A stretch of 64,000 nucleotides of DNA from an uncultured Bacteroidales bacterium (lineage in GTDB: Bacteria > Bacteroidota > Bacteroidia > Bacteroidales > FEN-979), in contig CAIVAT010000096.1 of assembly GCA_903903985.1 (NCBI GenBank), positions 1 to 64,000 of the forward strand, given 5' to 3'. The position numbers were made by a program, and so were the translations under genes. Positions 1-64,000 of the stretch are shown here, piece after piece. Numbering within the stretch: the stretch's first letter is position 1; each line of letters opens with the position of its first letter. Below the pieces are notes generated by a model. That model saw only the letters and a program-made list of their open reading frames with translations. It was not told the DNA's origin and did no database searches.

Positions 1-155
1 ACCCTGTTACCCTGTCACCCTGTTACCCTGTCACCCTGTTACCCTGTTACCCTGTTACCCTGTTACCCTGTTACCCTGTTACCCTGTTACCCTGTTACCC
101 TGTCACCCCTGTCACCCCTGTCACCCTGTCACCCTGTCACCCTGTCACCCTGTTA
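1..155. repeat. Octanucleotide tandem repeat, cut by window edge
   Basis: About 19 head-to-tail copies of an 8-bp unit ACCCTGTT or ACCCTGTC run from the first base. Two units have an extra C, and the array decays into ACTCCATT-like units up to about 175. The left end lies outside the window. It sits just after the stop codon of the MlaE-type permease gene, where mlaF-type genes often follow. I see no hairpin or coding potential. Confidence 0.9.
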
Positions 156-181
156 CTCCATTACTCCATCACCTCCCATGT

Positions 182-1021
182 TCACAACATCATATCGGTT
201 ATTTGTACTGCGATCATATCAACAATAATGACCAGGAGCGAAGCCAGTACGACCGCTGAATTTGCAGCAATGCCAACGCTTTCAGTTCCACGACCGGCAT
301 TGTATCCCTTATAGCATCCAACCAGTCCGATGACGGCTCCGAAGAAAAAGGATTTTACAACAGCAGGGAAAAGGTCCATGAAATGTACATGGCCAAATGC
401 CTGGGAGAAAAACAGCACAAATGAAACATCTCCTTTGATATTTGCCCCGGCCCAACTGCCAAATATCCCAAAGGCATCAGCATACAGGATCAATAACGGG
501 ATCATGATGGTTGCGGCCAAAACGCGTGTAACGACCAAAAACCGCATTGGATTGGTGGAGGAGACCTCCATGGCATCAATTTGTTCGGTCACTTTCATCG
601 AACCCAGTTCTGCACCCATGCCCGAACCAATTTTTCCGGCACATATCAGGGCCGTGATCACCGGGCCCATTTCCCTGATGAGCGAAATGGCGACCATTCC
701 GGGCAGCATGGTCACTGCTCCGAAATTAACGAGTACCGGCCGTGATTGAATTGTAAGAACAATCCCCATGATGGCGCCGGTAACAGAAATGAGGGGTAAA
801 GATTTATATCCGATTTGGAAACACTGTCGCAAAAATTCCTTGAATTCAAAATCGCGTGAAAATGTTTCCCTGAAGAGCCGGATGATAAATAAAAAAACAT
901 CGGCAATGTCCGTTAAAAAGTTGCTGGTCTGGACAGTTTTTGCCAAAGTTTTTTCACTGAGCCTGATGGATTGCTCCTTCGCAAAACCCTTCGCTTTCAT
1001 GACAGGATGGAATTTTTTCAT
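182..1021 (-). CDS. mlaE: MlaE-family ABC transporter permease
   Basis: This is a permease of the MlaE (YrbE) family. In Gram-negative bacteria it forms the membrane part of an ABC system that moves phospholipids between the inner and outer membranes. The signature stretch around REMGPVITALICAGKIGSG is present, followed by several hydrophobic helices, giving 279 residues from the chosen start, normal for the family. I chose the ATG at 1021 rather than 1108 because a -7 box (1045-1052, minus strand) lies between them, so a start at 1108 would be upstream of the transcript. The matching ATPase (MlaF) and MCE protein (MlaD) are not in the window; they could lie to the left beyond the tandem repeat. 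The gene is divergent from the DUF6600 gene and carries its own copy of the shared 39-bp element. Confidence 0.9.
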   Translation of the reverse strand: MKKFHPVMKAKGFAKEQSIRLSEKTLAKTVQTSNFLTDIADVFLFIIRLFRETFSRDFEFKEFLRQCFQIGYKSLPLISVTGAIMGIVLTIQSRPVLVNFGAVTMLPGMVAISLIREMGPVITALICAGKIGSGMGAELGSMKVTEQIDAMEVSSTNPMRFLVVTRVLAATIMIPLLILYADAFGIFGSWAGANIKGDVSFVLFFSQAFGHVHFMDLFPAVVKSFFFGAVIGLVGCYKGYNAGRGTESVGIAANSAVVLASLLVIIVDMIAVQITDMML

Positions 1022-1044
1022 TTTTCGGATACCTTGACCGGGTA

Positions 1045-1110
1045 CAAAATTATGGGCATCGCCCGACCGGTGTGTTACATAACTTTTGTAATAAGTTACA
1101 TGATTCACAC
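1045..1110 (-). promoter_or_regulatory. 39-bp shared operator plus -7 box, copy E (mlaE)
   Basis: On the minus strand the element spans 1110 to 1072. It starts GTGTGAATCATGTAACT and ends AGTTATGTAACAC. After exactly 19 bp comes TAATTTTG (1052-1045), a perfect match to the Bacteroidota -7 consensus TAnnTTTG. Transcription should begin near 1038, 17 bases before the chosen ATG. Four other copies in the window have the same layout. Confidence 0.8.
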
Positions 1111-1157
1111 ATTCAGAATCAGGTTATTAGCGCTTGCGGCATACCGAGGTGCAAAAG

Positions 1158-1223
1158 GTGTGAATGATGTAACTCTTAAGAGGAATTGTGTAACACATCA
1201 GCATCCAAAGCGATGCAATTTTG
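1158..1223 (+). promoter_or_regulatory. 39-bp shared operator plus -7 box, copy A (DUF6600 gene)
   Basis: The element spans 1158-1196: GTGTGAATGATGTAACT, a 9-bp variable spacer, then AATTGTGTAACAC. The two TGTAAC cores (1168-1173 and 1189-1194) are direct repeats 21 bp apart. The -7-like box CAATTTTG is at 1216-1223, 19 bp after the element. It faces away from copy E, so the two promoters form a divergent pair with 47 bp between the elements. Confidence 0.8.
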
Positions 1224-1257
1224 CACCGTAGTAATTTCATCCTGTTAAATGCATCTC

Positions 1258-2610
1258 ATGAAAACCCAAACGAAAATTCTTTCTTTCTTCATTGTACTTA
1301 TCATAATGAGTACCTATACAATGCCGCAAACAGCAACAGCACAGGGAGTCAGTGTGGGATTCCAGGTGTTTTATGATGAATTAAGCCCCTATGGAACCTG
1401 GGTTTATACCTCCGATTATGGATATGTATGGATACCAGATGTCACTCCAGGATTTGTGCCATATTCCACGAACGGATACTGGGTCTTCACCGATGAGGGA
1501 TGGACATGGGTTTCTGATTATTCGTGGGGATGGGCGCCTTTTCATTACGGACGCTGGTATACCGATGTCAATTACGGCCCCATGTGGGTACCGGATAATG
1601 AATGGGGTCCGGGGTGGGTTACCTGGAGGAGATCAGAAGGCTTTTATGGATGGGCTCCGATCGGACCGGGCGTCAGCATCAATTTAGCTTACAGCAATGA
1701 TTATTATGTGCCCAACAATCAATGGACCTTCGTGCGCGGAGGGGATTTTGGAAGAAGGAACATCAATAAATATTATATCAACAACTCTTACAATGTCACG
1801 ATCATCAACAATTCAACGGTAATCAATAATATCCGGACAGACAGACCACACCATGTTACCTATAATGCAGGGCCCGAAAGAACCGAGGTTGAAAATCGTG
1901 CAGGTAAAAGATTTACACCGGTTACCATCCAGGAAAGCAGTAAACCGGGTCAGAATCTGAATAAAAATCAACTTCAGATTTACAGACCCCAGGTACAGCG
2001 GACTACCTCTTCGGGGCAGAAACAAGCTCCGGCAAAAGTGGAGCGGTTGGAAAATGTGAGAACTTCTGAGCAAAGAAGATCTGAAGCTCCTGTCCAAAAG
2101 CCATATCAACCGGGAAAACAACAGCCAACGCTGCAGCAACACCAGGTTCAACCTGCAAAACAACATCCCAAACAACAGCAACAGCAGGCTCAGCCTACGA
2201 AGCAACAACCGGCAAGGCAGCAGCAACAGGCTCAACCTGCAAACCAACAACCGACAAAGCAGCAGCAACAGGCACAACCTGCAAAACAACAGCAGCAGCA
2301 AGCTCAGCCTGCAAAACAACAGCCACAGCAAGCTCAGCCTACGAAGCAACAACCGGCAAGGCAGCAGCCACAGGTTCAACCTGCAAAGCAACAGCAGCAG
2401 CAACAGCAGCATCAAACTCAACCTGCAAAACAACAGCAGCAGCAACAGCAGCATCAAACTCAACCGCCAAAACAACAGCCGCAGAGACAAAATCCGGCTC
2501 AGCCTCCAAAGCAAAATCCACCACAGCCTCAGCAGGTAAGTCCGTCCAATAATGGACAGCAGGACAAGGAATCACAAAAGACAAAACCACCCAAAACCAT
2601 GAGAGGGTAA
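1258..2610 (+). CDS. Secreted DUF6600-like protein with Gln-rich tail
   Basis: An exported protein of unknown function. A signal peptide (MKTQTKILSFFIVLIIMS, cleaved after a TATA-QG type site) is followed at about residues 30-155 by aromatic repeats such as YGTWVYTSDYGYVW, GYWVFTDEGWTWVSDYSWGW and PMWVPDNEWGPGWVTWR, the pattern of the DUF6600/YXWGXW group. Residues about 255-440 are low-complexity Gln/Pro/Lys with recurring AQPAKQQ units. I prefer the ATG at 1258 because it begins the hydrophobic signal peptide directly; an in-frame ATG at 1249 is also possible and both fit the promoter at 1216-1223. The OmpA-type gene follows after a short gap, so the two are probably co-transcribed. The pairing suggests a cell-envelope role, which is inference. 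Confidence 0.85.
   Translation: MKTQTKILSFFIVLIIMSTYTMPQTATAQGVSVGFQVFYDELSPYGTWVYTSDYGYVWIPDVTPGFVPYSTNGYWVFTDEGWTWVSDYSWGWAPFHYGRWYTDVNYGPMWVPDNEWGPGWVTWRRSEGFYGWAPIGPGVSINLAYSNDYYVPNNQWTFVRGGDFGRRNINKYYINNSYNVTIINNSTVINNIRTDRPHHVTYNAGPERTEVENRAGKRFTPVTIQESSKPGQNLNKNQLQIYRPQVQRTTSSGQKQAPAKVERLENVRTSEQRRSEAPVQKPYQPGKQQPTLQQHQVQPAKQHPKQQQQQAQPTKQQPARQQQQAQPANQQPTKQQQQAQPAKQQQQQAQPAKQQPQQAQPTKQQPARQQPQVQPAKQQQQQQQHQTQPAKQQQQQQQHQTQPPKQQPQRQNPAQPPKQNPPQPQQVSPSNNGQQDKESQKTKPPKTMRG
2101..2525 (+). repeat. CAG/CAA-rich coding repeat (poly-Gln)
   Basis: Inside the DUF6600-like gene a run of CAA, CAG, AAG, CCT and GCT codons encodes repeated AQPAKQQ-like units and short pure Gln tracts of up to six residues. 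Units such as CAACCTGCAAAACAACAG recur many times with small changes, so the tract is likely prone to length change by slippage or recombination. Confidence 0.85.
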
Positions 2611-2664
2611 TAATAACGAATCATCAATTGAATGAACTTTTGTATAAACTTAAATATCAGTATT

Positions 2665-4731
2665 ATGAAAACTTTTTATCATCAATTATCCAAGGTAATG
2701 TTTGTCATCCTTGTGACATTAATCCCTTGGGCATCCATCGCACAGGAAGGGCCTAAAGCAATATTGGAGCGGACAAATACTGCCCAGTGTTACAAATACT
2801 GGTCGGTCGGGGTTTTTGGCGGGCTGATGCAGTTCAATGGAGACTTGTCAAAAAATTTATGGGTCAACCTCTATCCAAACAGTATTGGCTATAATTTAGG
2901 ATTTGTTGCCACAAAGCAATTTTCACGCGTGATTGGTGTCCGGGCAAGGTTTGCCTATGGGAAGATTCATAGTGATGTGGAAAATAAATGGGTTTGGGAT
3001 TATAAAGATGGCAATGGTGTGCCCCTGAAAATTACCCAGAGGTTCCATTCCTCAATTCTTGAAACCGACCTGCAGCTCACGGTAAACTGGTTAAATTGGA
3101 TCCTGGGTTACAAACCCGAGCGCATTTTCTCTTCTTATCTTATCGCTGGTATTGGTATTGATCAATCCAGGGGGAATAAGCAGGATGTGAACCTGGGAAA
3201 GGATATCAGTTTTCTTGGTAAAAAAGGAGACTTATTAAATGTCGGGAATACAAATGGCATGGATGGACGTGATATGGAATTCAAAGCAACCGCCGGCCTT
3301 GGTTTCGATTTCAATCTTAGCAAACACTTTTCCGTCCCCATTGAATTTCTCTTTAGATGGCAGAATGCCGATCTTCTTGATATGACAAAAGGAGGTTCGA
3401 TGGGTGTGGTCAACGACATGTATAGCTCCGGCACAATTGGCATAACCTACAAATTTGGTTATTCTTGCCCAAAAGTCATCTTAAAGGAGCCAGTAATGGT
3501 ACCGGTAACTGTTGTCACCATCGACCCTACGGTCAGGTTTTCTGTTATTGCCCCCAGGGAAATTCCTGCTGAGCGCAATGTAAGGGAGATATTTCCCCTT
3601 CGTAACTATATATTTTTCGATTTAGGATCAAAGGAGATACCTGACCGCTATGTTTTACTCGCGAAAGACCAGGTGAAAGACTTTAAAGAAGATCAGGTTC
3701 AGTTGTTTACACCTAAAAATCTGTCAGGCCGTTCGCAGCGGCAAATGACTGTATATTATAATGTTATAAATATCCTCGGTGACCGTTTGGGTAAAAATCC
3801 GACAGCTACTGTCAGATTGACCGGAGCATCGATGGAAGGACAGGAAGATGGCAAAGCCATGGCGGAGTCGGTCAAGAGATACCTGGTAAGTATAGTTGGA
3901 ATAGAAGCAACCAGGATCACAACAGAAGGCCGCGTTAAACCGAGGATCCCATCTGAACAACCTGGTGGAACCAAGGAACTTGACCTCCTTCGTGAAGGAG
4001 ACCGCAGGGTTTCTATCTGGAGCACTTCACCGGCATTGCTGATGGAGTTCGTAAGCGGGGAAGATGCCCCACTGAAGCCGGTGGAGATCATCGATGTTCA
4101 AAAAGCACCTTATGACAGTTATGTCACATTCAATGTTGAAGGAGCGAACAAGGCTTTCACCTCATGGTCGTTGGAAATCAAGGATAATAACGGAGCGATA
4201 CAAAATTTTGGACCCTACTCCCAGGAACAGGTAAGTATGCCGGGAAAATCAATTCTTGGCAATCAGCCTGAAGGCACTTACCAGGTGAAGATGATCGGTC
4301 AGACCAAAAGCGGCAAGACGGTTATAAAGGATACTACTGTGACCATGGTACTTTGGAACCCACCCGTAAATGAGGAAGTAATGCGATTCAGCGTCATTTT
4401 TGAATTCAACGAATCAAAAGCCATCGCCTTGTATGAAAAATATCTCAGCGATATCGTGGTACCAAAGATCCCTGAGGGCGGTACCGTTATTATTCATGGC
4501 TATACCGATATCATCGGGGATGAATTGTACAATCAGACATTGTCATTGGCAAGAGCGAACGATGTGAGGAACATCATGGTAAATGCGCTGACAAAGGCAG
4601 GGAAAAACAATGTTAAATTTGAAGTTTACGGATTCGGAGAGGACCAGAAGTTATCGCCGTTTGAAAACAAGTTCCCGGAGGAACGGTTTTATAACCGGAC
4701 GGTCATCATTGATATCATGCCTAAAAAATAA
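2665..4731 (+). CDS. Outer-membrane protein with OmpA-like C-terminal domain
   Basis: The protein has about 688 residues. A signal peptide (ends near WASIAQEG) is followed by an aromatic beta-rich N-terminal half (from YWSVGVFGGLMQFNGDLSKN) that looks like an outer-membrane barrel. A central segment (IFPLRNYIFFDLGSKEIPDR) resembles a degenerate OmpA fold. At the C-terminus an OmpA-like domain has the expected Asp and Arg peptidoglycan-binding pattern (IHGYTDIIGDELYNQTLSLA, then RANDVRNIM). The start is taken at the ATG at 2665, since upstream in-frame codons add only a non-signal extension. The gene follows the DUF6600 gene by 54 bp and is followed by a strong terminator, so the pair forms one unit. 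Expected role: linking outer membrane and peptidoglycan. Confidence 0.85.
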   Translation: MKTFYHQLSKVMFVILVTLIPWASIAQEGPKAILERTNTAQCYKYWSVGVFGGLMQFNGDLSKNLWVNLYPNSIGYNLGFVATKQFSRVIGVRARFAYGKIHSDVENKWVWDYKDGNGVPLKITQRFHSSILETDLQLTVNWLNWILGYKPERIFSSYLIAGIGIDQSRGNKQDVNLGKDISFLGKKGDLLNVGNTNGMDGRDMEFKATAGLGFDFNLSKHFSVPIEFLFRWQNADLLDMTKGGSMGVVNDMYSSGTIGITYKFGYSCPKVILKEPVMVPVTVVTIDPTVRFSVIAPREIPAERNVREIFPLRNYIFFDLGSKEIPDRYVLLAKDQVKDFKEDQVQLFTPKNLSGRSQRQMTVYYNVINILGDRLGKNPTATVRLTGASMEGQEDGKAMAESVKRYLVSIVGIEATRITTEGRVKPRIPSEQPGGTKELDLLREGDRRVSIWSTSPALLMEFVSGEDAPLKPVEIIDVQKAPYDSYVTFNVEGANKAFTSWSLEIKDNNGAIQNFGPYSQEQVSMPGKSILGNQPEGTYQVKMIGQTKSGKTVIKDTTVTMVLWNPPVNEEVMRFSVIFEFNESKAIALYEKYLSDIVVPKIPEGGTVIIHGYTDIIGDELYNQTLSLARANDVRNIMVNALTKAGKNNVKFEVYGFGEDQKLSPFENKFPEERFYNRTVIIDIMPKK

Positions 4732-4762
4732 GATTCGCGGTTGACATAATAAATTCCAAATC

Positions 4763-4805
4763 AAAAAGGCTGCCTGAAGATTTACCCAGGCAGCCTTTTC
4801 TTCTT
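4763..4805 (+). terminator. Rho-independent terminator after the OmpA-type gene
   Basis: A perfect 9-bp stem (GGCTGCCTG at 4768-4776 with CAGGCAGCC at 4787-4795) with a 10-nt loop is followed by TTTTCTTCTTTT and preceded by an A-run that extends the stem. Confidence 0.9.
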
Positions 4806-4821
4806 TTAACAGTGAGGAAAT

Positions 4822-4887
4822 GTGTGAATCATACAACTCATTTCCAAAATTATATAACACTTGCTTTGATTATGTTAGCGATTTTTG
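4822..4887 (+). promoter_or_regulatory. 39-bp shared operator plus -7 box, copy D (DUF3494 gene)
   Basis: The element spans 4822-4860, beginning GTGTGAATCATACAACT and ending AATTATATAACAC. It is the most diverged of the five copies (TACAAC and TATAAC cores), but keeps the 39-bp length, the 21-bp repeat period and the 19-bp distance to the -7-like box GATTTTTG at 4880-4887. The coding start lies 41 bp further on. Confidence 0.7.
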
Positions 4888-4928
4888 TCATGCTGTGAAA
4901 ATTCCTTCACGCATTAAGTCAAAACAAA

Positions 4929-6809
4929 ATGAAAATACAGCTACTTAAGGTAATTCCAGTAGTTCTTATGCTCTTGTTACCAACATTAATTTATGCACAG
5001 GCTCCTCCTTTGGGGACTGCTGCTGGATTTGTTCTTTTTGCAACTGTAGGGGCGGTTACCAACTCCGGCATTTCGCAGGTTACCGGGAATGTTGGCACCA
5101 ACAGCGGTTCCAGCACCGGTTTCGGAAATGTGAACGGTGTCATGCATGACAATGATGGCGCCAGCGCACAATGCGCAGCAGATCTACTGATTGCATACAA
5201 CCAGTTGAACAGCACCATCCCGAATTTCTTTCCTGCACCCTTGCTTGGAAACGGACAAATGCTGAATGCCGGGGTTTACTCCATATCAAGTCCGGCAACA
5301 TTAAACCTGGACCTTACATTAAATGCACAAGGAAATTCAAATGCAGTGTTTATTTTTCAGATACAGGGAGCATTTTCCACGAATGCCAATTCAAAAGTTA
5401 ATTTAATCAACGGCGCGATGGCATGCAACGTGTTCTGGAAAGTGGAAGGCCTGGTGAGTATGGCTTCGGGAACGACCATGAGGGGCACAATTATTGCAAA
5501 CAATGCGGCAATTAACATGAACACCGGCGACACCCTCGAAGGGAGGGCGCTATCTACTACCGGCGCTGTTACTACCGACGGAGTGATGGCATACACACCC
5601 ATCGGTTGCGGAAGTCCTGTTCTTACCGGGCCGGCGGCCCCGGTACTTGGCTCAGCGGAATGCTATGCGCTGTTCTCCTCCAATGGCGCGGTTGCAAACA
5701 CAGGTGTAACGTATGTTACGGGTGATGTTGGAACGAATGTCGGTTTGACCATCGGCTATGATCCTTTGCTGGTAACCGGGACCATTCATCCCATTCCCGA
5801 TGTTTCAACAGCGCAATGTGCAGCCGATTTGCTGATTGCATATAATTATCTGAACACTTTGCCTTACGATATAGAATTGTTGTACCCTGCCCAGTTTGGC
5901 AACGACCTTGTACTTACCCCACATACGTACTTGATAAATGCGGCTACCGTATTTACCGATAAAGTTTATCTAGATGCTCAGGGCGATGCGAATGCTGTTT
6001 TTGTAATAAAGATTAACGGGGCCCTTTCAACCAGCACCTATTCAAAAGTCAAGCTTATTAACGGTGCACAGGCAAAAAATGTGTACTGGAAGATTGAAGG
6101 TGCCGTGAACATCGATACTTACTCGGTGTTCAGGGGAACAATCATTTGTAACAATGGTGCACTTGGTGCACTGGCTACAGGAGCCGTGCTTGAAGGCAGG
6201 GCCCTGACAACCACAGGTGCTTTAAGCACTTCTGCTGTTACCGTCACTATGCCTCCAGGCTGTTGCAACTCGGTTGTGGTGCCTGTTAGCACCCAGGTAA
6301 ACGGTGTTACTGGTGTGGGTGAAACTGTATGTAAAAATGCATCCGAAACCATCACGGTTGCGGGAAGCGGAACGACATACGAGGTTCAAAACGGCGGCAG
6401 TGTCCACATGATTGCCGGCCAGAACATTTTCTTTCTTGAGGGTACCAGGGTATTTGCCGGGGGATATCTGCATGGATTCATTACTTTAACACAAGAATAT
6501 TGTTGTTCAATCATGGGGCTCAAAGCCAGTGATGTTACAGAAGTCATTCCGGAAATGGAATCCGGGTCTTTCTTCAAAATATATCCGAATGCCACGAGCG
6601 ACAAGTTCTATGTTGAATTGATTTCCAGCTTCAGGGATAAAAAATCAGTGGTTCAGATCTTTGGAATGGTCGGTGGATTAATTCAAAAGCAGGAGGTGAC
6701 TGGGAGTGACCGCTATGAATTTTCGCTTGGAGGGAACGCATCGGGTATTTATTTTATCCGTGTGATGGCCGGTGATCGTCTTGAAACAAAGAAGATTATT
6801 AAGAAATAA
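4929..6809 (+). CDS. Secreted protein with two DUF3494 (ice-binding-like) domains and T9SS sorting domain
   Basis: A 626-residue secreted protein. A signal peptide (residues 1-24, ending YAQAPP) is followed by two tandem DUF3494 domains at about residues 30-235 and 240-450. Both show the family pattern VTGNVGTNSG or VTGDVGTNVG, then QCAADLLIAYN, FIFQIQGAFST or VIKINGALST, and NVFWKVEG or NVYWKIEG. DUF3494 is the beta-solenoid fold of bacterial ice-binding proteins and of some adhesins. A linker with a GGYLHGFIT-type stretch leads to a C-terminal sorting domain from about residue 545 (FFKIYPNATSDKFYV, ending ETKKIIKK) for type IX secretion to the surface. It has its own shared-motif promoter and a terminator. 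Whether it binds ice or serves adhesion or envelope protection cannot be told from sequence. Confidence 0.88.
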   Translation: MKIQLLKVIPVVLMLLLPTLIYAQAPPLGTAAGFVLFATVGAVTNSGISQVTGNVGTNSGSSTGFGNVNGVMHDNDGASAQCAADLLIAYNQLNSTIPNFFPAPLLGNGQMLNAGVYSISSPATLNLDLTLNAQGNSNAVFIFQIQGAFSTNANSKVNLINGAMACNVFWKVEGLVSMASGTTMRGTIIANNAAINMNTGDTLEGRALSTTGAVTTDGVMAYTPIGCGSPVLTGPAAPVLGSAECYALFSSNGAVANTGVTYVTGDVGTNVGLTIGYDPLLVTGTIHPIPDVSTAQCAADLLIAYNYLNTLPYDIELLYPAQFGNDLVLTPHTYLINAATVFTDKVYLDAQGDANAVFVIKINGALSTSTYSKVKLINGAQAKNVYWKIEGAVNIDTYSVFRGTIICNNGALGALATGAVLEGRALTTTGALSTSAVTVTMPPGCCNSVVVPVSTQVNGVTGVGETVCKNASETITVAGSGTTYEVQNGGSVHMIAGQNIFFLEGTRVFAGGYLHGFITLTQEYCCSIMGLKASDVTEVIPEMESGSFFKIYPNATSDKFYVELISSFRDKKSVVQIFGMVGGLIQKQEVTGSDRYEFSLGGNASGIYFIRVMAGDRLETKKIIKK

Positions 6810-6828
6810 ATGAAAAGGTTAATATGGA

Positions 6829-6868
6829 CGCGGGGTTGCCTTAAATGAACAAGGCAACCTCGTGTTTG
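6829..6868 (+). terminator. Rho-independent terminator after the DUF3494 gene
   Basis: GGTTGCCTT (6834-6842) pairs with AAGGCAACC (6851-6859) around an 8-nt loop. Flanking CG pairs extend the stem and a short T-rich tail follows. Confidence 0.75.
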
Positions 6869-7046
6869 TTGTCTAAGGAATGCCTGTCACCTGGATGATT
6901 GAATCCGGATATACCAGGTCGAAACACACTACATATGAAAAACTTGACAAATTGAGAAAAATATATTGTTTTGGTTAAAATTTAGGAGTTTATCCAATTT
7001 ATCCGAGTTTTGGAATTCTGAAGTAAAATAATATTCACATTTATTC

Positions 7047-7875
7047 ATGTATAAATTAAACGAATAGAAAAAACACTTACTCATTGCATTAATTGCAGGG
7101 ATTCCGTTTTTAATGCCAACCATGAATTTCGGTCAGGCTCCTGACTTGAAGACAGCAGCCAATTTTGCGTTATTTACCTCAGCCGGAGCATTTAATGAAT
7201 TGGGAAGTGCCTCATCTGTTACCGGCGATGTTGGTACTGCTGTGGGTGCATCTAACGCATTTCCTCCGGGAACGTTGGTTGGACAAAAACATGTGGCAGA
7301 TGGTGTTGCTATTCAGGCAGGCGCAGATGTGCTTGCTGCGTATAGCTATTTGCACGGACTTACATGCGGTGTTGGCCATGAAGTTTTGTTAGGAGGTGGC
7401 GAGGTTCTTGCATCAAACATTTACTGCCTTAATGCCGCTTCAACCTTAACGGGAAATTTGACGTTAGACGGGGGGGGGGGGGAATCCCAATTCCATATTC
7501 ATTTTCAAGATTGACGGCGCTTTTGCCAGGAGTGCATCATCAGAAGTTATAGTGACTAATTCAGCATCCTTATGTAATGTTTATTGGCAGGTAAACGGAC
7601 AAGTTGACCTTGGACCTGGTTCTACCTTCCTGGGCACAATCGTTGTCAATGGGGCAATAAACTTATTAGCAGAAGCCACGCTTCATAGCAGAGGCCTTTC
7701 ATCTGCCGGGGCTATTTCCATGTATAACAATACGGTTACGCTCGCATCATGCGCAGCAGCACCATCACCAATCCCCATTTTATCCGAATGGGCCCTGATC
7801 GTCCTGGGAATTTTTCTACTTGGCGTAGGTGTTGTGTATATTCTACGTAGAAGACAGTCTCCACTCGGCGTATAA
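7047..7875 (+). pseudogene. Disrupted DUF3494 protein with IPTL-type C-terminal anchor
   Basis: A second, single-domain DUF3494 gene that cannot be read through. From the ATG at 7047 the frame reads a six-residue start, then TAG at 7065-7067, and continues as a clear signal peptide (KKHLLIALIAGIPFLMP) and DUF3494 sequence. At 7470-7482 a run of 13 G shifts the frame: the upstream frame ends at the TGA at 7512-7514, while the correct frame resumes at 7483 (NPNSIFIFKIDGAFAR) and runs to 7875. With 12 G the two halves would join. The C-terminus (IPILSEWALIVLGIFLLG, then basic residues) matches the IPTL-CTERM type of sorting signal, unlike the T9SS tail of its neighbour. Either this is a decaying gene with two lesions, or the G tract is slippage-prone or a sequencing error; the TAG argues for decay. 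Confidence 0.8.
7470..7482 (+). repeat. Homopolymeric G13 tract
   Basis: Thirteen consecutive G inside the disrupted DUF3494 gene. Twelve G would restore the reading frame. Such tracts are typical both of slipped-strand phase variation and of assembly errors. Confidence 0.95.
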
Positions 7876-7900
7876 TTTATAAATGGCCAGTTTTTTAATT

Positions 7901-7934
7901 ATGCTCCTGCCTGGATAAAGGCGGGAGCATTTTG
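7901..7934 (+). terminator. Rho-independent terminator after the DUF3494 pseudogene
   Basis: ATGCTCCTGCCT (7901-7912) pairs with AGGCGGGAGCAT (7919-7930), with one G-U pair and a 6-nt loop, followed by TTTTG. The rest of the 7935-8059 gap shows nothing recognisable. Confidence 0.85.
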
Positions 7935-8059
7935 TATATAGTTTTCTGTCTATTGTAATTAATCAATCTTTTCTCCTTGTTTACTTGATCATCCTGAAAG
8001 AGTTGATCCTTTAAAGGAAATTGTATTGTCATTTACAATGTGCCTTCGTTTTTATATAT

Positions 8060-8125
8060 GTGTGAATGATGTAACTCTATTGTTGAATTGTGTAACACTA
8101 TTGGAACTGATACGACTCAACTTTG
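8060..8125 (+). promoter_or_regulatory. 39-bp shared operator plus -7 box, copy B (stress-like operon)
   Basis: The element spans 8060-8098 and its conserved ends are identical to copies A and C (GTGTGAATGATGTAACT and AATTGTGTAACAC). The -7-like box CAACTTTG lies at 8118-8125, again 19 bp after the element. The first gene of the operon starts 32 bp later. Confidence 0.8.
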
Positions 8126-8157
8126 CATGATGAAAATTCATTCATAAATAAAAGATC

Positions 8158-8604
8158 ATGAAAATGAAAAAATCAATATTAGCATTTGCTGCATGCAGCC
8201 TTATAACCGGTGCATTTTTCACCAGTTGCAATACCCCTTCGCAAAAAGTTGAAAATGCCCAGGAAAATGTTGTTGAAGCAAATAAGGATCTAGCCAAGGC
8301 CAATGAGGAATATATCGCGGATATAGCCACTTACCGGCAGGAAACTGCTGTTGCGGTCGCTGCCAATGAAGAGAGCATCACCGAGCTCAACGCAAAGATG
8401 GCAAAGGATAAAAGAGCTGCCAGGGCCGACTTTAAAAAGAAAATTGCTGACCTGGAGCAAAAAAACAGGGATATGAAAATGAAGATGGATAATTACAAAG
8501 AAGAAGGAAAAGACAAGTGGGTCATTTTCAAAGCCGAATTCAGCCATGACATGAAGGAATTGGGGAAGGCGTTTAAAGACTTAGCTGTTAACAACGTTAA
8601 ATAG
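8158..8604 (+). CDS. Small coiled-coil lipoprotein, function unknown
   Basis: A 148-residue lipoprotein. The signal peptide ends in a lipobox (AFFTSC) with the acylated Cys at residue 24. The remainder is almost entirely charged and helical, with long stretches such as ENAQENVVEANKDLAKANEE and KKKIADLEQKNRDMKMKMDN that predict a coiled coil. I do not recognise a named family. It is the first gene of a compact run of six genes that starts at the shared promoter at 8060-8125, and its partners are other small envelope proteins. A periplasmic spacer or stress lipoprotein role is inference. Confidence 0.8.
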   Translation: MKMKKSILAFAACSLITGAFFTSCNTPSQKVENAQENVVEANKDLAKANEEYIADIATYRQETAVAVAANEESITELNAKMAKDKRAARADFKKKIADLEQKNRDMKMKMDNYKEEGKDKWVIFKAEFSHDMKELGKAFKDLAVNNVK

Positions 8605-8627
8605 ACTGCAATATAAAAATCAGCACA

Positions 8628-9164
8628 ATGAAAACTTCAAGGCTAATCGAGGCAGGAATTATATTGTTTCTTGCAAGTGCAATGCAGGCGCAGGTTTCAG
8701 TGAGTGTGAACATTGGATCGCCCCCGATGTGGGGTCCAGCCGGATATGCTTCAGTTCAGTATTATTATCTGCCCGATGTTGAAGCCTATTACGATGTCCG
8801 GTCGTCGATGTTCATTTATTTTGGAGGCGGGGCCTGGATTCACAGAGCTTATCTCCCGGCACGTTATAAAGGGTATGATTTATACCGCGGATATAAAGTT
8901 GTCATGCCCAACTATTATGGGAAAACTCCCTACAGCCATTTCAAAGAGCATAAAATGAAATATGGGAAAGGGTATCACGGGCAAGAGCAACGAACGATCG
9001 GGGAACGACCCGGAAACGGAAACCCAGGGGCGAAAAATTATAACGATGGCAATCACAACAGTAAAGAAGGAGGCCATGATAATAATCAAAGCCACGGACA
9101 TGGTCATGATAAGAATATGAATGAGGATCATGGGCATGGTGGCGGAAACGATAAAAAGAAATAA
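8628..9164 (+). CDS. Exported Tyr/Gly-rich protein with His-rich tail
   Basis: A 178-residue exported protein of unknown function. A signal peptide ends at about residue 21 (SAMQA-QV). The middle part is aromatic (YASVQYYYLPDVEAYYDVRS, WIHRAYLPARYKGYDLYRGY). The last 40 residues are rich in His, Gly and Asn (GHGHDKNMNEDHGHGG), a composition that could bind metal ions. It lies 23 bp after the coiled-coil lipoprotein gene in the same operon, which ends in an NRAMP-like metal transporter, so a link to metal handling is possible but unproven. Confidence 0.8.
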   Translation: MKTSRLIEAGIILFLASAMQAQVSVSVNIGSPPMWGPAGYASVQYYYLPDVEAYYDVRSSMFIYFGGGAWIHRAYLPARYKGYDLYRGYKVVMPNYYGKTPYSHFKEHKMKYGKGYHGQEQRTIGERPGNGNPGAKNYNDGNHNSKEGGHDNNQSHGHGHDKNMNEDHGHGGGNDKKK

Positions 9165-9192
9165 TAATTAATTATCAATAAAAACCAATATT

Positions 9193-9471
9193 ATGAACTC
9201 AGGAAAAGTATTTTTAGGCTTATTGGCAGGTGTCGCAGTAGGCGCAACTTTGGGAATTTTATTCGCACCCGGTAAAGGTTCAAAGACACGGAAGAAAATT
9301 TCCCGGAAAAGGGAAGACTTTGCAGATGAATTAGAAGACAAATTCAATGGTTTCATCGACAGCATCAATAAGAACTTCTCAACTGCGGAAGACACAGCCG
9401 CACGCAGGGTGAAACAAGGAAAACAAAAAGTGGAAGACATTGAAACAGAAGTTATTTCGGCTGTAAAATAA
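9193..9471 (+). CDS. YtxH-domain small membrane protein
   Basis: A 92-residue protein of the YtxH (general stress protein) type. One membrane helix at residues 5-25 (KVFLGLLAGVAVGATLGILF) is followed by APGKGSKTRKKI, the family hallmark, and a charged helical tail. In Bacillus, members are general stress proteins of the sigma-B regulon; the biochemical role is unknown. It sits third in the operon, 5 bp before the next gene. Confidence 0.85.
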   Translation: MNSGKVFLGLLAGVAVGATLGILFAPGKGSKTRKKISRKREDFADELEDKFNGFIDSINKNFSTAEDTAARRVKQGKQKVEDIETEVISAVK

Positions 9472-9475
9472 AACC

Positions 9476-9817
9476 ATGGAAACCCCGGCAAGCTCATTCG
9501 AATCGTTATTCGAGAGAATTGAAGCCTACAGTAAAACAACATATGAGCTGTCGAAGCTCAGGTTGCTGGAGACCACCACCATTGTCGTCAGCGCATTGAT
9601 ACCGCGGTTTTTTGTCCTCGTCATGATGGCGCTGTTTGCCTTGGTTTTAACCTTTGGTATCGCGCTGCTGGTGGGGGAGTGGCTCGGAAAATATTATTAC
9701 GGTTTTTTTGTGGTTGCAGCTTTTTACCTCATTGCTGGCATCCTATTGCATTTTTTTCTGCACAAATGGATTAAAAACCCTGTTAGCGATTTAATCATTA
9801 AACAAGCTCTTCAATAG
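9476..9817 (+). CDS. Two-helix membrane protein (phage-holin-like/DUF1469-like)
   Basis: A 113-residue inner-membrane protein with a charged N-terminal helix (residues 8-30) and two long hydrophobic segments at about 38-65 and 72-98 (IALLVGEWLGKYYYGFFVVA between them). Such proteins are often labelled holin-X or DUF1469-like, but no lysis genes are nearby. The context of YtxH, lipoprotein and CsbD genes fits a stress-related envelope role instead. The gene starts 5 bp after ytxH. Confidence 0.75.
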   Translation: METPASSFESLFERIEAYSKTTYELSKLRLLETTTIVVSALIPRFFVLVMMALFALVLTFGIALLVGEWLGKYYYGFFVVAAFYLIAGILLHFFLHKWIKNPVSDLIIKQALQ

Positions 9818-9825
9818 GTCATATC

Positions 9826-10224
9826 ATGCAAACAATAAATTCATTAACCGATCTCAGAGAGGCTATTTTTATCCTGGAAATGCAGCGGAATGATGAAGCA
9901 AATATGCTTAGGGAAAAATTCCATCTTGCTATCGACAGCATGCAGCCAGTCAATCTTATTAAAAGTACCTTCAAAGATGTAGTCAGTTCCCCTGATTTAC
10001 CCGGTCACCTCTTAAGCACATCTGCCGGGCTGGCTACCGGCATGCTGACCAGGATCGTCATCAGCAGCATCACGAAAAATCCTGTCAAAAGGCTTATCGG
10101 CAGGGCATTGATGTATGGGCTTACAAACCTGGCCATGAATAATCCTGAAACCGTTAAATCATTGGGCAAAGGAATAATAAAGATTGTGAGGGGTAAGCAG
10201 GAAGACCGAGTTTATCCCAAATGA
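9826..10224 (+). CDS. Hypothetical protein of the stress-like operon
   Basis: A 132-residue protein I cannot assign. The N-terminal 45 residues are soluble and helical (LREAIFILEMQRNDEANMLR). A central weakly hydrophobic part (HLLSTSAGLATGMLTRIVIS) and a second one (LIGRALMYGLTNLAMNN) may associate with the membrane. The gene starts 9 bp after the two-helix membrane protein, and its last 4 bp overlap the start of the transporter gene (ATGATG junction at 10221), so translation is probably coupled. Confidence 0.7.
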   Translation: MQTINSLTDLREAIFILEMQRNDEANMLREKFHLAIDSMQPVNLIKSTFKDVVSSPDLPGHLLSTSAGLATGMLTRIVISSITKNPVKRLIGRALMYGLTNLAMNNPETVKSLGKGIIKIVRGKQEDRVYPK

Positions 10225-11480
10225 TGAATAATTCAAATAAATTTATTCATTTCTGGAAAATACTTGGGCCCGGACTTGTTACAGGTGCAAGCGATGATGA
10301 TCCTTCGGGTATTGCAACCTACTCGCAGGCAGGTGCTGCATACGGGCTTTCAACGCTCTGGACTTCACTGATTACGTTTCCGCTCATGGCTTCCATCCAG
10401 GAAATGTGTGCAAGGATCGGGCTGGTCACTTCACATGGGTTGGCAGGAACGCTGAAATCAAATTATTCAAAACCTGTCTTGTATTTGATGCTGCTGTTTA
10501 GTTTTCCTGCCATCGTCATGAACATTGGTGCCGACATTGCCGGAATGGGCGCAGTTGGCAATCTGTTATTTCCATCAATTCATGCGATATATTTCAGCGT
10601 CGTGTTTACGATCATCCTTCTGGGGTTGATTATTTACCTTCCATATCAGAAAATTGCCGCTATTCTGAAATACCTGTGCATCATCCTGCTGGTTTACCTG
10701 ATCGTTCCGTTTCTTTACAAACAAAATGTTACTGCAATTTTAAAATCCACTTTTATCCCGACGATCAGGTTTGATAAAAACTTCATCAGCATCCTTGTTG
10801 CCATTCTCGGAACAACAATTTCACCGTATCTGTTCTTTTGGCAGGCAACAATGGTATCAGAGGATGTTATACAAAAGAAAAAGCACCTGGTGGTGAATAA
10901 AAGAATTATCCACGAAATGAAACAAGACGTTGATTTTGGCATGTTATTTTCAAACCTTGTCATGTTCTTCATCATTCTCACCACAGGAACGGTTTTATTC
11001 AACGCAGGTATTCACCAGATTGACACGGTTGAACAGGCTGCCCAGGCATTGAAACCCCTGGCTGGCAACCTGGCATATTTACTGTTTGCTGTTGGGGTCA
11101 TCGGCACTGGTTTTTTGGCCATCCCTGTTCTAAGTGGTTCTCTATCATACATCATTACGGAAACATTTGGCTGGGAAAAAGGATTGGATAAAAAATTCAA
11201 TAAAGCAAAAGCATTTTATTTCATCATAGCCATTTCCTTGATACTAGGTTTATTGATGCAATACATTGGCCTTTCGCCAATCAAAGCGCTGATATATTCA
11301 GCCATTCTGTACGGATTGACCGCCCCTGTGCTGATTGCCATCATTCTGCATATTTCCAACAATAAAAGGATCATGGGGAAATTCACCAATGGAAAAATTT
11401 CCAATATCCTGGGGTTTGCCACATTGATCCTGATGACCGTGGCTGCCGTTATTCTGATTTACATGCAGTTCGTGGGATGA
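10221..11480 (+). CDS. NRAMP-like divalent metal transporter with altered metal-site motifs
   Basis: A 419-residue membrane protein with about 11 hydrophobic segments and the NRAMP start (ILGPGLVTGASDDDPSGIAT). Canonical NRAMP carriers bind Mn2+ or Fe2+ through a DPGN motif in helix 1 and a Met-Pro-His-Asn motif in helix 6. Here helix 1 reads D27-P-S-G, without the Asn, and helix 6 reads TTISPYLFFWQA, without the Met and His. The fold is therefore NRAMP-like but the substrate may not be a transition metal; NRAMP-related Mg2+ transporters also lack the Met. It is the last gene of the six-gene operon from 8158, overlapping the preceding gene by 4 bp. Confidence 0.82.
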   Translation: MMNNSNKFIHFWKILGPGLVTGASDDDPSGIATYSQAGAAYGLSTLWTSLITFPLMASIQEMCARIGLVTSHGLAGTLKSNYSKPVLYLMLLFSFPAIVMNIGADIAGMGAVGNLLFPSIHAIYFSVVFTIILLGLIIYLPYQKIAAILKYLCIILLVYLIVPFLYKQNVTAILKSTFIPTIRFDKNFISILVAILGTTISPYLFFWQATMVSEDVIQKKKHLVVNKRIIHEMKQDVDFGMLFSNLVMFFIILTTGTVLFNAGIHQIDTVEQAAQALKPLAGNLAYLLFAVGVIGTGFLAIPVLSGSLSYIITETFGWEKGLDKKFNKAKAFYFIIAISLILGLLMQYIGLSPIKALIYSAILYGLTAPVLIAIILHISNNKRIMGKFTNGKISNILGFATLILMTVAAVILIYMQFVG

Positions 11481-11505
11481 ATGCAATAAGCAGGAACCAT
11501 CAAAG

Positions 11506-11571
11506 GTGTGAATGATGTAACTCTTACAGGGAATTGTGTAACACAACACAGGAATAAGTTAAGGACCTTTG
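11506..11571 (+). promoter_or_regulatory. 39-bp shared operator plus -7 box, copy C (CsbD gene)
   Basis: The element spans 11506-11544 with conserved ends identical to copies A and B. The -7-like box GACCTTTG lies at 11564-11571, again 19 bp away. It starts only 25 bp after the stop of the transporter gene, so the CsbD gene has its own promoter of the same class as the operon before it. Confidence 0.8.
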
Positions 11572-11605
11572 CGGTATAAAAATTCATAAACTTAATACTC
11601 AATAA

Positions 11606-11791
11606 ATGAACACTACGGAAGTAAAAGGAAACTGGAATGAGCAGAAAGGGAAACTCAAACAGAAATTCGCAGTCCTGACGGACAATGACCTGATGTTTAA
11701 TGAAGGCAAAAAAGAGGAGATGTTAGGCAGACTTCAAGTCAAGCTTGGCAAAAGCAAAGAAGAATTGCACAAAATTATTGCAGCTCTTTAA
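11606..11791 (+). CDS. CsbD-family stress protein
   Basis: A 61-residue protein with the CsbD hallmark: VKGNWNEQKGKLKQKF at the N-terminus, then a four-helix type charged sequence (LMFNEGKKEEMLGRLQVKLG). CsbD proteins are small, abundant and stress-induced (sigma-B dependent in Bacillus), with unknown biochemical function. It forms its own transcription unit between the shared-motif promoter and a terminator. Confidence 0.92.
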   Translation: MNTTEVKGNWNEQKGKLKQKFAVLTDNDLMFNEGKKEEMLGRLQVKLGKSKEELHKIIAAL

Positions 11792-11813
11792 ACAGGCTAC
11801 CCTTTGAAAAGAT

Positions 11814-11849
11814 ACCGTTTGGCGATTCACCCGTCAAGCGGTTTTTTTT
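11814..11849 (+). terminator. Rho-independent terminator after csbD
   Basis: ACCGTTTGGCG (11814-11824) pairs with CGTCAAGCGGT (11832-11842), including G-U pairs, with a 7-nt loop and a following run of eight T. Confidence 0.85.
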
Positions 11850-11914
11850 ATTTTAAGATTATCAACAGGTCCAAAGTGATGGGAGTGATTGAGGACTGAA
11901 AATAAATAAACCAG

Positions 11915-11922
11915 TATCTTTG
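11915..11922 (+). promoter_or_regulatory. -7 box upstream of rlmF
   Basis: TATCTTTG is a perfect TAnnTTTG match, 127 bp before the rlmF start codon and not overlapped by another gene. The leader between them shows no clear structure. Confidence 0.5.
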
Positions 11923-12049
11923 TCTTCGTTTTGTTTCAAAGAGATCATCATCCATTGTTTCGGCAAATTGGCCTGCCAGTATAAACCATTAAGATTCGGC
12001 ATTTTTGAAACATATTGGAACCGGCGACACGAATAATTGATGAAATTTT

Positions 12050-13018
12050 ATGCTGCAGAAAAAACGGGAACATCCGAAAGAAAAAGCCAGGTTACATCCA
12101 CGAAACAAACATCGTGAGCGCTATGATTTTAAATTACTTATTCAGTGCAGCCCGGAATTGGCAAAGTTTGTAAGGTTGAACATTTACGGGGATGAATCCA
12201 TTGATTTTTCTGATCCCGAAGCAGTGAAGATCCTGAACAAGGCGCTATTGAAACACCATTACGGCATCGATCACTGGAGTATCCCTCCCGGTTACTTATG
12301 CCCACCCATACCCGGGAGGGCTGACTATATCCATCATATGGCCGACTTGCTTTGCGGCAGTAACTATGGGAAAATCCCAACCGGCCGCAGGATCAGATGT
12401 TTTGACATAGGCGTTGGCGCCAACTGCGTATATCCAATGATCGGGGCGGTCGAATATGGCTGGTCTTTCATAGGTTCAGACATCGATCAGGCAGCCATTG
12501 ATTCAGCCAGCAGCATCGTTGAATTAAACCCAATTTTAAAGGAGATGGTTGAAATCAGATTGCAGCGGCAACCCAATGATATTTTTTTTGGAGTCCTTCA
12601 AAAAGAGGAAGCCATCGATTTGTCAATTTGCAATCCTCCTTTTCATGCTTCATTGGCAGAAGCCCAACAGGGCACAAACCGTAAATTGAAAAATTTAAAT
12701 CAGGAAAAAACCGAAACGCCTTTGTTGAATTTTGGTGGCCAGGGCAATGAGTTATGGTGCAAGGGAGGCGAGGAAAGATTTGTCAGGGATATGATCCGTC
12801 AAAGCAAGTTCTTTGCTGCTTCCTGTTTTTGGTTTTCAACCCTGATCTCCAAACAATCCCGGCTGAAGGGCGTTTACGAGGCACTGGAAAAGCTGGAAGC
12901 CGCCGAGGTGAAAACCATTCCGATGGGTCAGGGAAATAAATCAAGCCGCATTGTTGCATGGACCTTTCTCAACCGTGAACAACAGAAAACATGGATCAAT
13001 ACAAAATGGAAAGAGTGA
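12050..13018 (+). CDS. rlmF: 23S rRNA (adenine-1618-N6)-methyltransferase
   Basis: RlmF methylates N6 of A1618 in 23S rRNA using S-adenosylmethionine. The 322-residue protein begins with the basic family start (EKARLHPRNKHRERYDF) and has the cofactor motif DIGVGANCVYP at residues 119-129 and the adenine-methyltransferase motif NPPFH at 195-199. The family stretch GGQGNELWCKGGEERFV is also present. Length matches the family. Its stop lies 4 bp before the start of the YfhO-type gene, so the two may be transcribed together although their functions look unrelated. Confidence 0.93.
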   Translation: MLQKKREHPKEKARLHPRNKHRERYDFKLLIQCSPELAKFVRLNIYGDESIDFSDPEAVKILNKALLKHHYGIDHWSIPPGYLCPPIPGRADYIHHMADLLCGSNYGKIPTGRRIRCFDIGVGANCVYPMIGAVEYGWSFIGSDIDQAAIDSASSIVELNPILKEMVEIRLQRQPNDIFFGVLQKEEAIDLSICNPPFHASLAEAQQGTNRKLKNLNQEKTETPLLNFGGQGNELWCKGGEERFVRDMIRQSKFFAASCFWFSTLISKQSRLKGVYEALEKLEAAEVKTIPMGQGNKSSRIVAWTFLNREQQKTWINTKWKE

Positions 13019-13022
13019 AATC

Positions 13023-15464
13023 ATGAAAAAAATCAATCTGAAGATATTGGTCCCATACGGTGCTGCCATACTGATCTTTCTTTCTGTAACCCTGGTCTAT
13101 CTCTACCCGTTGCTGGAAGGGAAGAAGCTTTACCAATATGACATCGTCAACTTCAAAGGGGTTTCACGGGAGATCTCTGATTTCAGGGAAAAGACCGGGC
13201 AGGAGCCGCTTTGGACAAACTCCATGTATGGCGGGATGCCTGCTTACCAGGTTTCGACCCGGTATCCCGGCAACCTCATCGGACCCCTCGATAAATTCCT
13301 GTCGCTGGGGCTTCCCCATCCTGCCAACCTGATCTTTCTTTATTTCATTGGATTCTTCATCCTTTTAATGGTAATGAAAGTCGATCCATGGTTGTCGATT
13401 GCCGGTGCCCTTGCTTTCGGGTTTTCCTCATTCTTTTTCATCATCATCGATGTGGGGCACAACTCACAGGCGCACGCCATCGCCTACATGGCCCCGCTCG
13501 TGGCAGGCGTGCTCCTGACACTGAAAAAAAAATACTTACAGGGAGGAATTCTCACGGCAGTATTCCTGTCCCTTGAAATAAAAGCGAACCATCCGCAAAT
13601 CACCTATTATCTTGCCATGATTGCGTTGTTGCTGTTGATCTTCAGGCTGATGCAATCAATTCGCGAAAAGGAGGCGAAATCGTTTATTACAGCTTGCGGG
13701 GTTTTATCACTGGCATTGATTTTTGCGCTGCTCACCAATCTTACCACACTCTGGGCCACGCTTGAATACAGCAAATACACCGTGAGGGGAAAGTCGGAAC
13801 TGACCAGCGACAAACAGAACCGCACTGCAGGCATTGATCGCGATTATGCGACCCATTGGAGTTATGGGATCGGGGAAACGATGACCTTGATGATTCCCGA
13901 CATATACGGGGGAGCTTCCGGTACAAAAGTTGAAAAAAGTTCAGCAGTGGTGAAAGCCATGCAGGACAACGGGATCGATGAAGTCACCATCAGCCGGTTC
14001 ACCAGCCAGCCGGTTTCTTTCCTGTACTACTGGGGAAATCAGCCCAGCACATCCGGCCCTGTTTATGCCGGCGCCATTGTATGCTTTCTCTTCATTTTAG
14101 GTTTATTCCTCGTGAAGGGAGCGATAAAATGGTGGCTCCTGACGGCCACGCTGCTTTCTATAATCCTCGCCTGGGGACATAACTTCATGGCCGCCACGAA
14201 CCTCTTTCTCGATTATTTCCCCGTATACAACAAATTCAGGGCGGTCACCATGATCCTCGTCATCGCGGAATTCTGCCTGCCGCTGCTGGGAATACTTGCA
14301 GTGAAGGAGCTTGTTGAAAATCAGGCTGAAAAAAAGCGGAACTTCCGTGGCTTGCAGTTGTCATTTGCGATCACTGGTGGAATTAGCCTCCTCTTCGTCT
14401 TTTTCCCCGGATTATTTTTCAATTTTACCGGACCCGACGATGCAGAACTTTCACGCCAGTATCCCGACTGGTTTATGGCAGCAGTCAGGACCGACCGGTT
14501 GAGTTTGCTCCGGGGAGATGCCCTGCGCAGTTTTATCTTTATCACCATGACTGCTTTACTCCTCTGGGGGGTACTTATTGGGAAACTGAAGAAAGAATAT
14601 TTGTTCACTGCCCTGATACTGCTGTTCCTGACGGATATGTTCGCAGTAAATAAAAGATACCTGAACAGCGACAGCTTTACAACGACTTCGTCGCTGGAGG
14701 TGCCGTTTGAGCCTACGAATGCTGATCGGCAGATCCTGCTGGATAAAAATCCTGACTACCGGGTATTCAACCTCTCTTCCGGCAATCCGTTTATCGATCC
14801 CACGACATCTTATTTCCACAAGTCGCTTGGCGGGTACAGCGGGGTCAAAATGCGCCGTTACCAGGAACTTTGGGAGCGGCAGATCAGCAGGAATAACATG
14901 GGGGTTCTTAATATGCTCAACACCAAATATTTCATTGTCACCGGTAAAGACAAACAGCCCGAAGCACAATATAACCCGGGAGCCCTTGGCAACGGTTGGT
15001 TTGTTCAATCGGTAAAACTGGTTTCCGGTGCTGACGAAGAGTTGGAATCGCTTTCGGGTTTCCGGCCTGATTCTGTCGCAATCATTGATCGCCAGTTTAC
15101 TGAGTCCCTCAAAGGATTTTCAGGAAGCCGTGATACAAGCGACCATATCAGCATGGAATCCTATGCACCCAACAGGCTGGCATATCATTTCAACACCAGG
15201 AAGAACGGGTTGGCCGTCTTTTCCGAAATATGGTATCCCGAAGGCTGGAATGCATATGTTGACGGGAAACTTACACCTCATTTCAGGGCCAATTATGTAT
15301 TGAGGGCGATGGTGCTTCCGGCCGGTAATCACAAACTGGAGTTCCGTTTTGAACCCAAAGTGTATGCCATCGGTGAGAAAGTTTCCCTGGTCAGTTCCTT
15401 GGTATTACTGATTCTTCTTCTTGGAATGGGAGCAAATGAAGTGCGGAAAATGATAAAAAAATAA
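13023..15464 (+). CDS. YfhO-family membrane protein
   Basis: An 813-residue polytopic membrane protein of the YfhO family. A first helix (residues 10-30) is followed by an extracytoplasmic segment with the conserved pattern LWTNSMYGGMPAYQ, then about ten more hydrophobic helices, a large soluble domain (about 560-770) and a C-terminal helix. The fold resembles GT-C glycosyltransferases; in Firmicutes YfhO homologues decorate teichoic acids, but the role in Bacteroidota is unknown. The ATG at 13023 is chosen because upstream in-frame codons overlap rlmF and add no membrane segment. The gene converges with cydB. Confidence 0.85.
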   Translation: MKKINLKILVPYGAAILIFLSVTLVYLYPLLEGKKLYQYDIVNFKGVSREISDFREKTGQEPLWTNSMYGGMPAYQVSTRYPGNLIGPLDKFLSLGLPHPANLIFLYFIGFFILLMVMKVDPWLSIAGALAFGFSSFFFIIIDVGHNSQAHAIAYMAPLVAGVLLTLKKKYLQGGILTAVFLSLEIKANHPQITYYLAMIALLLLIFRLMQSIREKEAKSFITACGVLSLALIFALLTNLTTLWATLEYSKYTVRGKSELTSDKQNRTAGIDRDYATHWSYGIGETMTLMIPDIYGGASGTKVEKSSAVVKAMQDNGIDEVTISRFTSQPVSFLYYWGNQPSTSGPVYAGAIVCFLFILGLFLVKGAIKWWLLTATLLSIILAWGHNFMAATNLFLDYFPVYNKFRAVTMILVIAEFCLPLLGILAVKELVENQAEKKRNFRGLQLSFAITGGISLLFVFFPGLFFNFTGPDDAELSRQYPDWFMAAVRTDRLSLLRGDALRSFIFITMTALLLWGVLIGKLKKEYLFTALILLFLTDMFAVNKRYLNSDSFTTTSSLEVPFEPTNADRQILLDKNPDYRVFNLSSGNPFIDPTTSYFHKSLGGYSGVKMRRYQELWERQISRNNMGVLNMLNTKYFIVTGKDKQPEAQYNPGALGNGWFVQSVKLVSGADEELESLSGFRPDSVAIIDRQFTESLKGFSGSRDTSDHISMESYAPNRLAYHFNTRKNGLAVFSEIWYPEGWNAYVDGKLTPHFRANYVLRAMVLPAGNHKLEFRFEPKVYAIGEKVSLVSSLVLLILLLGMGANEVRKMIKK

Positions 15465-15486
15465 TCAATTTCACAATTTTCCTGTT

Positions 15487-16653
15487 TTAATAGGTGTGCC
15501 CTCCCTCCTCCATTTCAGCCGCATCAATTTTCCTGCTGTTGATGGCCTTCCAGGCATACCAAATGTATGCGATGACAAATGGCACCAGCAATGAAACATA
15601 ACTCATCGCAGTAAGTGTATAATGGCTTGATGAGCTGTTGTGGATCGTCAATGAACTTTGCATATCATAGTATGACGGGTAATAGGCAGTGTTGTTAAAT
15701 CCGGCCAGGCAGAAGAGGGCAAATACCGTGAGTATTGTTCCAGGGCCGGCATACCAGATTCCTGAAGAACCATTTTTATCGAAGGATAGTATCGGCAATG
15801 CTACACCGAGCAGTACGAATACCACGCCCGCAGCAAACATCAGCAGCACCGGAGGCATTTGGGTGAGGTTATGGAAATATTTCAACGGCTCACCAAAAAT
15901 AAAACCATCCTGTGGGTGGACTGCATATCCGGGCATGGTTAAAATGGCAATGACAAATGCAAGGAAAAAAATCAGGAAAGGGATGGTATTGATGAGCAGC
16001 TGTTTCTTTGAGCGGGCAAGGATCTGTTGATTATCAATGGTATTCATGAAATAAAGGATCCCGAGCACCCTTGCCAGGAAAAATACAGCAAGTCCAAGTG
16101 CCACATTCCGCCAGTTTAAAAGGGCTTCAAGCCCATGGGCCCGGTTTTGCCACCGTGAAATGGCGGGATCGAGGAGGTTTGTCAGCGATGATTTATTGAC
16201 CGAAAATGCCGACCCTGTGAAAAAGGTTGCCACAGCAGCACCGATCAGTACAGTTCCGAGCAATCCATTGATGATCAGGAACCATTCATACGTTTTATGG
16301 CCCAGCAAATTGTTCGGTTTGCTTCTGAATTCATAGGCAACGGCCTGGATGATGAATGGGAAAAGGATGGCCATCCAAACCCAGTAAGCTCCCCCAAAAC
16401 TGGTGGAATAAAACAGGGGAAAGGAAGCGAAAAACGCACCCCCAAAAGTGACCAGCGTTGTAAATGTAAATTCCCATTTGCGTCCCAGGGCATTGACCAG
16501 CATTTTACGTTCCGGTTCTGTCTTCCCGATGGTATAAATCAAAGTTTGCCCGCCCTGCACAAACATCAGGAATACGAGCAGGCTCCCCAGGATGGAAATG
16601 ATGATCCACCAATAAGCCTGCAGGGTTTCAATCGACATGGTTTCAAACATCAC
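15487..16653 (-). CDS. cydB: Cytochrome bd ubiquinol oxidase subunit II
   Basis: CydB is the second membrane subunit of cytochrome bd oxidase, which oxidises quinol and reduces O2 to water with high oxygen affinity. The 388-residue protein has the family start (LQAYWWIIISILGSLLVFLM, then QGGQTL) and about nine hydrophobic helices. Conserved stretches include GRKWEFTFTTLVTFGGAFFA and LNWRNVALG. Its start codon overlaps the cydA stop by 4 bp (16650-16653), so translation is coupled. A CydX-type small subunit is not seen after cydB. Confidence 0.95.
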   Translation of the reverse strand: MMFETMSIETLQAYWWIIISILGSLLVFLMFVQGGQTLIYTIGKTEPERKMLVNALGRKWEFTFTTLVTFGGAFFASFPLFYSTSFGGAYWVWMAILFPFIIQAVAYEFRSKPNNLLGHKTYEWFLIINGLLGTVLIGAAVATFFTGSAFSVNKSSLTNLLDPAISRWQNRAHGLEALLNWRNVALGLAVFFLARVLGILYFMNTIDNQQILARSKKQLLINTIPFLIFFLAFVIAILTMPGYAVHPQDGFIFGEPLKYFHNLTQMPPVLLMFAAGVVFVLLGVALPILSFDKNGSSGIWYAGPGTILTVFALFCLAGFNNTAYYPSYYDMQSSLTIHNSSSSHYTLTAMSYVSLLVPFVIAYIWYAWKAINSRKIDAAEMEEGGHTY

Positions 16654-18227
16654 CTGGTCCCTCCATCTTTTGGTCCGATTTTAATCTGCCTGATCATGAT
16701 CATTAGTTCCGCAGTGAGCAAAACTGTAAATAAGGTTGCAAAAAGCCAGAAAGTGATGATAACAGAGACAGCATCGATCTTTGAAGCAGCAGCCATCACA
16801 GGCATGAGGTCCTGGATCACCCATGGCTGACGGCCGACTTCAGCGACCACCCACCCTGCCTCTGAGGCCAGGTAAACGAAGGGAATGGTCCAGATGGCTA
16901 TCCGGAGCAGCCACCGCTTGCTTTCAAGTTTGTCGTTGTGAACCAGGTAAAGGATCACTGTGAATAACAGAATAAAATAGAATCCCAGGTACACCATGAG
17001 ATGGAAGCTGTAGAAGGTGAGCAGGACATTGGGAATTGCACTGTCCGGTGAATTCAGATAGGCGTAGCCGAACCAGGGGAAGTTCTGCCTGAGGGCTCCA
17101 AGGGAAGTGCTGATTTTTGCCGTGTCGTTTGCAGCTTTAGCTTCACGATAAGTGGCCAGGGATGCTACGGCATTTTTTCCAAGGCTGATCTTCTCTTCTA
17201 TCGAAAAGGCCCGTTCCTTTTCAATAGGGTTTACATGGTCAAACCCGGGGTTAAATCCACCCTTCATGAGGTCATCCACCCCGGGGACAAATGCATCCGG
17301 ATTGCGGTATCCAAGGAAAGAAAGCAGTTTTGGGAACTCAACTTTGACTAAAAATGCATCCTTGTTATCGCCTTGTTTTTTCCCAGGAGCCAGGATGCCA
17401 AAGGCAACCAGTCCGGCTCCCTTCTTTCCCTGGTACAAACCCTCCATGGCTGCAAGTTTCATGGGTTGTTTTTGCGAAACCTGGTATGCCGACCCGTCAC
17501 CGGTAAATGCAAGAAAAAGAGAGGCGGCAAGTCCGAAAATGGCGGCAACCATCATGCTCCGTTTGGCAAGCTGAGTATGGCGTTTTTTAAGCAGAAACCA
17601 TGCACTGATGCCGATCACAAAAACAGAAGCAGTCACATACCCTGATGAAACCGTGTGGAAGAATTTATGAATGGCAACCGGCGAAAGCAGGACGGACCAG
17701 AAATTCACCATTTCGTTGCGGGCTGTATCGGGGTTGAACTGCATGCCAATCGGGTATTGCATCCATGCGTTGGCGACCAGGATCCACAGGGCAGAAAGGT
17801 TGGCGCCAATGGCCGTTAGCCAGGAAGCTGCAAGATGGAATTTTTTGCTGACCTTGTTCCATCCGAAAAACATGACTGCGATGAAGGTCGATTCCAGGAA
17901 AAAAGCCATGATCCCTTCGATGGCGAGCGGTGCTCCAAATATATCGCCGACAAACCAGGAGTAGTTCGACCAGTTGGTGCCAAACTGAAACTCCAGGATA
18001 ATCCCGGTGGCAACCCCGATGGCGAAGTTGATCCCGAACAGCGTCATCCAGAATTTGGTGATCTGCTTCCATTCCTGATTCCCGGTTCTTACATAAACTG
18101 ACTCCATGATGGCGACAATGAAAGCCAATCCCAGGGTAAGAGGAACGAAGATCCAGTGGTATATGGCAGTAAGTGCAAACTGAGCCCTTGACCAGTCGAT
18201 CAGTGAAAGATCTACGTTCGAAACCAT
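16650..18227 (-). CDS. cydA: Cytochrome bd ubiquinol oxidase subunit I
   Basis: CydA carries the haems b558, b595 and d and the quinol site. The 525-residue protein has the expected ligands: His24 (AIYHW), His191 (KFFHTVSSGYVTA) and Met411 (FYSFHLMVYLG). The periplasmic Q-loop spans about 250-390, beginning GDGSAYQVSQKQPMKLAAME. The EVGRQPWVI stretch near the C-terminus is typical. The Q-loop carries an insert (QGKKGAGLVAFGILAPGKKQ) that makes the protein a little longer than the short-loop type. It is the first gene of the cydAB operon, preceded by a -7 box at 18251-18258 and divergent from the ccoI gene of the cbb3 locus. Confidence 0.96.
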   Translation of the reverse strand: MVSNVDLSLIDWSRAQFALTAIYHWIFVPLTLGLAFIVAIMESVYVRTGNQEWKQITKFWMTLFGINFAIGVATGIILEFQFGTNWSNYSWFVGDIFGAPLAIEGIMAFFLESTFIAVMFFGWNKVSKKFHLAASWLTAIGANLSALWILVANAWMQYPIGMQFNPDTARNEMVNFWSVLLSPVAIHKFFHTVSSGYVTASVFVIGISAWFLLKKRHTQLAKRSMMVAAIFGLAASLFLAFTGDGSAYQVSQKQPMKLAAMEGLYQGKKGAGLVAFGILAPGKKQGDNKDAFLVKVEFPKLLSFLGYRNPDAFVPGVDDLMKGGFNPGFDHVNPIEKERAFSIEEKISLGKNAVASLATYREAKAANDTAKISTSLGALRQNFPWFGYAYLNSPDSAIPNVLLTFYSFHLMVYLGFYFILLFTVILYLVHNDKLESKRWLLRIAIWTIPFVYLASEAGWVVAEVGRQPWVIQDLMPVMAAASKIDAVSVIITFWLFATLFTVLLTAELMIMIRQIKIGPKDGGTR

Positions 18228-18250
18228 GGTTGTTTATTTTTTAACGATGA

Positions 18251-18258
18251 CAAATATA
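18251..18258 (-). promoter_or_regulatory. -7 box of cydAB
   Basis: On the minus strand TATATTTG, a perfect TAnnTTTG match, lies 23 bp before the cydA start codon, which implies a leader of about 16-17 bases. Confidence 0.65.
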
Positions 18259-18314
18259 CCGAAATATAATATTTCATTCCAGGATGAATTCTGATATGGC
18301 AAACCTGATTTGTT

Positions 18315-18322
18315 TATTTTTG
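18315..18322 (+). promoter_or_regulatory. -7 box of ccoI
   Basis: TATTTTTG matches TAnnTTTG. It points toward ccoI and stands back to back with the cydA promoter. The leader between it and 18401 contains a CCCACCCC...GGAGGAG hairpin-like stretch (about 18335-18375) of the kind seen at other intergenic spots. Confidence 0.5.
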
Positions 18323-18400
18323 CCGGTGTTTTAAACAACCCACCCCAGCCCCTCCATGCGAGCAAGGAGGAGTTGGCAGCTACCCAATTCTATGTAAAAC

Positions 18401-20827
18401 ATGCAAGCAATCCATGACCCGGCTGCAAAACCGAATTCATGCTATCACTGCGGTGAAGATTGCGGCGCCGTAGCCATTAACGTAGGAGAAAAGCTGTTTT
18501 GCTGCCACGGATGCAGAACAGTGTATGAGATTCTGAGCCAGAGCAATGCCTGTGAATATTACAAATATGAAGACCATCCGGGCCTCAAAGCAGGAACCCG
18601 CGAAGTTGGCAGCCGGTATGCATACCTGGATAATGAGGAGATCCGTCGTGAATTACTTGATTTTTCGGAAGATGGCGTGAGTAAAGTCAAGTTGTTCATC
18701 CCGGCAATTCATTGCAGTTCATGCATCTGGTTATTGGAAAACATACAGAGGCTGCATACAGGAGTGATGCACTCTTCGGTGAATTTTGTTAAAAAAGAGG
18801 TTATCATTACCTTCCATGACACTGAAATTTCTCTTCGGCAGTTGATCGAATTGCTGGTTTCCATTAATTACATTCCCCAACTGACCCTCGATACACTTGA
18901 GAAAGGGGCCAAAAGCAAAATCAACCGGGGAATTTATTACCGGCTCGGCGTTGCCGGGTTCTGCTTTGGGAATATCATGCTTTTCAGTTTCCCCGGCTAT
19001 CTCAGTGTGAATGACTCTGTGGAGAATTTGCTTCGTCAGAATTTCGGATTACTCAACATCCTGTTTGGCATTCCGGTGGCCTTTTACGCCGGATCTGTAT
19101 TCCTCATTTCGGCATATAAAGGATTGAGAAAAAGATACATCAGCATTGATGTTCCCATAGCCATCGGGATACTGGTCCTGTTTTTTCGCAGTGCTTATGA
19201 GATCCTCTCCGGAACAGGTCCCGGGTTTATGGATTCGCTCGCCGGACTCGTTTTTTTTCTCTCTATCGGCCGCTGGTACCAGGATAAAACCTACCAGGCG
19301 CTCTCCTTTGAACGAGATTACCGTTCCTACTTTCCGGTTGCGGTGACCATCATTTCTGATGCCGGTGAAGAATCGATCATCCCTATAAAGAACCTGAAGA
19401 CAGGCATGCGCATCCTGGTGAGGAACCAGGAACTGGTGCCGGCTGATGCCTTGCTTGTCAAGGGAGAAGGGTCTATCGATTATAGTTTTGTGAGCGGGGA
19501 ATCGGCGCCGGTAACAAAAAAGGAGGGTGAGCGTATTTTTGCAGGCGGGCGACAGGCAGGGACCTCCATCGAACTCATCGTGGAGCGTGAAGTTGCACAG
19601 AGCCACCTCACCGAATTGTGGAACCAGGACCTGACCGGCAGTGCAAAACAAACCCGGTGGGACAGCATCCTGGATGTGATCAGCAGGTATTTTACAGTGA
19701 TGGTCCTGCTGCTTTCAACAATTTCCGGTATTTTCTGGTGGTTTTACAACCCTGCCATGGCTTTCCTGGTGGTTACCGCCATCCTGATCGTGGCATGCCC
19801 ATGTGCACTGGCGATGACCTATCCTTTTTCGCTTGGCGGGGCTATGCGGGTTTTCGGGAGAAACAACTTTTACCTTAAACGCACTGGGGTTGTTGAAGCG
19901 CTCGCGAAGGTCGATACGATCGTATTTGATAAGACCGGGACCATTACCAGCAACGATGGACCGGGCGCCGATTTGAGTTCACTCAATGTTCCGACGGATC
20001 AGCTCTGCTGGATTTCTTCCATGGTAAGGCATTCAACTCATCCGGCCAGTGTGGCTATTTACCTGCAGCTGCAGGGATCTGAAGCATTTCCGGTAACCGG
20101 TTTTCATGAATGGCCCGCCCGGGGTATTGAAGGGACCGTTCAGGGACATTTTCTGAAAATCGGCTCGGAAGAATTTGTAACCGGAACCAAGTCAGGATCT
20201 TATGCCTCCGGCACAAAGGTTTTTATGTCCATTGACGATGACCTGGTCGGGTTTGCCCGAATCAGCAACCGCTACCGGGAGGGGATGAAGGATGTACTTT
20301 CGGAGTTGGCCCGTCGATATGAACTTCACCTGCTTTCTGGCGACAACGATGCTGAATTGCCGAACCTCCTCTCTTTTTTTCCATCCAGGGAGCACCTGAA
20401 TTTCAATAAATCACCTAAAGAAAAACTCCAGTATATTCGCGATCTGAAGGCCACGGGCCGCAAAGTCCTTATGATCGGTGATGGCCTGAACGATGCAGGC
20501 GCCTTGCGGGAAAGCGATTGTGGAATTTCAATGGCCGATGATATCTACCACTTTTCCCCGGCCTGTGATGCCATCCTGGAGTCGGGGCAATTTCGTCACC
20601 TTTCCGATTTTCTGCGTTTCAGCCGAACCAGCATGCGGATTGTTTTTATCAGCATGGGCCTCTCATTTTTGTACAACGTAGTTGGCTTGAGTTTTGCCAT
20701 TACAGGAAACTTATCGCCCGTTGTCTCAGCTATTCTCATGCCGCTGAGTTCCGTAACAATCGTTGCTTTTGTTACGCTTTCTGTATTGATATCAGCTCGT
20801 TTAAGTAAGTTTGACGTCAAATCGTAA
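18401..20827 (+). CDS. ccoI: Copper-transporting P-type ATPase for cbb3 assembly
   Basis: CcoI (FixI) is a P1B-type ATPase that exports copper for insertion into cbb3 oxidase. The 808-residue protein has an N-terminal Cys-rich zinc-ribbon-like part (CYHC at 14-17 and CCHGC at 34-38), a heavy-metal-associated domain with CSSC at 105-108, the transmembrane copper motif CPC at 466-468 and the phosphorylation motif DKTGT at 510-514. The order matches the CcoI subgroup rather than general CopA. It opens the cbb3 locus and is followed by ccoS, as in many Bacteroidota. Confidence 0.94.
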   Translation: MQAIHDPAAKPNSCYHCGEDCGAVAINVGEKLFCCHGCRTVYEILSQSNACEYYKYEDHPGLKAGTREVGSRYAYLDNEEIRRELLDFSEDGVSKVKLFIPAIHCSSCIWLLENIQRLHTGVMHSSVNFVKKEVIITFHDTEISLRQLIELLVSINYIPQLTLDTLEKGAKSKINRGIYYRLGVAGFCFGNIMLFSFPGYLSVNDSVENLLRQNFGLLNILFGIPVAFYAGSVFLISAYKGLRKRYISIDVPIAIGILVLFFRSAYEILSGTGPGFMDSLAGLVFFLSIGRWYQDKTYQALSFERDYRSYFPVAVTIISDAGEESIIPIKNLKTGMRILVRNQELVPADALLVKGEGSIDYSFVSGESAPVTKKEGERIFAGGRQAGTSIELIVEREVAQSHLTELWNQDLTGSAKQTRWDSILDVISRYFTVMVLLLSTISGIFWWFYNPAMAFLVVTAILIVACPCALAMTYPFSLGGAMRVFGRNNFYLKRTGVVEALAKVDTIVFDKTGTITSNDGPGADLSSLNVPTDQLCWISSMVRHSTHPASVAIYLQLQGSEAFPVTGFHEWPARGIEGTVQGHFLKIGSEEFVTGTKSGSYASGTKVFMSIDDDLVGFARISNRYREGMKDVLSELARRYELHLLSGDNDAELPNLLSFFPSREHLNFNKSPKEKLQYIRDLKATGRKVLMIGDGLNDAGALRESDCGISMADDIYHFSPACDAILESGQFRHLSDFLRFSRTSMRIVFISMGLSFLYNVVGLSFAITGNLSPVVSAILMPLSSVTIVAFVTLSVLISARLSKFDVKS

Positions 20828-20927
20828 ATTTGGACTGAATATAAATATCTGATATTCTCCATGTTTCCCGGATTGTATTTTGGAAATTTGATACTTTAAT
20901 CTTTATTTTGCTTCCAAGTTAAAAAGC

Positions 20928-21110
20928 ATGAGTGTAATCCTGATCCTTGTGGCCTTTAGTGTCATGTTAGCCGGTGGCTTCCTGGCCGCGTTTTTCTGGT
21001 CGGTTCGCAACGGTCAATACGATGACACATACAGTTCGTCGGTAAGGATCCTTTTTGAAGACGACAAGCCCAAAGAACCTCCGCCAGAGGTGCCCACCCC
21101 CGCGAAATAA
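20928..21110 (+). CDS. ccoS: cbb3 oxidase assembly protein CcoS
   Basis: A 60-residue membrane protein with one N-terminal helix (residues 2-25) and the CcoS pattern FFWSVRNGQYDDTYSSSVRI. CcoS is needed for cofactor (copper and haem) insertion into cbb3 oxidase. It lies 100 bp after ccoI and 30 bp before the structural genes. Confidence 0.93.
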   Translation: MSVILILVAFSVMLAGGFLAAFFWSVRNGQYDDTYSSSVRILFEDDKPKEPPPEVPTPAK

Positions 21111-21140
21111 ATGAACGAACAATCACCAAACCAATAACAT

Positions 21141-23300
21141 ATGGAAAATCAGACATTTTACTATGACAACAAAATTGTAAAAAACTTTGCCTATGCAACG
21201 CTCTTCTGGGGCGTGATCGGCATGGTTGTCGGACTGTTACTGGCATTACAATTTATCTGGCCGGCACTTACATTTGGTATCCCGTATACCACCTTTGGCC
21301 GGATCCGCCCGATTCATACGAATGCGGTCATCTTTGCATTTGTTGGCAACGGGATGTTTACCGGAATTTATTATTCGCTTCAACGGCTTTGCAAGGCCAG
21401 GATGTTCAACGACCTGCTGAGCAAGATCAACTTCTGGGGCTGGCAGCTGATCATCGTGTGTGCCGCGCTTACTTTTGCCTTCGGAATTACTACCGGCAAA
21501 GAGTATGCAGAACTTGAATGGCCGATCGACATTCTTGTTGCCGTGATCTGGATTGTTTTTGGCTGGAATATGATCGGTACGATCATCAAGCGGAGAACCG
21601 GGCATATCTATGTGGCAATCTGGTTTTACATCGCCACCTTTGTGACCATTGCGGTATTGCATGTTACCAACAGCCTGGCGATCCCGGTCGGATTGTTTAA
21701 AAGTTATCCCATCTATGCCGGGGTACAGGATGCATTGGTTCAATGGTGGTATGGCCACAACGCGGTCGCCTTTTTCCTCACAACTCCTTTTCTTGGGCTG
21801 ATGTATTATTTCCTCCCCAAGGCCGCCAACCGGCCGATTTTTTCATACAAATTATCCATCGTGCATTTCTGGGCCCTGATTTTTCTGTATATCTGGGCCG
21901 GCCCGCACCACCTTTTATACAGTGCACTGCCGAACTGGGCACAATCATTGGGTGTTGTATTTTCCGTGATGCTCATCGCTCCTTCCTGGGGCGGGATGGT
22001 CAATGGGTTGCTTACCCTGCGGGGTGCCTGGGACCGTGTTCGTGAGGACCCTGTCCTGAAATTCATGGTTGTTGCGGTAACGGCTTACGGGATGTCCACT
22101 TTTGAAGGCCCGATGATGTCAACCAAAACCGTGAATGCCATTTCGCACTTCACCGACTGGACCGTGGGCCATGCGCACATCGGAGCCCTTGGCTGGAACG
22201 GTTTTCTCACTTTCGCGGTGCTCTATTACCTTATCCCAAGGATTTTTCAGACGCATCTTTTTTCCAGGAAAATTGCAAACCTTCATTTCTGGATAGCCAC
22301 ACTCGGTATCATCTTCTACGCAGTCCCGCTGTATTGGGGAGCCATTACCCAGGCATCCATGTGGAAAGAATTCACCGCAGCCGGCTTCCTGAAATATCCG
22401 AATTTCCTGGAAACCGTCACACAACTTAAACCCATGTATGCTACCCGGGCAATCGGCGGCGGCTTGTATATTGTTGGCATCGTGCTTGGAATCTACAATC
22501 TTATCCTGACGATCAAAGCCGGAAAATTCCTCCCGGAGGAAGCGGCATCAGCCCCTGCACTTGCCAAAATAGCAGGCAAACGCGGATCAGGGGAAGGCGT
22601 TCACAGATGGCTTGAACGCCGTCCGGTTCAGTTCACGATTGTTGCGCTGGTTGCAATCCTTATCGGTGGACTTATTGAGATTGTACCCTTGTACCTGGTG
22701 AAAACGAATATTCCAACCATCGCCAGTGTTAAGCCTTATACTCCGCTGGAATTGCAGGGCCGCGACATTTATGTGCGTGAAGGTTGTTATACCTGCCACT
22801 CACAGCAAGTTCGTCCGTTCAGATCAGAAACCGAACGTTATGGTGAATATGCCAAAGCCGGTGAATATGTTTATGACCATCCGTTTCAATGGGGTTCCAA
22901 ACGCAACGGACCTGATCTTTCACGTGAAGGAGTCGTGAGCGGTCGCCAGTATAAGCCCAATTCATGGCATTTTAACCACATGCTGAATCCGCAGCGGTTG
23001 AATGAGCAATCGATTATGCCTTCATACAAATGGCTGATTACCGATGACCTTGACCTGTCAACCACGGCAAAAAAGATCCGTGTAATGCAGTTCCTGGGTG
23101 TTCCGTATCCTGATGGATTCGATAAAATTGCCAACGATGACCTTCTGCTTCAGGCCAAAGGCATCGCCGACGACCTGAAAAGCCAGGGAATACAGGTTGA
23201 ACCGACAAAGGAGATTATCGCGATGATTGCATACCTTCAGAGACTGGGCAAGGACGTTCACGCTGCCGGTATGCCAACTGCAACAATCACAGGTAAATAA
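21141..23300 (+). CDS. ccoNO: cbb3 cytochrome oxidase, fused subunits CcoN and CcoO
   Basis: A 719-residue fusion of the catalytic subunit and the mono-haem cytochrome c subunit. Residues about 1-480 form CcoN, with about 12 helices and many conserved His residues (RIRPIHTNAVIFAF, WWYGHNAVAFFLT, GPHHLLYSALPNW, TVGHAHIGALGWNG). After a linker, a CcoO part begins near residue 495 with a membrane anchor, and a haem c site CYTCH is at residues 549-553, followed by QQVRPFRSETERYG. The fusion is common in Bacteroidota and keeps subunit ratio at 1:1. The enzyme reduces O2 with electrons from cytochrome c and pumps protons. Confidence 0.96.
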   Translation: MENQTFYYDNKIVKNFAYATLFWGVIGMVVGLLLALQFIWPALTFGIPYTTFGRIRPIHTNAVIFAFVGNGMFTGIYYSLQRLCKARMFNDLLSKINFWGWQLIIVCAALTFAFGITTGKEYAELEWPIDILVAVIWIVFGWNMIGTIIKRRTGHIYVAIWFYIATFVTIAVLHVTNSLAIPVGLFKSYPIYAGVQDALVQWWYGHNAVAFFLTTPFLGLMYYFLPKAANRPIFSYKLSIVHFWALIFLYIWAGPHHLLYSALPNWAQSLGVVFSVMLIAPSWGGMVNGLLTLRGAWDRVREDPVLKFMVVAVTAYGMSTFEGPMMSTKTVNAISHFTDWTVGHAHIGALGWNGFLTFAVLYYLIPRIFQTHLFSRKIANLHFWIATLGIIFYAVPLYWGAITQASMWKEFTAAGFLKYPNFLETVTQLKPMYATRAIGGGLYIVGIVLGIYNLILTIKAGKFLPEEAASAPALAKIAGKRGSGEGVHRWLERRPVQFTIVALVAILIGGLIEIVPLYLVKTNIPTIASVKPYTPLELQGRDIYVREGCYTCHSQQVRPFRSETERYGEYAKAGEYVYDHPFQWGSKRNGPDLSREGVVSGRQYKPNSWHFNHMLNPQRLNEQSIMPSYKWLITDDLDLSTTAKKIRVMQFLGVPYPDGFDKIANDDLLLQAKGIADDLKSQGIQVEPTKEIIAMIAYLQRLGKDVHAAGMPTATITGK

Positions 23301-23308
23301 ATCCGGCT

Positions 23309-23491
23309 ATGTTGCGTGATATTTTTAAATCGGTCGGGAACATTGAAATTTACGGGCTGATCTCCATGATCATTTTCGTGGTTTTCTTTACCCTCCTGAT
23401 CCTCCATACCGTCTCACTTAAAAAAAAGGATGTGGCCGATTTCAGCCGTATGCCGCTGGACGATTTTTCAGATGAATCAAAAGAGTTATAA
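23309..23491 (+). CDS. ccoQ: cbb3 oxidase small subunit CcoQ-like
   Basis: A 60-residue protein with one membrane helix (residues 13-33, YGLISMIIFVVFFTLLILHT) and a charged tail (SRMPLDDFSDES). The position between ccoNO and ccoP and the size match CcoQ, which stabilises the complex. Sequence conservation of CcoQ is low, so the name rests largely on location. Confidence 0.82.
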   Translation: MLRDIFKSVGNIEIYGLISMIIFVVFFTLLILHTVSLKKKDVADFSRMPLDDFSDESKEL

Positions 23492-23510
23492 GATTTTAAA
23501 AATATTTTCC

Positions 23511-24098
23511 ATGGAAATAAATGAACATAAAGCCTTTGACAAGGATGAACTGACCGGTGATAAACTGCTGTCGGGTCACGAATATGACAATATCAGGGAA
23601 TTGGATAACAACCTGCCTAAATGGTGGGTGTGGCTTTTTATAATCACGATCGTTTGGTCGGTGGTTTATATCTTCCTTTTTGACGTGATCAAGGTGGCAC
23701 CTTATCAGCAGCAGGAATGGAAAAATGAAATGGCGGCTGCAGGGGTGGTTGCCCCGGGGCAATCAGCACCGGTTGACCCTGCCAGCCTTGTCGCACTGAC
23801 TGACCAGGCCAGCCTTGATGCGGGCAAGGAGATCTGGATGAAACAATGTAAAGTATGCCATCTTGAGGGCGGACAAGGACTTGTTGGCCCGAACCTTACC
23901 GATAACTTCTCTATCCACGGCTGCACCTACGGTGATGTGGTGAATACGATCACATTTGGAGCGCCTGAAAAAGGGATGATCTCCTGGAAAACGCAACTAA
24001 CGGATGACCAGATTAAAAAGGTCGCAAGTTTTGTCATGACACTGAAAGGTACTACGCCACCAAATCCAAAAGCACCGCAAGGCGAGCCTTGTAAATAA
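23511..24098 (+). CDS. ccoP: cbb3 oxidase subunit CcoP, single haem
   Basis: A 195-residue membrane-anchored cytochrome c. The cytoplasmic start HEYDNIRELDNNLPKWWVWL is the CcoP N-terminal signature, followed by one helix and a cytochrome c domain with CKVCH at residues 113-117 and an axial Met probably in KGMISWKT. Many proteobacterial CcoP proteins have two CxxCH sites; only one is present here, as in other short Bacteroidota forms. The ATG at 23511 is preferred because upstream in-frame codons overlap ccoQ and are not CcoP-like. Confidence 0.93.
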   Translation: MEINEHKAFDKDELTGDKLLSGHEYDNIRELDNNLPKWWVWLFIITIVWSVVYIFLFDVIKVAPYQQQEWKNEMAAAGVVAPGQSAPVDPASLVALTDQASLDAGKEIWMKQCKVCHLEGGQGLVGPNLTDNFSIHGCTYGDVVNTITFGAPEKGMISWKTQLTDDQIKKVASFVMTLKGTTPPNPKAPQGEPCK

Positions 24099-24099
24099 T

Positions 24100-25506
24100 A
24101 TGCAAAAACAGGATGATGGTCAGGATAGCTTCCGCGACAGGTTATATACCATCGATGAAAGCGGTAAAAGGTTGTGGGTTTTTGCCAGGAAGCCGAAGGG
24201 AATTCTGACGAATGCAAGAAACATTACCGGCATTTTATTATTGGTATTCTTTTTCAGTGCTCCTTTTATAAAAGTGAATGGTCAGCAGCTTTTACTGTTT
24301 GATTTTCTTCACCGTACTTTTGTCATCTTCGGAGTACAGTTCTGGCCGCAGGATTTCAACCTCTTCTTTATCGGGATGATCGCCATGATGGTGTTCATCA
24401 TTCTTTTCACAGTCACCTATGGGCGAATCTGGTGCGGGTGGGCCTGCCCTCAAACGGTTTTCATGGAGGTGATTTTCAGGCGCATTGAATATTGGATTGA
24501 TGGGGATTCAAATCGTCAGAAGGAACTCGATGCAAGGGCCTGGGATGCTGATAAAGTTTTCCGGCGGGCGTTGAAGCATGGGATATTCTATCTGATCTCC
24601 TTCATCATCAGCAACTACTTCCTGATGTATATCATGGGCTCGGGTGCCTGGATGAAACTGGTAACTGAAAACCCTGCAGACCATGTTGCCGGATTGGCAG
24701 GCATGGCTGTTTTTTCTTTTATTTTCTATTTCATCTTCTCGTGGTTCCGCGAGCAGGTATGTACCATTGTTTGCCCTTACGGCCGGTTGCAGGGAGTGTT
24801 GCTTGACCGGGAAACGATCGTCATTTCCTATGACTATCCCCGAGGGGAAGAACGGGGCCTCCTTCGTAAAAGTGAAAACCGCAGTGAAACGAGTAAAGGC
24901 GATTGCATCGACTGCAATCAATGTGTGGCGGTTTGTCCTACCGGTATCGACATCCGGAACGGAACCCAGCTGGAGTGCATCAACTGTGCCTGTTGTATCG
25001 ATGCCTGCGATGACATGATGCGTAAGGTGGGTTTTCAACCTCATCTGATCAGGTATGCGTCCGAAAAAATGATCGCCGACAAAAAACCATGGCATTATAC
25101 AATTCGTTCTGCTGCATACACCATCGTCCTGGCAACTTTGCTTGCAGCGCTTACCTTTTTCTTAATTTCCAGAAACCCGGTTGAAGCCACGGTGCTTCGT
25201 TCACCTGGCATGTTGTTCCAGGAACAGGAAGGTGGAAAAATCAGTAATCTATACAGTGTCAAGGTTGTCAATAAAACGGCACACGACCTTCCCCTGGAGA
25301 TCCGTCTTTTATCCTGCCCCGGGGAGATCAAAGTGATTGGAAACGCGCCAGTCATAGCGAGCCAATCCCTTGGAGAGGTTGTCTTTTTTATTCTGCTGGA
25401 CCGAAACAAAATAACCGATAGTAAAACAGAGGTTGATATCGGCATATTCTCCGGTGGCAAAAAACTGGATCAAACACGGGCAACTTTTGTCGGACCTGCA
25501 AAATAA
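24100..25506 (+). CDS. ccoG: cbb3 accessory iron-sulfur protein CcoG
   Basis: CcoG (FixG/RdxA) is a membrane ferredoxin that reduces Cu2+ for cbb3 assembly. The 468-residue protein has four N-terminal helices with GRIWCGWACPQTVFMEVI, two 4Fe-4S motifs (CIDCNQCVAVCP and CINCACCIDACD), one further helix and a C-terminal periplasmic Ig-like domain (SVKVVNKTAHDLPLEIRL). It starts 1 bp after the ccoP stop, so it is surely in the same operon. Confidence 0.95.
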   Translation: MQKQDDGQDSFRDRLYTIDESGKRLWVFARKPKGILTNARNITGILLLVFFFSAPFIKVNGQQLLLFDFLHRTFVIFGVQFWPQDFNLFFIGMIAMMVFIILFTVTYGRIWCGWACPQTVFMEVIFRRIEYWIDGDSNRQKELDARAWDADKVFRRALKHGIFYLISFIISNYFLMYIMGSGAWMKLVTENPADHVAGLAGMAVFSFIFYFIFSWFREQVCTIVCPYGRLQGVLLDRETIVISYDYPRGEERGLLRKSENRSETSKGDCIDCNQCVAVCPTGIDIRNGTQLECINCACCIDACDDMMRKVGFQPHLIRYASEKMIADKKPWHYTIRSAAYTIVLATLLAALTFFLISRNPVEATVLRSPGMLFQEQEGGKISNLYSVKVVNKTAHDLPLEIRLLSCPGEIKVIGNAPVIASQSLGEVVFFILLDRNKITDSKTEVDIGIFSGGKKLDQTRATFVGPAK

Positions 25507-25512
25507 TTAGGG

Positions 25513-25956
25513 ATGAAGTGGAATTGGGGCACTGGAATTTTTATAGTGATTGTTCTTTTTATAGGAGCCTGCGCTGCTTTTATCTACTATGCACTGCACC
25601 AGGAATGGAACATGGTAGAAGAGGATTATTACCCGAAGGAACTGCGCTATGAGGAGAAACTTGTCAGGATGAGGAATGCAAATGCACTGACAATGCAATT
25701 GAAGGTCAAAGTTGACCTGGCTAACCTGGTAGTACAGTTTCCAACCGACTTTCGTGGAAAAGATCTCACCGGGAAAATTGACCTCTACCGTCCTTCAGAT
25801 GAAAAACTCGATTTGATATTGCCAGTGTCAGTTGATTCAGCATTAATCCAGTTCATTCCATTGAACAAACTGTCGCAGGGCCGTTATGTCGTAAAAGTGG
25901 ATTGGACCTCCGGTGGTAAAGAGTACTTTAAGGAACAAGACATTTTTATCCCCTGA
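25513..25956 (+). CDS. ccoH: FixH/CcoH family protein
   Basis: A 147-residue membrane protein with one N-terminal helix (about residues 5-28), then the FixH pattern EEDYYPKELRYEEKL and a periplasmic beta-domain. CcoH interacts with CcoP and stabilises the cbb3 oxidase during assembly. It lies between ccoG and a TauE/SafE-like gene, the usual order. Confidence 0.92.
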   Translation: MKWNWGTGIFIVIVLFIGACAAFIYYALHQEWNMVEEDYYPKELRYEEKLVRMRNANALTMQLKVKVDLANLVVQFPTDFRGKDLTGKIDLYRPSDEKLDLILPVSVDSALIQFIPLNKLSQGRYVVKVDWTSGGKEYFKEQDIFIP

Positions 25957-25957
25957 G

Positions 25958-26674
25958 ATGGATTTCCTGCAACCTTTGATCATTGGCTTGCTTGGCAGTT
26001 TTCACTGCATGGGCATGTGCGGCCCGATCGCCGTTTCGCTTCCATTGAAAGAAAAATCGTGGGAAACCAGGATCATCACCGCGGTTTTGTATAACCTTGG
26101 CCGCATTTCAACTTATATTTTACTCGGTTTGGCATTTGGCCTCCTTGGCATGGGAATCCACATCTGGGGATTCCAACAGTGGGTTTCCATCGGAGCCGGA
26201 GCCATCATGATCATGAGTGTGGCTTTCCCGGTGCTATTTCACAGGGGTGAACTGACCGCCGCCATTGATAATCTTTTCACAGGTTTTAAAAGAGTTTTTG
26301 GACGGTTTTTCGGTTTTCGCACCTATTTATCATCATGGATGATCGGATTAATGAACGGCCTTCTTCCTTGTGGATTGGTATACGTGGCCCTGGCAGGAGC
26401 GTTGGTTTCTGACAGTCCGCCGGATGGTGCGCTCTATATGTTGGTATTCGGTTTGGGTACCATGCCGGCCTTGTTGTTGCTCTCTTTGGCAGGCAGTGTT
26501 GTTAACATGACTTTTCGCCGGAATGTCAGGAAACTGGTTCCATTCCTGGTCATTCTTGTTGGTGTGCTTTTTGTCCTTCGAGGCATGAACCTGGGAATTC
26601 CCTATATCAGCCCCAAAATGGAACAACAAAAAGCAAAAACGGAACAATTTCAAAAACCAAAATGCTGCGATTGA
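25958..26674 (+). CDS. TauE/SafE (UreH-like) family membrane protein
   Basis: A 238-residue membrane protein with about six helices and the paired motifs SFHCMGMCGP (near the N-terminus) and GLLPCGLVYVALAGAL, typical of the UreH/SafE-like group related to DsbD and CcdA. It ends in KPKCCD. In Bacteroidota this gene regularly follows ccoH, and a role in metal (copper) delivery to cbb3 oxidase has been suggested for such proteins. The ATG at 25958 is one base after the ccoH stop and is preferred over an in-frame start inside ccoH. Confidence 0.85.
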   Translation: MDFLQPLIIGLLGSFHCMGMCGPIAVSLPLKEKSWETRIITAVLYNLGRISTYILLGLAFGLLGMGIHIWGFQQWVSIGAGAIMIMSVAFPVLFHRGELTAAIDNLFTGFKRVFGRFFGFRTYLSSWMIGLMNGLLPCGLVYVALAGALVSDSPPDGALYMLVFGLGTMPALLLLSLAGSVVNMTFRRNVRKLVPFLVILVGVLFVLRGMNLGIPYISPKMEQQKAKTEQFQKPKCCD

Positions 26675-26776
26675 AATCCAATGAAATTGAATAATTTTGC
26701 AAAACAAATCATCAACGAATGTGTCCCCTTGTTCACAATTCATCAACATAAAAACAACCCTAAAATCCAACAATCT

Positions 26777-27256
26777 ATGAAAAAAACTGCAATCATCCTG
26801 ATTTCCCTGTTTGCCATCACCTTTATTCTATCGTCATGTGGCGGCGGCAGCCAGACTGCATCCGACCAATCAACCGTCAAGGCTACCGGCCCATACGCCG
26901 ACCTGCCCGCCGACATTCAGGCCATGATGCCCCGTGGCGAAGAGATTTACAAAACAAAATGCACGGTGTGCCACCAGGTTACCGGATTGGGGATCGAGAA
27001 TGTATTTCCCCCGTTGGCTAAGTCTGATTACCTGTTAACAGACAAAGTGAGGGCGGTTGCACAAACCCTGAACGGATCAAAACTTGAAATGACCGTAAAT
27101 GGCAAGAAATACACCCAGGAGATGGTGCCTCAGGTTGATACCAAGGAAGATGCCATTGCGGTCATCAATTATGTACTGAATAACTTTGGCAATAAAAATG
27201 GTTTCGTTACATTGGCCGAAGTCCAGGGTGTGGAGATCAAGCCCCGTAAAAAATAG
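26777..27256 (+). CDS. Lipoprotein cytochrome c
   Basis: A 159-residue lipoprotein with the lipobox ILSSC in a clear signal peptide and one haem c site, CTVCH, at residues 62-66. The rest follows the small class I cytochrome c pattern (GLGIENVFPPLAKSDYL, then VNYVLNNFG-like C-terminal helix). It could pass electrons to cbb3 oxidase at the outer face of the inner membrane. The ATG at 26777 is chosen because it begins the signal peptide; the longer in-frame version adds a hydrophilic 32-residue head. The gene closes the cbb3 block before a terminator. Confidence 0.9.
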   Translation: MKKTAIILISLFAITFILSSCGGGSQTASDQSTVKATGPYADLPADIQAMMPRGEEIYKTKCTVCHQVTGLGIENVFPPLAKSDYLLTDKVRAVAQTLNGSKLEMTVNGKKYTQEMVPQVDTKEDAIAVINYVLNNFGNKNGFVTLAEVQGVEIKPRKK

Positions 27257-27273
27257 GATTTCCATTTCCAATT

Positions 27274-27315
27274 ACAAAGAGGCAACCATTTTTCGCATGA
27301 CTGCCTCTTTTTTAT
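27274..27315 (+). terminator. Rho-independent terminator closing the cbb3 locus
   Basis: AAAGAGGCA (27276-27284) pairs with TGCCTCTTT (27302-27310) around a 17-nt loop and is followed by a T-run. Confidence 0.8.
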
Positions 27316-27320
27316 TGAAT

Positions 27321-27392
27321 ACCCCACCCTGACCCGCTACTCAAGGAGTGGGAATTCCCTTTCTCCCCGGGGGGAAGGGGCCAGGGGATGAT
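27321..27392. repeat. GC-rich intergenic hairpin element
   Basis: The stretch has CCCCACCCTGACCC followed by CCCTTTCTCCCC facing GGGGGGAAGGGGCC and AGGGGATGA. It resembles the hairpin halves at 31.44 and 60.29 kb in composition and layout (C-rich arm, GA-rich arm, GGGGnTGA tail) but is more diverged. The gap 27316-27484 holds nothing else. Confidence 0.5.
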
Positions 27393-27484
27393 GTGTTTTT
27401 CTGGAGAATGGACTTGGGGATAGAGACGGGCGATGAGGCATATCGATCAATTATCATTAATTTTGAAAAAAAACAACCTCCTCT

Positions 27485-28843
27485 ATGAAAAGGAATTTCA
27501 ACCGCAGGGATTTTATCAAAACAGTTGCATTGACCGGAGCAGGCGTTGCAATGGGTGATGACGTGATGTCGTCCATTCTGACCGACCGGAGCAGCAGTGT
27601 GTTGCACAAGGCACCCATCTGTAATCCGATGCAAAAAGTTCGCATCGGTTATGTGGGAGTGGGCCTCCAGGGAACATCGCATGTCGAAAACCTGCTGAAG
27701 GTTGAAGGCGCCGAGATTGTTGCTGTTTGCGACATTGTGGAGGGCAAGGTTCAGCGTGCACAGGACATGGTTGAAAAAGCCGGGTTCAAAAGGCCTGAAG
27801 GATATTCAAAAAATGAATTTGACTGGAAGCGCTTGTGTGAACGTAATGACATCGACCTGGTTTACACGGCAACCCCATGGCAATGGCATGTGCCCATTTG
27901 CCTGACAGCCATGAACAACGGAAAACATGCAGCCACGGAAGTTCCGGCAGCCCTCACCATGGACGATTGCTGGGAACTCGTGGAAACATCAGAGAAAACC
28001 GGTAAGTATTGCATCATGATGGAAAACTGCAATTACGATAAGGTGGAAATGATGATCCTCAACATGGTGAAAAAAGGTTTGTTCGGTGAAATGGTGCATG
28101 CCGAATGCGGGTACCTGCACGATTTGCGCGAAGTAAAACACGATATGGAAGGTGAAGGATTGTGGCGGCGCGATTTTTCAATGCACCACAATGGTGATCT
28201 CTATCCTACCCATGGACTGGGTCCCGTCATGCAGTGCCTGGATATCAACCGGGGAAATTATTTTGATTGCATGGTCTCGTATGGCTCCAAAACAAGGGGA
28301 TTGCATGAATATGCAATAGAAAAATTCGGCTCCGACAGCGCACAGGCACATGAAAAATTTATACTGAGCGACGTAGTAACAACCATGATTCGCACCATGA
28401 ACGGCGAAACCATCCTGGTGACACACGACACCAGCCTGCCGCGTCCCTACAGCCGTAACATCCTGATCCAGGGAACCAGGGGGATCGTACGGAAATATCC
28501 GGAGCCGAAAATATATATCGAAGGTGTCAGCAAAACCGACGATCAATGGGAACCGGTCAATAATTACCTGAAAAAATACCAGCATCCGATTTGGGAAGAA
28601 CTGGAGACTGCCAGCAAAGGAGCCGGGCATGGCGGTATGGATTATATCGAAGATTACCGTCTGGTGAATGCCTTGCTCAAAGGAGTGGAACCGGATATGG
28701 ATGTATATGATGCTGTTGCGATGAGTGCTGTTCGGGTGCTCAGCGAACAGTCCATTGCCAGACAGGGAAAAACATTGAAATTCCCTGATTTTACCCGGGG
28801 AATGTGGAAGAAGCCGAGGGAGTTGATGGTTATGAAAAGTTAA
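27485..28843 (+). CDS. Gfo/Idh/MocA oxidoreductase of the GH109 type, Tat signal
   Basis: A 452-residue NAD-dependent enzyme. Residues 1-30 hold a twin-arginine signal (NRRDFIKTVALTGAG). The Rossmann motif is GYVGVGLQGTSH (about 54-65). Downstream are stretches typical of GH109 glycosidases: ATPWQWHVPICLTAMNNGKH, ENCNYDKVEMMILNMVKKG and NGDLYPTHGLGP. GH109 enzymes split alpha-N-acetylgalactosaminides by an NAD-dependent oxidation-elimination mechanism. Substrate remains uncertain because many Bacteroidota paralogues are uncharacterised. The stop codon directly touches an AT-rich inverted repeat. Confidence 0.88.
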   Translation: MKRNFNRRDFIKTVALTGAGVAMGDDVMSSILTDRSSSVLHKAPICNPMQKVRIGYVGVGLQGTSHVENLLKVEGAEIVAVCDIVEGKVQRAQDMVEKAGFKRPEGYSKNEFDWKRLCERNDIDLVYTATPWQWHVPICLTAMNNGKHAATEVPAALTMDDCWELVETSEKTGKYCIMMENCNYDKVEMMILNMVKKGLFGEMVHAECGYLHDLREVKHDMEGEGLWRRDFSMHHNGDLYPTHGLGPVMQCLDINRGNYFDCMVSYGSKTRGLHEYAIEKFGSDSAQAHEKFILSDVVTTMIRTMNGETILVTHDTSLPRPYSRNILIQGTRGIVRKYPEPKIYIEGVSKTDDQWEPVNNYLKKYQHPIWEELETASKGAGHGGMDYIEDYRLVNALLKGVEPDMDVYDAVAMSAVRVLSEQSIARQGKTLKFPDFTRGMWKKPRELMVMKS

Positions 28844-28962
28844 AAATCAAAATGCAAAATGCAAAGTCAAAAATTAAAAATCAAAATACATGTTCAACAC
28901 ATGAAAGAAAAACTGTTTGAGAAGCCGACTCCCTTGCACTTTGCATTTTGCATTTTGATTTT
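28843..28962. repeat. AT-rich inverted repeat between GH109 and M28 genes
   Basis: Two perfectly complementary 25-bp arms lie at 28843-28867 and 28938-28962, each built from AAAATC-AAAATGC-AAAATGC-AAAGT units. The first arm starts at the last base of the GH109 stop codon. The second arm is inside the next gene and encodes its signal-peptide core (LHFAFCILI). Confidence 0.9.
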
Positions 28963-30517
28963 AATTGTTACATTTCCAGTATCCATAGCTGCCCAGCAGA
29001 ATATTGCCGGTCATGCCAGTGCTTCCATCACCCCGATGCTGCTGAAGCAAACAATCGGCTATCTTGCCTCCGATTCCATGAAAGGCCGCGCTACTCCGAG
29101 TGCCGAACTCGATGAAGCCGGGGAGTATATTGCCAGGCAGTTTAAATCTTTTGGATTGCAACCCCTGAACGGTACCTGGTTTCAAGACCTGCAATTTTGT
29201 TATTTCGACCTTGGAGAAAATAATTTCATTTCAGTTGTCAAAGATTTAGAAACAAAGAATTATTTAATAAAAGATGATTTTGTTCCCTATGATATTTCGG
29301 GAAGCGGGCCTGCAGAAAGCGAAGTCGTTTTTGCCGGGTACGGAATAACCGCACCGGAGTATGCATACGATGATTACCGGAACCTGGACGTCAAAGGCAA
29401 GATCGTGGCAGTTTTACGACAGGAGCCGGGACAAACGGATTCTGTCCTGAAATTCTTTAAAGGTCCGGAACTCACGCTTTATGCAGGACTTAACGAAAAG
29501 CAAAAAACCGCAAAGGAGCATGGTGCTGCTGCATTGATGGTCATCTCAGGGCCTCTGAACTATAACACTCTCAAACCAAAGGGTTTTTCATGGCCATCTT
29601 TGTCGAAGATCCTGCCAAAGGATGCGCTGCCAATGGGATTTTGCGGAAGGCCGAAAGAAAATATCCCGATGGTGCAGGTTGGCGAATCGATCATCCGTGA
29701 ATTGTTTGGCTCAGTTGACTCGTTGAAACACATACAGCAGAAGATCGACAAAACCATGCAGCCACTTTCGTTCCTGATCCCGGGGAAAATTTTTGCATTG
29801 AATGTGGGAATTACCGGCAAACCTGTCGGCGGTCGCAATGTGATCGCCTATCTTGAAGGTTCTGATCCGCGACTAAAGGATGAAGCAGTCATCATAGGAG
29901 CGCATTATGATCATATCGGTTACCAAAAGGAGCATCAACCTGGATCGGATTACATTTATAACGGCGCTGACGACAATGCATCCGGTACCAGCGGAGTTTT
30001 GGCGATAGCAAAAGCTTTTGCTTCCATGGCGGAAACACCTGAGCGCAGTGTGATTTTTATTGCATTTGCCGGCGAAGAGAAAGGACTGCTCGGAAGCGCT
30101 ACCTATGTTCGCAACCCGCGCTGGCCACTCGACAAGACCGTAGCCATGCTCAACCTTGATATGATCAGCCGAAACAATCCCGATTCACTTCAGATTATTG
30201 GTGCAGAACAGAATCCCGGTCTGCTGAAAATTGTCAGAAAACAAAATAAATCCATCGGGTTTAACCTGGTTGAAAAAAATCCGGAGTGGCTAAATGGCGG
30301 AAGTGATCACGCCAGTTTCTTCAGGAAAGGAGTGCCGGCAATTTTCTTTTTCACAGGACTACATGCTGATTACCATGAGGTGACAGACAATCCCGATCGT
30401 GTCAATGCAGATAAGGCAGCACGGGTGGCCAGACTTGCATTCATGACCGCGTGGGCTGTCGCCAATCAATGCAAGCATTATAAAATCATCAGGACTGCGG
30501 AAGAGGAGGATGAGTGA
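28901..30517 (+). CDS. M28-family metallopeptidase with PA-type insert, exported
   Basis: A 538-residue exported peptidase. A signal peptide (core LHFAFCILILIVTFPV) is followed by a domain with a PA-like insert (VVFAGYGITAPEYAYDDYRN) and an M28 zinc peptidase domain. The metal ligands are visible in AHYDHIG, NGADDNASGTSG, FAGEEKGLLGS, LNLDMISRN and the late His in FTGLHADYHEVTDNPD. M28 enzymes are co-catalytic zinc aminopeptidases. The start at 28901 is preferred since the longer form from 28859 reads the repeat arm as a hydrophilic head. Oddly, the signal-peptide core is encoded by one arm of an intergenic repeat. Confidence 0.9.
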   Translation: MKEKLFEKPTPLHFAFCILILIVTFPVSIAAQQNIAGHASASITPMLLKQTIGYLASDSMKGRATPSAELDEAGEYIARQFKSFGLQPLNGTWFQDLQFCYFDLGENNFISVVKDLETKNYLIKDDFVPYDISGSGPAESEVVFAGYGITAPEYAYDDYRNLDVKGKIVAVLRQEPGQTDSVLKFFKGPELTLYAGLNEKQKTAKEHGAAALMVISGPLNYNTLKPKGFSWPSLSKILPKDALPMGFCGRPKENIPMVQVGESIIRELFGSVDSLKHIQQKIDKTMQPLSFLIPGKIFALNVGITGKPVGGRNVIAYLEGSDPRLKDEAVIIGAHYDHIGYQKEHQPGSDYIYNGADDNASGTSGVLAIAKAFASMAETPERSVIFIAFAGEEKGLLGSATYVRNPRWPLDKTVAMLNLDMISRNNPDSLQIIGAEQNPGLLKIVRKQNKSIGFNLVEKNPEWLNGGSDHASFFRKGVPAIFFFTGLHADYHEVTDNPDRVNADKAARVARLAFMTAWAVANQCKHYKIIRTAEEEDE

Positions 30518-30546
30518 AGGGCTGAACAACAGATAAAACATTTACC

Positions 30547-31386
30547 ATGAACCTAAAACAGCTTCCGGCAATTGTCCTTTTACTGATTGTGCAGTCCTTG
30601 CAGGCTCAGGAATCATTCAATCTTGTATTCAAATATCAGCCGGGGACAACCTATTGGTACAGGTCTGTTGACACTTTTACTTCCCGGCAGGAGGATAACG
30701 GGCAGGAGATGAAAATTGACGGTGGAAATAACAACCTGCTTAAACTGGAGGTGATTTCAGCTGCATCTGACGGCAGCATGACCTTCATCTCTTCCTATGA
30801 TGAAATGAAGACCATGTTAAAGAGTCCGATGATGGATACGATAATTTCTCAGGATGATCTGAACAGGGATCGTATGAAGGTAGTACTGAGCAAAAATGGA
30901 AAAGAACTCAGCAAAATGATGCTGGATTCTACGGATAATTCCAGGACAAAAAGTATAATGACCATGACTTCCACTCATGATGTCAGTTTTTTTCAGTTAC
31001 CGGGTCGACCTATTGCTGCCGGTGAAAAATGGACTGCGGAAATTAATGACAGCACCAACTTTGGTGGTGGTTACACCTTGAAAACCGGAGCAATTGAATA
31101 TACCCTGACCGGCTTTGAGCAAAAAAACGGGCATAACTGCCTGAAAATAGATTTTTTATCAAAAAGCGAGCAGGTGGGTAAAGTGAAACAGATGGGCATG
31201 GATGTTTATCTCGAAGGAACCGGCGATAGCAAAGGCTCCATCTGGTATGATGCCACGGCGGGTATCCTGGTTCAGCGCGAAAGCACTTCATTAAACGATA
31301 TGACCATTGCCATAACCGGGCCAATGACCCTGTCGATCCCAATGGTTGAGAACATTAAATCTACCTGCAGCCTTGTGGAAAAGTGA
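30547..31386 (+). CDS. Exported hypothetical protein, DUF6263-like
   Basis: A 279-residue exported protein. A signal peptide (residues 1-20, ending LQAQESF) is followed by a beta-rich domain: FKYQPGTTYWYRSVD, then VTSAASDGSMTF-like turns and repeated Met/Ser-rich strands, ending IKSTCSLVEK. The layout resembles the DUF6263 group of periplasmic proteins, but I am not certain of the family. It is 30 bp downstream of the M28 peptidase and on the same strand. Confidence 0.7.
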   Translation: MNLKQLPAIVLLLIVQSLQAQESFNLVFKYQPGTTYWYRSVDTFTSRQEDNGQEMKIDGGNNNLLKLEVISAASDGSMTFISSYDEMKTMLKSPMMDTIISQDDLNRDRMKVVLSKNGKELSKMMLDSTDNSRTKSIMTMTSTHDVSFFQLPGRPIAAGEKWTAEINDSTNFGGGYTLKTGAIEYTLTGFEQKNGHNCLKIDFLSKSEQVGKVKQMGMDVYLEGTGDSKGSIWYDATAGILVQRESTSLNDMTIAITGPMTLSIPMVENIKSTCSLVEK

Positions 31387-31399
31387 AATTGGTGAAATA

Positions 31400-31483
31400 A
31401 TTCTCTTCCTGTCGCAACGACGGGGAATTGACCCAACAACCTTAACCCCCGTCTCCTTCAGGAGAAGGGGTGAAGGGAATGAG
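31400..31483 (-). repeat. Dispersed two-hairpin element, copy 1
   Basis: Read on the minus strand this copy begins CTCATTCCCTTCACCCCTTC, continues through a CTCCTGAAGGAG hairpin and a GGTTAAGGTTGTTGGGT spacer, and ends with CCCCGTCGTTGCGAC. It aligns along its length with the plus-strand sequence at 60284-60380. It fills most of the gap between the DUF6263-like gene and the amylase gene and might serve as a bidirectional terminator for these convergent genes. Confidence 0.8.
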
Positions 31484-31487
31484 ACAA

Positions 31488-32966
31488 TTAAACCGGGTAA
31501 AACCGGAGAAAATGACAATTCCAGGGGCCAAGAGCTACATACAGGCCAGCGTCATGCATCTCATCCCCGTTGCGTTCAAAGGTGATTTCATTCAATGAAT
31601 CGTTCATCCGCCAGTTTTGTGACCGCAGATCACTTCCCGGAATTTTAACCCGGCCCTGCACCGTGCCCGGGGAGTAATTGACGACGATGAGGAAACGATC
31701 GTCACCATCATACCAGCACCAGGAGAGCAGATTTTCAAAACTGCTGTTGCCGGGCCAACCCTGGCACTCACAAAGCTGCCAGTATCCGTCATGAAAAACA
31801 GGATGGGCAATGGCCTGAAGCAGCCGCTGGCAAAAAGCCCTCAATTCGAAATCGGCAACCTCATCCGGACGCCTGCACAGGAAAACCGGTAATTTTATCT
31901 TTCGGCCATCAAACTGCCCTTCATGGTAAAGTTTGGCACCTGGAAGGGTGGAGGAGATCACGGTTGCGGCACGGTTTTTCCCAAGCTGAAAAGCAACAAC
32001 ATGTCTTGGTTCATCATGGTTTTCAATAAACCGGATCATTTTTGACTGGTAACTGAAATCAGCCAGTAAATGAAGACGTATTTCCTCCGCATTACTATGT
32101 TCAAGCCTGTCATACAACCTTTTATCATAACAAAAGTCGAATCCCTGCTGCTGGAGCGTCCATTCTGTGTCCCAGTAAGCTTCTGCAACAAAGATGAACT
32201 CTGGGTTGCTCCTTTTTACTGCCGGAATCAACTCTTCCCAATACTCATATATCGGTTTTGGACCCGCCCGTTTGCCCCAGGTACGTTCAAAAATATCATT
32301 CATCATCAGCATGGCCATGTCGCAGCGCACTCCGTCACATTGTTGTGCAATCAGCGTAACTGTTTCAATCACAGCTTCACGCAATCCCGGGTGGAATGCG
32401 TTTACCTGTAAAACATCTTGCCAGGCGGGATAATAAGGATCTTTGCCGCAGGCAAAAACATACCCGTTGATTTGAACATAGGTAACGGGATCATCACGCA
32501 GATCCTCCTTGTTTCCTGAAATAAAATAATCGGGATACTCCTCCACCCAGGAATGATCGTGCGCCAGGTGGTTAGGTACAAAATCAAGGATGAGTCTTAT
32601 TCCTCTCCGGGCCAGTTGTTCGCGGGCAATGGCAAGACCTTCATCGCCACCCAGTGTTTCATCAACCTTGTATCGTTTAATGCAATAGGGTGATCCAACA
32701 TTATCTGCAAAACTGAAATCAGGCAAAGCCCTGCGGAAATCTTCAAGATTGCCGGCATGCCCGTTTGAAATGGTAACTCCCCGGGGGCTTCGTTCCCAAA
32801 CTCCCATGAGCCAGATGGCATCCATGCGGAGATTTTCAAGTTCATCCCACTTTTCACCGGGCACATTCGCAAGGGTGATGGGGAATTGCATCTGCCGGCC
32901 CATTTCATTGAGCCACACCCATGTGTTTATCTCGTAAATGACAGGATTTTTTTTCCAGGGTTCCAT
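31488..32966 (-). CDS. GH13 alpha-amylase-family glycosidase
   Basis: A 492-residue intracellular (no signal peptide) GH13 enzyme acting on alpha-glucans or related oligosaccharides. The four conserved regions are visible: DFVPNH (129-133 area), GVRCDMAML with nucleophile Asp216, VAEAYWD with acid/base Glu262, and ENHDEPR with Asp318. A C-terminal beta-domain follows (FLIVVNYSPGTVQGRVKIPG). The product specificity cannot be read from sequence. It lies 11 bp downstream of the acyltransferase gene on the same strand. Confidence 0.9.
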   Translation of the reverse strand: MEPWKKNPVIYEINTWVWLNEMGRQMQFPITLANVPGEKWDELENLRMDAIWLMGVWERSPRGVTISNGHAGNLEDFRRALPDFSFADNVGSPYCIKRYKVDETLGGDEGLAIAREQLARRGIRLILDFVPNHLAHDHSWVEEYPDYFISGNKEDLRDDPVTYVQINGYVFACGKDPYYPAWQDVLQVNAFHPGLREAVIETVTLIAQQCDGVRCDMAMLMMNDIFERTWGKRAGPKPIYEYWEELIPAVKRSNPEFIFVAEAYWDTEWTLQQQGFDFCYDKRLYDRLEHSNAEEIRLHLLADFSYQSKMIRFIENHDEPRHVVAFQLGKNRAATVISSTLPGAKLYHEGQFDGRKIKLPVFLCRRPDEVADFELRAFCQRLLQAIAHPVFHDGYWQLCECQGWPGNSSFENLLSWCWYDGDDRFLIVVNYSPGTVQGRVKIPGSDLRSQNWRMNDSLNEITFERNGDEMHDAGLYVALGPWNCHFLRFYPV

Positions 32967-32977
32967 AGGGTTTGTGA

Positions 32978-33769
32978 TCAGGTTTTATTCCAGTGTTCAA
33001 GGTGCGATTGTATAAATTCGACTACCTTTAAATGCTCATCCTTTCCTGGTCCTGCCACATAGAATGGTTTACCAAAGGCGATGTATACATGTTTTGCCGG
33101 GTCGATCGGTCCCACGTATTTTGAAAATTTTCCAAATCCCCAGAAGTCAGTTTTGATCGCTACTGGTATCACTTGCACACCTGCCCTGGCGGCCAGTTTG
33201 GTGCCCAGGGAATTGAATTCAGCGGGGCGAAACTCAACCCTGCGGGTGCTTTGAGGAAAGATGATGATTGAAATTTTTTTTTGCAACCGGTCCTGACCCT
33301 GTTCCATCACCACCCTGAAATCTTCCCGCGGATTTTCCCGGTTTAGCACGATGGGATTTCTCGATCGCATCACATCCTTGAAGGCCCAATGGTTCACCAG
33401 CTCATTCTTTACAACAAAGGTGACCGTCTTCAACGGTTGAATGATCCCTGGGAAAATCATCGTTTCGAGGGTGCTCATGTGGTTGCTTAAAAACAGCACA
33501 GGACCCTGGGTTTGACGGATATTCTCCAACCCGGTAATGTGGATCCTCCCTCCGCATCGTTCCACTGCGGTGAAAATCTCATGCGATGAATCGATCCATT
33601 GCCTGGTATCATACAAACCTTTGCGTGCCAGGCTGCGTGCTTTGAAAACGGATTTCAGGAAATGGCCGGTGAAAATAAACCTCGAATTGAACGGTAACCT
33701 GCTTAATAGATAATAAGGAGTATCTTTCGGTGTATGATATTCGTTTGCAGCTGTAATTTCTGGACGCAT
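32978..33769 (-). CDS. PlsC-type lysophospholipid acyltransferase, variant motifs
   Basis: A 263-residue acyltransferase. The catalytic motif usually written HxxxxD appears as NHMSTLE (His97, Glu102), with Glu instead of Asp, and the FPEGTR block appears as FPQSTRR. The remaining blocks (VIPVAIKTDFWGFG, AFGKPFYV) fit 1-acyl-glycerol-3-phosphate acyltransferases. It therefore belongs to a divergent clade and may use a different acceptor. The gene is followed by the amylase gene. Confidence 0.8.
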   Translation of the reverse strand: MRPEITAANEYHTPKDTPYYLLSRLPFNSRFIFTGHFLKSVFKARSLARKGLYDTRQWIDSSHEIFTAVERCGGRIHITGLENIRQTQGPVLFLSNHMSTLETMIFPGIIQPLKTVTFVVKNELVNHWAFKDVMRSRNPIVLNRENPREDFRVVMEQGQDRLQKKISIIIFPQSTRRVEFRPAEFNSLGTKLAARAGVQVIPVAIKTDFWGFGKFSKYVGPIDPAKHVYIAFGKPFYVAGPGKDEHLKVVEFIQSHLEHWNKT

Positions 33770-33916
33770 CAGTGAGTCATTTTCAATTCCATTTTCAGTA
33801 TTTCCACCTTTTCAATGGGTATCCATGGCGGAAATTCCATAGTTCAAATATAAGGAGTTTTTATCTTCCTGTTGACAGGGAAAAGCAATTGGAAGGGGTG
33901 ATGTGTCTTAAGTTAA

Positions 33917-35797
33917 TCATTTACAATTACATAAAAGAATTTTATCGGCTTGTTGAAAACCCAGACCGGAAGCCACACGTAAATCCTCGCACAAACTCAT
34001 GTCATGGATATAAGTTTTAATGATGGCCCTGTTGAAATATGCTTCCGCAAAATCCGGCTTGAACCGTATGGCTCCGGTTATATTCACGATTGCCTGGCCG
34101 TATGCCTTCATATTGAAATACATGAGTCCGAGCTGGTTATAGGCCGCTGAATAACTTGGCCTCAGGGCAATGGCTTTTCTAACATCCTGAAATGCCTGCA
34201 AGGTATCGTTCAGATTGTAATGAATTATTCCCCTGGTATAGTGATCCTCTGCATTGGCAGCATCAAGTTCAATGCTGGTGTTTAAATCATTCAATGCCCT
34301 TTTAAAATCAGCTAATCGCAATTCCAGCAGACCGCGGGTCTGAACGTAGGTATGTTTTGAAGGATTGAGTAAAACAGCCTTGTCAAAATCACGAGAGGCA
34401 CCAATGGTATCATGCATTGCCCATTTGATTGAACCACGGCTGAAATAATGGTCGGCAACCAGCGAATCAAGCTGAACAGCCCGGTTCAAATCCATAAGTG
34501 CATCAGGAAAGTTGTTCCGGATATTCAGTAAATACATGCCTCTGAACGAGAAGGATAAGGAATGATGCGGTTCTTTTTCAACGAGGTCGTTCATGAGCCT
34601 GTCATAGGTACCCCATACTTTGACTCTGTTATAGGTAATGATTGACAATGAAATCAAAATAGTGAACAAACCCAGATCCAGGTAGTTTTTATATCGGGCA
34701 AAGTTTATATTCCCCTGATTCCGCAGTTTTTCATAAAGGCTGACGGCGATAAAAAAGAGGCCAAGATAAGGAACGTAGCTGTATCGCTCGGAAATAAAAG
34801 CACATCCGGCAGGAATGATTTGCAGGACAACAGAAATAGTGATGAGGAAGAAGAGCCACCCAAAAACAACCTCTTTCCGCAGTGCTTTTAATTTGAAAGT
34901 TAAAAATCCGATTGCAACCAGGATAAAAGGAGACAGGTAAACAAGGAAGGGAAAGAACCCTCCTGATTTTTGAGGATAGAAATGAAACAGCACCAGGTTA
35001 ACCGGCAGGATCGCTTCAAACAGGTACAGGCAAATGCTGCTGCTGACTAAAAATATCCTTTCGTACCAGGGAAAGACCGGTGTAAAATCCATGTCAAAAC
35101 GTATATCCCTTTGCGTATAAAGTGTCAATATGCCAAATCCGGTGGCGAAGATTAAAAAGGGTATTTTGTTAACCAATGCCTTGATGTGGATGCCGGATTT
35201 AAAATAATCAACAGCCAACAGTAAAACCGGCAAAGTGACCGCCATCGGTTTTGATAAGAGTGAGAAAATGAAAAGGAGCAGTGAAAGAATATATTTTCGA
35301 TTTGATTTTGTTGACAAAAAATTCAAATAGGCAATAATGGATGACAGGTAAAACAAAGTGTACAACAGGTCTTTTCGCTGCGAAATCCACGACACTGCCT
35401 CGACATGCATGGGGTGGATGGCGAACAATGCAGAAACAAGCAGTGCAATGTTTTGATTTCCAGAGAGTTTTTTGAATACAATAAAAACAAGTATAATATT
35501 TACAAGATGAAGGAACAGGTTAGTAAGATGATAAGGCATCGGGTTCAAATGCCAGAACCGGTATTCCAATGCCCATGTCAGTGTTGTGACCGGATGGTAA
35601 TTTAAAATATAAGAATTGGAAAAAATATCCAGAATGCCTTTCCAGGATAAATTTGTGATGTATGGGTTAGCGACAATATACTGGGTGTCGTCACTTACGA
35701 ATTCTCCGCCGATCGCACCAGAATAGAGGATGGTCGTGACAATACAAATCACCAAAAGCCAGATGGATTTATTCACCTTGATCACAGGCAGTTCCAT
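33917..35797 (-). CDS. TMTC-like GT-C membrane protein with TPR repeats
   Basis: A 626-residue protein. The N-terminal 400 residues have about 10-11 hydrophobic helices, an acidic first loop (GGEFVSDDTQYIV) typical of GT-C glycosyltransferases, and the stretch HPMHVEAVSWISQRKDLLYT that matches TMTC-type proteins. The C-terminal 200 residues are about five TPR repeats (ADHYFSRGSIKWAMHDTIGA, AEDHYTRGIIHYNLNDTLQA, AAYNQLGLMYFNMKAYGQAI). Animal TMTCs are O-mannosyltransferases of cadherins; bacterial homologues are uncharacterised. A glycosyl transfer role on exported proteins or polymers is inference. Confidence 0.8.
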   Translation of the reverse strand: MELPVIKVNKSIWLLVICIVTTILYSGAIGGEFVSDDTQYIVANPYITNLSWKGILDIFSNSYILNYHPVTTLTWALEYRFWHLNPMPYHLTNLFLHLVNIILVFIVFKKLSGNQNIALLVSALFAIHPMHVEAVSWISQRKDLLYTLFYLSSIIAYLNFLSTKSNRKYILSLLLFIFSLLSKPMAVTLPVLLLAVDYFKSGIHIKALVNKIPFLIFATGFGILTLYTQRDIRFDMDFTPVFPWYERIFLVSSSICLYLFEAILPVNLVLFHFYPQKSGGFFPFLVYLSPFILVAIGFLTFKLKALRKEVVFGWLFFLITISVVLQIIPAGCAFISERYSYVPYLGLFFIAVSLYEKLRNQGNINFARYKNYLDLGLFTILISLSIITYNRVKVWGTYDRLMNDLVEKEPHHSLSFSFRGMYLLNIRNNFPDALMDLNRAVQLDSLVADHYFSRGSIKWAMHDTIGASRDFDKAVLLNPSKHTYVQTRGLLELRLADFKRALNDLNTSIELDAANAEDHYTRGIIHYNLNDTLQAFQDVRKAIALRPSYSAAYNQLGLMYFNMKAYGQAIVNITGAIRFKPDFAEAYFNRAIIKTYIHDMSLCEDLRVASGLGFQQADKILLCNCK

Positions 35798-35830
35798 GAT
35801 ATTTCATTTGGTATATATTGCACGGCAATT

Positions 35831-36349
35831 TTACTCCTGGTCGTACCATCCTGCATACATGTTGTAATTTCGTGAAATCCTGTTCACCTGGTCTTCAAGA
35901 AGCGATTGGTCAATGTCTTTCACTTTGTGTGCCGGCAAGCCTGCCCACACGGAACCCGACTCAACGATGGTCCCCTCGGTGATGAGAGCGCCGGCACCAA
36001 CGATTGAATTGCTATGGATGACAGCGCCATCCATAACAATGGCTCCCATGCCGATGAGCACATTGTCGTTGATCGTACATCCGTGGATGATGGCGTTGTG
36101 TGCAATGGAAACATTATTCCCGATTTGCACGGGTGCTTTCTGGTAGGTACAATGGATGATCGCTCCGTCCTGGACATTCACGTTGTTGCCGATCCTTATG
36201 GAGTGAACATCACCGCGAATCACGGCATTGAACCAAACGCTGCAGTCATCACCCATGATCACATCGCCGGTAAGCGTGGCATTATCGGCAAGAAAGCAGT
36301 TTTTGCCAACCTTGGGTATAATACCTTTTACTTGTTTGATGAGCGCCAT
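35831..36349 (-). CDS. Gamma-class carbonic anhydrase family protein
   Basis: A 172-residue left-handed beta-helix protein of hexapeptide repeats (INDNVLIGMGAIVMDGAVIH and similar). The three zinc-binding His positions are present: His66 (AIIHC), His84 (SIAHN) and His89 (IIHG). Gamma-class members either hydrate CO2 or are inactive acyltransferase-like relatives such as YrdA/PaaY. The proton shuttle loop seen in Cam is not obvious, so activity is uncertain. Confidence 0.87.
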   Translation of the reverse strand: MALIKQVKGIIPKVGKNCFLADNATLTGDVIMGDDCSVWFNAVIRGDVHSIRIGNNVNVQDGAIIHCTYQKAPVQIGNNVSIAHNAIIHGCTINDNVLIGMGAIVMDGAVIHSNSIVGAGALITEGTIVESGSVWAGLPAHKVKDIDQSLLEDQVNRISRNYNMYAGWYDQE

Positions 36350-36363
36350 ATTTCTTTTTTTTA

Positions 36364-36395
36364 CACCCCGTCAGGGTCCTCCACCCCGTCAGGGT
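36364..36395. repeat. Direct repeat of CACCCCGTCAGGGT
   Basis: Two identical 14-bp copies lie at 36364-36377 and 36382-36395. Each can form a short ACCC/GGGT stem. They fill the gap between nadB and the carbonic anhydrase gene and may be remnants of a dispersed element. Confidence 0.85.
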
Positions 36396-36400
36396 GCATA

Positions 36401-37972
36401 TTATTTGGGGCTTGTCCTTGGATAATCCAATGAATAATGCAATCCCCTGCTTTCATGGCGGCGACGTGCAGCCTTGATGATCAGGTAGCCGATGTTGATG
36501 AGATTGCGCAATTCGCAGAGTTTGGGTGTGAGAATTGACTGGCTGTAAAGGTCCTCCGATTCGCGATAAAGCAATTCAAGCCGGTCGAAGGCGCGCTGCA
36601 AACGCAGGTTCGAACGAACGATTCCCACGTAACTGCTCATGATGGCCTGAAGTTCTTTGAGCGATTGGGTTATCAGGACCATTTCCTCATTGAGTACCAT
36701 TCCTTCTGCATTCCAGTCGGGAATATCAGGACAGTGACCAATATTTTTAACCTGGCTGATGGCTTCGGAACTGGCCCGGTGCGAGAATACCAGTGATTCG
36801 AGCAGTGAGTTGGATGCCAGCCGGTTGGCTCCATGTAACCCGGTGGAAGAACATTCGCCGGATGCATATAGGTTGACGATGGAACTGCGACCGAATTCAT
36901 CCACTTTAATCCCGCCGCACGTATAGTGGGCAGCAGGAACGACCGGGATCATATCCTTGCTGATGTTGATGCCGATGGAAAGGCATTTTGCATAAATGTT
37001 AGGGAAGTGGTTGATCAGTTCGTTTTTATTCAGGTGACGGCAATCGAGATAAAGGTAATCTTCGCCACTTAATTTTAATTCATTATCGATGGCACGGGCT
37101 ACGATGTCGCGGGGTGCGAGTGAAAGCCTTGCATCGTATTTATGCATGAACTCCTTGCCATCACGGGTCTTCAGCACTGCCCCAAAGCCACGCATGGCCT
37201 CTGTAATAAGGAACGACGGCTTTTCTTCAGGATGGTATAATGCGGTGGGATGGAACTGGACGAACTCCATATTTTCCACGATCCCTTTGGCCCGGTATAC
37301 CATGGCAATACCATCGCCGGTTGAAATGAGCGGGTTAGTGGTGTTGTTATAAACATTTCCGACGCCGCCAGTGGCAATCAAAGTTATTTTCGACAGGATG
37401 GTATCAACCAGTTGGGTCCTCGGGTTCATCACAAAGGCTCCAAAACAGGTAATTCCTTCCGTCCTGCTGTTGACCTCCAGGCCAAGATGATGCTGGGTGA
37501 TGATGTCGATGGTGAAATGATTTTCCAGGATCTCGATATTTGGATGTTTCATCACCTGCTCAAGCAATTTGTTCTCAATTTCCCGCCCAGTGCTGTCTTT
37601 GTGATGCAAAACCCGGTATTCAGAGTGGCCGCCCTCTTTGGCCAGGTCGTAACGCCCCGACGTAGTTTTATCGAATTTCGTACCCCACCTGACCAGTTCC
37701 TTGATGCGGTCGGTCGACTCATTGATGGTAAACCTTACAACCTTTTCATCGCACAACCCGTCGCCGGCAACAATGGTATCCTGAATATGCTTTTCAAATG
37801 AATCAGGGGTGTACATCACGGCGGCAATGCCACCCTGTGCCCAACTGGTGGCTGTATCATCCATTTTTGATTTGGTGACAATGCACACTTTCCCATGTTT
37901 GGCCACTTTGATGGCAAATGTGAGACCGGCGATGCCTGATCCGATAACAAGGAAATCCACATGTTTTCTCAT
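36401..37972 (-). CDS. nadB: L-aspartate oxidase
   Basis: NadB oxidises L-aspartate to iminoaspartate with FAD in de novo NAD synthesis. The 523-residue protein starts with the FAD site VIGSGIAGLTFAIKVAKHG, and has the signature SWAQGGIAAV, the HSEYRVLHHKD loop and the AAHYTCGGIKVDEFGRSSI and ASGECSSTGLHGANRLASNS blocks. Length is normal. The partner quinolinate synthase genes (nadA, nadC) are not in the window. The start is 9 bp downstream of the sucB stop, so they likely share a transcript. Confidence 0.95.
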   Translation of the reverse strand: MRKHVDFLVIGSGIAGLTFAIKVAKHGKVCIVTKSKMDDTATSWAQGGIAAVMYTPDSFEKHIQDTIVAGDGLCDEKVVRFTINESTDRIKELVRWGTKFDKTTSGRYDLAKEGGHSEYRVLHHKDSTGREIENKLLEQVMKHPNIEILENHFTIDIITQHHLGLEVNSRTEGITCFGAFVMNPRTQLVDTILSKITLIATGGVGNVYNNTTNPLISTGDGIAMVYRAKGIVENMEFVQFHPTALYHPEEKPSFLITEAMRGFGAVLKTRDGKEFMHKYDARLSLAPRDIVARAIDNELKLSGEDYLYLDCRHLNKNELINHFPNIYAKCLSIGINISKDMIPVVPAAHYTCGGIKVDEFGRSSIVNLYASGECSSTGLHGANRLASNSLLESLVFSHRASSEAISQVKNIGHCPDIPDWNAEGMVLNEEMVLITQSLKELQAIMSSYVGIVRSNLRLQRAFDRLELLYRESEDLYSQSILTPKLCELRNLINIGYLIIKAARRRHESRGLHYSLDYPRTSPK

Positions 37973-37980
37973 AGTGGTTT

Positions 37981-39243
37981 TTAAAGTTCAAGCAACAATT
38001 TAAAAGGATCCACTCCTTCGGTCAGCATTTTAACCGGGTCTTCAACCAACTCCTTTACTTTCACAAGGAAACTGACCGATTCGCGGCCATCGATCACACG
38101 ATGATCATAGGACAGTGCAACATACATCATGGGAGCAATGACCACCTGGCCGTTAACTGCAATAGGCCGTTCCTGTATTTTATGCATTCCCAGGATGGCG
38201 CTTTGCGGGGGATTGAGAATCGGGGTAGACATCATGGACCCGAAAACGCCGCCATTGGTGATGGTGAATGTACCACCTTTCATGTCATCGATGGAAATTT
38301 TATTGTCACGGGCTTTACCGGCAAGTTCTTTGATCTTCAACTCGATATCGGTGATGCTCATCATTTCGGCGTTACGCAGCACCGGAACAACCAGTCCTTT
38401 CGGTGCGCTTACGGCGATGCCGATGTCAATAAATCGGGGAATGACAAGGTCATCGCCGTCAATCATTGCATTGACCTGCGGAAAATCTTTGAGGGCGATG
38501 GTCACGGCTTTTGTGAAAACAGACATAAGCCCGAACCCAACACCATGGTGCTCTTTGAAAACATCACTGTATTTTTCCTTGATTTTAAGTATGGCCTGCA
38601 TGTTGATCTCATTGAACGTAGTCAGCATCGCGGTTTGATTCTTCACTGCAACCAGGCGTTCAGCAAGTTTCAGCCTCAGGGGGGTCATTTTTTTACGGTC
38701 CATCTCCCTCGTCCCGGTGAAGGAGACTGACCCTTCAGCCGTTTTTTTTACGTTGATAAAAGATTCAAGGTCCTTGCGTGTTATCTTTTTACCGGGAAAT
38801 GCATTTGTAAGGGCACCTGTATTCACCTGCTTTTCCTCAATTATTCTACGCGCAAGCGGAGAGGCATGAAGGCTGACCGGGGATGGAGTAACCTGGGCAG
38901 CGGGTGAACCGGTGAGCGGGACAACCGTTTTACCTGGAACCGGAGCCGGCGATGGGTGCTGAGTTTCCGATTTTTGATTTTTGATTTTTGACTTTTGATC
39001 GTCGGAGGTCTTCTCTTCGATCACTGCGATCACCGCCCCGACCGGAACCGTCTCTCCTTCCCGGAACATGATTTTAATCACCCCATCCACCGGGGTGGTC
39101 ACGGGAAAGGAGGCTTTATCAGAATCGATTTCAACGATTTCCTGGTCTTTATCAACCACATCTCCATCAGCAACCAGCCATTTTGCCACTTGTACCTGGG
39201 TGATGGATTCGCCAGGACTGGGTACTTTTATCTCAATTGCCAT
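37981..39243 (-). CDS. sucB: Dihydrolipoyl succinyltransferase (E2 of 2-oxoglutarate dehydrogenase)
   Basis: E2 transfers the succinyl group to CoA in the TCA cycle. The 420-residue protein has an N-terminal lipoyl domain (EIDSDKAS with Lys43), a linker, a peripheral subunit-binding domain ([11 protein letters not shown], about 127-160) and a catalytic domain with [11 protein letters not shown] (His381, Asp385). In the linker the residues [13 protein letters not shown] are encoded by an AT-rich simple repeat. It carries its own -7 box upstream even though sucA lies just before it on the same strand. Confidence 0.95.
38969..39000 (-). repeat. AT-rich simple repeat inside the sucB linker
   Basis: On the plus strand four successive GATTTTTGA-like units run through this stretch. 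On the coding strand they read AAAAATC repeats and encode [13 protein letters not shown]. The units match those between the GH109 and M28 genes. Confidence 0.75.
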
Positions 39244-39262
39244 GGGCTTTGTTTTCTTTTAG

Positions 39263-39270
39263 CAAAATTA
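39263..39270 (-). promoter_or_regulatory. -7 box of sucB
   Basis: On the minus strand TAATTTTG, a perfect TAnnTTTG match, lies 19 bp before the sucB start, giving a short leader. Confidence 0.6.
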
Positions 39271-39314
39271 CAACGAATGTATTAATAATAGTGACTGGTG
39301 AAATTCGAAAAGAA

Positions 39315-42110
39315 TCATACAACCTGAAACTCATGCTCCGCACAATGCAACCTGCATGAACCGTTGGCATGCTCACAGGTACATTTTCCCAATGCCTTTT
39401 CGACGATCAGTTTTTGTTGAATTTTATGCAGCCTGGAGGATCCTGTTGCAGGGCTGCCGCTTGCAGGACGGGCCGTATGATGCAGGTAGGGCATCGCCAC
39501 GAACGGGTCGAAAATCATGTTTTGGGCGATAAACTTCCATGCACCCATGTTCACCGGCTCTTCCTGTACCCATTCCCAATGTGTTGCCAGCGGATACCTT
39601 TCTGAAATCATCTGAAGTTGCTTTAAAGGCAGCGGGTAAAGTTGTTCAAGCCGGATGATGGCCACCTCGTCTTTTTTCTGCCGCTCTTTTTCTTCCAGGA
39701 TGTCGTAATAAACTTTCCCGGAACAAATCACCACCCTGCGGATATTTGCCGGATCGGCAGTGGCATCGTCAATGACTTCCCTGAAATCTCCGGTGGTAAA
39801 TTCCGCCAAAGAAGAAACACATCGCGGATGCCGAAGCAGGCTTTTGGGGGTGAAAACCACGAGAGGCTTGCGGAATGGCCAGTATAGTTGCCGGCGCAGG
39901 ACGTGGAAAAAATTGGCGGGGGTAGTACAGTTTACGACCAGCATGTTGTGATGTCCGCATAAGGAAAGAAACCGTTCAATCCTGGCGGAGGAGTGTTCCG
40001 GTCCCTGGCCCTCATAGCCGTGAGGCAGTAATAAAACGACACCATTCATTACTTTCCATTTGTCTTCGGCGCTGCTGAGATATTGATCAATAACGATTTG
40101 TGCCCCATTGTTGAAGTCCCCAAACTGAGCTTCCCATATTGTCAGACCACCAGGCGTAGCAAATGCATAACCATACTCGAATCCAAGTACTCCGTATTCA
40201 GACAGAAGCGAATTATATATACTTATTTTTCCCTGGTCCGGTGAAATATGTTGCAATGGAATGAATTTTTCCTCCGAGTCTTCAAGGGTGATCACCGCGT
40301 GCCGGTGACTAAAAGTGCCGCGCTGGCAGTCCTGGCCGCTGAGGCGAACAGGGTGTCCTTCTAAAAGGAGTGACCCGTATGCGATCAGTTCCCCCATGGC
40401 CCAATCAAGTTTTCCGGATTCAACCATTGCTTTCCGGTCATCCTGCATTTTGATGATTTTGCGGAAAAAAGCTTTGCCTTCCTGCAATTGGGTCAGTTTG
40501 TGGCCAATTTCAAGTAAAACCTGTTCTGAAATGGCTGTTTTTGGTGAGTGAAGAAAATCGGCCGGAGTCGCTTTTCTCAATCCCTCCCAATTTTTATCAA
40601 GAAACGGTGCGATGTCTCCCTTGATGATCGTTTTAGCATTGTCAAAGCCTTGCTCAAGCCTTGCATTGAATTCGGTTTTTATCCCGTGAACATCGATGGA
40701 CGGGAGCGTATTTTCCTGCTCCAGTTTCTGGAGGTAAATCTCCAGCGGGTCAGGATGCTGTTCTATGATTTTATAGAGGATCGGCTGGGTGAAACGGGGC
40801 TCATCGCTCTCGTTGTGCCCGTATTTCCTGTAGCCAAGCAGGTCGATGAAAATATCTTTGTGAAATTTTGCCCGGAATTCCATGGCAAGGCGTACCGTGT
40901 AAACCACCGCTTCAACATCATCGGCATTAACATGGAAAATCGGGGATTGAATCGTTTTTGCAACATCCGTGCAATAAACGCTTGAGCGGCCATCAAGGTA
41001 GTTGGTCGTGAAACCGATCTGGTTGTTGACAACCAGGTGAATGGTGCCACCGGTTTTATATCCTTCCAGATCGGCCATCTGGATGAGTTCATAAATTATT
41101 CCCTGCCCGGAGATGGAGGCATCGCCATGTATGAGGATTGCTGCAACCTTGTCGGCGTTACCGCCATGGGAATGGTCAATTTTAGCGCGTGAAATGCCTT
41201 CTACCACCGCATCAACGGTTTCGAGGTGCGACGGATTTGGCGCCAGGGTGAGATGAACTTCGCGGCCATTCTGTGCAACAATTTCATTCGAATATCCCAG
41301 GTGGTACTTCACATCGCCAAGCAGGTCATCATCTTCATACTCCTTGCCCTCGAATTCAGAGAAAATATTTGCGAATGGCTTATGCATGATGTTTCCGAGC
41401 ACATTTAACCGCCCGCGATGAGCCATGCCGAGTACAAATTCTTCGATGCCAAGGTCTGCGCCTTTTTGAATCACCGCCTCCAGTGCGGGAATCAGCGACT
41501 CAACCCCTTCGAGCGAAAAGCTCTTCTGCCCGGGGAATTTTTTATGAATGAATTTTTCAAAAAGGACTCCTTCCGCAAGCTTGCCAAGGATGAGGGTTTT
41601 TTCATCAACAGAGAAAACAGGAGCGTTGAGGCCCGGCTCCATCTTTTCCTTAAACCATGCCACGACCTCGGGCTGTCGTATATAATGGTATTCAACGCCA
41701 ATCGACTGACAATAGGTTTTCTGCAGATGCAGGATGATCTCTGAAAGTTTTGAATTTCCAAGGCCAAGTTCTTTCCCCGCCTGGAATGTTTTTGAAAGGT
41801 CTTCCTCTGCAAGGCCGAAATTTTCAATGTCCAGTGTGGGTAAGTATTTCCGGCGGGTCCTCACCGGGTTTGTCCTGGTGAACAGATGTCCCCTGGCACG
41901 GTAACCGTTGATCAGGTTGATCACTTTGAATTCGTTTGGTACTACAAATGGGTTGCCCTGGCCGGACTTGAAATTGGTTTGGCAAAACTCGAACCCTTCG
42001 AAAAATTTACGCCAGCTCTCATCAACCGAAGCCGGGTCCTGCTGATATTGTTCATACAACCCATCAATCACCGAGTTGTCAGGCTGATTCAAATAGTTGA
42101 ATTTATCCAT
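39315..42110 (-). CDS. sucA: 2-oxoglutarate dehydrogenase E1 component
   Basis: E1 decarboxylates 2-oxoglutarate with thiamine diphosphate and succinylates E2. The 931-residue protein has the family start (DNSVIDGLYEQYQQDPASVD), the GMAHRGRLNVLGNIM block, the ThDP-binding GDASISGQGIIYE and NNQIGFTTN blocks, and the C-terminal HGYEGQGPEHSSARIERFL block. The short C-terminal tail contains CTCEHANGSCRLHC, a Cys/His cluster not expected in the E1 core, possibly a metal-binding or redox-sensitive extension. It precedes sucB by 71 bp on the same strand. Confidence 0.95.
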   Translation of the reverse strand: MDKFNYLNQPDNSVIDGLYEQYQQDPASVDESWRKFFEGFEFCQTNFKSGQGNPFVVPNEFKVINLINGYRARGHLFTRTNPVRTRRKYLPTLDIENFGLAEEDLSKTFQAGKELGLGNSKLSEIILHLQKTYCQSIGVEYHYIRQPEVVAWFKEKMEPGLNAPVFSVDEKTLILGKLAEGVLFEKFIHKKFPGQKSFSLEGVESLIPALEAVIQKGADLGIEEFVLGMAHRGRLNVLGNIMHKPFANIFSEFEGKEYEDDDLLGDVKYHLGYSNEIVAQNGREVHLTLAPNPSHLETVDAVVEGISRAKIDHSHGGNADKVAAILIHGDASISGQGIIYELIQMADLEGYKTGGTIHLVVNNQIGFTTNYLDGRSSVYCTDVAKTIQSPIFHVNADDVEAVVYTVRLAMEFRAKFHKDIFIDLLGYRKYGHNESDEPRFTQPILYKIIEQHPDPLEIYLQKLEQENTLPSIDVHGIKTEFNARLEQGFDNAKTIIKGDIAPFLDKNWEGLRKATPADFLHSPKTAISEQVLLEIGHKLTQLQEGKAFFRKIIKMQDDRKAMVESGKLDWAMGELIAYGSLLLEGHPVRLSGQDCQRGTFSHRHAVITLEDSEEKFIPLQHISPDQGKISIYNSLLSEYGVLGFEYGYAFATPGGLTIWEAQFGDFNNGAQIVIDQYLSSAEDKWKVMNGVVLLLPHGYEGQGPEHSSARIERFLSLCGHHNMLVVNCTTPANFFHVLRRQLYWPFRKPLVVFTPKSLLRHPRCVSSLAEFTTGDFREVIDDATADPANIRRVVICSGKVYYDILEEKERQKKDEVAIIRLEQLYPLPLKQLQMISERYPLATHWEWVQEEPVNMGAWKFIAQNMIFDPFVAMPYLHHTARPASGSPATGSSRLHKIQQKLIVEKALGKCTCEHANGSCRLHCAEHEFQVV

Positions 42111-42134
42111 TTCCGATCATTATCATTTCTGCGC

Positions 42135-42142
42135 CAAATATA
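42135..42142 (-). promoter_or_regulatory. -7 box of sucA
   Basis: On the minus strand TATATTTG, a perfect TAnnTTTG match, lies 24 bp before the sucA start codon. Confidence 0.65.
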
Positions 42143-42264
42143 CAGATAATTGAATAATTTGGAATGTTCCGGTTGTATCGGGCGACTTAAAAAACCGTAT
42201 TTTTGTTTTGTTTCCGAGGATTTTTACAAATTTGAAGGCTGATACAGACAGAATACCTTGTATG

Positions 42265-42318
42265 CTCATTTTTTCAGCGAACATCCGCGATTTTATCTGT
42301 GAAATCTGCGGGAAATAT
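42265..42318. repeat. Possible dispersed intergenic repeat
   Basis: The stretch holds ATCCGCGATTTTATCTGTG and AAATCTGCGGGAAAT. I recall closely similar AATCTGCGAAATCTGCGGG segments between genes in many Bacteroidota, but only one copy is in this window. The rest of the sucA-M20 gap holds a plus-strand -7-like TATTTTTG at 42198-42205. Confidence 0.35.
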
Positions 42319-42380
42319 TTACCTTTCAAGCCTGGTATAGGCTTAAGCATTGAACAAATTTTAATCGAAATAAAATCCCT

Positions 42381-43757
42381 ATGGACCACGTAAAACAATA
42401 CATCGAAGAACACAAGGACCGGTTTTTAATGGAACTTTTTGAATTGATCCGTATACCATCGGTCAGTTCGGATGCGGAACACATGGATGACATGATCAAA
42501 GCAGCCGAATACTGGAGAAAATCGCTGAGGGAAGCCGGGTGCAACAAAAGTGAAATTTTTCCGACAGCAGGGAACCCGATTGTTTATGGTGAGAAAATCA
42601 TTGACCCATCCTTACCAACCATATTGGTTTATGGCCATTATGATGTAATGCCTGTCGATCCGGTAGAATTGTGGGAATCTCCGCCTTTTAAGCCCGAGGT
42701 GCGCAATGGGAAAATTTATGCCCGTGGCGCCGATGATGACAAAGGCCAGGCTTTCATGCATGCCAAAGCTTTTGAATTGATGATTCGTACGAATACCCTG
42801 CCCTGCAATGTTAAGTTTATGATTGAAGGGGAAGAGGAAGTTGGCTCCATGTACATCGGTCCTTTCTGTGTTCAGTATAAAGAGATGCTGAAATCGGATA
42901 TCATACTGGTTTCAGATACCAGCATGCTTGCCCTCGGCACCCCGTCGATGACCGTTGGCCTGCGCGGCCTGGCCTACATGCAGGTCGAGGTTACCGGGCC
43001 GAACATCGATCTTCATTCGGGAATCTTTGGCGGAGCAGTGGCGAATCCCATCAATGCCCTCGCCAAAATGATCGCATCCCTTACAGATGATCATGGCCGG
43101 ATCACCATCCCGGGATTTTACGACGATGTAGCGGAGATCAGCCGCCAGGAACGGGATGAAATGGCAAAAGCACCGTTTAATGAGGAAACGTATAAAAGAA
43201 ACCTTGGTGTGGATCAACTCCATGGGGAGGCCGGATTTACGACGAAGGAACGCACGGGTATCCGCCCGACACTCGATGTAAATGGAATTTGGGGTGGCTA
43301 TACCGCTGAAGGAACTAAAACGGTGCTTCCCTCAAAAGCCTATGCTAAAATTTCCATGAGATTGGTCCCCAACCAGGATTATATAAAAATCGGGGAGCTT
43401 TTTGAACAGTATTTTATATCCATTGCACCCAAATACGTTTCAGTAAAGGTGCAAACGCTTCATGGGGGACAAGCCTACGTTTCCCCAATCGACACCATTG
43501 GCTATATGGCAGCAAGCAAGGCCATTGAAACTTCACTTGGGGAAAAACCAATTCCAGTGCGCAGTGGGGGCAGTATCCCTATCATTCCTCAGTTTGAGGA
43601 GATCCTTGGCGTGAAAACCATCCTGATGGGATTCGGACTTGAATCCGATGCATGCCATTCCCCGAATGAAAACTACCCGCTTGACAATTTCTTCAAAGGA
43701 ATCGAGACAATAACTTATTTCTACAAATATTATACTGAGTTGTGGAAAAGTAAATGA
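42381..43757 (+). CDS. M20-family dipeptidase
   Basis: A 458-residue cytosolic zinc peptidase of the M20 carnosinase-like (CNDP) group. Metal ligands are visible in YGHYDVMPVD (His), GADDDKGQAFMH (Asp), GEEEVGS (Glu pair), VSDTSML (Asp) and a late His in DACHSPNENYP. The dimerisation domain lies at about 200-330. There is no signal peptide. Such enzymes hydrolyse dipeptides or related amides. It is divergent from sucA. Confidence 0.9.
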   Translation: MDHVKQYIEEHKDRFLMELFELIRIPSVSSDAEHMDDMIKAAEYWRKSLREAGCNKSEIFPTAGNPIVYGEKIIDPSLPTILVYGHYDVMPVDPVELWESPPFKPEVRNGKIYARGADDDKGQAFMHAKAFELMIRTNTLPCNVKFMIEGEEEVGSMYIGPFCVQYKEMLKSDIILVSDTSMLALGTPSMTVGLRGLAYMQVEVTGPNIDLHSGIFGGAVANPINALAKMIASLTDDHGRITIPGFYDDVAEISRQERDEMAKAPFNEETYKRNLGVDQLHGEAGFTTKERTGIRPTLDVNGIWGGYTAEGTKTVLPSKAYAKISMRLVPNQDYIKIGELFEQYFISIAPKYVSVKVQTLHGGQAYVSPIDTIGYMAASKAIETSLGEKPIPVRSGGSIPIIPQFEEILGVKTILMGFGLESDACHSPNENYPLDNFFKGIETITYFYKYYTELWKSK

Positions 43758-43981
43758 GTTATAACGCAAAACTCAAAATGCAATTTGTAAAATTATTCCT
43801 GGTCCGGGAACCCGCTGATAACCTGGAAATGTTTTTTTAAGTTGCTTTATATGGTTCCTTGTACAATAAAGGTGGCTGCTTGTTCGATGACTTCAATCAT
43901 GACAAACAACATGGGTTCTCAGATAGATGTGTATCTCGTTTACCGGAACAATGGAAAGGAATATAAACCAAGTCGTTGATA

Positions 43982-45739
43982 TTAGTTTTTAATGAACTTG
44001 AAAGACTTTGTTTCACGGCTGTTCGTTGCATGCACCAGGTAGATTCCATTGGGCCATGCAGAAACGTCAACAACTTTCGGGTTGACACTTTCATGGCAAT
44101 TATTCCCGTTTGCGTTTATAATACGCACCCTGAAATCATCTGTTGAAATTGTTCCATCATTAAAATAAAGACGGTCATGGCAGGGATTTGGTGAAAGGCT
44201 TAACCCTGAAACTTTCGTTTCATCAATCCCGACGGGCGCATAAGTGAACATGCACGGACCCGAAAATACACCGGCTTTAAATCCGTTGTCAATACACTGG
44301 ACACTAAAATAGTATGTGCCCGGAGGAATACCGGTAATGACCCAGCTGGTGTCGGCGCTGGCGTTTCCCGGGGCAGCAATTTTCCGGGAACCTGAATAAA
44401 GCATTGCAAGCGGGGACAGGATCTCCTGTGAATCGGGCAATGACCCGATCCGGATATTGTAAGAAAGCGAACCTTTGGGTGTTTGAGTATCGGCGGCACT
44501 GTTCCAGTGTAAAATTGCTTTGCCGGCATCCATAGTTGCATTCAGTCCCTGGGGAGCTGATGGCGGAGTGTTCACCGTGAATAGCAATGTGTCGCCAAGG
44601 GTGTTGAGGTAAAGCCCGGTTTTCGGGACATCAAAAGCATCCAGCCCGGTAAACAGAAGATCGGTGAATCCATCGTTGTTATAATCTCCCCAGGTTACAC
44701 CGCCTTGCTTGTAACCCGGTAACAGGGAACTTACATCCAGGAAGTTCATGAACCCTTCATTCTGCTTCAATATTGTTACAGCTGTGCCCCCGCAGCCGGA
44801 TACCGTTCCCATTAATATGATATCCAGCAAACCATCCCCGTTAAAATCGCCCAGGTCGAAGGATGGATTCAACAGCCTGACCGTGTTTGCGTCAAATTTT
44901 GTAAAATGATCGTTTCCGTCATTGCGGTAAAGGAGGAAATAGCCATCCATATTAAGATCCATCCCGGCGATCACCAGGTCCTGGTCCCCATCATTGTCGA
45001 GATCTGCCCATCTGGCCTGCCCGCTATAGAGTCCGGTAAAAGGTTCCGGTGAAATATTGACTTCAGTGAATACACCGTGATCATTCCTGAAAAGTGATGA
45101 AAAAATTCCTCCCCCCATACTGCCACAAACCAAAACATCTGATTGGCCGTCGTTGTTGTAATCATTCCAGCTGCACATGGCAGATTCCATCGATGGCAGC
45201 GTGGAATTGATGATGGCGAATTGTCTGTCGCCATTATTCTCATAAATCCTGACCATCGAATTCCCGGCCAGAAGTATGTCGGGGTTGCCGTCATTGTTAA
45301 AATCACCCCAGGATGCCTGTCCATCCGCTATGCCAGGAAAGCTGATCCCGGAATCGATAAAGGTACCGTTGATGTTATCAAAAATGACCGTATGCGAATT
45401 ACCCTGGCTGTCCATACCGGTGACCAGCAGATCAAGGTCTCCGTCATTGTCGTAATCACCCCATTCGAGGGACCCAAAGTGTAAAGCCAGCAGATTAGCC
45501 TGGATATCGGTGAAATTGCCATGGTCGTTGCGGAAAATTTTTGTAACCGGAGTGTTTCCCTCCGCGCCGGTAAGGGCAAGGTCGAGATCGCCATCCTGAT
45601 CGAAATCACCCCATCCACAAGCGCTGTAGGCCAACTGAGGCAGGGTTACATTGGCTGTGCTAAAAGGCAGCTGCTGAGAAAACGACAAAACAGGAATTGT
45701 AAATAGAACCAGGACAATGATCGTGAATGGGCGCATCAT
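43982..45739 (-). CDS. Secreted FG-GAP/VCBS repeat protein with T9SS sorting domain
   Basis: A 585-residue secreted protein. A signal peptide (ends FSQQLPF) is followed by about seven FG-GAP/VCBS repeats with calcium-binding loops such as DFDQDGDLDL, DYDNDGDLDL, DFNNDGNPDI, DLDNDGDQDL and DFNGDGLLDI, likely a beta-propeller. A fibronectin type III-like domain (PPSAPQGLNATMDAGKAILH) follows, then a type IX sorting domain (VSGLSLSPNPCHDRLYF to the end, FKFIKN). A surface adhesin or binding role is likely; the ligand is unknown. It lies 5 bp after dsbD on the same strand. Confidence 0.88.
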   Translation of the reverse strand: MMRPFTIIVLVLFTIPVLSFSQQLPFSTANVTLPQLAYSACGWGDFDQDGDLDLALTGAEGNTPVTKIFRNDHGNFTDIQANLLALHFGSLEWGDYDNDGDLDLLVTGMDSQGNSHTVIFDNINGTFIDSGISFPGIADGQASWGDFNNDGNPDILLAGNSMVRIYENNGDRQFAIINSTLPSMESAMCSWNDYNNDGQSDVLVCGSMGGGIFSSLFRNDHGVFTEVNISPEPFTGLYSGQARWADLDNDGDQDLVIAGMDLNMDGYFLLYRNDGNDHFTKFDANTVRLLNPSFDLGDFNGDGLLDIILMGTVSGCGGTAVTILKQNEGFMNFLDVSSLLPGYKQGGVTWGDYNNDGFTDLLFTGLDAFDVPKTGLYLNTLGDTLLFTVNTPPSAPQGLNATMDAGKAILHWNSAADTQTPKGSLSYNIRIGSLPDSQEILSPLAMLYSGSRKIAAPGNASADTSWVITGIPPGTYYFSVQCIDNGFKAGVFSGPCMFTYAPVGIDETKVSGLSLSPNPCHDRLYFNDGTISTDDFRVRIINANGNNCHESVNPKVVDVSAWPNGIYLVHATNSRETKSFKFIKN

Positions 45740-45744
45740 GTCAC

Positions 45745-47835
45745 CTACTTTTGTTGTTTCTTGAAATTCCCAACGCCGGTATCCAGGAATTTCACAAAGG
45801 CCTCGATGTCGAGATTATAAGCACGCGGGGAAGTGAGCAGGTTGCCGCTGGTGTCGAGCAGAACATAATAAGGCTGGGAATTAACCTTAAACCGGGTGAT
45901 CTGCAGATCGGCAAATATTTTCCCGATGGTCTTTTTTACCTTTTTGTCATATTGTGAAATAACCCACTCATTTTCAGGAAGTTCAGTTTTGTCATCCACA
46001 TAAAGAGCGGTGACAATGAAATTTTCCCTCAAACGACCGAGTACTTTAGGGTCTGACCACACATTTGCTTCCATTTCACGGCAGTTCACGCAACCGTGGC
46101 CGGTAAAGTCAATGAAAATCGGTTTGTTCTGTTTTTTTGCACAATTCAACGCCTGCCGGTAGTCAAAATATCCCTCCAATCCATGCGGAAGTTTCAGGAA
46201 ATCTGCAAATTTGGCTTTATCGCACAGGGTAGAGGCGGCGCCTGATCCGCCTCCTGATTTTATCCCGGCAACCTCTTTTTGCACAATGGCATTCATGTCA
46301 AAATCCTGGTAAGTGGCAGGTGGAAGATAACCTGATAATGCTTTCAAAGGGGCGCCCCACATCCCGGGGATCATGTACACCACAAAACTGAAAACGAAAA
46401 TGGACAGAATGATACGTGGCACGCTGATGTATGGGAGGTCGGAATCATGGTTGAATTTCAATTTCCCCAGCAGGTACAACCCCATCAGGAAAAAGATAAC
46501 GATCCAGAAGGCAAGGTAAACTTCCCTGTCGAGGATGTGCCAGTGATAGGTCTGATCTGCAATACTCAAAAATTTAAGTCCCAGCGCCAGTTCAAGAAAC
46601 CCAAGCACGACTTTCACTGCATTCAGCCATCCGCCTGATTTTGGCAGCCCGGAGAGCCAGGAGGGGAAGAAGGCAAAAAGTCCAAAAGGAAGTGCAAATG
46701 CCATTGAAAAGCCGAGCATCCCGACAATAGGCATCACCAGTGCCCCGCCGGCAGATTTTACCAGAATTGCACCAACAATGGGCCCGGTGCAGGAAAACGA
46801 TACCAGGACAAGCGTGAAGGCCATGAAAAACGCGCCGGAGAAACCTCCTTTGTCTGCCTGTTTATCGGCCTTGTTGACGATCCAGCTTGGCAGGGTAATC
46901 TCGAACATGCCGAGAAAGGATGCTGCGAAAATCATGAAGATCAGGAAGAATAACACATTGGGTATCCAGTGTGTGCTGATAAAATTGGCAAAGTTGGCAC
47001 CAAGAGTTACAGCAACCAGGGTTCCGATCACGGTATAAATAACAATGATTGATAAACCATAAACAGTGGCCTCGAGCCGTGCTTTCCGCTTGCTGGTGGT
47101 GTCGTGCATGAAAAATGTCACCGTCATCGGAATCATTGGGAACACACAGGGAGTGACGATGGCTGCCAGTCCGGCTAAAAACGAGATGAGGAAAAACCAT
47201 AACAGCGACTCATCTGCCGCCTTATCGGCATCTGTTTTTCCAAGGGCTGCCTGTTCAATTTTTTTTGCACCCGAATCCGCTTTGGCAGAAAGTTGCAGGG
47301 CATGTTTAACACTGTCAGACTTTGTTGCCGCAGTGGTGGCTGATGCAGGTTGAACAGCAGCAGGCTCAAGGGCATCGGGGTTTCCCTTCACGGCGAATTC
47401 AAAATCATTATCGCTGGGGGGAATGCACTGACGGTCGTCACAAGCCATAAAGTTAACTACCCCTTTCACCATGAAGTTTTTCCGGCTTAACACTTTTATT
47501 TTTTGCCTGAACTCTGCCTTATCAGTGAAAAATTTTAGCAACATGTTGGCAAACGGATCGTTTTCTTCAATGGCTTTTGGTTCTTTAACCTTCCCGAGAA
47601 GCTCAAAATTGCCGTTCTTTTCGAATGTAAACAGGGTCGGAATTGGCCCGCCTTTCGGAATGTCCTGTGAATAAAGGTGCCAGGTCCTGTCGATGGTTGC
47701 GATCATCACCAGCGTAGCCTCCTCCGGTTTTGATTGCTCGATTTTAAAATTCCATTTAATAGGATCCAGGATTTGTGACAAAGAAAATATTGGCAGGATT
47801 AATAAAATCGCCAGACCGATCAGAACTTTTTTCAT
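45745..47835 (-). CDS. dsbD: Thiol:disulfide interchange protein DsbD
   Basis: DsbD carries reducing power from cytoplasmic thioredoxin to the periplasm, for instance to keep apocytochrome c reduced. The 696-residue protein has a signal peptide, an N-terminal DsbD-alpha domain with its Cys pair (FMACDDRQCIPP), an eight-helix core with TPCVFPMIP and SFSCTGPIVG, and a C-terminal thioredoxin domain with GHGCVNCREME. A Lys/Ala-rich linker (about 155-205) joins the first two parts. A -7 box precedes it, and ccmF lies divergently next to it, which fits cytochrome c maturation. Confidence 0.95.
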   Translation of the reverse strand: MKKVLIGLAILLILPIFSLSQILDPIKWNFKIEQSKPEEATLVMIATIDRTWHLYSQDIPKGGPIPTLFTFEKNGNFELLGKVKEPKAIEENDPFANMLLKFFTDKAEFRQKIKVLSRKNFMVKGVVNFMACDDRQCIPPSDNDFEFAVKGNPDALEPAAVQPASATTAATKSDSVKHALQLSAKADSGAKKIEQAALGKTDADKAADESLLWFFLISFLAGLAAIVTPCVFPMIPMTVTFFMHDTTSKRKARLEATVYGLSIIVIYTVIGTLVAVTLGANFANFISTHWIPNVLFFLIFMIFAASFLGMFEITLPSWIVNKADKQADKGGFSGAFFMAFTLVLVSFSCTGPIVGAILVKSAGGALVMPIVGMLGFSMAFALPFGLFAFFPSWLSGLPKSGGWLNAVKVVLGFLELALGLKFLSIADQTYHWHILDREVYLAFWIVIFFLMGLYLLGKLKFNHDSDLPYISVPRIILSIFVFSFVVYMIPGMWGAPLKALSGYLPPATYQDFDMNAIVQKEVAGIKSGGGSGAASTLCDKAKFADFLKLPHGLEGYFDYRQALNCAKKQNKPIFIDFTGHGCVNCREMEANVWSDPKVLGRLRENFIVTALYVDDKTELPENEWVISQYDKKVKKTIGKIFADLQITRFKVNSQPYYVLLDTSGNLLTSPRAYNLDIEAFVKFLDTGVGNFKKQQK

Positions 47836-47857
47836 TCACAAAAGATTTTGGAACAGG

Positions 47858-47865
47858 CAAAATTA
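47858..47865 (-). promoter_or_regulatory. -7 box of dsbD
   Basis: TAATTTTG on the minus strand, a perfect TAnnTTTG match, 22 bp before the dsbD start. Confidence 0.6.
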
Positions 47866-47974
47866 GTGATAATTACAGTATCACCCTAACAAACATGAAA
47901 AAACGCGTCAGGTATCCCGCATCACTTGTCATATATTTAACCAGATTAACCAACCTGCATATGCCTGAAAAGCG

Positions 47975-47982
47975 TAATTTTG
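47975..47982 (+). promoter_or_regulatory. -7 box of ccmF
   Basis: TAATTTTG, a perfect TAnnTTTG match, lies 20 bp before the ccmF start codon. Confidence 0.6.
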
Positions 47983-48002
47983 CCGGCAGATAACAAATCA
48001 GC

Positions 48003-50060
48003 ATGAACATTCAGTATATCGGTGAACATCTTTTCCCAGGAGAGATGGGGAAATTTTTTGTCTGGTTGGGATTTGGAACCTCAATCCTGGCCTGTGTTTT
48101 TTATTTTCTGGCTTTTTATCGGAAAGATAACCGCAGGTTATGGCTTTCCGGGGCCCGTGGATTGTATATCGTGCATGCCTTGTCGATTGTTTCTGTTGCT
48201 GCCATATTGTACTTTCTCATTTTCAGCCATTATTTTGAATACACTTATGTCTGGCAATATTCTTCCAGGGAGTTGCCGGTAAAGTATATCATTTCCTGCT
48301 TCTGGGCAGGGCAGGAGGGGAGCTTCCTGGTGTGGGCCCTATGGCAGGCATTGATTGGCTTGGTTTTATTAAGGCTTACCCGTAAATGGGAATCACCGGT
48401 GATGGCCGTTTTCTCTTTATCCCAGGCCTTCGTCACCTCCATGCTCCTGGGAGTAACCTTCTTTGGCGTAAAACTCGGCTCGACCCCTTTTGGTTTGCTG
48501 AGGCATACCGTTGATAACATTCAGGGAACCATTTTTGCTATGCCAGACTATCTCAGCACGCTGGGCGATGGGAATGGTTTGAACCCGTTGCTTGAAAATA
48601 TCTGGATGACGATCCATCCACCGATTTTATTTCTTGGTTATGCCCTCGCCCTGGTGCCGTTCAGTTATGCCATGGCCTCATTTATGAAAAAGGATTACCA
48701 TACGTGGATTGGACGGGCATTTCCCTGGACTTTATTCGCACTGCTCATGCTTGGGGCAGGAATACTGCTGGGAGGAGCATGGGCTTACGTATCGCTCACT
48801 TTCGGTGGGTTCTGGTCATGGGATCCAGTTGAAAATTCTTCACTTGTTCCCTGGATGACCCTGATAGCAGGACTGCACTTCATGCTGATATCAAGGAGGC
48901 AAAATTTTGCGTTGCTTGCAGCATATATTTTAATTACGCTTTCCTATGTTTTGGTATTGTATGCCAGTTTTCTGACCCGGAGCGGGGTTTTGGCTGATAC
49001 ATCAGCCCATTCCTTTGGCGACAACGGTATGACCATGCAGTTACTTGTTTACCTGCTTGTTTTCTTTGTCATGATGGTGGTGATGATTGGGGTGAATTTC
49101 AAAAAATTCCATACTGCAAAACAGGATATCCTGCTTTCGCGTGAATTCTGGATGTTTATCGGCGCGATCATCATGGTACTGGCGGCCTTTCAGATTGTCT
49201 TTACCACATCAATCCCGGTAGTCAACAGCATGTTCCACTCCCACATCGCTCCCCCTGTTGACAGGATCGGGTTTTACAACCATTGGCAAATGCCATATGC
49301 TTTGCTGATTGCAGGCTTTATTGCTTTCACCCAGTTTTTGTCCTATAACTCCAATGACCCGGGTCACTTTTTAAAGAAATTCTTAATCCCGCTGATTGCA
49401 TCTTTTGTCATTGCTATTCCCTTGGTTATTACAGGGGTTGTGACCCAGATGAACTTCATATTGCTCGTGGTCTTTACTTTTTTCGCACTGCTTTCGTCCA
49501 TATACAACCTGGTCTTCCTTGCCACCAAGCCAAGGAACACAGGTGCCATCATCACACACATCGGGTTTGTGATTTTCGTGCTCGGCACGGTGTTGACCTT
49601 CTCCAATTCCAGGGTCATTTCAACCAATACCTCTACATTCGACCTGGGCGACAGCCGGACCAATGCTGAAAACCTTGTGTTGATGCGGAATGATACCCTC
49701 CTGATGAACGGATTTTATGTTTCGTATGTCAACAGCAGGCCTGAAGGGAACACCACGGTTTACCAGGTTGATTTTCTGACAAAAATGAAAGGACGCTACA
49801 AACTTGAATTCTCCCTCCATCCGTCTGTGAACGTGCATCCCCGGATGGGAGCTGTTTATAACCCCGACACCCGGCACTATCTTGGCCGTGACTATTATAC
49901 CTATATATCAAGCGTTTCAAAAGGACCGGATTACATTGTCATCAAAGCCATCATGAACCCTTATATCAACATCTTATGGCTGGGTTCGGTGGTGATGATC
50001 CTTGGCTTTGCCATCGCTTTTTTCCGAAGGGCGCGGAAACGATGGCTGGGGAATTCGTAA
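48003..50060 (+). CDS. ccmF: CcmF-type haem lyase component of cytochrome c maturation
   Basis: A 685-residue membrane protein with about 14 helices. The haem-handling WWD-type motif is present as FGGFWSWDPVENSSLVPW, and conserved His positions are seen in MTIHPPILFLGYA and AGLHFML. CcmF attaches haem to apocytochrome c at the periplasmic side. The last 130 residues form a soluble beta-domain before a final helix. The cytochromes CcoO, CcoP and the lipoprotein cytochrome in this window would be its substrates. Other ccm genes are not present here. Confidence 0.92.
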   Translation: MNIQYIGEHLFPGEMGKFFVWLGFGTSILACVFYFLAFYRKDNRRLWLSGARGLYIVHALSIVSVAAILYFLIFSHYFEYTYVWQYSSRELPVKYIISCFWAGQEGSFLVWALWQALIGLVLLRLTRKWESPVMAVFSLSQAFVTSMLLGVTFFGVKLGSTPFGLLRHTVDNIQGTIFAMPDYLSTLGDGNGLNPLLENIWMTIHPPILFLGYALALVPFSYAMASFMKKDYHTWIGRAFPWTLFALLMLGAGILLGGAWAYVSLTFGGFWSWDPVENSSLVPWMTLIAGLHFMLISRRQNFALLAAYILITLSYVLVLYASFLTRSGVLADTSAHSFGDNGMTMQLLVYLLVFFVMMVVMIGVNFKKFHTAKQDILLSREFWMFIGAIIMVLAAFQIVFTTSIPVVNSMFHSHIAPPVDRIGFYNHWQMPYALLIAGFIAFTQFLSYNSNDPGHFLKKFLIPLIASFVIAIPLVITGVVTQMNFILLVVFTFFALLSSIYNLVFLATKPRNTGAIITHIGFVIFVLGTVLTFSNSRVISTNTSTFDLGDSRTNAENLVLMRNDTLLMNGFYVSYVNSRPEGNTTVYQVDFLTKMKGRYKLEFSLHPSVNVHPRMGAVYNPDTRHYLGRDYYTYISSVSKGPDYIVIKAIMNPYINILWLGSVVMILGFAIAFFRRARKRWLGNS

Positions 50061-50070
50061 AACTTGAAAT

Positions 50071-50739
50071 TCATATCTCTTTTGCTTTATCCTCCAGCAT
50101 CGGTACAAACCGGAACGCGCCATGTTCCTTTTTTACACAGGAGCTGTCCTGATTTTTTGTGATCGTGGTCATGGTTTGAACATCATTGGCGCCAACAGGG
50201 ATTACCAGGATTCCACCCGGTTTGAGTTGTTCTAAAAGTGCATCAGGTATATAAGGTGCGGCTGCTGTAACAATCACTTTATCAAAAGGTGCAAAGGTGG
50301 GCAGCCCTTTGTAACCGTCACCGAAGAAGGTTTTGATGGTAGGATATCCGACAACATGCAGGTATTTACTGGTTTTATCGAAGAGTGTTTTCTGGCGTTC
50401 GATGGTGAAGACCTTTGCACCCATTTCCGCAAGAATGCAGGCCTGGTATCCTGATCCTGTGCCGATTTCAAGTACTTTGTCGTTTTTCCGGATTTGCAGC
50501 AGTTCCGTTTGAAAAGCGACCGTATAGGGCTGGGAAATGGTTTGACCGGCCCCGATCGGGAAAGGTTTGTCTTCATATGCATATTCCAGGAAGGATGAAT
50601 CAAAAAAGAAATGGCGCGGTACTTTTTCGAGGGCATTCAGAACCTGTTCGTCAGTAATTCCTTTGAGTCGGATATTTTGCACCAGTAATTTCCTGAGACC
50701 TTGATGCCGGTATGAGTCAACCGGCTGAATGGTTGCCAT
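50071..50739 (-). CDS. pcm: Protein-L-isoaspartate O-methyltransferase
   Basis: Pcm methylates damaged isoaspartyl residues so they can revert. The 222-residue protein has the family blocks VPRHFFFDSSFLEYAYED, PIGAGQTISQPYTVAF, the S-adenosylmethionine site VLEIGTGSGYQACILAEMG and DKVIVTAAAPYIPDALLEQL. Length is typical. It converges with ccmF with only 10 bp between the stops and is divergent from the oxidoreductase gene. Confidence 0.94.
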   Translation of the reverse strand: MATIQPVDSYRHQGLRKLLVQNIRLKGITDEQVLNALEKVPRHFFFDSSFLEYAYEDKPFPIGAGQTISQPYTVAFQTELLQIRKNDKVLEIGTGSGYQACILAEMGAKVFTIERQKTLFDKTSKYLHVVGYPTIKTFFGDGYKGLPTFAPFDKVIVTAAAPYIPDALLEQLKPGGILVIPVGANDVQTMTTITKNQDSSCVKKEHGAFRFVPMLEDKAKEI

Positions 50740-50795
50740 GTGGTTTGTTCGTTAATTTTTTCACGAAAATACTCATTTCAGTCAGGGTAAAAACC

Positions 50796-50803
50796 TACCT
50801 TTG
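50796..50803 (+). promoter_or_regulatory. -7 box of the Gfo/Idh/MocA gene
   Basis: TACCTTTG, a perfect TAnnTTTG match, ends 15 bp before the ATG at 50819. Since it overlaps an in-frame TTG at 50801, that longer start is ruled out if the promoter is real. Confidence 0.65.
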
Positions 50804-50818
50804 CAAAAAAAAATTAAA

Positions 50819-51808
50819 ATGCTGAAAATCGGAGTGCTGGGGGCCGGGCATCTTGGTAAGATACACTTAAAATGCATCAAGGAAATACCGGAGTTTGACC
50901 TGGTTGGATTTTATGATCCGGATGCTGAAAATGCCGGCAAAGTTGAAATGGAACTGGGAATAAAAAAATGGGGATCGCTGGATGATCTGATAGATGCTGT
51001 TGATGTTGTCGACATCGTAACCCCAACGATCTCACATTTTGAATGTGCAGCAAAGGCTTTGAAAAAGTGCCGGCATGTTTTTATTGAAAAACCGATCGTG
51101 ACGACATTGGAGGAGGCGCGTGAGTTGATCAAGATTTCACTGGAGGCCAATGTGAAAGTCCAGGTCGGCCATGTAGAACGGTTCAATCCGGCCTTTCTTG
51201 CCGCCGAAGCAACATTCAACAGACCCATGTTTATTGAAAGCCACAGGTTGGCCCAGTTCAATCCCCGCGGAACCGATGTGCCGGTCATCCTCGACCTGAT
51301 GATCCATGACATTGACATCGTGTTGAGTGTTGTTAAAAGCAATATAAGAAAGATCAGCGCCAGTGGTGTGGCCGTTGTTAGCGATACCCCGGATATTGCC
51401 AATGCACGGATCGAATTCGACAACGGATGTGTGGCGAATCTCACGGCCAGCCGTATATCTTTGAAAAACATGCGAAAATCCAGGTTTTTTCAACGCGATG
51501 CTTATATTTCTGTCGATTTTTTAAAAAAAGAACTGGAAGTCGTCAAGATCAATGATGTAACTGCCGATTCACCCCCGATGGGATTTGTCCTCGAACTTGG
51601 ACCCGGACGTGGGACCAAACAAATTAATTTCGACAAACCTGAAATAAAGCCAATCAACGCCATCAAAGCAGAACTTGAAAGCTTCTATGCGGCGATCATC
51701 AACAATACCATTCCAATGGTCACCATCAATGATGGTTACAGTGCCCTGGAGGTGGCCTATAAAATCATTGAAAAGATCAACCATAACGAGGCGAACATGA
51801 TCTCGTAA
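50819..51808 (+). CDS. Gfo/Idh/MocA family oxidoreductase
   Basis: A 329-residue NAD(P)-dependent oxidoreductase. The Rossmann motif GVLGAGHLGKIHLKCI is at the N-terminus, the catalytic lysine is in VFIEKPIV, and a conserved LDLMIHDIDIVL block follows with the usual His-Asp. Unlike the GH109-type protein at 27.5 kb it has no signal. The substrate (probably a sugar or cyclitol derivative) cannot be assigned. It is preceded by a consensus -7 box and followed by an uncharacterised lipoprotein gene. Confidence 0.85.
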   Translation: MLKIGVLGAGHLGKIHLKCIKEIPEFDLVGFYDPDAENAGKVEMELGIKKWGSLDDLIDAVDVVDIVTPTISHFECAAKALKKCRHVFIEKPIVTTLEEARELIKISLEANVKVQVGHVERFNPAFLAAEATFNRPMFIESHRLAQFNPRGTDVPVILDLMIHDIDIVLSVVKSNIRKISASGVAVVSDTPDIANARIEFDNGCVANLTASRISLKNMRKSRFFQRDAYISVDFLKKELEVVKINDVTADSPPMGFVLELGPGRGTKQINFDKPEIKPINAIKAELESFYAAIINNTIPMVTINDGYSALEVAYKIIEKINHNEANMIS

Positions 51809-51913
51809 AATGTTTAAAGGTTGTTCAATACTTTTGTGCCGGGATGAACAATATCAGGAATAACCCTCCGTTAAACAGTATAGGCAAGCGTGATTTCCAC
51901 CCATTATGACGAT

Positions 51914-52798
51914 ATGATTTACAGGAGACTTATTCGCTATTTTTGCTTTTTATCAATCCTGTATATCACCGCATCATCCTGTGAAAAATTTTCAGGTGAT
52001 CAAACAATCCCCGCTTACCTGAGTATTGATTCGATTTTTCTCACCACGGATTATTATTCCCAGGGAACTTCATCACAACACATTACCGATGCATGGGTGT
52101 ATGTGGATGATGAATTCCTCGGCGCTTTTGAACTTCCTGCCAGGTTACCTGTGCTAAAAACCGGTGTGCACCATCTGAAAATATGGCCCGGTATCAAAAA
52201 GAATGGCATCGCCGCTACACGGGTGAGTTATAATTTTTACAATCCTGTTGCCAAAGATGTAAAATTCGCCCAGGATAGCACTACGAAAACCGGCGTCCTG
52301 AAAACAACCTACCAGGCAACAGCCTTGTTTGTGTGGAAGGAGGATTTTGAAAATGTTGCACTGACCCTGGACACAACAACCCGCAGTTCTTCTTATATTC
52401 AACGCACGCCATCCGGTTCACCCCTGACCTTTGAGGGAAATCATTCGGGTTTGGTTCTATTGGATTCACTTCATGATTTTTTTGAATGCCAGACCCATTC
52501 TGAATATTCCATCCCTGCAGCCCCGGTTTACCTCGAAATGAATTTTAACACTTCGAACAACCTCGTTGTCGGAGTTTATACCTATGGCACTACCATTCTT
52601 TATCAAACCCCGATCATCACCCTCATGCCCACAAAAGGGATCTGGAAGAAAATCTATATTGATTTAACCACAACGTTAAATGCCTATACCGGGATGAAAT
52701 CATACCGGGTGTACTTCAGCGCTTTTAAAGACACAGGATTGAAGCAATCCACCATCATGTTTGATAATTTTAAAGTGTTAACACGCAAAACGAAGTAA
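51914..52798 (+). CDS. Lipoprotein of unknown function
   Basis: A 294-residue lipoprotein. The signal peptide ends in TASSC, with the acylated Cys at about residue 23. The remainder is beta-rich and contains a PEGA-like segment (AWVYVDDEFLGAFELPARLP then VLKTGVHHLKIWPGI) and a lectin-like C-terminal half ending IMFDNFKVLTRKTK. I do not recognise a named family. The start at the ATG 51914 is preferred over an upstream GTG at 51890 because it begins the signal peptide. It is followed by the sugar transferase gene after 35 bp. Confidence 0.8.
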   Translation: MIYRRLIRYFCFLSILYITASSCEKFSGDQTIPAYLSIDSIFLTTDYYSQGTSSQHITDAWVYVDDEFLGAFELPARLPVLKTGVHHLKIWPGIKKNGIAATRVSYNFYNPVAKDVKFAQDSTTKTGVLKTTYQATALFVWKEDFENVALTLDTTTRSSSYIQRTPSGSPLTFEGNHSGLVLLDSLHDFFECQTHSEYSIPAAPVYLEMNFNTSNNLVVGVYTYGTTILYQTPIITLMPTKGIWKKIYIDLTTTLNAYTGMKSYRVYFSAFKDTGLKQSTIMFDNFKVLTRKTK

Positions 52799-52833
52799 AA
52801 ACAATTAACTGCATTAAATCTGAATGCTGAATT

Positions 52834-54249
52834 ATGAATAAACGGTTACAGGTTGTTAAATATATTGTCGCAGATTTTCTTTCGGCTTTTATTGCCTGGA
52901 CCTTGTTTTTCATTTACCGGAAATATGCAGTGGATCACCGGGTCTTCATGCATCTGAATGACATTATCCTGGATAAAAAACTCTACTACGGAGTTAGCAT
53001 TATTCCGCTTTTCTGGCTGGTACTGTACACCCTGATGGGAACTTACCGTAAGATTTTCCGCAAAGCCAGGCTCCGTGAATTTGCACAAACCATTCTTATT
53101 ACCTTTATCGGCGTTACAATCCTGTTTTTCGCACTGATCCTTGATGATGTCATCATCAATCAGCGTACTTATGTTGAATTTTTTTTTATCCTGCTCCTGT
53201 TTCACCTCTTTATTACTGCATCATTCCGGTTTTTTCTTACATCAAGGGCCGCCTATAAAATTCACCATAAAATCATCGGGTTCAATACCATCATCATCGG
53301 AAGCAACGGCAATGCGGTTTCAATTTACCATGAGATTGAGAATCAGGAAAAATCGTCCGGAAATAAATTTGTCGGCTTCATCAATGTGGAGGGGTACAGC
53401 AAATATAAACTGGCAGAATCCATTCCCCATCTGGGTGGTTTGAAGGATCTGAACACGCTTGTAAAGGAACTGAACATTGAGGAAGTGATCATTGCCATCG
53501 AGCACTCTGAAAACCACACCATCGAAAATATAATTACCCAGCTTGAAGATACCGAGGTGGTGATTAAAATCATACCGGCTATGCAGGATATTCTAATGGG
53601 CTCGGTCAAAACCACTTCCATCTTCCATGCCCCGCTGATTCAGATTTTTCCCGACCTGATGCCTGACTGGCAGATGTCGCTGAAACGGATACTTGACTTT
53701 GTTATCTCAATCATCTGCCTGATTGTGCTTTCACCATTGATGATCATCACGGCCATCATCATTAAAATCACCTCTGCCGGTCCTGTTTTCTTCTCCCAGG
53801 AACGGGTTGGGATCAAAGGGAAACCCTTTACAATGCATAAATTCAGAACGATGTATCGCGACGCGGAAGAGAGTGGTCCCCAACTCTCTTCAAGAAATGA
53901 TCCCCGGATTACGCGTTTCGGGAAGATCCTGAGGCAGTTCAGGGTTGATGAGATCCCCCAGTTTTACACCGTCCTGAAAGGCGATATGAGTCTTGTCGGC
54001 CCCAGGCCCGAACGTCAGTTCTACATTGATCTCATTACGCAGAAGGCACCGCACTACAGGCTGCTTCATAAAGTAAAGCCAGGCATCACTTCATGGGGAC
54101 AGGTTAAATATGGCTATGCTGAGAACCTGGAACAAATGGTCGAAAGACTGAAATTTGACATTCTTTACATCGAGAATATGTCGCTTGCCATGGATTTCAA
54201 GATTTTAATCTATACCATCCTGATCATCATCCAGGGGCGTGGAAAATAG
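52834..54249 (+). CDS. Polyprenyl-phosphate sugar-1-phosphate transferase (WcaJ-like)
   Basis: A 471-residue initiating glycosyltransferase. Four or five N-terminal helices and a CoA-binding-like domain (about 145-265, FNTIIIGSNGNAVSIYHEIE) precede the bacterial sugar transferase domain from about residue 275: MSLKRILDFVISIICLIVLS, PVFFSQERVGIKGKPFTMHK, LRQFRVDEIPQFYTVLKGDM and SLVGPRPERQF. Such enzymes load the first sugar phosphate onto undecaprenyl phosphate for capsule, exopolysaccharide or glycoprotein synthesis. No other polysaccharide genes are next to it. Its 3' end overlaps the convergent sirtuin gene by 45 bp. Confidence 0.92.
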   Translation: MNKRLQVVKYIVADFLSAFIAWTLFFIYRKYAVDHRVFMHLNDIILDKKLYYGVSIIPLFWLVLYTLMGTYRKIFRKARLREFAQTILITFIGVTILFFALILDDVIINQRTYVEFFFILLLFHLFITASFRFFLTSRAAYKIHHKIIGFNTIIIGSNGNAVSIYHEIENQEKSSGNKFVGFINVEGYSKYKLAESIPHLGGLKDLNTLVKELNIEEVIIAIEHSENHTIENIITQLEDTEVVIKIIPAMQDILMGSVKTTSIFHAPLIQIFPDLMPDWQMSLKRILDFVISIICLIVLSPLMIITAIIIKITSAGPVFFSQERVGIKGKPFTMHKFRTMYRDAEESGPQLSSRNDPRITRFGKILRQFRVDEIPQFYTVLKGDMSLVGPRPERQFYIDLITQKAPHYRLLHKVKPGITSWGQVKYGYAENLEQMVERLKFDILYIENMSLAMDFKILIYTILIIIQGRGK

Positions 54250-54978
54250 CTGCTCTTCCAGCTTCCGCATTACTTCCGTCGATTTTCCCTGCAGGAAAAT
54301 GTCTGTTACCACCGATGTATAATTCGATGGCTCAGGGTTCACTTCAATGATGATGGCGCCATGTTTTTTAGCAACAATGGGTATTTGATTGGCCGGCATC
54401 ACTTCACCGGTTGTCCCGATAATCAGGAAAACATCTGATAGCGTCGCCGCTTCAAATGCCTCTGCCATTGCCAGCTGAGGCATAGCCTGCCCGAAAAAAA
54501 CAAAATCCGGCTTTAAAATTCCACCACATTCATTGCAGGTGGGTGGAACATATTCCAGACTTATCTGGCCTGCATGGTATTCCCGATGGCAGCGCATGCA
54601 TTTGAGTTTTTTTGAATTACCATGGAGTTCCGATACAAGGGTCGACCCTGCTTCCAGGTGCAGGTTGTCAATATTTTGTGTAATGGTGCGGCCCAACAGC
54701 CCTTCTTTTTCCATCCTGGCAAGCACAAGATGAGCTTTGTTGGGCTTTGCCTGGCCAAAAAAATCATAAAAGATCTCCTTGATCACCTTCCATGAGCCAA
54801 CCGGATCGCTTATAAAAGCCTGCAGTTCAAGAATACGGGGATCATATCTTTCCCACAGTCCGCCTTTCCCACGAAATGGAGGAATCCCGCTTTCAACGGA
54901 AATCCCTGCCCCGGTAAAGGCCGCAGTGAATCGTGATCTTTTCAGAATCAGTGCAGCATCTTTTAACTTATCTTGCAT
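54205..54978 (-). CDS. cobB: Sirtuin, NAD-dependent protein deacylase
   Basis: A 257-residue sirtuin that removes acyl groups from lysine using NAD. Conserved blocks are TGAGISVESGIPPFRGKGGLW (first part), TQNIDNLHLEAGS, the catalytic His in ELHGNS, and a zinc-binding set CMRC and CNEC. The start at 54978 (MQDKLKD) is three residues inside the longest frame. Its C-terminus overlaps the convergent sugar transferase gene by 45 bp, an unusually long antisense overlap for two functional genes, but both reading frames look intact. Confidence 0.92.
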   Translation of the reverse strand: MQDKLKDAALILKRSRFTAAFTGAGISVESGIPPFRGKGGLWERYDPRILELQAFISDPVGSWKVIKEIFYDFFGQAKPNKAHLVLARMEKEGLLGRTITQNIDNLHLEAGSTLVSELHGNSKKLKCMRCHREYHAGQISLEYVPPTCNECGGILKPDFVFFGQAMPQLAMAEAFEAATLSDVFLIIGTTGEVMPANQIPIVAKKHGAIIIEVNPEPSNYTSVVTDIFLQGKSTEVMRKLEEQLFSTPLDDDQDGID

Positions 54979-55117
54979 AAGGAGCATATAACTTTAATTG
55001 TCCAGCCCTGCCACTCTCTTAAAACGAGGGGAACAGTCGTTGTTGCAGTTCACCTGAAAATAATAGGATCGGGTTGAGTGAATCACATGCCCCTCAATGG
55101 GGAGGCGGGCAGATGCC

Positions 55118-57208
55118 TTATTTCAACCACCGATCCAGCCAATTATAAAATGTCCGTTGCCATAAAATTCCATTCTGGGGTTTCAACACCCAATGGTTTT
55201 CATCAGGGAAATAGAGAAACTCAGCTGGAATGCCACGTAAAATGGCCGCATTGAATGCTTGCATGCCTTGGGTGGCTACGATGCGGTAATCCAGTTCTCC
55301 ATGGATGCAAAGGATCGGCGTATCCCAGTTCTGCACAAAACGATGGGGTGAGTTTGCAAAGGACCGTTGGGCAATTTTGTTGTTTTTATCCCAGAAAGGC
55401 CCGCCAAGATCCCAGTTTACAAACCACATCTCTTCGGTTTCCAGGTACTGGGCCTCAAGATTGAACATGCCATCGTGGGCAATAAATGCTTTGAAACGCT
55501 TGTTGTGATTCCCGGCAAGCCAGTACACCGAAAAGCCGCCATAACTGGCACCCACACATCCAAGCTTATCTTTGTTTACATAGGGTTCCCTGGTGAGCGA
55601 ATCGATGGCACTTAAATAATCTTTCATGTTTTGTCCGCCATAATCACCGCTGATCTGTTCGTTCCAGGCCTGTCCGAAACCGGGCAACCCTCGGCGGTTG
55701 GGAGCAACAACGATGTACCCATTGGCGGCCATCATTTGAAAATTCCACCTGAATGACCAGAACTGACTGACTGTACTTTGCGGTCCACCTTCACAATAGA
55801 GCAGGGTAGGGTACTTCTTTGCCGGGTCAAAATGGGGCGGATAGATGATCCAGGTATGCATGTCTTTATTGTCTGTGGTCTTGATCCAGCGTTGTTCGAT
55901 ACGGGCCAGGGCCAGTTTGTCAAGTACATCTTTGTTGGTCATCGTTACCTGGGTGTCTTTACCCGTGATGGGATCTACCGAATAAATTTCAACAGGTGCC
56001 GACATCGACATCCGTGTGGCAATCAGTTTGTCCCCGGCAGGAATTACACCAGTATAGTTGTGAATACCTTCAGTGATTTTAGTGATCTTGCCGTCGGCCA
56101 GGTCAAGCCTGTAAATTTCATCGGTGGCATGAAAGTCGCTGATAAAGTAAATTGACTTGTTGTCATCAGTCCATGCAAGGCCCTCAACATTCTGATCGAA
56201 ACTCCGGGTATAATCAGTTTTCGTTTTTGCATTGGCATCATAAACGAAAAGACGGTTTTTATCCGACTCGTATCCATCCCGTTCCATGCTCTGCCAGGCG
56301 ATCTTTTTCCCATCAGGAGAATATACAGGGGCAACATCATACCCCATCATTCCCTCACTGAGGTTGGTGGTTGTACCACCCTCAATTTCATAAAGGTAAA
56401 TGTCTGAATTGGTTGATATTGCATATTCTTTCCCCACTTTTTTACGGCAGGTGTAGACAATGGCCTTGCTGTCGGGCCTCCAATTGATCTGCTCCATGCC
56501 TCCAAAAGGCATCACCGGCGATTCATAGGGCTCATTCAGCATGATGTCGGTTCCCTTTGTGATTTTTTCAGTGGCAAGGTCTGCAATAAATATATGGCTG
56601 TATGCCTGTACCCATGTATCCCAGTGACGATACATCAGGTCGTTGTATATCCGGCCGCTTGCCTTGGGAAGGTCGGCATAAAGATCCTTGAGTTGCTTGT
56701 TTGCAGCCACATCTGCCGTATACAGGATTTTCTTCATGTCAGGGGCGTACTTAAACCCATTGATGCCGTTTTCAATGTTGGTGACTTGCCTGCGGTTGTT
56801 CCCATCAGGGTCCATTTCCCAAACCTGCATGGAACCGCTTTCAGCCGACATAAACACAATCTTTTTACCATCAGGCTGCCACATGGCCTGGTATTCGCTG
56901 AATTTGGTCGTGGTGATCCGTTTGAAACTTTGGCCATCTGTCCCGATGGTATATAATTCCCGGTTCCCTTTATTCTGCGCTACATCGTAATACGTTACTC
57001 CATAGGTGATGGTTTTTTTATCAGGCGAGAGTTCAGGTTCACTAAGGCGTCCAAGGCTCCAGAGAACCTCGGGGGTCATCAGGTCACTTTTCAGTTCCGG
57101 CATTTGTTTTTCAATGATCGGAGCTTCTTCGGTTTTTTTCTCCTTTGGTTGGCAGGAAAAGAGACCAGCCATGAGGGCTACTAACAGAAACAGGAGTAAT
57201 TTTTTCAT
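55118..57208 (-). CDS. S9-family prolyl oligopeptidase-like peptidase, lipoprotein
   Basis: A 696-residue lipoprotein peptidase. The signal peptide ends in AGLFSC, with the start set at the ATG 57208 that directly begins it. Residues about 60-420 form a WD40-like beta-propeller (YAPDMKKILYTADV, YSPDGKKIAWQSMERDGYES). The C-terminal alpha/beta-hydrolase domain carries the triad Ser in GASYGGFS, Asp in HGELDYRI and His in DENHWV. Such enzymes are dipeptidyl or acylaminoacyl peptidases. It is probably anchored to the envelope and helps protein or peptide use. Confidence 0.92.
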   Translation of the reverse strand: MKKLLLFLLVALMAGLFSCQPKEKKTEEAPIIEKQMPELKSDLMTPEVLWSLGRLSEPELSPDKKTITYGVTYYDVAQNKGNRELYTIGTDGQSFKRITTTKFSEYQAMWQPDGKKIVFMSAESGSMQVWEMDPDGNNRRQVTNIENGINGFKYAPDMKKILYTADVAANKQLKDLYADLPKASGRIYNDLMYRHWDTWVQAYSHIFIADLATEKITKGTDIMLNEPYESPVMPFGGMEQINWRPDSKAIVYTCRKKVGKEYAISTNSDIYLYEIEGGTTTNLSEGMMGYDVAPVYSPDGKKIAWQSMERDGYESDKNRLFVYDANAKTKTDYTRSFDQNVEGLAWTDDNKSIYFISDFHATDEIYRLDLADGKITKITEGIHNYTGVIPAGDKLIATRMSMSAPVEIYSVDPITGKDTQVTMTNKDVLDKLALARIEQRWIKTTDNKDMHTWIIYPPHFDPAKKYPTLLYCEGGPQSTVSQFWSFRWNFQMMAANGYIVVAPNRRGLPGFGQAWNEQISGDYGGQNMKDYLSAIDSLTREPYVNKDKLGCVGASYGGFSVYWLAGNHNKRFKAFIAHDGMFNLEAQYLETEEMWFVNWDLGGPFWDKNNKIAQRSFANSPHRFVQNWDTPILCIHGELDYRIVATQGMQAFNAAILRGIPAEFLYFPDENHWVLKPQNGILWQRTFYNWLDRWLK

Positions 57209-57284
57209 TGTTTTATTGTTTAAGATTATCAAAAATTTTTCATTTATTGGGTGATGTTCCATTTTACCTGACCCTTTCCGGCAA

Positions 57285-57368
57285 CGGCTCCAACCCCCTG
57301 AGCCTCTTTTATAAAAAGGGCAAAAGGGAAAAGTTTCGCTCTTATGTGGGAGGGGTTTAAGGTGGGGC
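57285..57368. repeat. GC-rich intergenic hairpin element, degenerate
   Basis: The gap between the S9 and dgkA genes holds CCAACCCCCTGAGCC, CTTTTATAAAAAGG and TGGGAGGGGTTTAAGGTGGGG, a C-rich then G-rich layout with internal hairpins like that at 27.3 kb. Homology with the other elements is weak. Confidence 0.4.
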
Positions 57369-57370
57369 TC

Positions 57371-57730
57371 TCATACTATTTTTGGTAAAAAAATGATTAA
57401 CCCGATTATAATTGCGCCTATCGCAGTCACCAGGACCGCAGCAGCAGATATATCTTTTATCATTCCGGCCTGCTCATTGAACCCGGGTGAAACAAAATCT
57501 ACAAGTTTTTCTATTGCAGTATTTATAACTTCCATGGCAAGGACCACGACCATGGTTAAAACGAGAATGCACCATTCCGTATGGGTCAGCTTTGCATAAA
57601 AGCCGGAAACTACAACAAGTCCGGCAATAATGACATGAATCCAGAAATTTTGCTGGCTGCGGCCGACAATTCTAATTCCTTTGAATGCAAATCCGAAACT
57701 TTTAACCAGCTTACCAGTACTGAGGATCAT
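57371..57730 (-). CDS. dgkA: Diacylglycerol kinase family protein (undecaprenol kinase-like)
   Basis: A 119-residue membrane protein with three helices and the DgkA pattern EVINTAIEKLVDFVSPGFNE followed by IKDISAAAVLVTAIGA. It phosphorylates diacylglycerol or undecaprenol; the Gram-positive-like length suggests the latter as possible. It starts 10 bp after the end of the isoprenylcysteine-methyltransferase-like gene. Confidence 0.92.
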   Translation of the reverse strand: MILSTGKLVKSFGFAFKGIRIVGRSQQNFWIHVIIAGLVVVSGFYAKLTHTEWCILVLTMVVVLAMEVINTAIEKLVDFVSPGFNEQAGMIKDISAAAVLVTAIGAIIIGLIIFLPKIV

Positions 57731-57740
57731 TGTTGAAATC

Positions 57741-58304
57741 TTAAATGTATCGACGAACCCTTTCTTTGTAGGTCACCCAATCCCGACCAAAGCGTTTCGA
57801 CAGAAAGTCTTCTTCCTGCCTGATGATCTGATGATGAATATAAATTCCGTACAAGGCAAATGAAACATTGATCACATCAGGGAAATAGATGCAGGAGGCC
57901 ACTGCGATCAGATGAACCCCCAGGTACAATGGGTTCCGGCTGAACCGGTAGAGACCATGTGTTTGCAGTTTTGTGACATGATCGGGTAATCCAATTGCAA
58001 GCGATTTTCCAAGGTTTATTAAAGAGATTGTAAAAATGATCACCCCAACATACAGCACGATGACCGCAAACCATGAAAGGCCAACCGGTAAATAAATATA
58101 ACCAAGCCTGGGATGAATGGCTTTCATGATAAATAAAAACCATGTGGGGAAAATTGCAATTTTACCCGAATAGAAATAAATTTTCTCAATGGAAGGGAAG
58201 CCAAAAAAGCCTGATCTTGACGTCCTTAACCTGGCGACCTGTAAGATAAAAACGATGAAAAGAAAGATAAATGCTATCAATACAAAGTAGCTGTTGACCG
58301 GCAT
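57741..58304 (-). CDS. Isoprenylcysteine/phospholipid methyltransferase-like membrane protein
   Basis: A 187-residue membrane protein with about five helices. The C-terminal methyltransferase motif is THGLYRFSRNPLYLG followed by a late RQEEDFLSKRFGRDWVTYKE block, as in ICMT and PEMT enzymes that use S-adenosylmethionine. The acceptor cannot be predicted. It probably forms an operon with dgkA. Confidence 0.82.
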   Translation of the reverse strand: MPVNSYFVLIAFIFLFIVFILQVARLRTSRSGFFGFPSIEKIYFYSGKIAIFPTWFLFIMKAIHPRLGYIYLPVGLSWFAVIVLYVGVIIFTISLINLGKSLAIGLPDHVTKLQTHGLYRFSRNPLYLGVHLIAVASCIYFPDVINVSFALYGIYIHHQIIRQEEDFLSKRFGRDWVTYKERVRRYI

Positions 58305-58380
58305 CTTTTTTTTTGTAAATTTAGATAAATTTACCTTTTAACCCAACCGCCCCGGGTACATTTTTCATGGCAATATTGCC

Positions 58381-58388
58381 TACCTTTG
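58381..58388 (+). promoter_or_regulatory. -7 box of the ABC-F gene
   Basis: TACCTTTG, a perfect TAnnTTTG match, 19 bp before the ABC-F start codon. Confidence 0.65.
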
Positions 58389-58407
58389 CTGTTCACTCAT
58401 TTATTTC

Positions 58408-60279
58408 ATGTCCACGATCCTTCAAGTAGAAAATCTTGCCCGTTCCTATGGTGAAAAAAACCTTTTTGAAAACATTTCTTTTGTACTGAGCCAATCTCAG
58501 AAAGTTGCACTGATTGCACGCAACGGAGCCGGAAAAACCAGCCTGCTGAATATCATTGCCGGGTTGGAGCCTTGCGATGCCGGGACTGTTAATCTGTTTT
58601 GTCGTGATTCGTTTGAGTATTTGAAGCAGGAGCCCGACCTCGACCCTGCCAACACCGTTTTTGAAGAAGTTTACTCTCATTCCAATGATATCCAGAAGAC
58701 GATCCTGAATTATGAGCATGTGATCAAGGGTGAAAATAAGGAAGAGATTCAGCGGGCGATTGAACAGATGGATGCCATCCAGGGCTGGGAATACGAAACC
58801 CGAGTTAAGCAGATCCTCACACAACTCAAATTGCCTGATCTCGACCAACGGATCGGGGAACTCTCCGGTGGGCAGCGCAAACGTGTGGCTTTGGCAAAAG
58901 TATTCATTACCGAACCCGCCTTTCTCATCCTTGACGAGCCCACCAATCACCTGGATGTGGAGATGATCGAGTGGATGGAAGAATACCTTTCGAAGACCAG
59001 CATCACCTTGCTGATGGTTACCCATGACCGGTATTTCCTTGACCGTGTGTGCGATGAAGTCCTCGAAATGGGAAATGCAGCTGTATATAAATACAAGGGC
59101 AACTACTCGTATTTTATCGAAAAACAGGCCGAACGCATTGGCAACCAAAATAAAGAAGTTGAAAGGGCGCAAAACCTGATGCGCACCGAACAGGAATGGA
59201 TGCGACGCATGCCCAAAGCCCGCACTACCAAAGCCAAAGCCCGTATCGATAGTTTTTATGAGTTGCAGGAGAAAGCTTCCGCTAAAATATATGAAGAGCG
59301 CCTGAATATGAATATTGAAGGCGCCCGTATGGGGAACAAAATTCTCGAGATCAATGATGTCTCCTTTAAATGGGGAGAGCTGGCTATCCTGAAGGGATTC
59401 ACCTATACCTTTAAGCGCCGGGAAAAGGTTGGGATCGTTGGAAAAAACGGCTCTGGAAAATCAACTTTTCTCGATATTATCACTGGAAGGATCAGGCCAC
59501 AAAAAGGCCATATCCAGACTGGTGAGACCATACAGTATGGTTATTACAAACAGCAAGGACTGCTTTTCAATGAGGATACCAAGGTCATTGATGTGGTGAA
59601 GGAAATTGCAGAAGTGGTGAAGATCGGCAATGGCGACACCATCTCGGCAGCTGCTTTTCTGAACTATTTCATGTTCCCTTACCCTTCTCATTTTCAGTCT
59701 GTTTACAAGCTGAGCGGAGGCGAAAGGCGAAGGTTGTACCTCGTAACCGTGCTCATGCAAAGCCCGAATTTCCTGATCCTGGATGAACCTACCAATGACC
59801 TGGATATCCTTACGCTCAATGTACTTGAAGAATACCTCGCAACGTTCAACGGTTGCGTGGTCGTTGTTACCCACGACCGGTATTTTCTGGATAAAATAGT
59901 GGATCATCTTTTTGTATTTGAAGGCGATGGAATTATTAAGGATTTTCCCGGGAACTATACACAATACAAGGTGTGGAGCGATGAGTTAAAAAGGAAAGAG
60001 CTGTTGCAGAAAAAAATGACCGTCAGGCTCTCCGAATCGCAGAAACCAGTGGTCCAGGTCTCCAATAAGCTGTCATTCAAGGAAAAACGCGAACTTGAAC
60101 AATTGGAGAAAGAGATTGCCATGCTGGAAACGGAAAAGTTGGAAATTGAGTCCGATCTTCAGTCCGGGAGTTTGAATCCGGAAGCCTTGACACTCCGGTC
60201 CGAGCGATGGGCAGCCATTATACCTGAAATTGAACTGAAGACTGACCGTTGGATGGAATTGAGCGACAGGGATATTTAA
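58408..60279 (+). CDS. ABC-F family ATPase (Uup-like)
   Basis: A 623-residue soluble protein with two ABC domains and no membrane segment. The first has ARNGAGKTS, LSGGQRKRVALA and LILDEPTNHLD; the second has GKNGSGKST, LSGGERRRLYL and LILDEPTNDLD. Between them lies the charged interdomain linker typical of ABC-F (about 240-300), and the last 80 residues form a coiled coil (KEKRELEQLEKEIAMLETEK), as in Uup. ABC-F proteins act on ribosomes, and Uup members also affect replication and transposon excision. Which role applies here is not visible. Confidence 0.93.
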   Translation: MSTILQVENLARSYGEKNLFENISFVLSQSQKVALIARNGAGKTSLLNIIAGLEPCDAGTVNLFCRDSFEYLKQEPDLDPANTVFEEVYSHSNDIQKTILNYEHVIKGENKEEIQRAIEQMDAIQGWEYETRVKQILTQLKLPDLDQRIGELSGGQRKRVALAKVFITEPAFLILDEPTNHLDVEMIEWMEEYLSKTSITLLMVTHDRYFLDRVCDEVLEMGNAAVYKYKGNYSYFIEKQAERIGNQNKEVERAQNLMRTEQEWMRRMPKARTTKAKARIDSFYELQEKASAKIYEERLNMNIEGARMGNKILEINDVSFKWGELAILKGFTYTFKRREKVGIVGKNGSGKSTFLDIITGRIRPQKGHIQTGETIQYGYYKQQGLLFNEDTKVIDVVKEIAEVVKIGNGDTISAAAFLNYFMFPYPSHFQSVYKLSGGERRRLYLVTVLMQSPNFLILDEPTNDLDILTLNVLEEYLATFNGCVVVVTHDRYFLDKIVDHLFVFEGDGIIKDFPGNYTQYKVWSDELKRKELLQKKMTVRLSESQKPVVQVSNKLSFKEKRELEQLEKEIAMLETEKLEIESDLQSGSLNPEALTLRSERWAAIIPEIELKTDRWMELSDRDI

Positions 60280-60283
60280 TTGC

Positions 60284-60380
60284 CTCATTCCCTGCACCCC
60301 TTCTTCTGTAGGAGAAAGGGATGGGGTTGAGGTTGAGGTGGCTGGGTTAATACCCCGTCGCTTGCGACGAGAAGAGAAAT
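60284..60380 (+). repeat. Dispersed two-hairpin element, copy 2
   Basis: It starts CTCATTCCCTGCACCCCTTC, has the hairpin TTCTTCTGTAGGAG, a GGGGTTGAGGTTGAGG spacer, and a perfect CGTCGC/GCGACG hairpin near 60357-60370. It aligns with the minus strand of 31400-31483. The remaining gap to the tRNA (60381-60600) holds only the tRNA promoter. Confidence 0.8.
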
Positions 60381-60563
60381 ATTTTACCAATTTGATACAT
60401 CGCTGCTCTACGGCGAGGATGTTTATTCAGGACAGGTTCAAGTTCAGACCAATTGACATTTTCAAGGAAATCCAACCACAGATATCCCGGTATTTAACTG
60501 CTGTTGTTGACACCGCTTCAAACATTTTTTCACCAACACTAGGCTGCCACCCTGAAAAAAGTT

Positions 60564-60571
60564 TATATTTG
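60564..60571 (+). promoter_or_regulatory. -7 box of the tRNA-Gly gene
   Basis: TATATTTG, a perfect TAnnTTTG match, 29 bp upstream of the mature tRNA 5' end. Confidence 0.65.
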
Positions 60572-60600
60572 CTGGCTGAAAATAGTAATTATCAACACTT

Positions 60601-60673
60601 GCGGTAGTAGCTCAGTTGGTAGAGCATCAGCTTCCCAAGCTGAGGGTCGTGGGTCCGAATCCCATTTACCGCT
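60601..60673 (+). tRNA. tRNA-Gly (anticodon CCC)
   Basis: A 73-nt cloverleaf. The acceptor stem pairs GCGGTAG with TTACCGC (one G-U). The D arm is GCTCAGTTGGTAGAGC. The anticodon stem TCAGC/GCTGA encloses the loop TTCCCAA, so the anticodon is CCC. The T stem GTGGG/CCCAT encloses TCCGAAT. The discriminator is T, as expected for bacterial tRNA-Gly. CCA is not encoded. The T loop carries C where T54-T55-C usually has T55, a mild deviation. Confidence 0.95.
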
Positions 60674-60704
60674 CAAAACAAAATTCATCAAATTGCACTG
60701 AAAA

Positions 60705-60736
60705 GCCCCGGAAATAAAAACTTCCGGGTTTTTTTT
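60705..60736 (+). terminator. Rho-independent terminator after tRNA-Gly
   Basis: CCCGGAA (60707-60713) pairs with TTCCGGG (60722-60728) around an 8-nt loop and is followed by eight T. Confidence 0.9.
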
Positions 60737-60769
60737 ATTCCCCTCCCTGAAAAAATATTTTGCAATTCA

Positions 60770-60973
60770 ATGCGAACAAACAATGTGGTTGTATTTCCCG
60801 ATGTTGGCTTGCGTTCCGCTGGAACAGCAAAGATAATTGCCCCGGCTGAATGGGTAGGGGATCAGACAGCACTGCATGTGCATACGGTTGATTATGCACA
60901 AATCGTTGCAAGAAAACCAAGGGGTATTATCAAATTTAAAGCCGGTTGTGATGAAGACAGTGTTGTTCAATAA
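60770..60973 (+). CDS. Small hypothetical protein between tRNA and regulator
   Basis: A 67-residue soluble protein that I do not recognise (starts MRTNNVVVFPDVGLRSAGTA, contains LHVHTVDYAQIVARKPRG). Support for a real gene is contextual: an imperfect -7 box (TATTTTG at 60756-60762) lies just before the ATG and a terminator hairpin follows 12 bp after the stop. Codon use looks gene-like. A minus-strand frame of equal length covers the same bases, so the call is cautious. Confidence 0.5.
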   Translation: MRTNNVVVFPDVGLRSAGTAKIIAPAEWVGDQTALHVHTVDYAQIVARKPRGIIKFKAGCDEDSVVQ

Positions 60974-60984
60974 ATTTTTTCACA

Positions 60985-61023
60985 ATGGGGCCTCTGGTCT
61001 TTCGATCAGGGGCATTTTTTTTC
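60985..61023 (+). terminator. Rho-independent terminator
   Basis: GCCTCTG pairs with CAGGGGC (one G-U) around a GTCTTTCGAT loop, followed by a run of eight or more T. Confidence 0.8.
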
Positions 61024-61054
61024 TCTGCACAGAAATAATTCAACCCCACATTAA

Positions 61055-61330
61055 ATGACCAGGAGATCGTACATATTTGGTTTACCATTTCCCCAGGCAA
61101 TTAGTCTGCTTACTTTCCTGCTGGCAATTATCTCTATTTGGGTACATATGGAAATCCAGCTAGCAGAATTGAAAGTGGAAATTACCAACTTTAATCAGGA
61201 CCTGCTTTTGCATAAGACAGATAACACCAGAAGCTTCGAAATTATAAGGTCCGACATCAAATCAAACACCATGGTAATTCTCAAGCGTATCGATGAAATC
61301 CAGATTTATCTCCGTGCAACCCCGCAATGA
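61055..61330 (+). CDS. Small single-helix membrane protein, hypothetical
   Basis: A 91-residue protein. One membrane helix at about residues 14-32 (ISLLTFLLAIISIWVHM) follows a short basic head, and the rest is a charged helix (LAELKVEITNFNQDLLLHKT) that may form a coiled coil. No family is recognised. It stands alone between the terminator at 61 kb and the convergent regulator gene. Confidence 0.6.
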   Translation: MTRRSYIFGLPFPQAISLLTFLLAIISIWVHMEIQLAELKVEITNFNQDLLLHKTDNTRSFEIIRSDIKSNTMVILKRIDEIQIYLRATPQ

Positions 61331-61445
61331 CAATAATAACATTGTTGCACAACCCCGATAATTTGCTATTATTCTGAATTACAAATCACCAGGTATTCTA
61401 TCATAAAGGACGTCACAGTATGTTGTAATGCAGAACTTGGTATAC

Positions 61446-63101
61446 TCACATATCCATCTTGCCCCAGATCATCTCAAAAATCTCTTTATTGATCTTATCG
61501 TAAAGTCGTTCTAAATCCTGGTGCCAAAGTTCAGAGAAAAGAGGAATGGAACCTGGCCACTGTGAAATACTTTTCTCGAGGATGTATCGGAACCGTTTGA
61601 TGTTGTCGAACAGAAGCAGATCTTTGAAAAAAATAGGTTCACGGCACAAATCCTCAACTCTGTTTAATTCCTGCAAGATCGTGGATTGGATCTTTTTAAT
61701 TTCAAAAGTTTGGCTTTTATCTGTTGGCTTAAGATTGATGACAGGCCGTAATTCAATTTTGATCCCACGAAGGATGTTCTGAACCTCGATAACCCTGTTC
61801 CTGCATTGAATCTCTAGAATTTGCGAAAAATCGTTATCCTCACTCTTTCTTGATTGTTGCAGGCCATCTTTTCTGTATTTCCGTATTGCTTCGACCAACG
61901 ATGGGGTAGGGGATACATGCCCAAAAATATCAATGATGCTGTTCAACATTGTTTTCAATTCCCTGACATTACCTGGCCAGTGATACTCCTTCAGGTAATT
62001 TAAAAACTCGTGAGAGAGGGAATAGGGCGTGTTGAACTTTGACCACAGGGAAGTTGCTATGGACGGAATATCTTCCGGGTATTCCCTTAACGACGTAGTT
62101 AAAATGGTGAATGTATTCAGCCGGTAATAAAGATCTTCGCGAAAAGTTTTCTGGCTGATCATCGAAGCGAGATTCCGGTTTGTTGCAGCAATGATCCGCA
62201 CATCAACTTTCTCGGTTTTATTTGAACCAAGGGCACGTATTTCCTGATGATCGACTGCATGTAGGATTTTTGCCTGGTTTGCAAGTGAAAGATCTCCAAT
62301 TTCATCTAAAAAAATCGTACCCCCGTTTGTATCGACAAATAATCCTTTTCTCGCTTCGAAAGCGCCTGTAAAAATTCCTTTGATATGACCGAATAATTCA
62401 GATTCCAGCAGTGTTTCCTGAAGTGCAGAACAATTTACCACCTGGAAGCCTTTTTTATAATAAAGGGAATATTTGTAAATCTGACGGGCTATGAGGTCTT
62501 TCCCGGTACCGGATTCACCCAGAATCATCACCGGTGATTTCGATTTTGAGGCCTTGAAAATCATGGCACGGGTCAATCGCGCACCTGGCGATTCACCAAG
62601 ATATACTTCACGAAGTTTTTGAACCGTCTCCTCCTGCGAGATTTCCAGGAGCAGCGATGAAATAGGGTCTTTGTCATTAAACCGTAATAACTTCTCAGGT
62701 GTTGCATGGATGAGCGATTCAAGGATGACATCCGGAACAAACAGCATACAAGAGGGATCGGAAAATTGAAACCTTTTATTTATAAAAGGGGCAAAACTGC
62801 GTTTAAAAGCGCCTGGAGTAACTGTATTGACTATGATCCGCCGGGGAACATTGTGTTCCTTTTTCGTATCGAGTTTCAGTGCGCGGAAAAGTTCGATTTT
62901 ATCCTTTCTGATCCCGCAATTCATGAAATCATCCTTTTTTATGAAAGGTTCGATTTCTCCGAAATCAGATTTTCTGATCAGACTGACCATTCCTTTCTGT
63001 GCGATTGTGTCCATGGTTTGGTCACTATACCGGGGATTCCAATCAAGAAAGTTTTTCTCCACCTGCCCTTTACCGTTCTTCACAAAAAGCAGTATCTGCA
63101 T
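61446..63101 (-). CDS. Sigma-54-type AAA+ activator with no recognisable sensor or HTH domain
   Basis: A 551-residue protein (from the ATG at 63101). The central AAA+ sigma-54 interaction domain is clear: Walker A GESGTGKD (195-202), a loop reading GIFTGA (242-247) instead of the usual GAFTGA, Walker B GGTIFLDEI (260-268), arginine-finger region FREDLYYRLN and sensor II HWPGNVREL (about 374-382). The first 170 residues match no receiver, PAS or GAF pattern I know. The last 140 residues are helical and charged but show no Fis-type helix-turn-helix. I chose 63101 because a -7 box (63120-63127) overlaps the longer start at 63122. It follows a TPR gene on the same strand. Confidence 0.85.
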   Translation of the reverse strand: MQILLFVKNGKGQVEKNFLDWNPRYSDQTMDTIAQKGMVSLIRKSDFGEIEPFIKKDDFMNCGIRKDKIELFRALKLDTKKEHNVPRRIIVNTVTPGAFKRSFAPFINKRFQFSDPSCMLFVPDVILESLIHATPEKLLRFNDKDPISSLLLEISQEETVQKLREVYLGESPGARLTRAMIFKASKSKSPVMILGESGTGKDLIARQIYKYSLYYKKGFQVVNCSALQETLLESELFGHIKGIFTGAFEARKGLFVDTNGGTIFLDEIGDLSLANQAKILHAVDHQEIRALGSNKTEKVDVRIIAATNRNLASMISQKTFREDLYYRLNTFTILTTSLREYPEDIPSIATSLWSKFNTPYSLSHEFLNYLKEYHWPGNVRELKTMLNSIIDIFGHVSPTPSLVEAIRKYRKDGLQQSRKSEDNDFSQILEIQCRNRVIEVQNILRGIKIELRPVINLKPTDKSQTFEIKKIQSTILQELNRVEDLCREPIFFKDLLLFDNIKRFRYILEKSISQWPGSIPLFSELWHQDLERLYDKINKEIFEMIWGKMDM

Positions 63102-63119
63102 GATGTTTGATTTATAAAT

Positions 63120-63127
63120 CAAAATTA
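63120..63127 (-). promoter_or_regulatory. -7 box of the sigma-54-type activator gene
   Basis: TAATTTTG on the minus strand, a perfect TAnnTTTG match, 18 bp before the ATG at 63101 and overlapping the alternative ATG at 63122. Confidence 0.6.
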
Positions 63128-63180
63128 GTGAAAATACTGCTGATTTGAAAAATCACGTAAATAATATAAATGAACACTCT

Positions 63181-63897
63181 TTACGTCAATCTGGCCAGGA
63201 TGCCTCCTTTGGTTTTCCGGTCAATAAAATGACTGAGATATTTCCTTGCAATCAATAAGCGGTCGGGATAGAATTCTTCTTTCTCCAGATCCTTTAACAA
63301 ACACTCGACCTCTATCAGGCACCAGGCGCTGAAACAGGCATCGGGGTCAAAGAATATCGCGCCCAACTCTTCGTCGACAACACTACCGGAAAGAATAAAG
63401 GCAAGGCACCCCAGGAATGACCATATAAGACGCATTTTTTTGATGCGTTTATTCGACCTTCCCAATTCCCCGATTGCACCATTAAAATCGAGGATGCACA
63501 ACTTCGACTCAATCAAATCGACCCAGGCTTCTTCACAAGTCGGATCGAGCGAAAGGGAAGTTTGTTCCAGAGCAATGCTTAATATGAAAACCTCCCTTCG
63601 CTCAACAATGGATAATTTCTGGTCCCTGCATGCAGAACTTTTCATGGCGGCTGCTTTCATCCAGTATAAAGCCACATCTTGGGGGTTCAGCGAAATGGCC
63701 GTATCAACTGCATATAATGCCTTGTCCAGCTTTCCTTGCAACCTCAGTACAAAGGAATACTGACTCTGGTAACTATATTCAGTTGGATCGAGTTCTATTA
63801 GGCGCTTGTAATACATTTCGGCTGCATGGTAATCCTTGTTCTCATAGGATGTCGAGGCGAGGAAGTTCAGTTCCGATTGGGTTTGATCACGCTTCAT
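63181..63897 (-). CDS. TPR-repeat protein
   Basis: A 238-residue soluble protein with TPR repeats in the first 80 residues (NFLASTSYENKDYHAAEMYY, YSFVLRLQGKLDKALYAVDT, ISLNPQDVALYWMKAAAMKS) and at about 100-145. A hydrophobic stretch near 155-175 (IWSFLGCLAFILSGSVV) may be buried or membrane-associated. It sits 80 bp before the AAA+ activator and 20 bp after another gene on the same strand. TPR proteins usually mediate protein contacts; a partnership with the activator is inference. Confidence 0.75.
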   Translation of the reverse strand: MKRDQTQSELNFLASTSYENKDYHAAEMYYKRLIELDPTEYSYQSQYSFVLRLQGKLDKALYAVDTAISLNPQDVALYWMKAAAMKSSACRDQKLSIVERREVFILSIALEQTSLSLDPTCEEAWVDLIESKLCILDFNGAIGELGRSNKRIKKMRLIWSFLGCLAFILSGSVVDEELGAIFFDPDACFSAWCLIEVECLLKDLEKEEFYPDRLLIARKYLSHFIDRKTKGGILARLT

Positions 63898-63917
63898 GGT
63901 ATAATGTGTTCTTAAGG

Positions 63918-64000
63918 TTAATAAGCAGTTACTGAAAATAACCTGTCCTGCCAGTCATTCAGTTCGCATTCCAGGGAGTATCTGGTCGCGGGATCCAGCA
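63918..64000 (-). CDS. C-terminal end of a gene cut by the window edge
   Basis: On the minus strand an open frame enters at base 64000 and stops at TAA (63920-63918). It encodes LDPATRYSLECELNDWQDRL and a few more residues. Only 27 residues are visible, so no function can be given. Its stop lies 20 bp before the TPR gene start, which suggests one operon. Confidence 0.55.
   Translation of the reverse strand, partial: LDPATRYSLECELNDWQDRLFSVTAY

Follow-up and report, generated by a model that had tools for sequence, protein, structure and literature searches.

A predicted regulon of envelope and stress genes in Bacteroidia, marked by a 39-bp direct-repeat element, and its candidate AraC-type regulator

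Five promoter-proximal elements and the genes behind them

The window, i.e., the whole stretch of 64,000 nucleotides analysed here, carries five copies of a 39-bp element in its first 12 kb. All five lie at the coordinates and on the strands given in a preliminary description of this DNA. Four copies match the search pattern exactly and one, at 4822-4860, has two mismatches; the next-best position in the 64-kb window has nine. In each case, an 8-bp box starts exactly 19 bp past the element, as had been claimed. The description of this box as TAnnTTTG-like holds in the more general form NAnnTTTG, which is the common form, but the box starts with TA in only one of the five copies.

Element 1 (1072-1110, minus strand; no mismatches, profile E 1.6e-14) and its -7 box TAATTTTG (1045-1052, minus) precede a gene for an MlaE permease (182-1021, minus; Pfam MlaE 1.4e-70), whose ATG lies 50 bp past the element. 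Element 2 (1158-1196, plus; no mismatches, 5.7e-15) with box CAATTTTG (1216-1223, plus) is followed by a DUF6600 gene (1249-2610, plus; Pfam DUF6600 6.8e-30), which probably shares its transcript with the next gene, of the OmpA family (2632-4731, plus; Pfam OmpA 2.2e-10). The diverged element 3 (4822-4860, plus; 3.8e-15) with box GATTTTTG (4880-4887, plus) lies upstream of a gene for an ice-binding-like (DUF3494) secreted protein with a Por sorting tail (4929-6809, plus; Pfam Ice_binding 2.2e-77 and Por_Secre_tail 2.5e-9). Behind element 4 (8060-8098, plus; no mismatches, 2.8e-15) and its box CAACTTTG (8118-8125, plus), an operon-like run begins with a gene labelled lipoprotein-like by eye (8158-8604, plus; an ORF with no Pfam match). 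The remainder of the run (8628-11480, plus), presumably co-transcribed, consists of an ORF of no assigned family (8628-9164), YtxH (9193-9471; Pfam YtxH 5.5e-17), a holin-like gene (9476-9817; a weak Pfam match below the cut-off), another ORF of no assigned family (9826-10224) and Nramp (10221-11480; Pfam Nramp 4.1e-75), all on the plus strand. Finally, element 5 (11506-11544, plus; no mismatches, 3.6e-15) with box GACCTTTG (11564-11571, plus) precedes a CsbD gene (11606-11791, plus; Pfam CsbD 4e-13). The names first given to the MlaE, DUF6600, OmpA, DUF3494, Nramp and CsbD genes agree with these Pfam matches.

Site set and architecture of the element

The element was initially proposed to define a five-member regulon. 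The regulon appears to be real but is larger, with about six times as many sites. Allowing up to three mismatches, the pattern found 25 sites genome-wide and its reversed form, used as a control, none. A profile built from these 25 sites and run on the genome recovered all of them and six more, giving 31 sites at E<=2.4e-7, with the next match at 5.7e-4. A single relative carries up to 35 sites. The spacing to the box persists outside the window: NAnnTT is found at 19 bp in 24 of the 25 pattern-found sites and strict NAnnTTTG in 19, while one site has its box at 18 bp. Among 220 sites in the named genomes, the strict box lies at 19 bp in 135 and at 18 bp in 11. The box had been left out of the search pattern, and its fixed distance counts in favor of a regulon. 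Most sites also precede a gene: in the named loci, 218 of the 235 sites with PWM>=25 are followed, 20-260 bp downstream (median 66 bp), by an ORF of 45 codons or more that begins with ATG. The first downstream ORF was chosen mechanically, so that the frame may be wrong in places.

The proposed direct repeat with a 21-bp period is indeed the best offset across the 220 sites and was equalled by none of 2000 column permutations; these sites were chosen by a pattern that already contains both half-site cores, and therefore the test is not independent of that pattern. An inverted-repeat layout fits less well, its best axis scoring 0.285, whereas the direct repeat reaches 0.363 at offset 21. The 39-bp bounds are slightly short, as conservation extends from about -2 to +42. 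The fixed, promoter-proximal geometry is compatible with a class II activator, as had been suggested. Direct repeats of 21 bp are typical of AraC/XylS activators; the direct-repeat sites of LytTR regulators have a similar period, roughly two helical turns.

An AraC-type candidate regulator

The likely regulator is an AraC/XylS-family protein of 186-193 aa with an HMA-like N-terminus, encoded outside the window; one such gene lies at L028:8737-9318 (G000:C109). HTH_18 and HTH_AraC were found above the Pfam cut-offs in both proteins of this type in the genome, and HTH_18 was matched in 24 of 24 relatives (E<=1). The earlier statement that no regulator is encoded in the window agrees with the result for the AraC family, as none of the nine HTH_18 matches of the genome lies on contig C96, to which the window belongs. 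At 114 loci picked by the motif alone, strong AraC relatives are present in 28, and among the DNA-binding families that could be recognised by eye in the list of clusters from these loci, AraC is the commonest. When loci were chosen by the protein instead, a site was found within 1.5 kb in 19 of 22 close relatives (E<=3.3e-76, L210-L231), in one of four intermediate loci and in none of four distant paralogues. Class-wide, the element was found at 20 of 29 protein-chosen loci at PWM>=12 and at 18 at PWM>=18, and 177 shuffled sequences, serving as a control, gave no element matches.

Among 58 AraC ORFs, a site in the same direction lies directly upstream of 16 and at the 3' end of 19; at PWM>=18, no site adjoins the other 23. 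In 15 of the 19 3'-end cases, the first six bases of the element (GTGTGA or a variant) are the last codon and the stop codon of the gene. In a motif-free test anchored at the stop codons of 35 regulators, 13.1 of 24 fixed element positions matched, vs. 7.0-7.5 when the frame was shifted by one or two bases and 7.3 in shuffled sequences. Regulators from many families retain the site at the stop codon. One genome carries a fusion of the regulator with a PAS hybrid histidine kinase, and here a site lies 53 bp upstream.

Regulator and element also tend to occur together. Of the 35 motif-bearing genomes, 26 have a close regulator, vs. one of the 26 motif-free genomes; within the genus, the figures are 11 of 14 vs. 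none of five and, across 149 genomes sampled from the class, 25 of 42 vs. 13 of 107. These counts depend on regulator E cut-offs (1e-40 and 1e-60) set after the lists had been seen, and the Fisher tests of co-occurrence ignore the shared ancestry of the genomes. Exceptions exist in both directions. Nine of the 35 motif-bearing relatives (G002, G004, G014, G020, G032, G036, G040, G049 and G058) have no close, complete regulator gene, G004 containing a fragment only. In the class sample, 17 of the 42 motif genomes lack a regulator at E<=1e-60, and G065, G102, G121, G150, G177 and G184 lack one even at 1e-30. Some of the exceptional genomes are incomplete assemblies, but the completeness rating is 98-99% for G020, G032, G040, G058, G121 and G184. 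Another AraC-family gene was sought in 11 exceptional genomes, and no HTH_18 gene was found closer than about 9 kb to a site. Conversely, a close regulator is present in 38 genomes of the class sample, and 13 of these have no motif at E<=1e-4.

The N-terminal domain appears to be similar to heavy-metal-associated (HMA) domains. None of the proteins reaches the HMA Pfam cut-off: two of 24 members match (best E 0.017), and the two proteins of the genome itself gave no HMA match in the Pfam search. The CopZ model gave E 0.069, far below the model cut-off. A profile of 22 N-termini had 23 matches in PDB sequences, and the ten best of these were copper or heavy-metal proteins, with a best E of only 0.0029. 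The CxxC motif is absent from the genome's own proteins, in which the first Cys is missing (MVSARC and MVSNRC); several relatives have kept it as MVCIRC. A metal-type relative in G043 (L249), a CxxC copy near a gene labelled CusA-like by eye, has no site at PWM>=18.

Alternative regulators, proposed mechanism and significance

The most serious alternative is that a DNA-binding protein outside the AraC family acts on the element and that AraC genes are merely common members of the regulon. We consider this improbable, but it would account for the at least nine relatives that have sites and no close AraC gene, and other candidates do recur: in the genome itself, the AraC gene is trailed by a PAS hybrid kinase gene and a receiver gene, receiver genes are present in 18 of the 114 loci, and cold-shock-like and CbpM-like genes, so labelled by eye, in seven and six loci, respectively. 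As Pfam gives a receiver domain only, the response regulator beside AraC is not expected to bind DNA. Furthermore, AraC leads the DNA-binding families in the by-eye cluster list, its co-occurrence with the motif persists inside the genus, and regulators from many families have retained the stop-codon site.

LytTR-type regulators, suggested in the preliminary description, are very unlikely candidates. Like the element, the operators of regulators of the AgrA and AlgR type are direct repeats of about this period, LytTR genes are present in 61 of 61 genomes and, in G019, one ends 36 bp before a site, the single such case among the matches listed. However, a profile of 12 LytTR domains, run on 4378 ORFs from the 114 motif loci, found no match there, where the neighborhood fits AraC instead, and LytTR presence does not co-vary with the motif, because all 26 motif-free genomes have LytTR genes, too. 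Equally implausible is that the element is the extended promoter of an alternative (ECF) sigma factor, which would explain the fixed spacing to the -7 box and the strict orientation, since the conserved ~45 bp form a 21-bp direct repeat that exceeds a sigma -35 box and the downstream box matches the sigmaA consensus TAnnTTTG, unlike the CGT box of the ECF-type motif of F. psychrophilum (PMC9723704).

We favor, with a probability of roughly 80%, the explanation that the elements are predicted operators of a Bacteroidia-wide regulon under small AraC/XylS-family class II activators with envelope and stress targets. It builds on properties of the sequences themselves, i.e., the site set, its geometry, the repeat, and a regulator gene that is co-located with the element and co-occurs with it. 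The regulator, composed of a short HMA-like N-terminal domain and an AraC DNA-binding domain, would bind as two molecules, or as one dimer, to two half-sites in direct repeat, 21 bp apart and with ATGTAAC as the core. The proximal one of these would take the place of the -33 element, 19 bp before the sigmaA -7 box (NAnnTTTG), where the protein, presumably in response to a stress signal, would recruit RNA polymerase and thus activate rather than repress transcription. Predicted targets include CsbD, ice-binding-like secreted proteins, OmpA, MlaE, DUF6600, Usp, BON and rubrerythrin-like proteins, often together with the regulator's own gene, which supports the envelope/stress character first suggested for the genes in the window. 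Elements of this type are common among related bacteria; cultured environmental carriers include Prolixibacter bellariivorans, Maribellus luteus and Flavobacterium fluvii.

The closest known systems are activators of the AraC/XylS family, such as AraC at araI, XylS at Pm, and MarA/SoxS. The proposed system shares with them the AraC DNA-binding domain, half-sites in direct repeat 21 bp apart, a proximal half-site in the -35/-33 region and sites before own genes. It differs in the small size of the protein (186-193 aa) with its short HMA-like N-terminal domain in place of a cupin-type sugar-binding domain, in the Bacteroidota -7-box promoters, in the ~30 sites of this genome and in the overlap of the site with the regulator's own stop codon in some copies. 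CsbD and Usp among the targets recall the general stress regulons of sigmaB and RpoS; here, however, control seems to lie with a transcription factor that works on promoters of the sigmaA type, and no alternative sigma factor is implied. In open-licence literature, as far as titles and abstract openings tell, no paper on the element or the regulator was found, nor one on a regulator that the CsbD, DUF3494 ice-binding-like, DUF6600 and MlaE genes of Bacteroidota would share.

More speculatively, a small one-component HMA-AraC activator with a partner PAS hybrid kinase, and not a stress sigma factor, might run a global regulon that constitutes the widespread envelope/general-stress response of Bacteroidia; this activator would derive from a metal-linked regulator through loss of the CxxC ligand and rewiring to another cue, such as thiol/redox or envelope state. 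The operator, the promoter geometry and the candidate regulator together would allow some thirty promoters of the genome to be tested in parallel in cultured strains, and annotators would have a predictive motif.

The 39-bp element and its distance from the -7 box

The regulon is real, large and conserved. In the window, the five 39-bp elements (1072-1110 on the minus strand; 1158-1196, 4822-4860, 8060-8098 and 11506-11544 on the plus strand) each lie 19 bp from an NAnnTTTG box. Thus, of the TAnnTTTG-like box in the preliminary description, the NAnnTTTG part stands in all five sites, whereas the textbook TA is present in the first box only. The window's own genome (G000; 5.2 Mb, 87% complete) contains 25 sites with at most three mismatches to the pattern. 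A profile made from sequence alone with these 25 sites as input finds 31 sites at E ≤ 2.4e-7, i.e., the 25 and six additional ones, and the next match is at 5.7e-4. With 25 sites vs. no match to the backward-read pattern (≤3 mismatches each), the regulon proposed from five sites is upheld. The fixed spacing also extends beyond the window: in the 19-bp register, NAnnTT is found in 24 of the 25 sites and the strict NAnnTTTG in 19, and the box lies at 18 bp in one.

An exact pattern scan of the named genome collection revealed at least 114 stretches with the element. Going by record titles, those listed belong to Bacteroidota (110, including Bacteroidales, Prolixibacteraceae, Flavobacterium, Lutibacter, Saprospiraceae and Arcicella), an Ignavibacteria MAG (one) and a bin labelled uncultured bacterium (three). 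These 114 loci hold 224 unique sites with at most four mismatches, of which the 220 with full flanks were used for the geometry. The distance from the element to a strict NAnnTTTG is 19 bp in 135 and 18 bp in 11, with at most two sites at any other offset; the remaining sites are without a strict box in the scanned stretch. In the 19-bp register, the A is present in 95% and the TT in 99% of the 220 sites, and the search pattern held neither box nor spacer. The element profile matches in 35 of 61 relatives and in 42 of 149 genomes sampled from the class.

Column comparison of the 220 sites agrees with the direct repeat of 21-bp period described earlier (score 0.363; runner-up 0.261; reached by 0 of 2000 column permutations), a result that is not independent of that description, since the sites were picked by a pattern holding both cores. 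The repeated core is A-R-T-n-R-T-G-T-A-A-C, and 19 bp separate its second copy from the -7 box. As this box is located at -12 to -5 in F. psychrophilum, according to PMC9723704, the second copy would occupy the -33 region, the proposed class II position. Of 235 sites with a score of at least 25 on the element matrix (PWM), 218 are followed by an ATG, the median distance being 66 bp.

A small AraC-family protein as the probable regulator

Very likely, the regulon is controlled by a small AraC-family protein, which belongs to the AraC/XylS family by the features tested. Genes for such proteins adjoin sites on two G000 contigs (C109 and C183), and both products are above the Pfam HTH_18 cut-off, as are eight matches in this genome altogether. 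Strong relatives are encoded in 28 of the 114 motif-chosen loci, where AraC is the commonest DNA-binding family among those recognized by eye; receiver-only, cold-shock-like and CbpM-like genes also recur near sites. Conversely, when loci were picked by the regulator protein, a site was found within 1.5 kb in 19 of 22 close loci (E ≤ 3.3e-76), one of four intermediate loci and none of four loci of distant paralogues. In other families of the class, 20 of 29 protein-chosen loci have a site at PWM ≥ 12 and 18 at PWM ≥ 18, vs. no match on 177 mononucleotide-shuffled sequences. The protein very likely works like other AraC/XylS class II activators, with binding and activation predicted.

A LytTR-type regulator, as envisaged previously, was not found at the 114 motif loci: a profile built from 12 LytTR domains had no match in their 4378 ORFs. 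Among the matches listed elsewhere, one LytTR gene (in G019) ends 36 bp before a site, and others may exist. LytTR was rejected as the regulator, being present in 61 of 61 genomes, motif-bearing (35) or not.

Co-occurrence was assessed with cut-offs set after the lists were seen and with Fisher values that ignore shared ancestry. A close regulator (E ≤ 1e-40) is present in 26 of 35 motif-bearing relatives vs. one of 26 motif-free ones (1.2e-8) and, within the genus, in 11 of 14 vs. none of five (p 0.005). In the class sample, the corresponding figures at E ≤ 1e-60 are 25 of 42 vs. 13 of 107 (1.2e-8). Nine motif-bearing relatives have no close regulator, and six motif genomes of the class sample (G065, G102, G121, G150, G177 and G184) lack a match even at 1e-30. 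No HTH_18 gene was found within ~9 kb of a site in the 11 exception genomes examined, and an HTH_18 search of G036 (85% complete; ten sites at E ≤ 0.01) gave no match. The regulator may have diverged, its gene may lie on contigs absent from the assembly, or a second regulator may act in these genomes. By eye, four of the 11 have a site ahead of a gene typical of the regulon, encoding CsbD (G002), an ice-binding-like protein (G040), Usp (G058) or patatin (G020); in G032, a site precedes a sulfatase-like gene. In G184, also without a close regulator, 14 sites were found at E ≤ 0.01, most of them weak and several aligned only from profile position ~17 on; this is possibly a variant motif with another regulator.

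Candidate regulator genes and the putative sensor domain

A site lies just upstream of 16 of 58 regulator ORFs, an autoregulation-type arrangement (in G000 with one small gene in between), and at the 3' end of 19; 23 have no adjoining site at PWM ≥ 18. In 15 of the 19 3'-end cases, the last codon and stop of the regulator gene double as the opening six bases of the element (GTGTGA; in variant copies, e.g., ATGTGA or CTGTAA), and the promoter points to the next gene. In 35 regulators chosen without the motif (outside the upstream group, phmmer score <292, a post hoc cut-off), stop-anchored sequences match the element at a mean of 13.1 of 24 fixed positions vs. 7.0-7.5 at one- or two-base offsets and 7.3 when shuffled. 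After exclusion of three ORFs of >215 aa, the other 55 were placed in a tree, whose root is arbitrary and whose bootstrap had not settled. In it, 14 of 15 upstream-type rows fall in a single 19-row clade (support 96/84), which includes five rows without a site, and sites at the 3' end are found on several branches outside this clade. A natural fusion at L174:1720-4998 joins the AraC regulator to a PAS hybrid histidine kinase and receiver; an element lies 53 bp upstream of it.

The best 10 of 23 matches of the N-terminal 66 residues in a PDB sequence profile search are copper/heavy-metal proteins, the best at an E value of only 0.0029, and Pfam HMA is below its cut-off. Both G000 copies lack the first Cys of the CxxC motif (MVSARC and MVSNRC), so metal sensing by them is doubtful; speculatively, the lone Cys could be redox-active. 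Several relatives keep MVCIRC. In G043, a gene judged by eye to encode a CusA-like efflux protein lies close to a CxxC-bearing relative of the regulator (L249:4698-5270) that is without an element, which suggests a metal-linked sister branch.

Predicted target genes

Among 218 mechanically chosen first downstream ORFs, the families listed (the top 25 shown per half) include Ice_binding (20), CsbD (20), OmpA (13), MlaE (10), HTH_18 (7), Cupin_2 (at least 7) and DUF6600 (6). Other G000 targets are PAP2, PepSY-like, haem-binding, Usp, BON, patatin, HlyD, SnoaL-like, SDR, M6 peptidase, DUF748 and rubrerythrin-like proteins and a second CsbD. Two G000 loci (L030 on C146 and L031 on C105) are similar clusters with a SnoaL-like lipoprotein, an HlyD/ABC exporter and patatin, with several elements each; those ahead of the patatin genes are weaker, with the box ~20 bp away. 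One 74-kb stretch of G154 (C56:73619-147728), perhaps a stress-gene island, contains at least 18 of the 30 sites in that genome.

The window also contains a second ice-binding-like gene (7113-7875, plus strand), without an element found ahead of it. It is split into two ORFs (7113-7514 and 7552-7875), both matching PF11999, around a long G run near 7470, perhaps due to a frameshift, an assembly error or a phase-variable tract. The contig end (1-180) is a tandem repeat of CCCTGTTACCCTGTCA-like units.

Taken as a whole, the target set would suit an envelope or general stress response.
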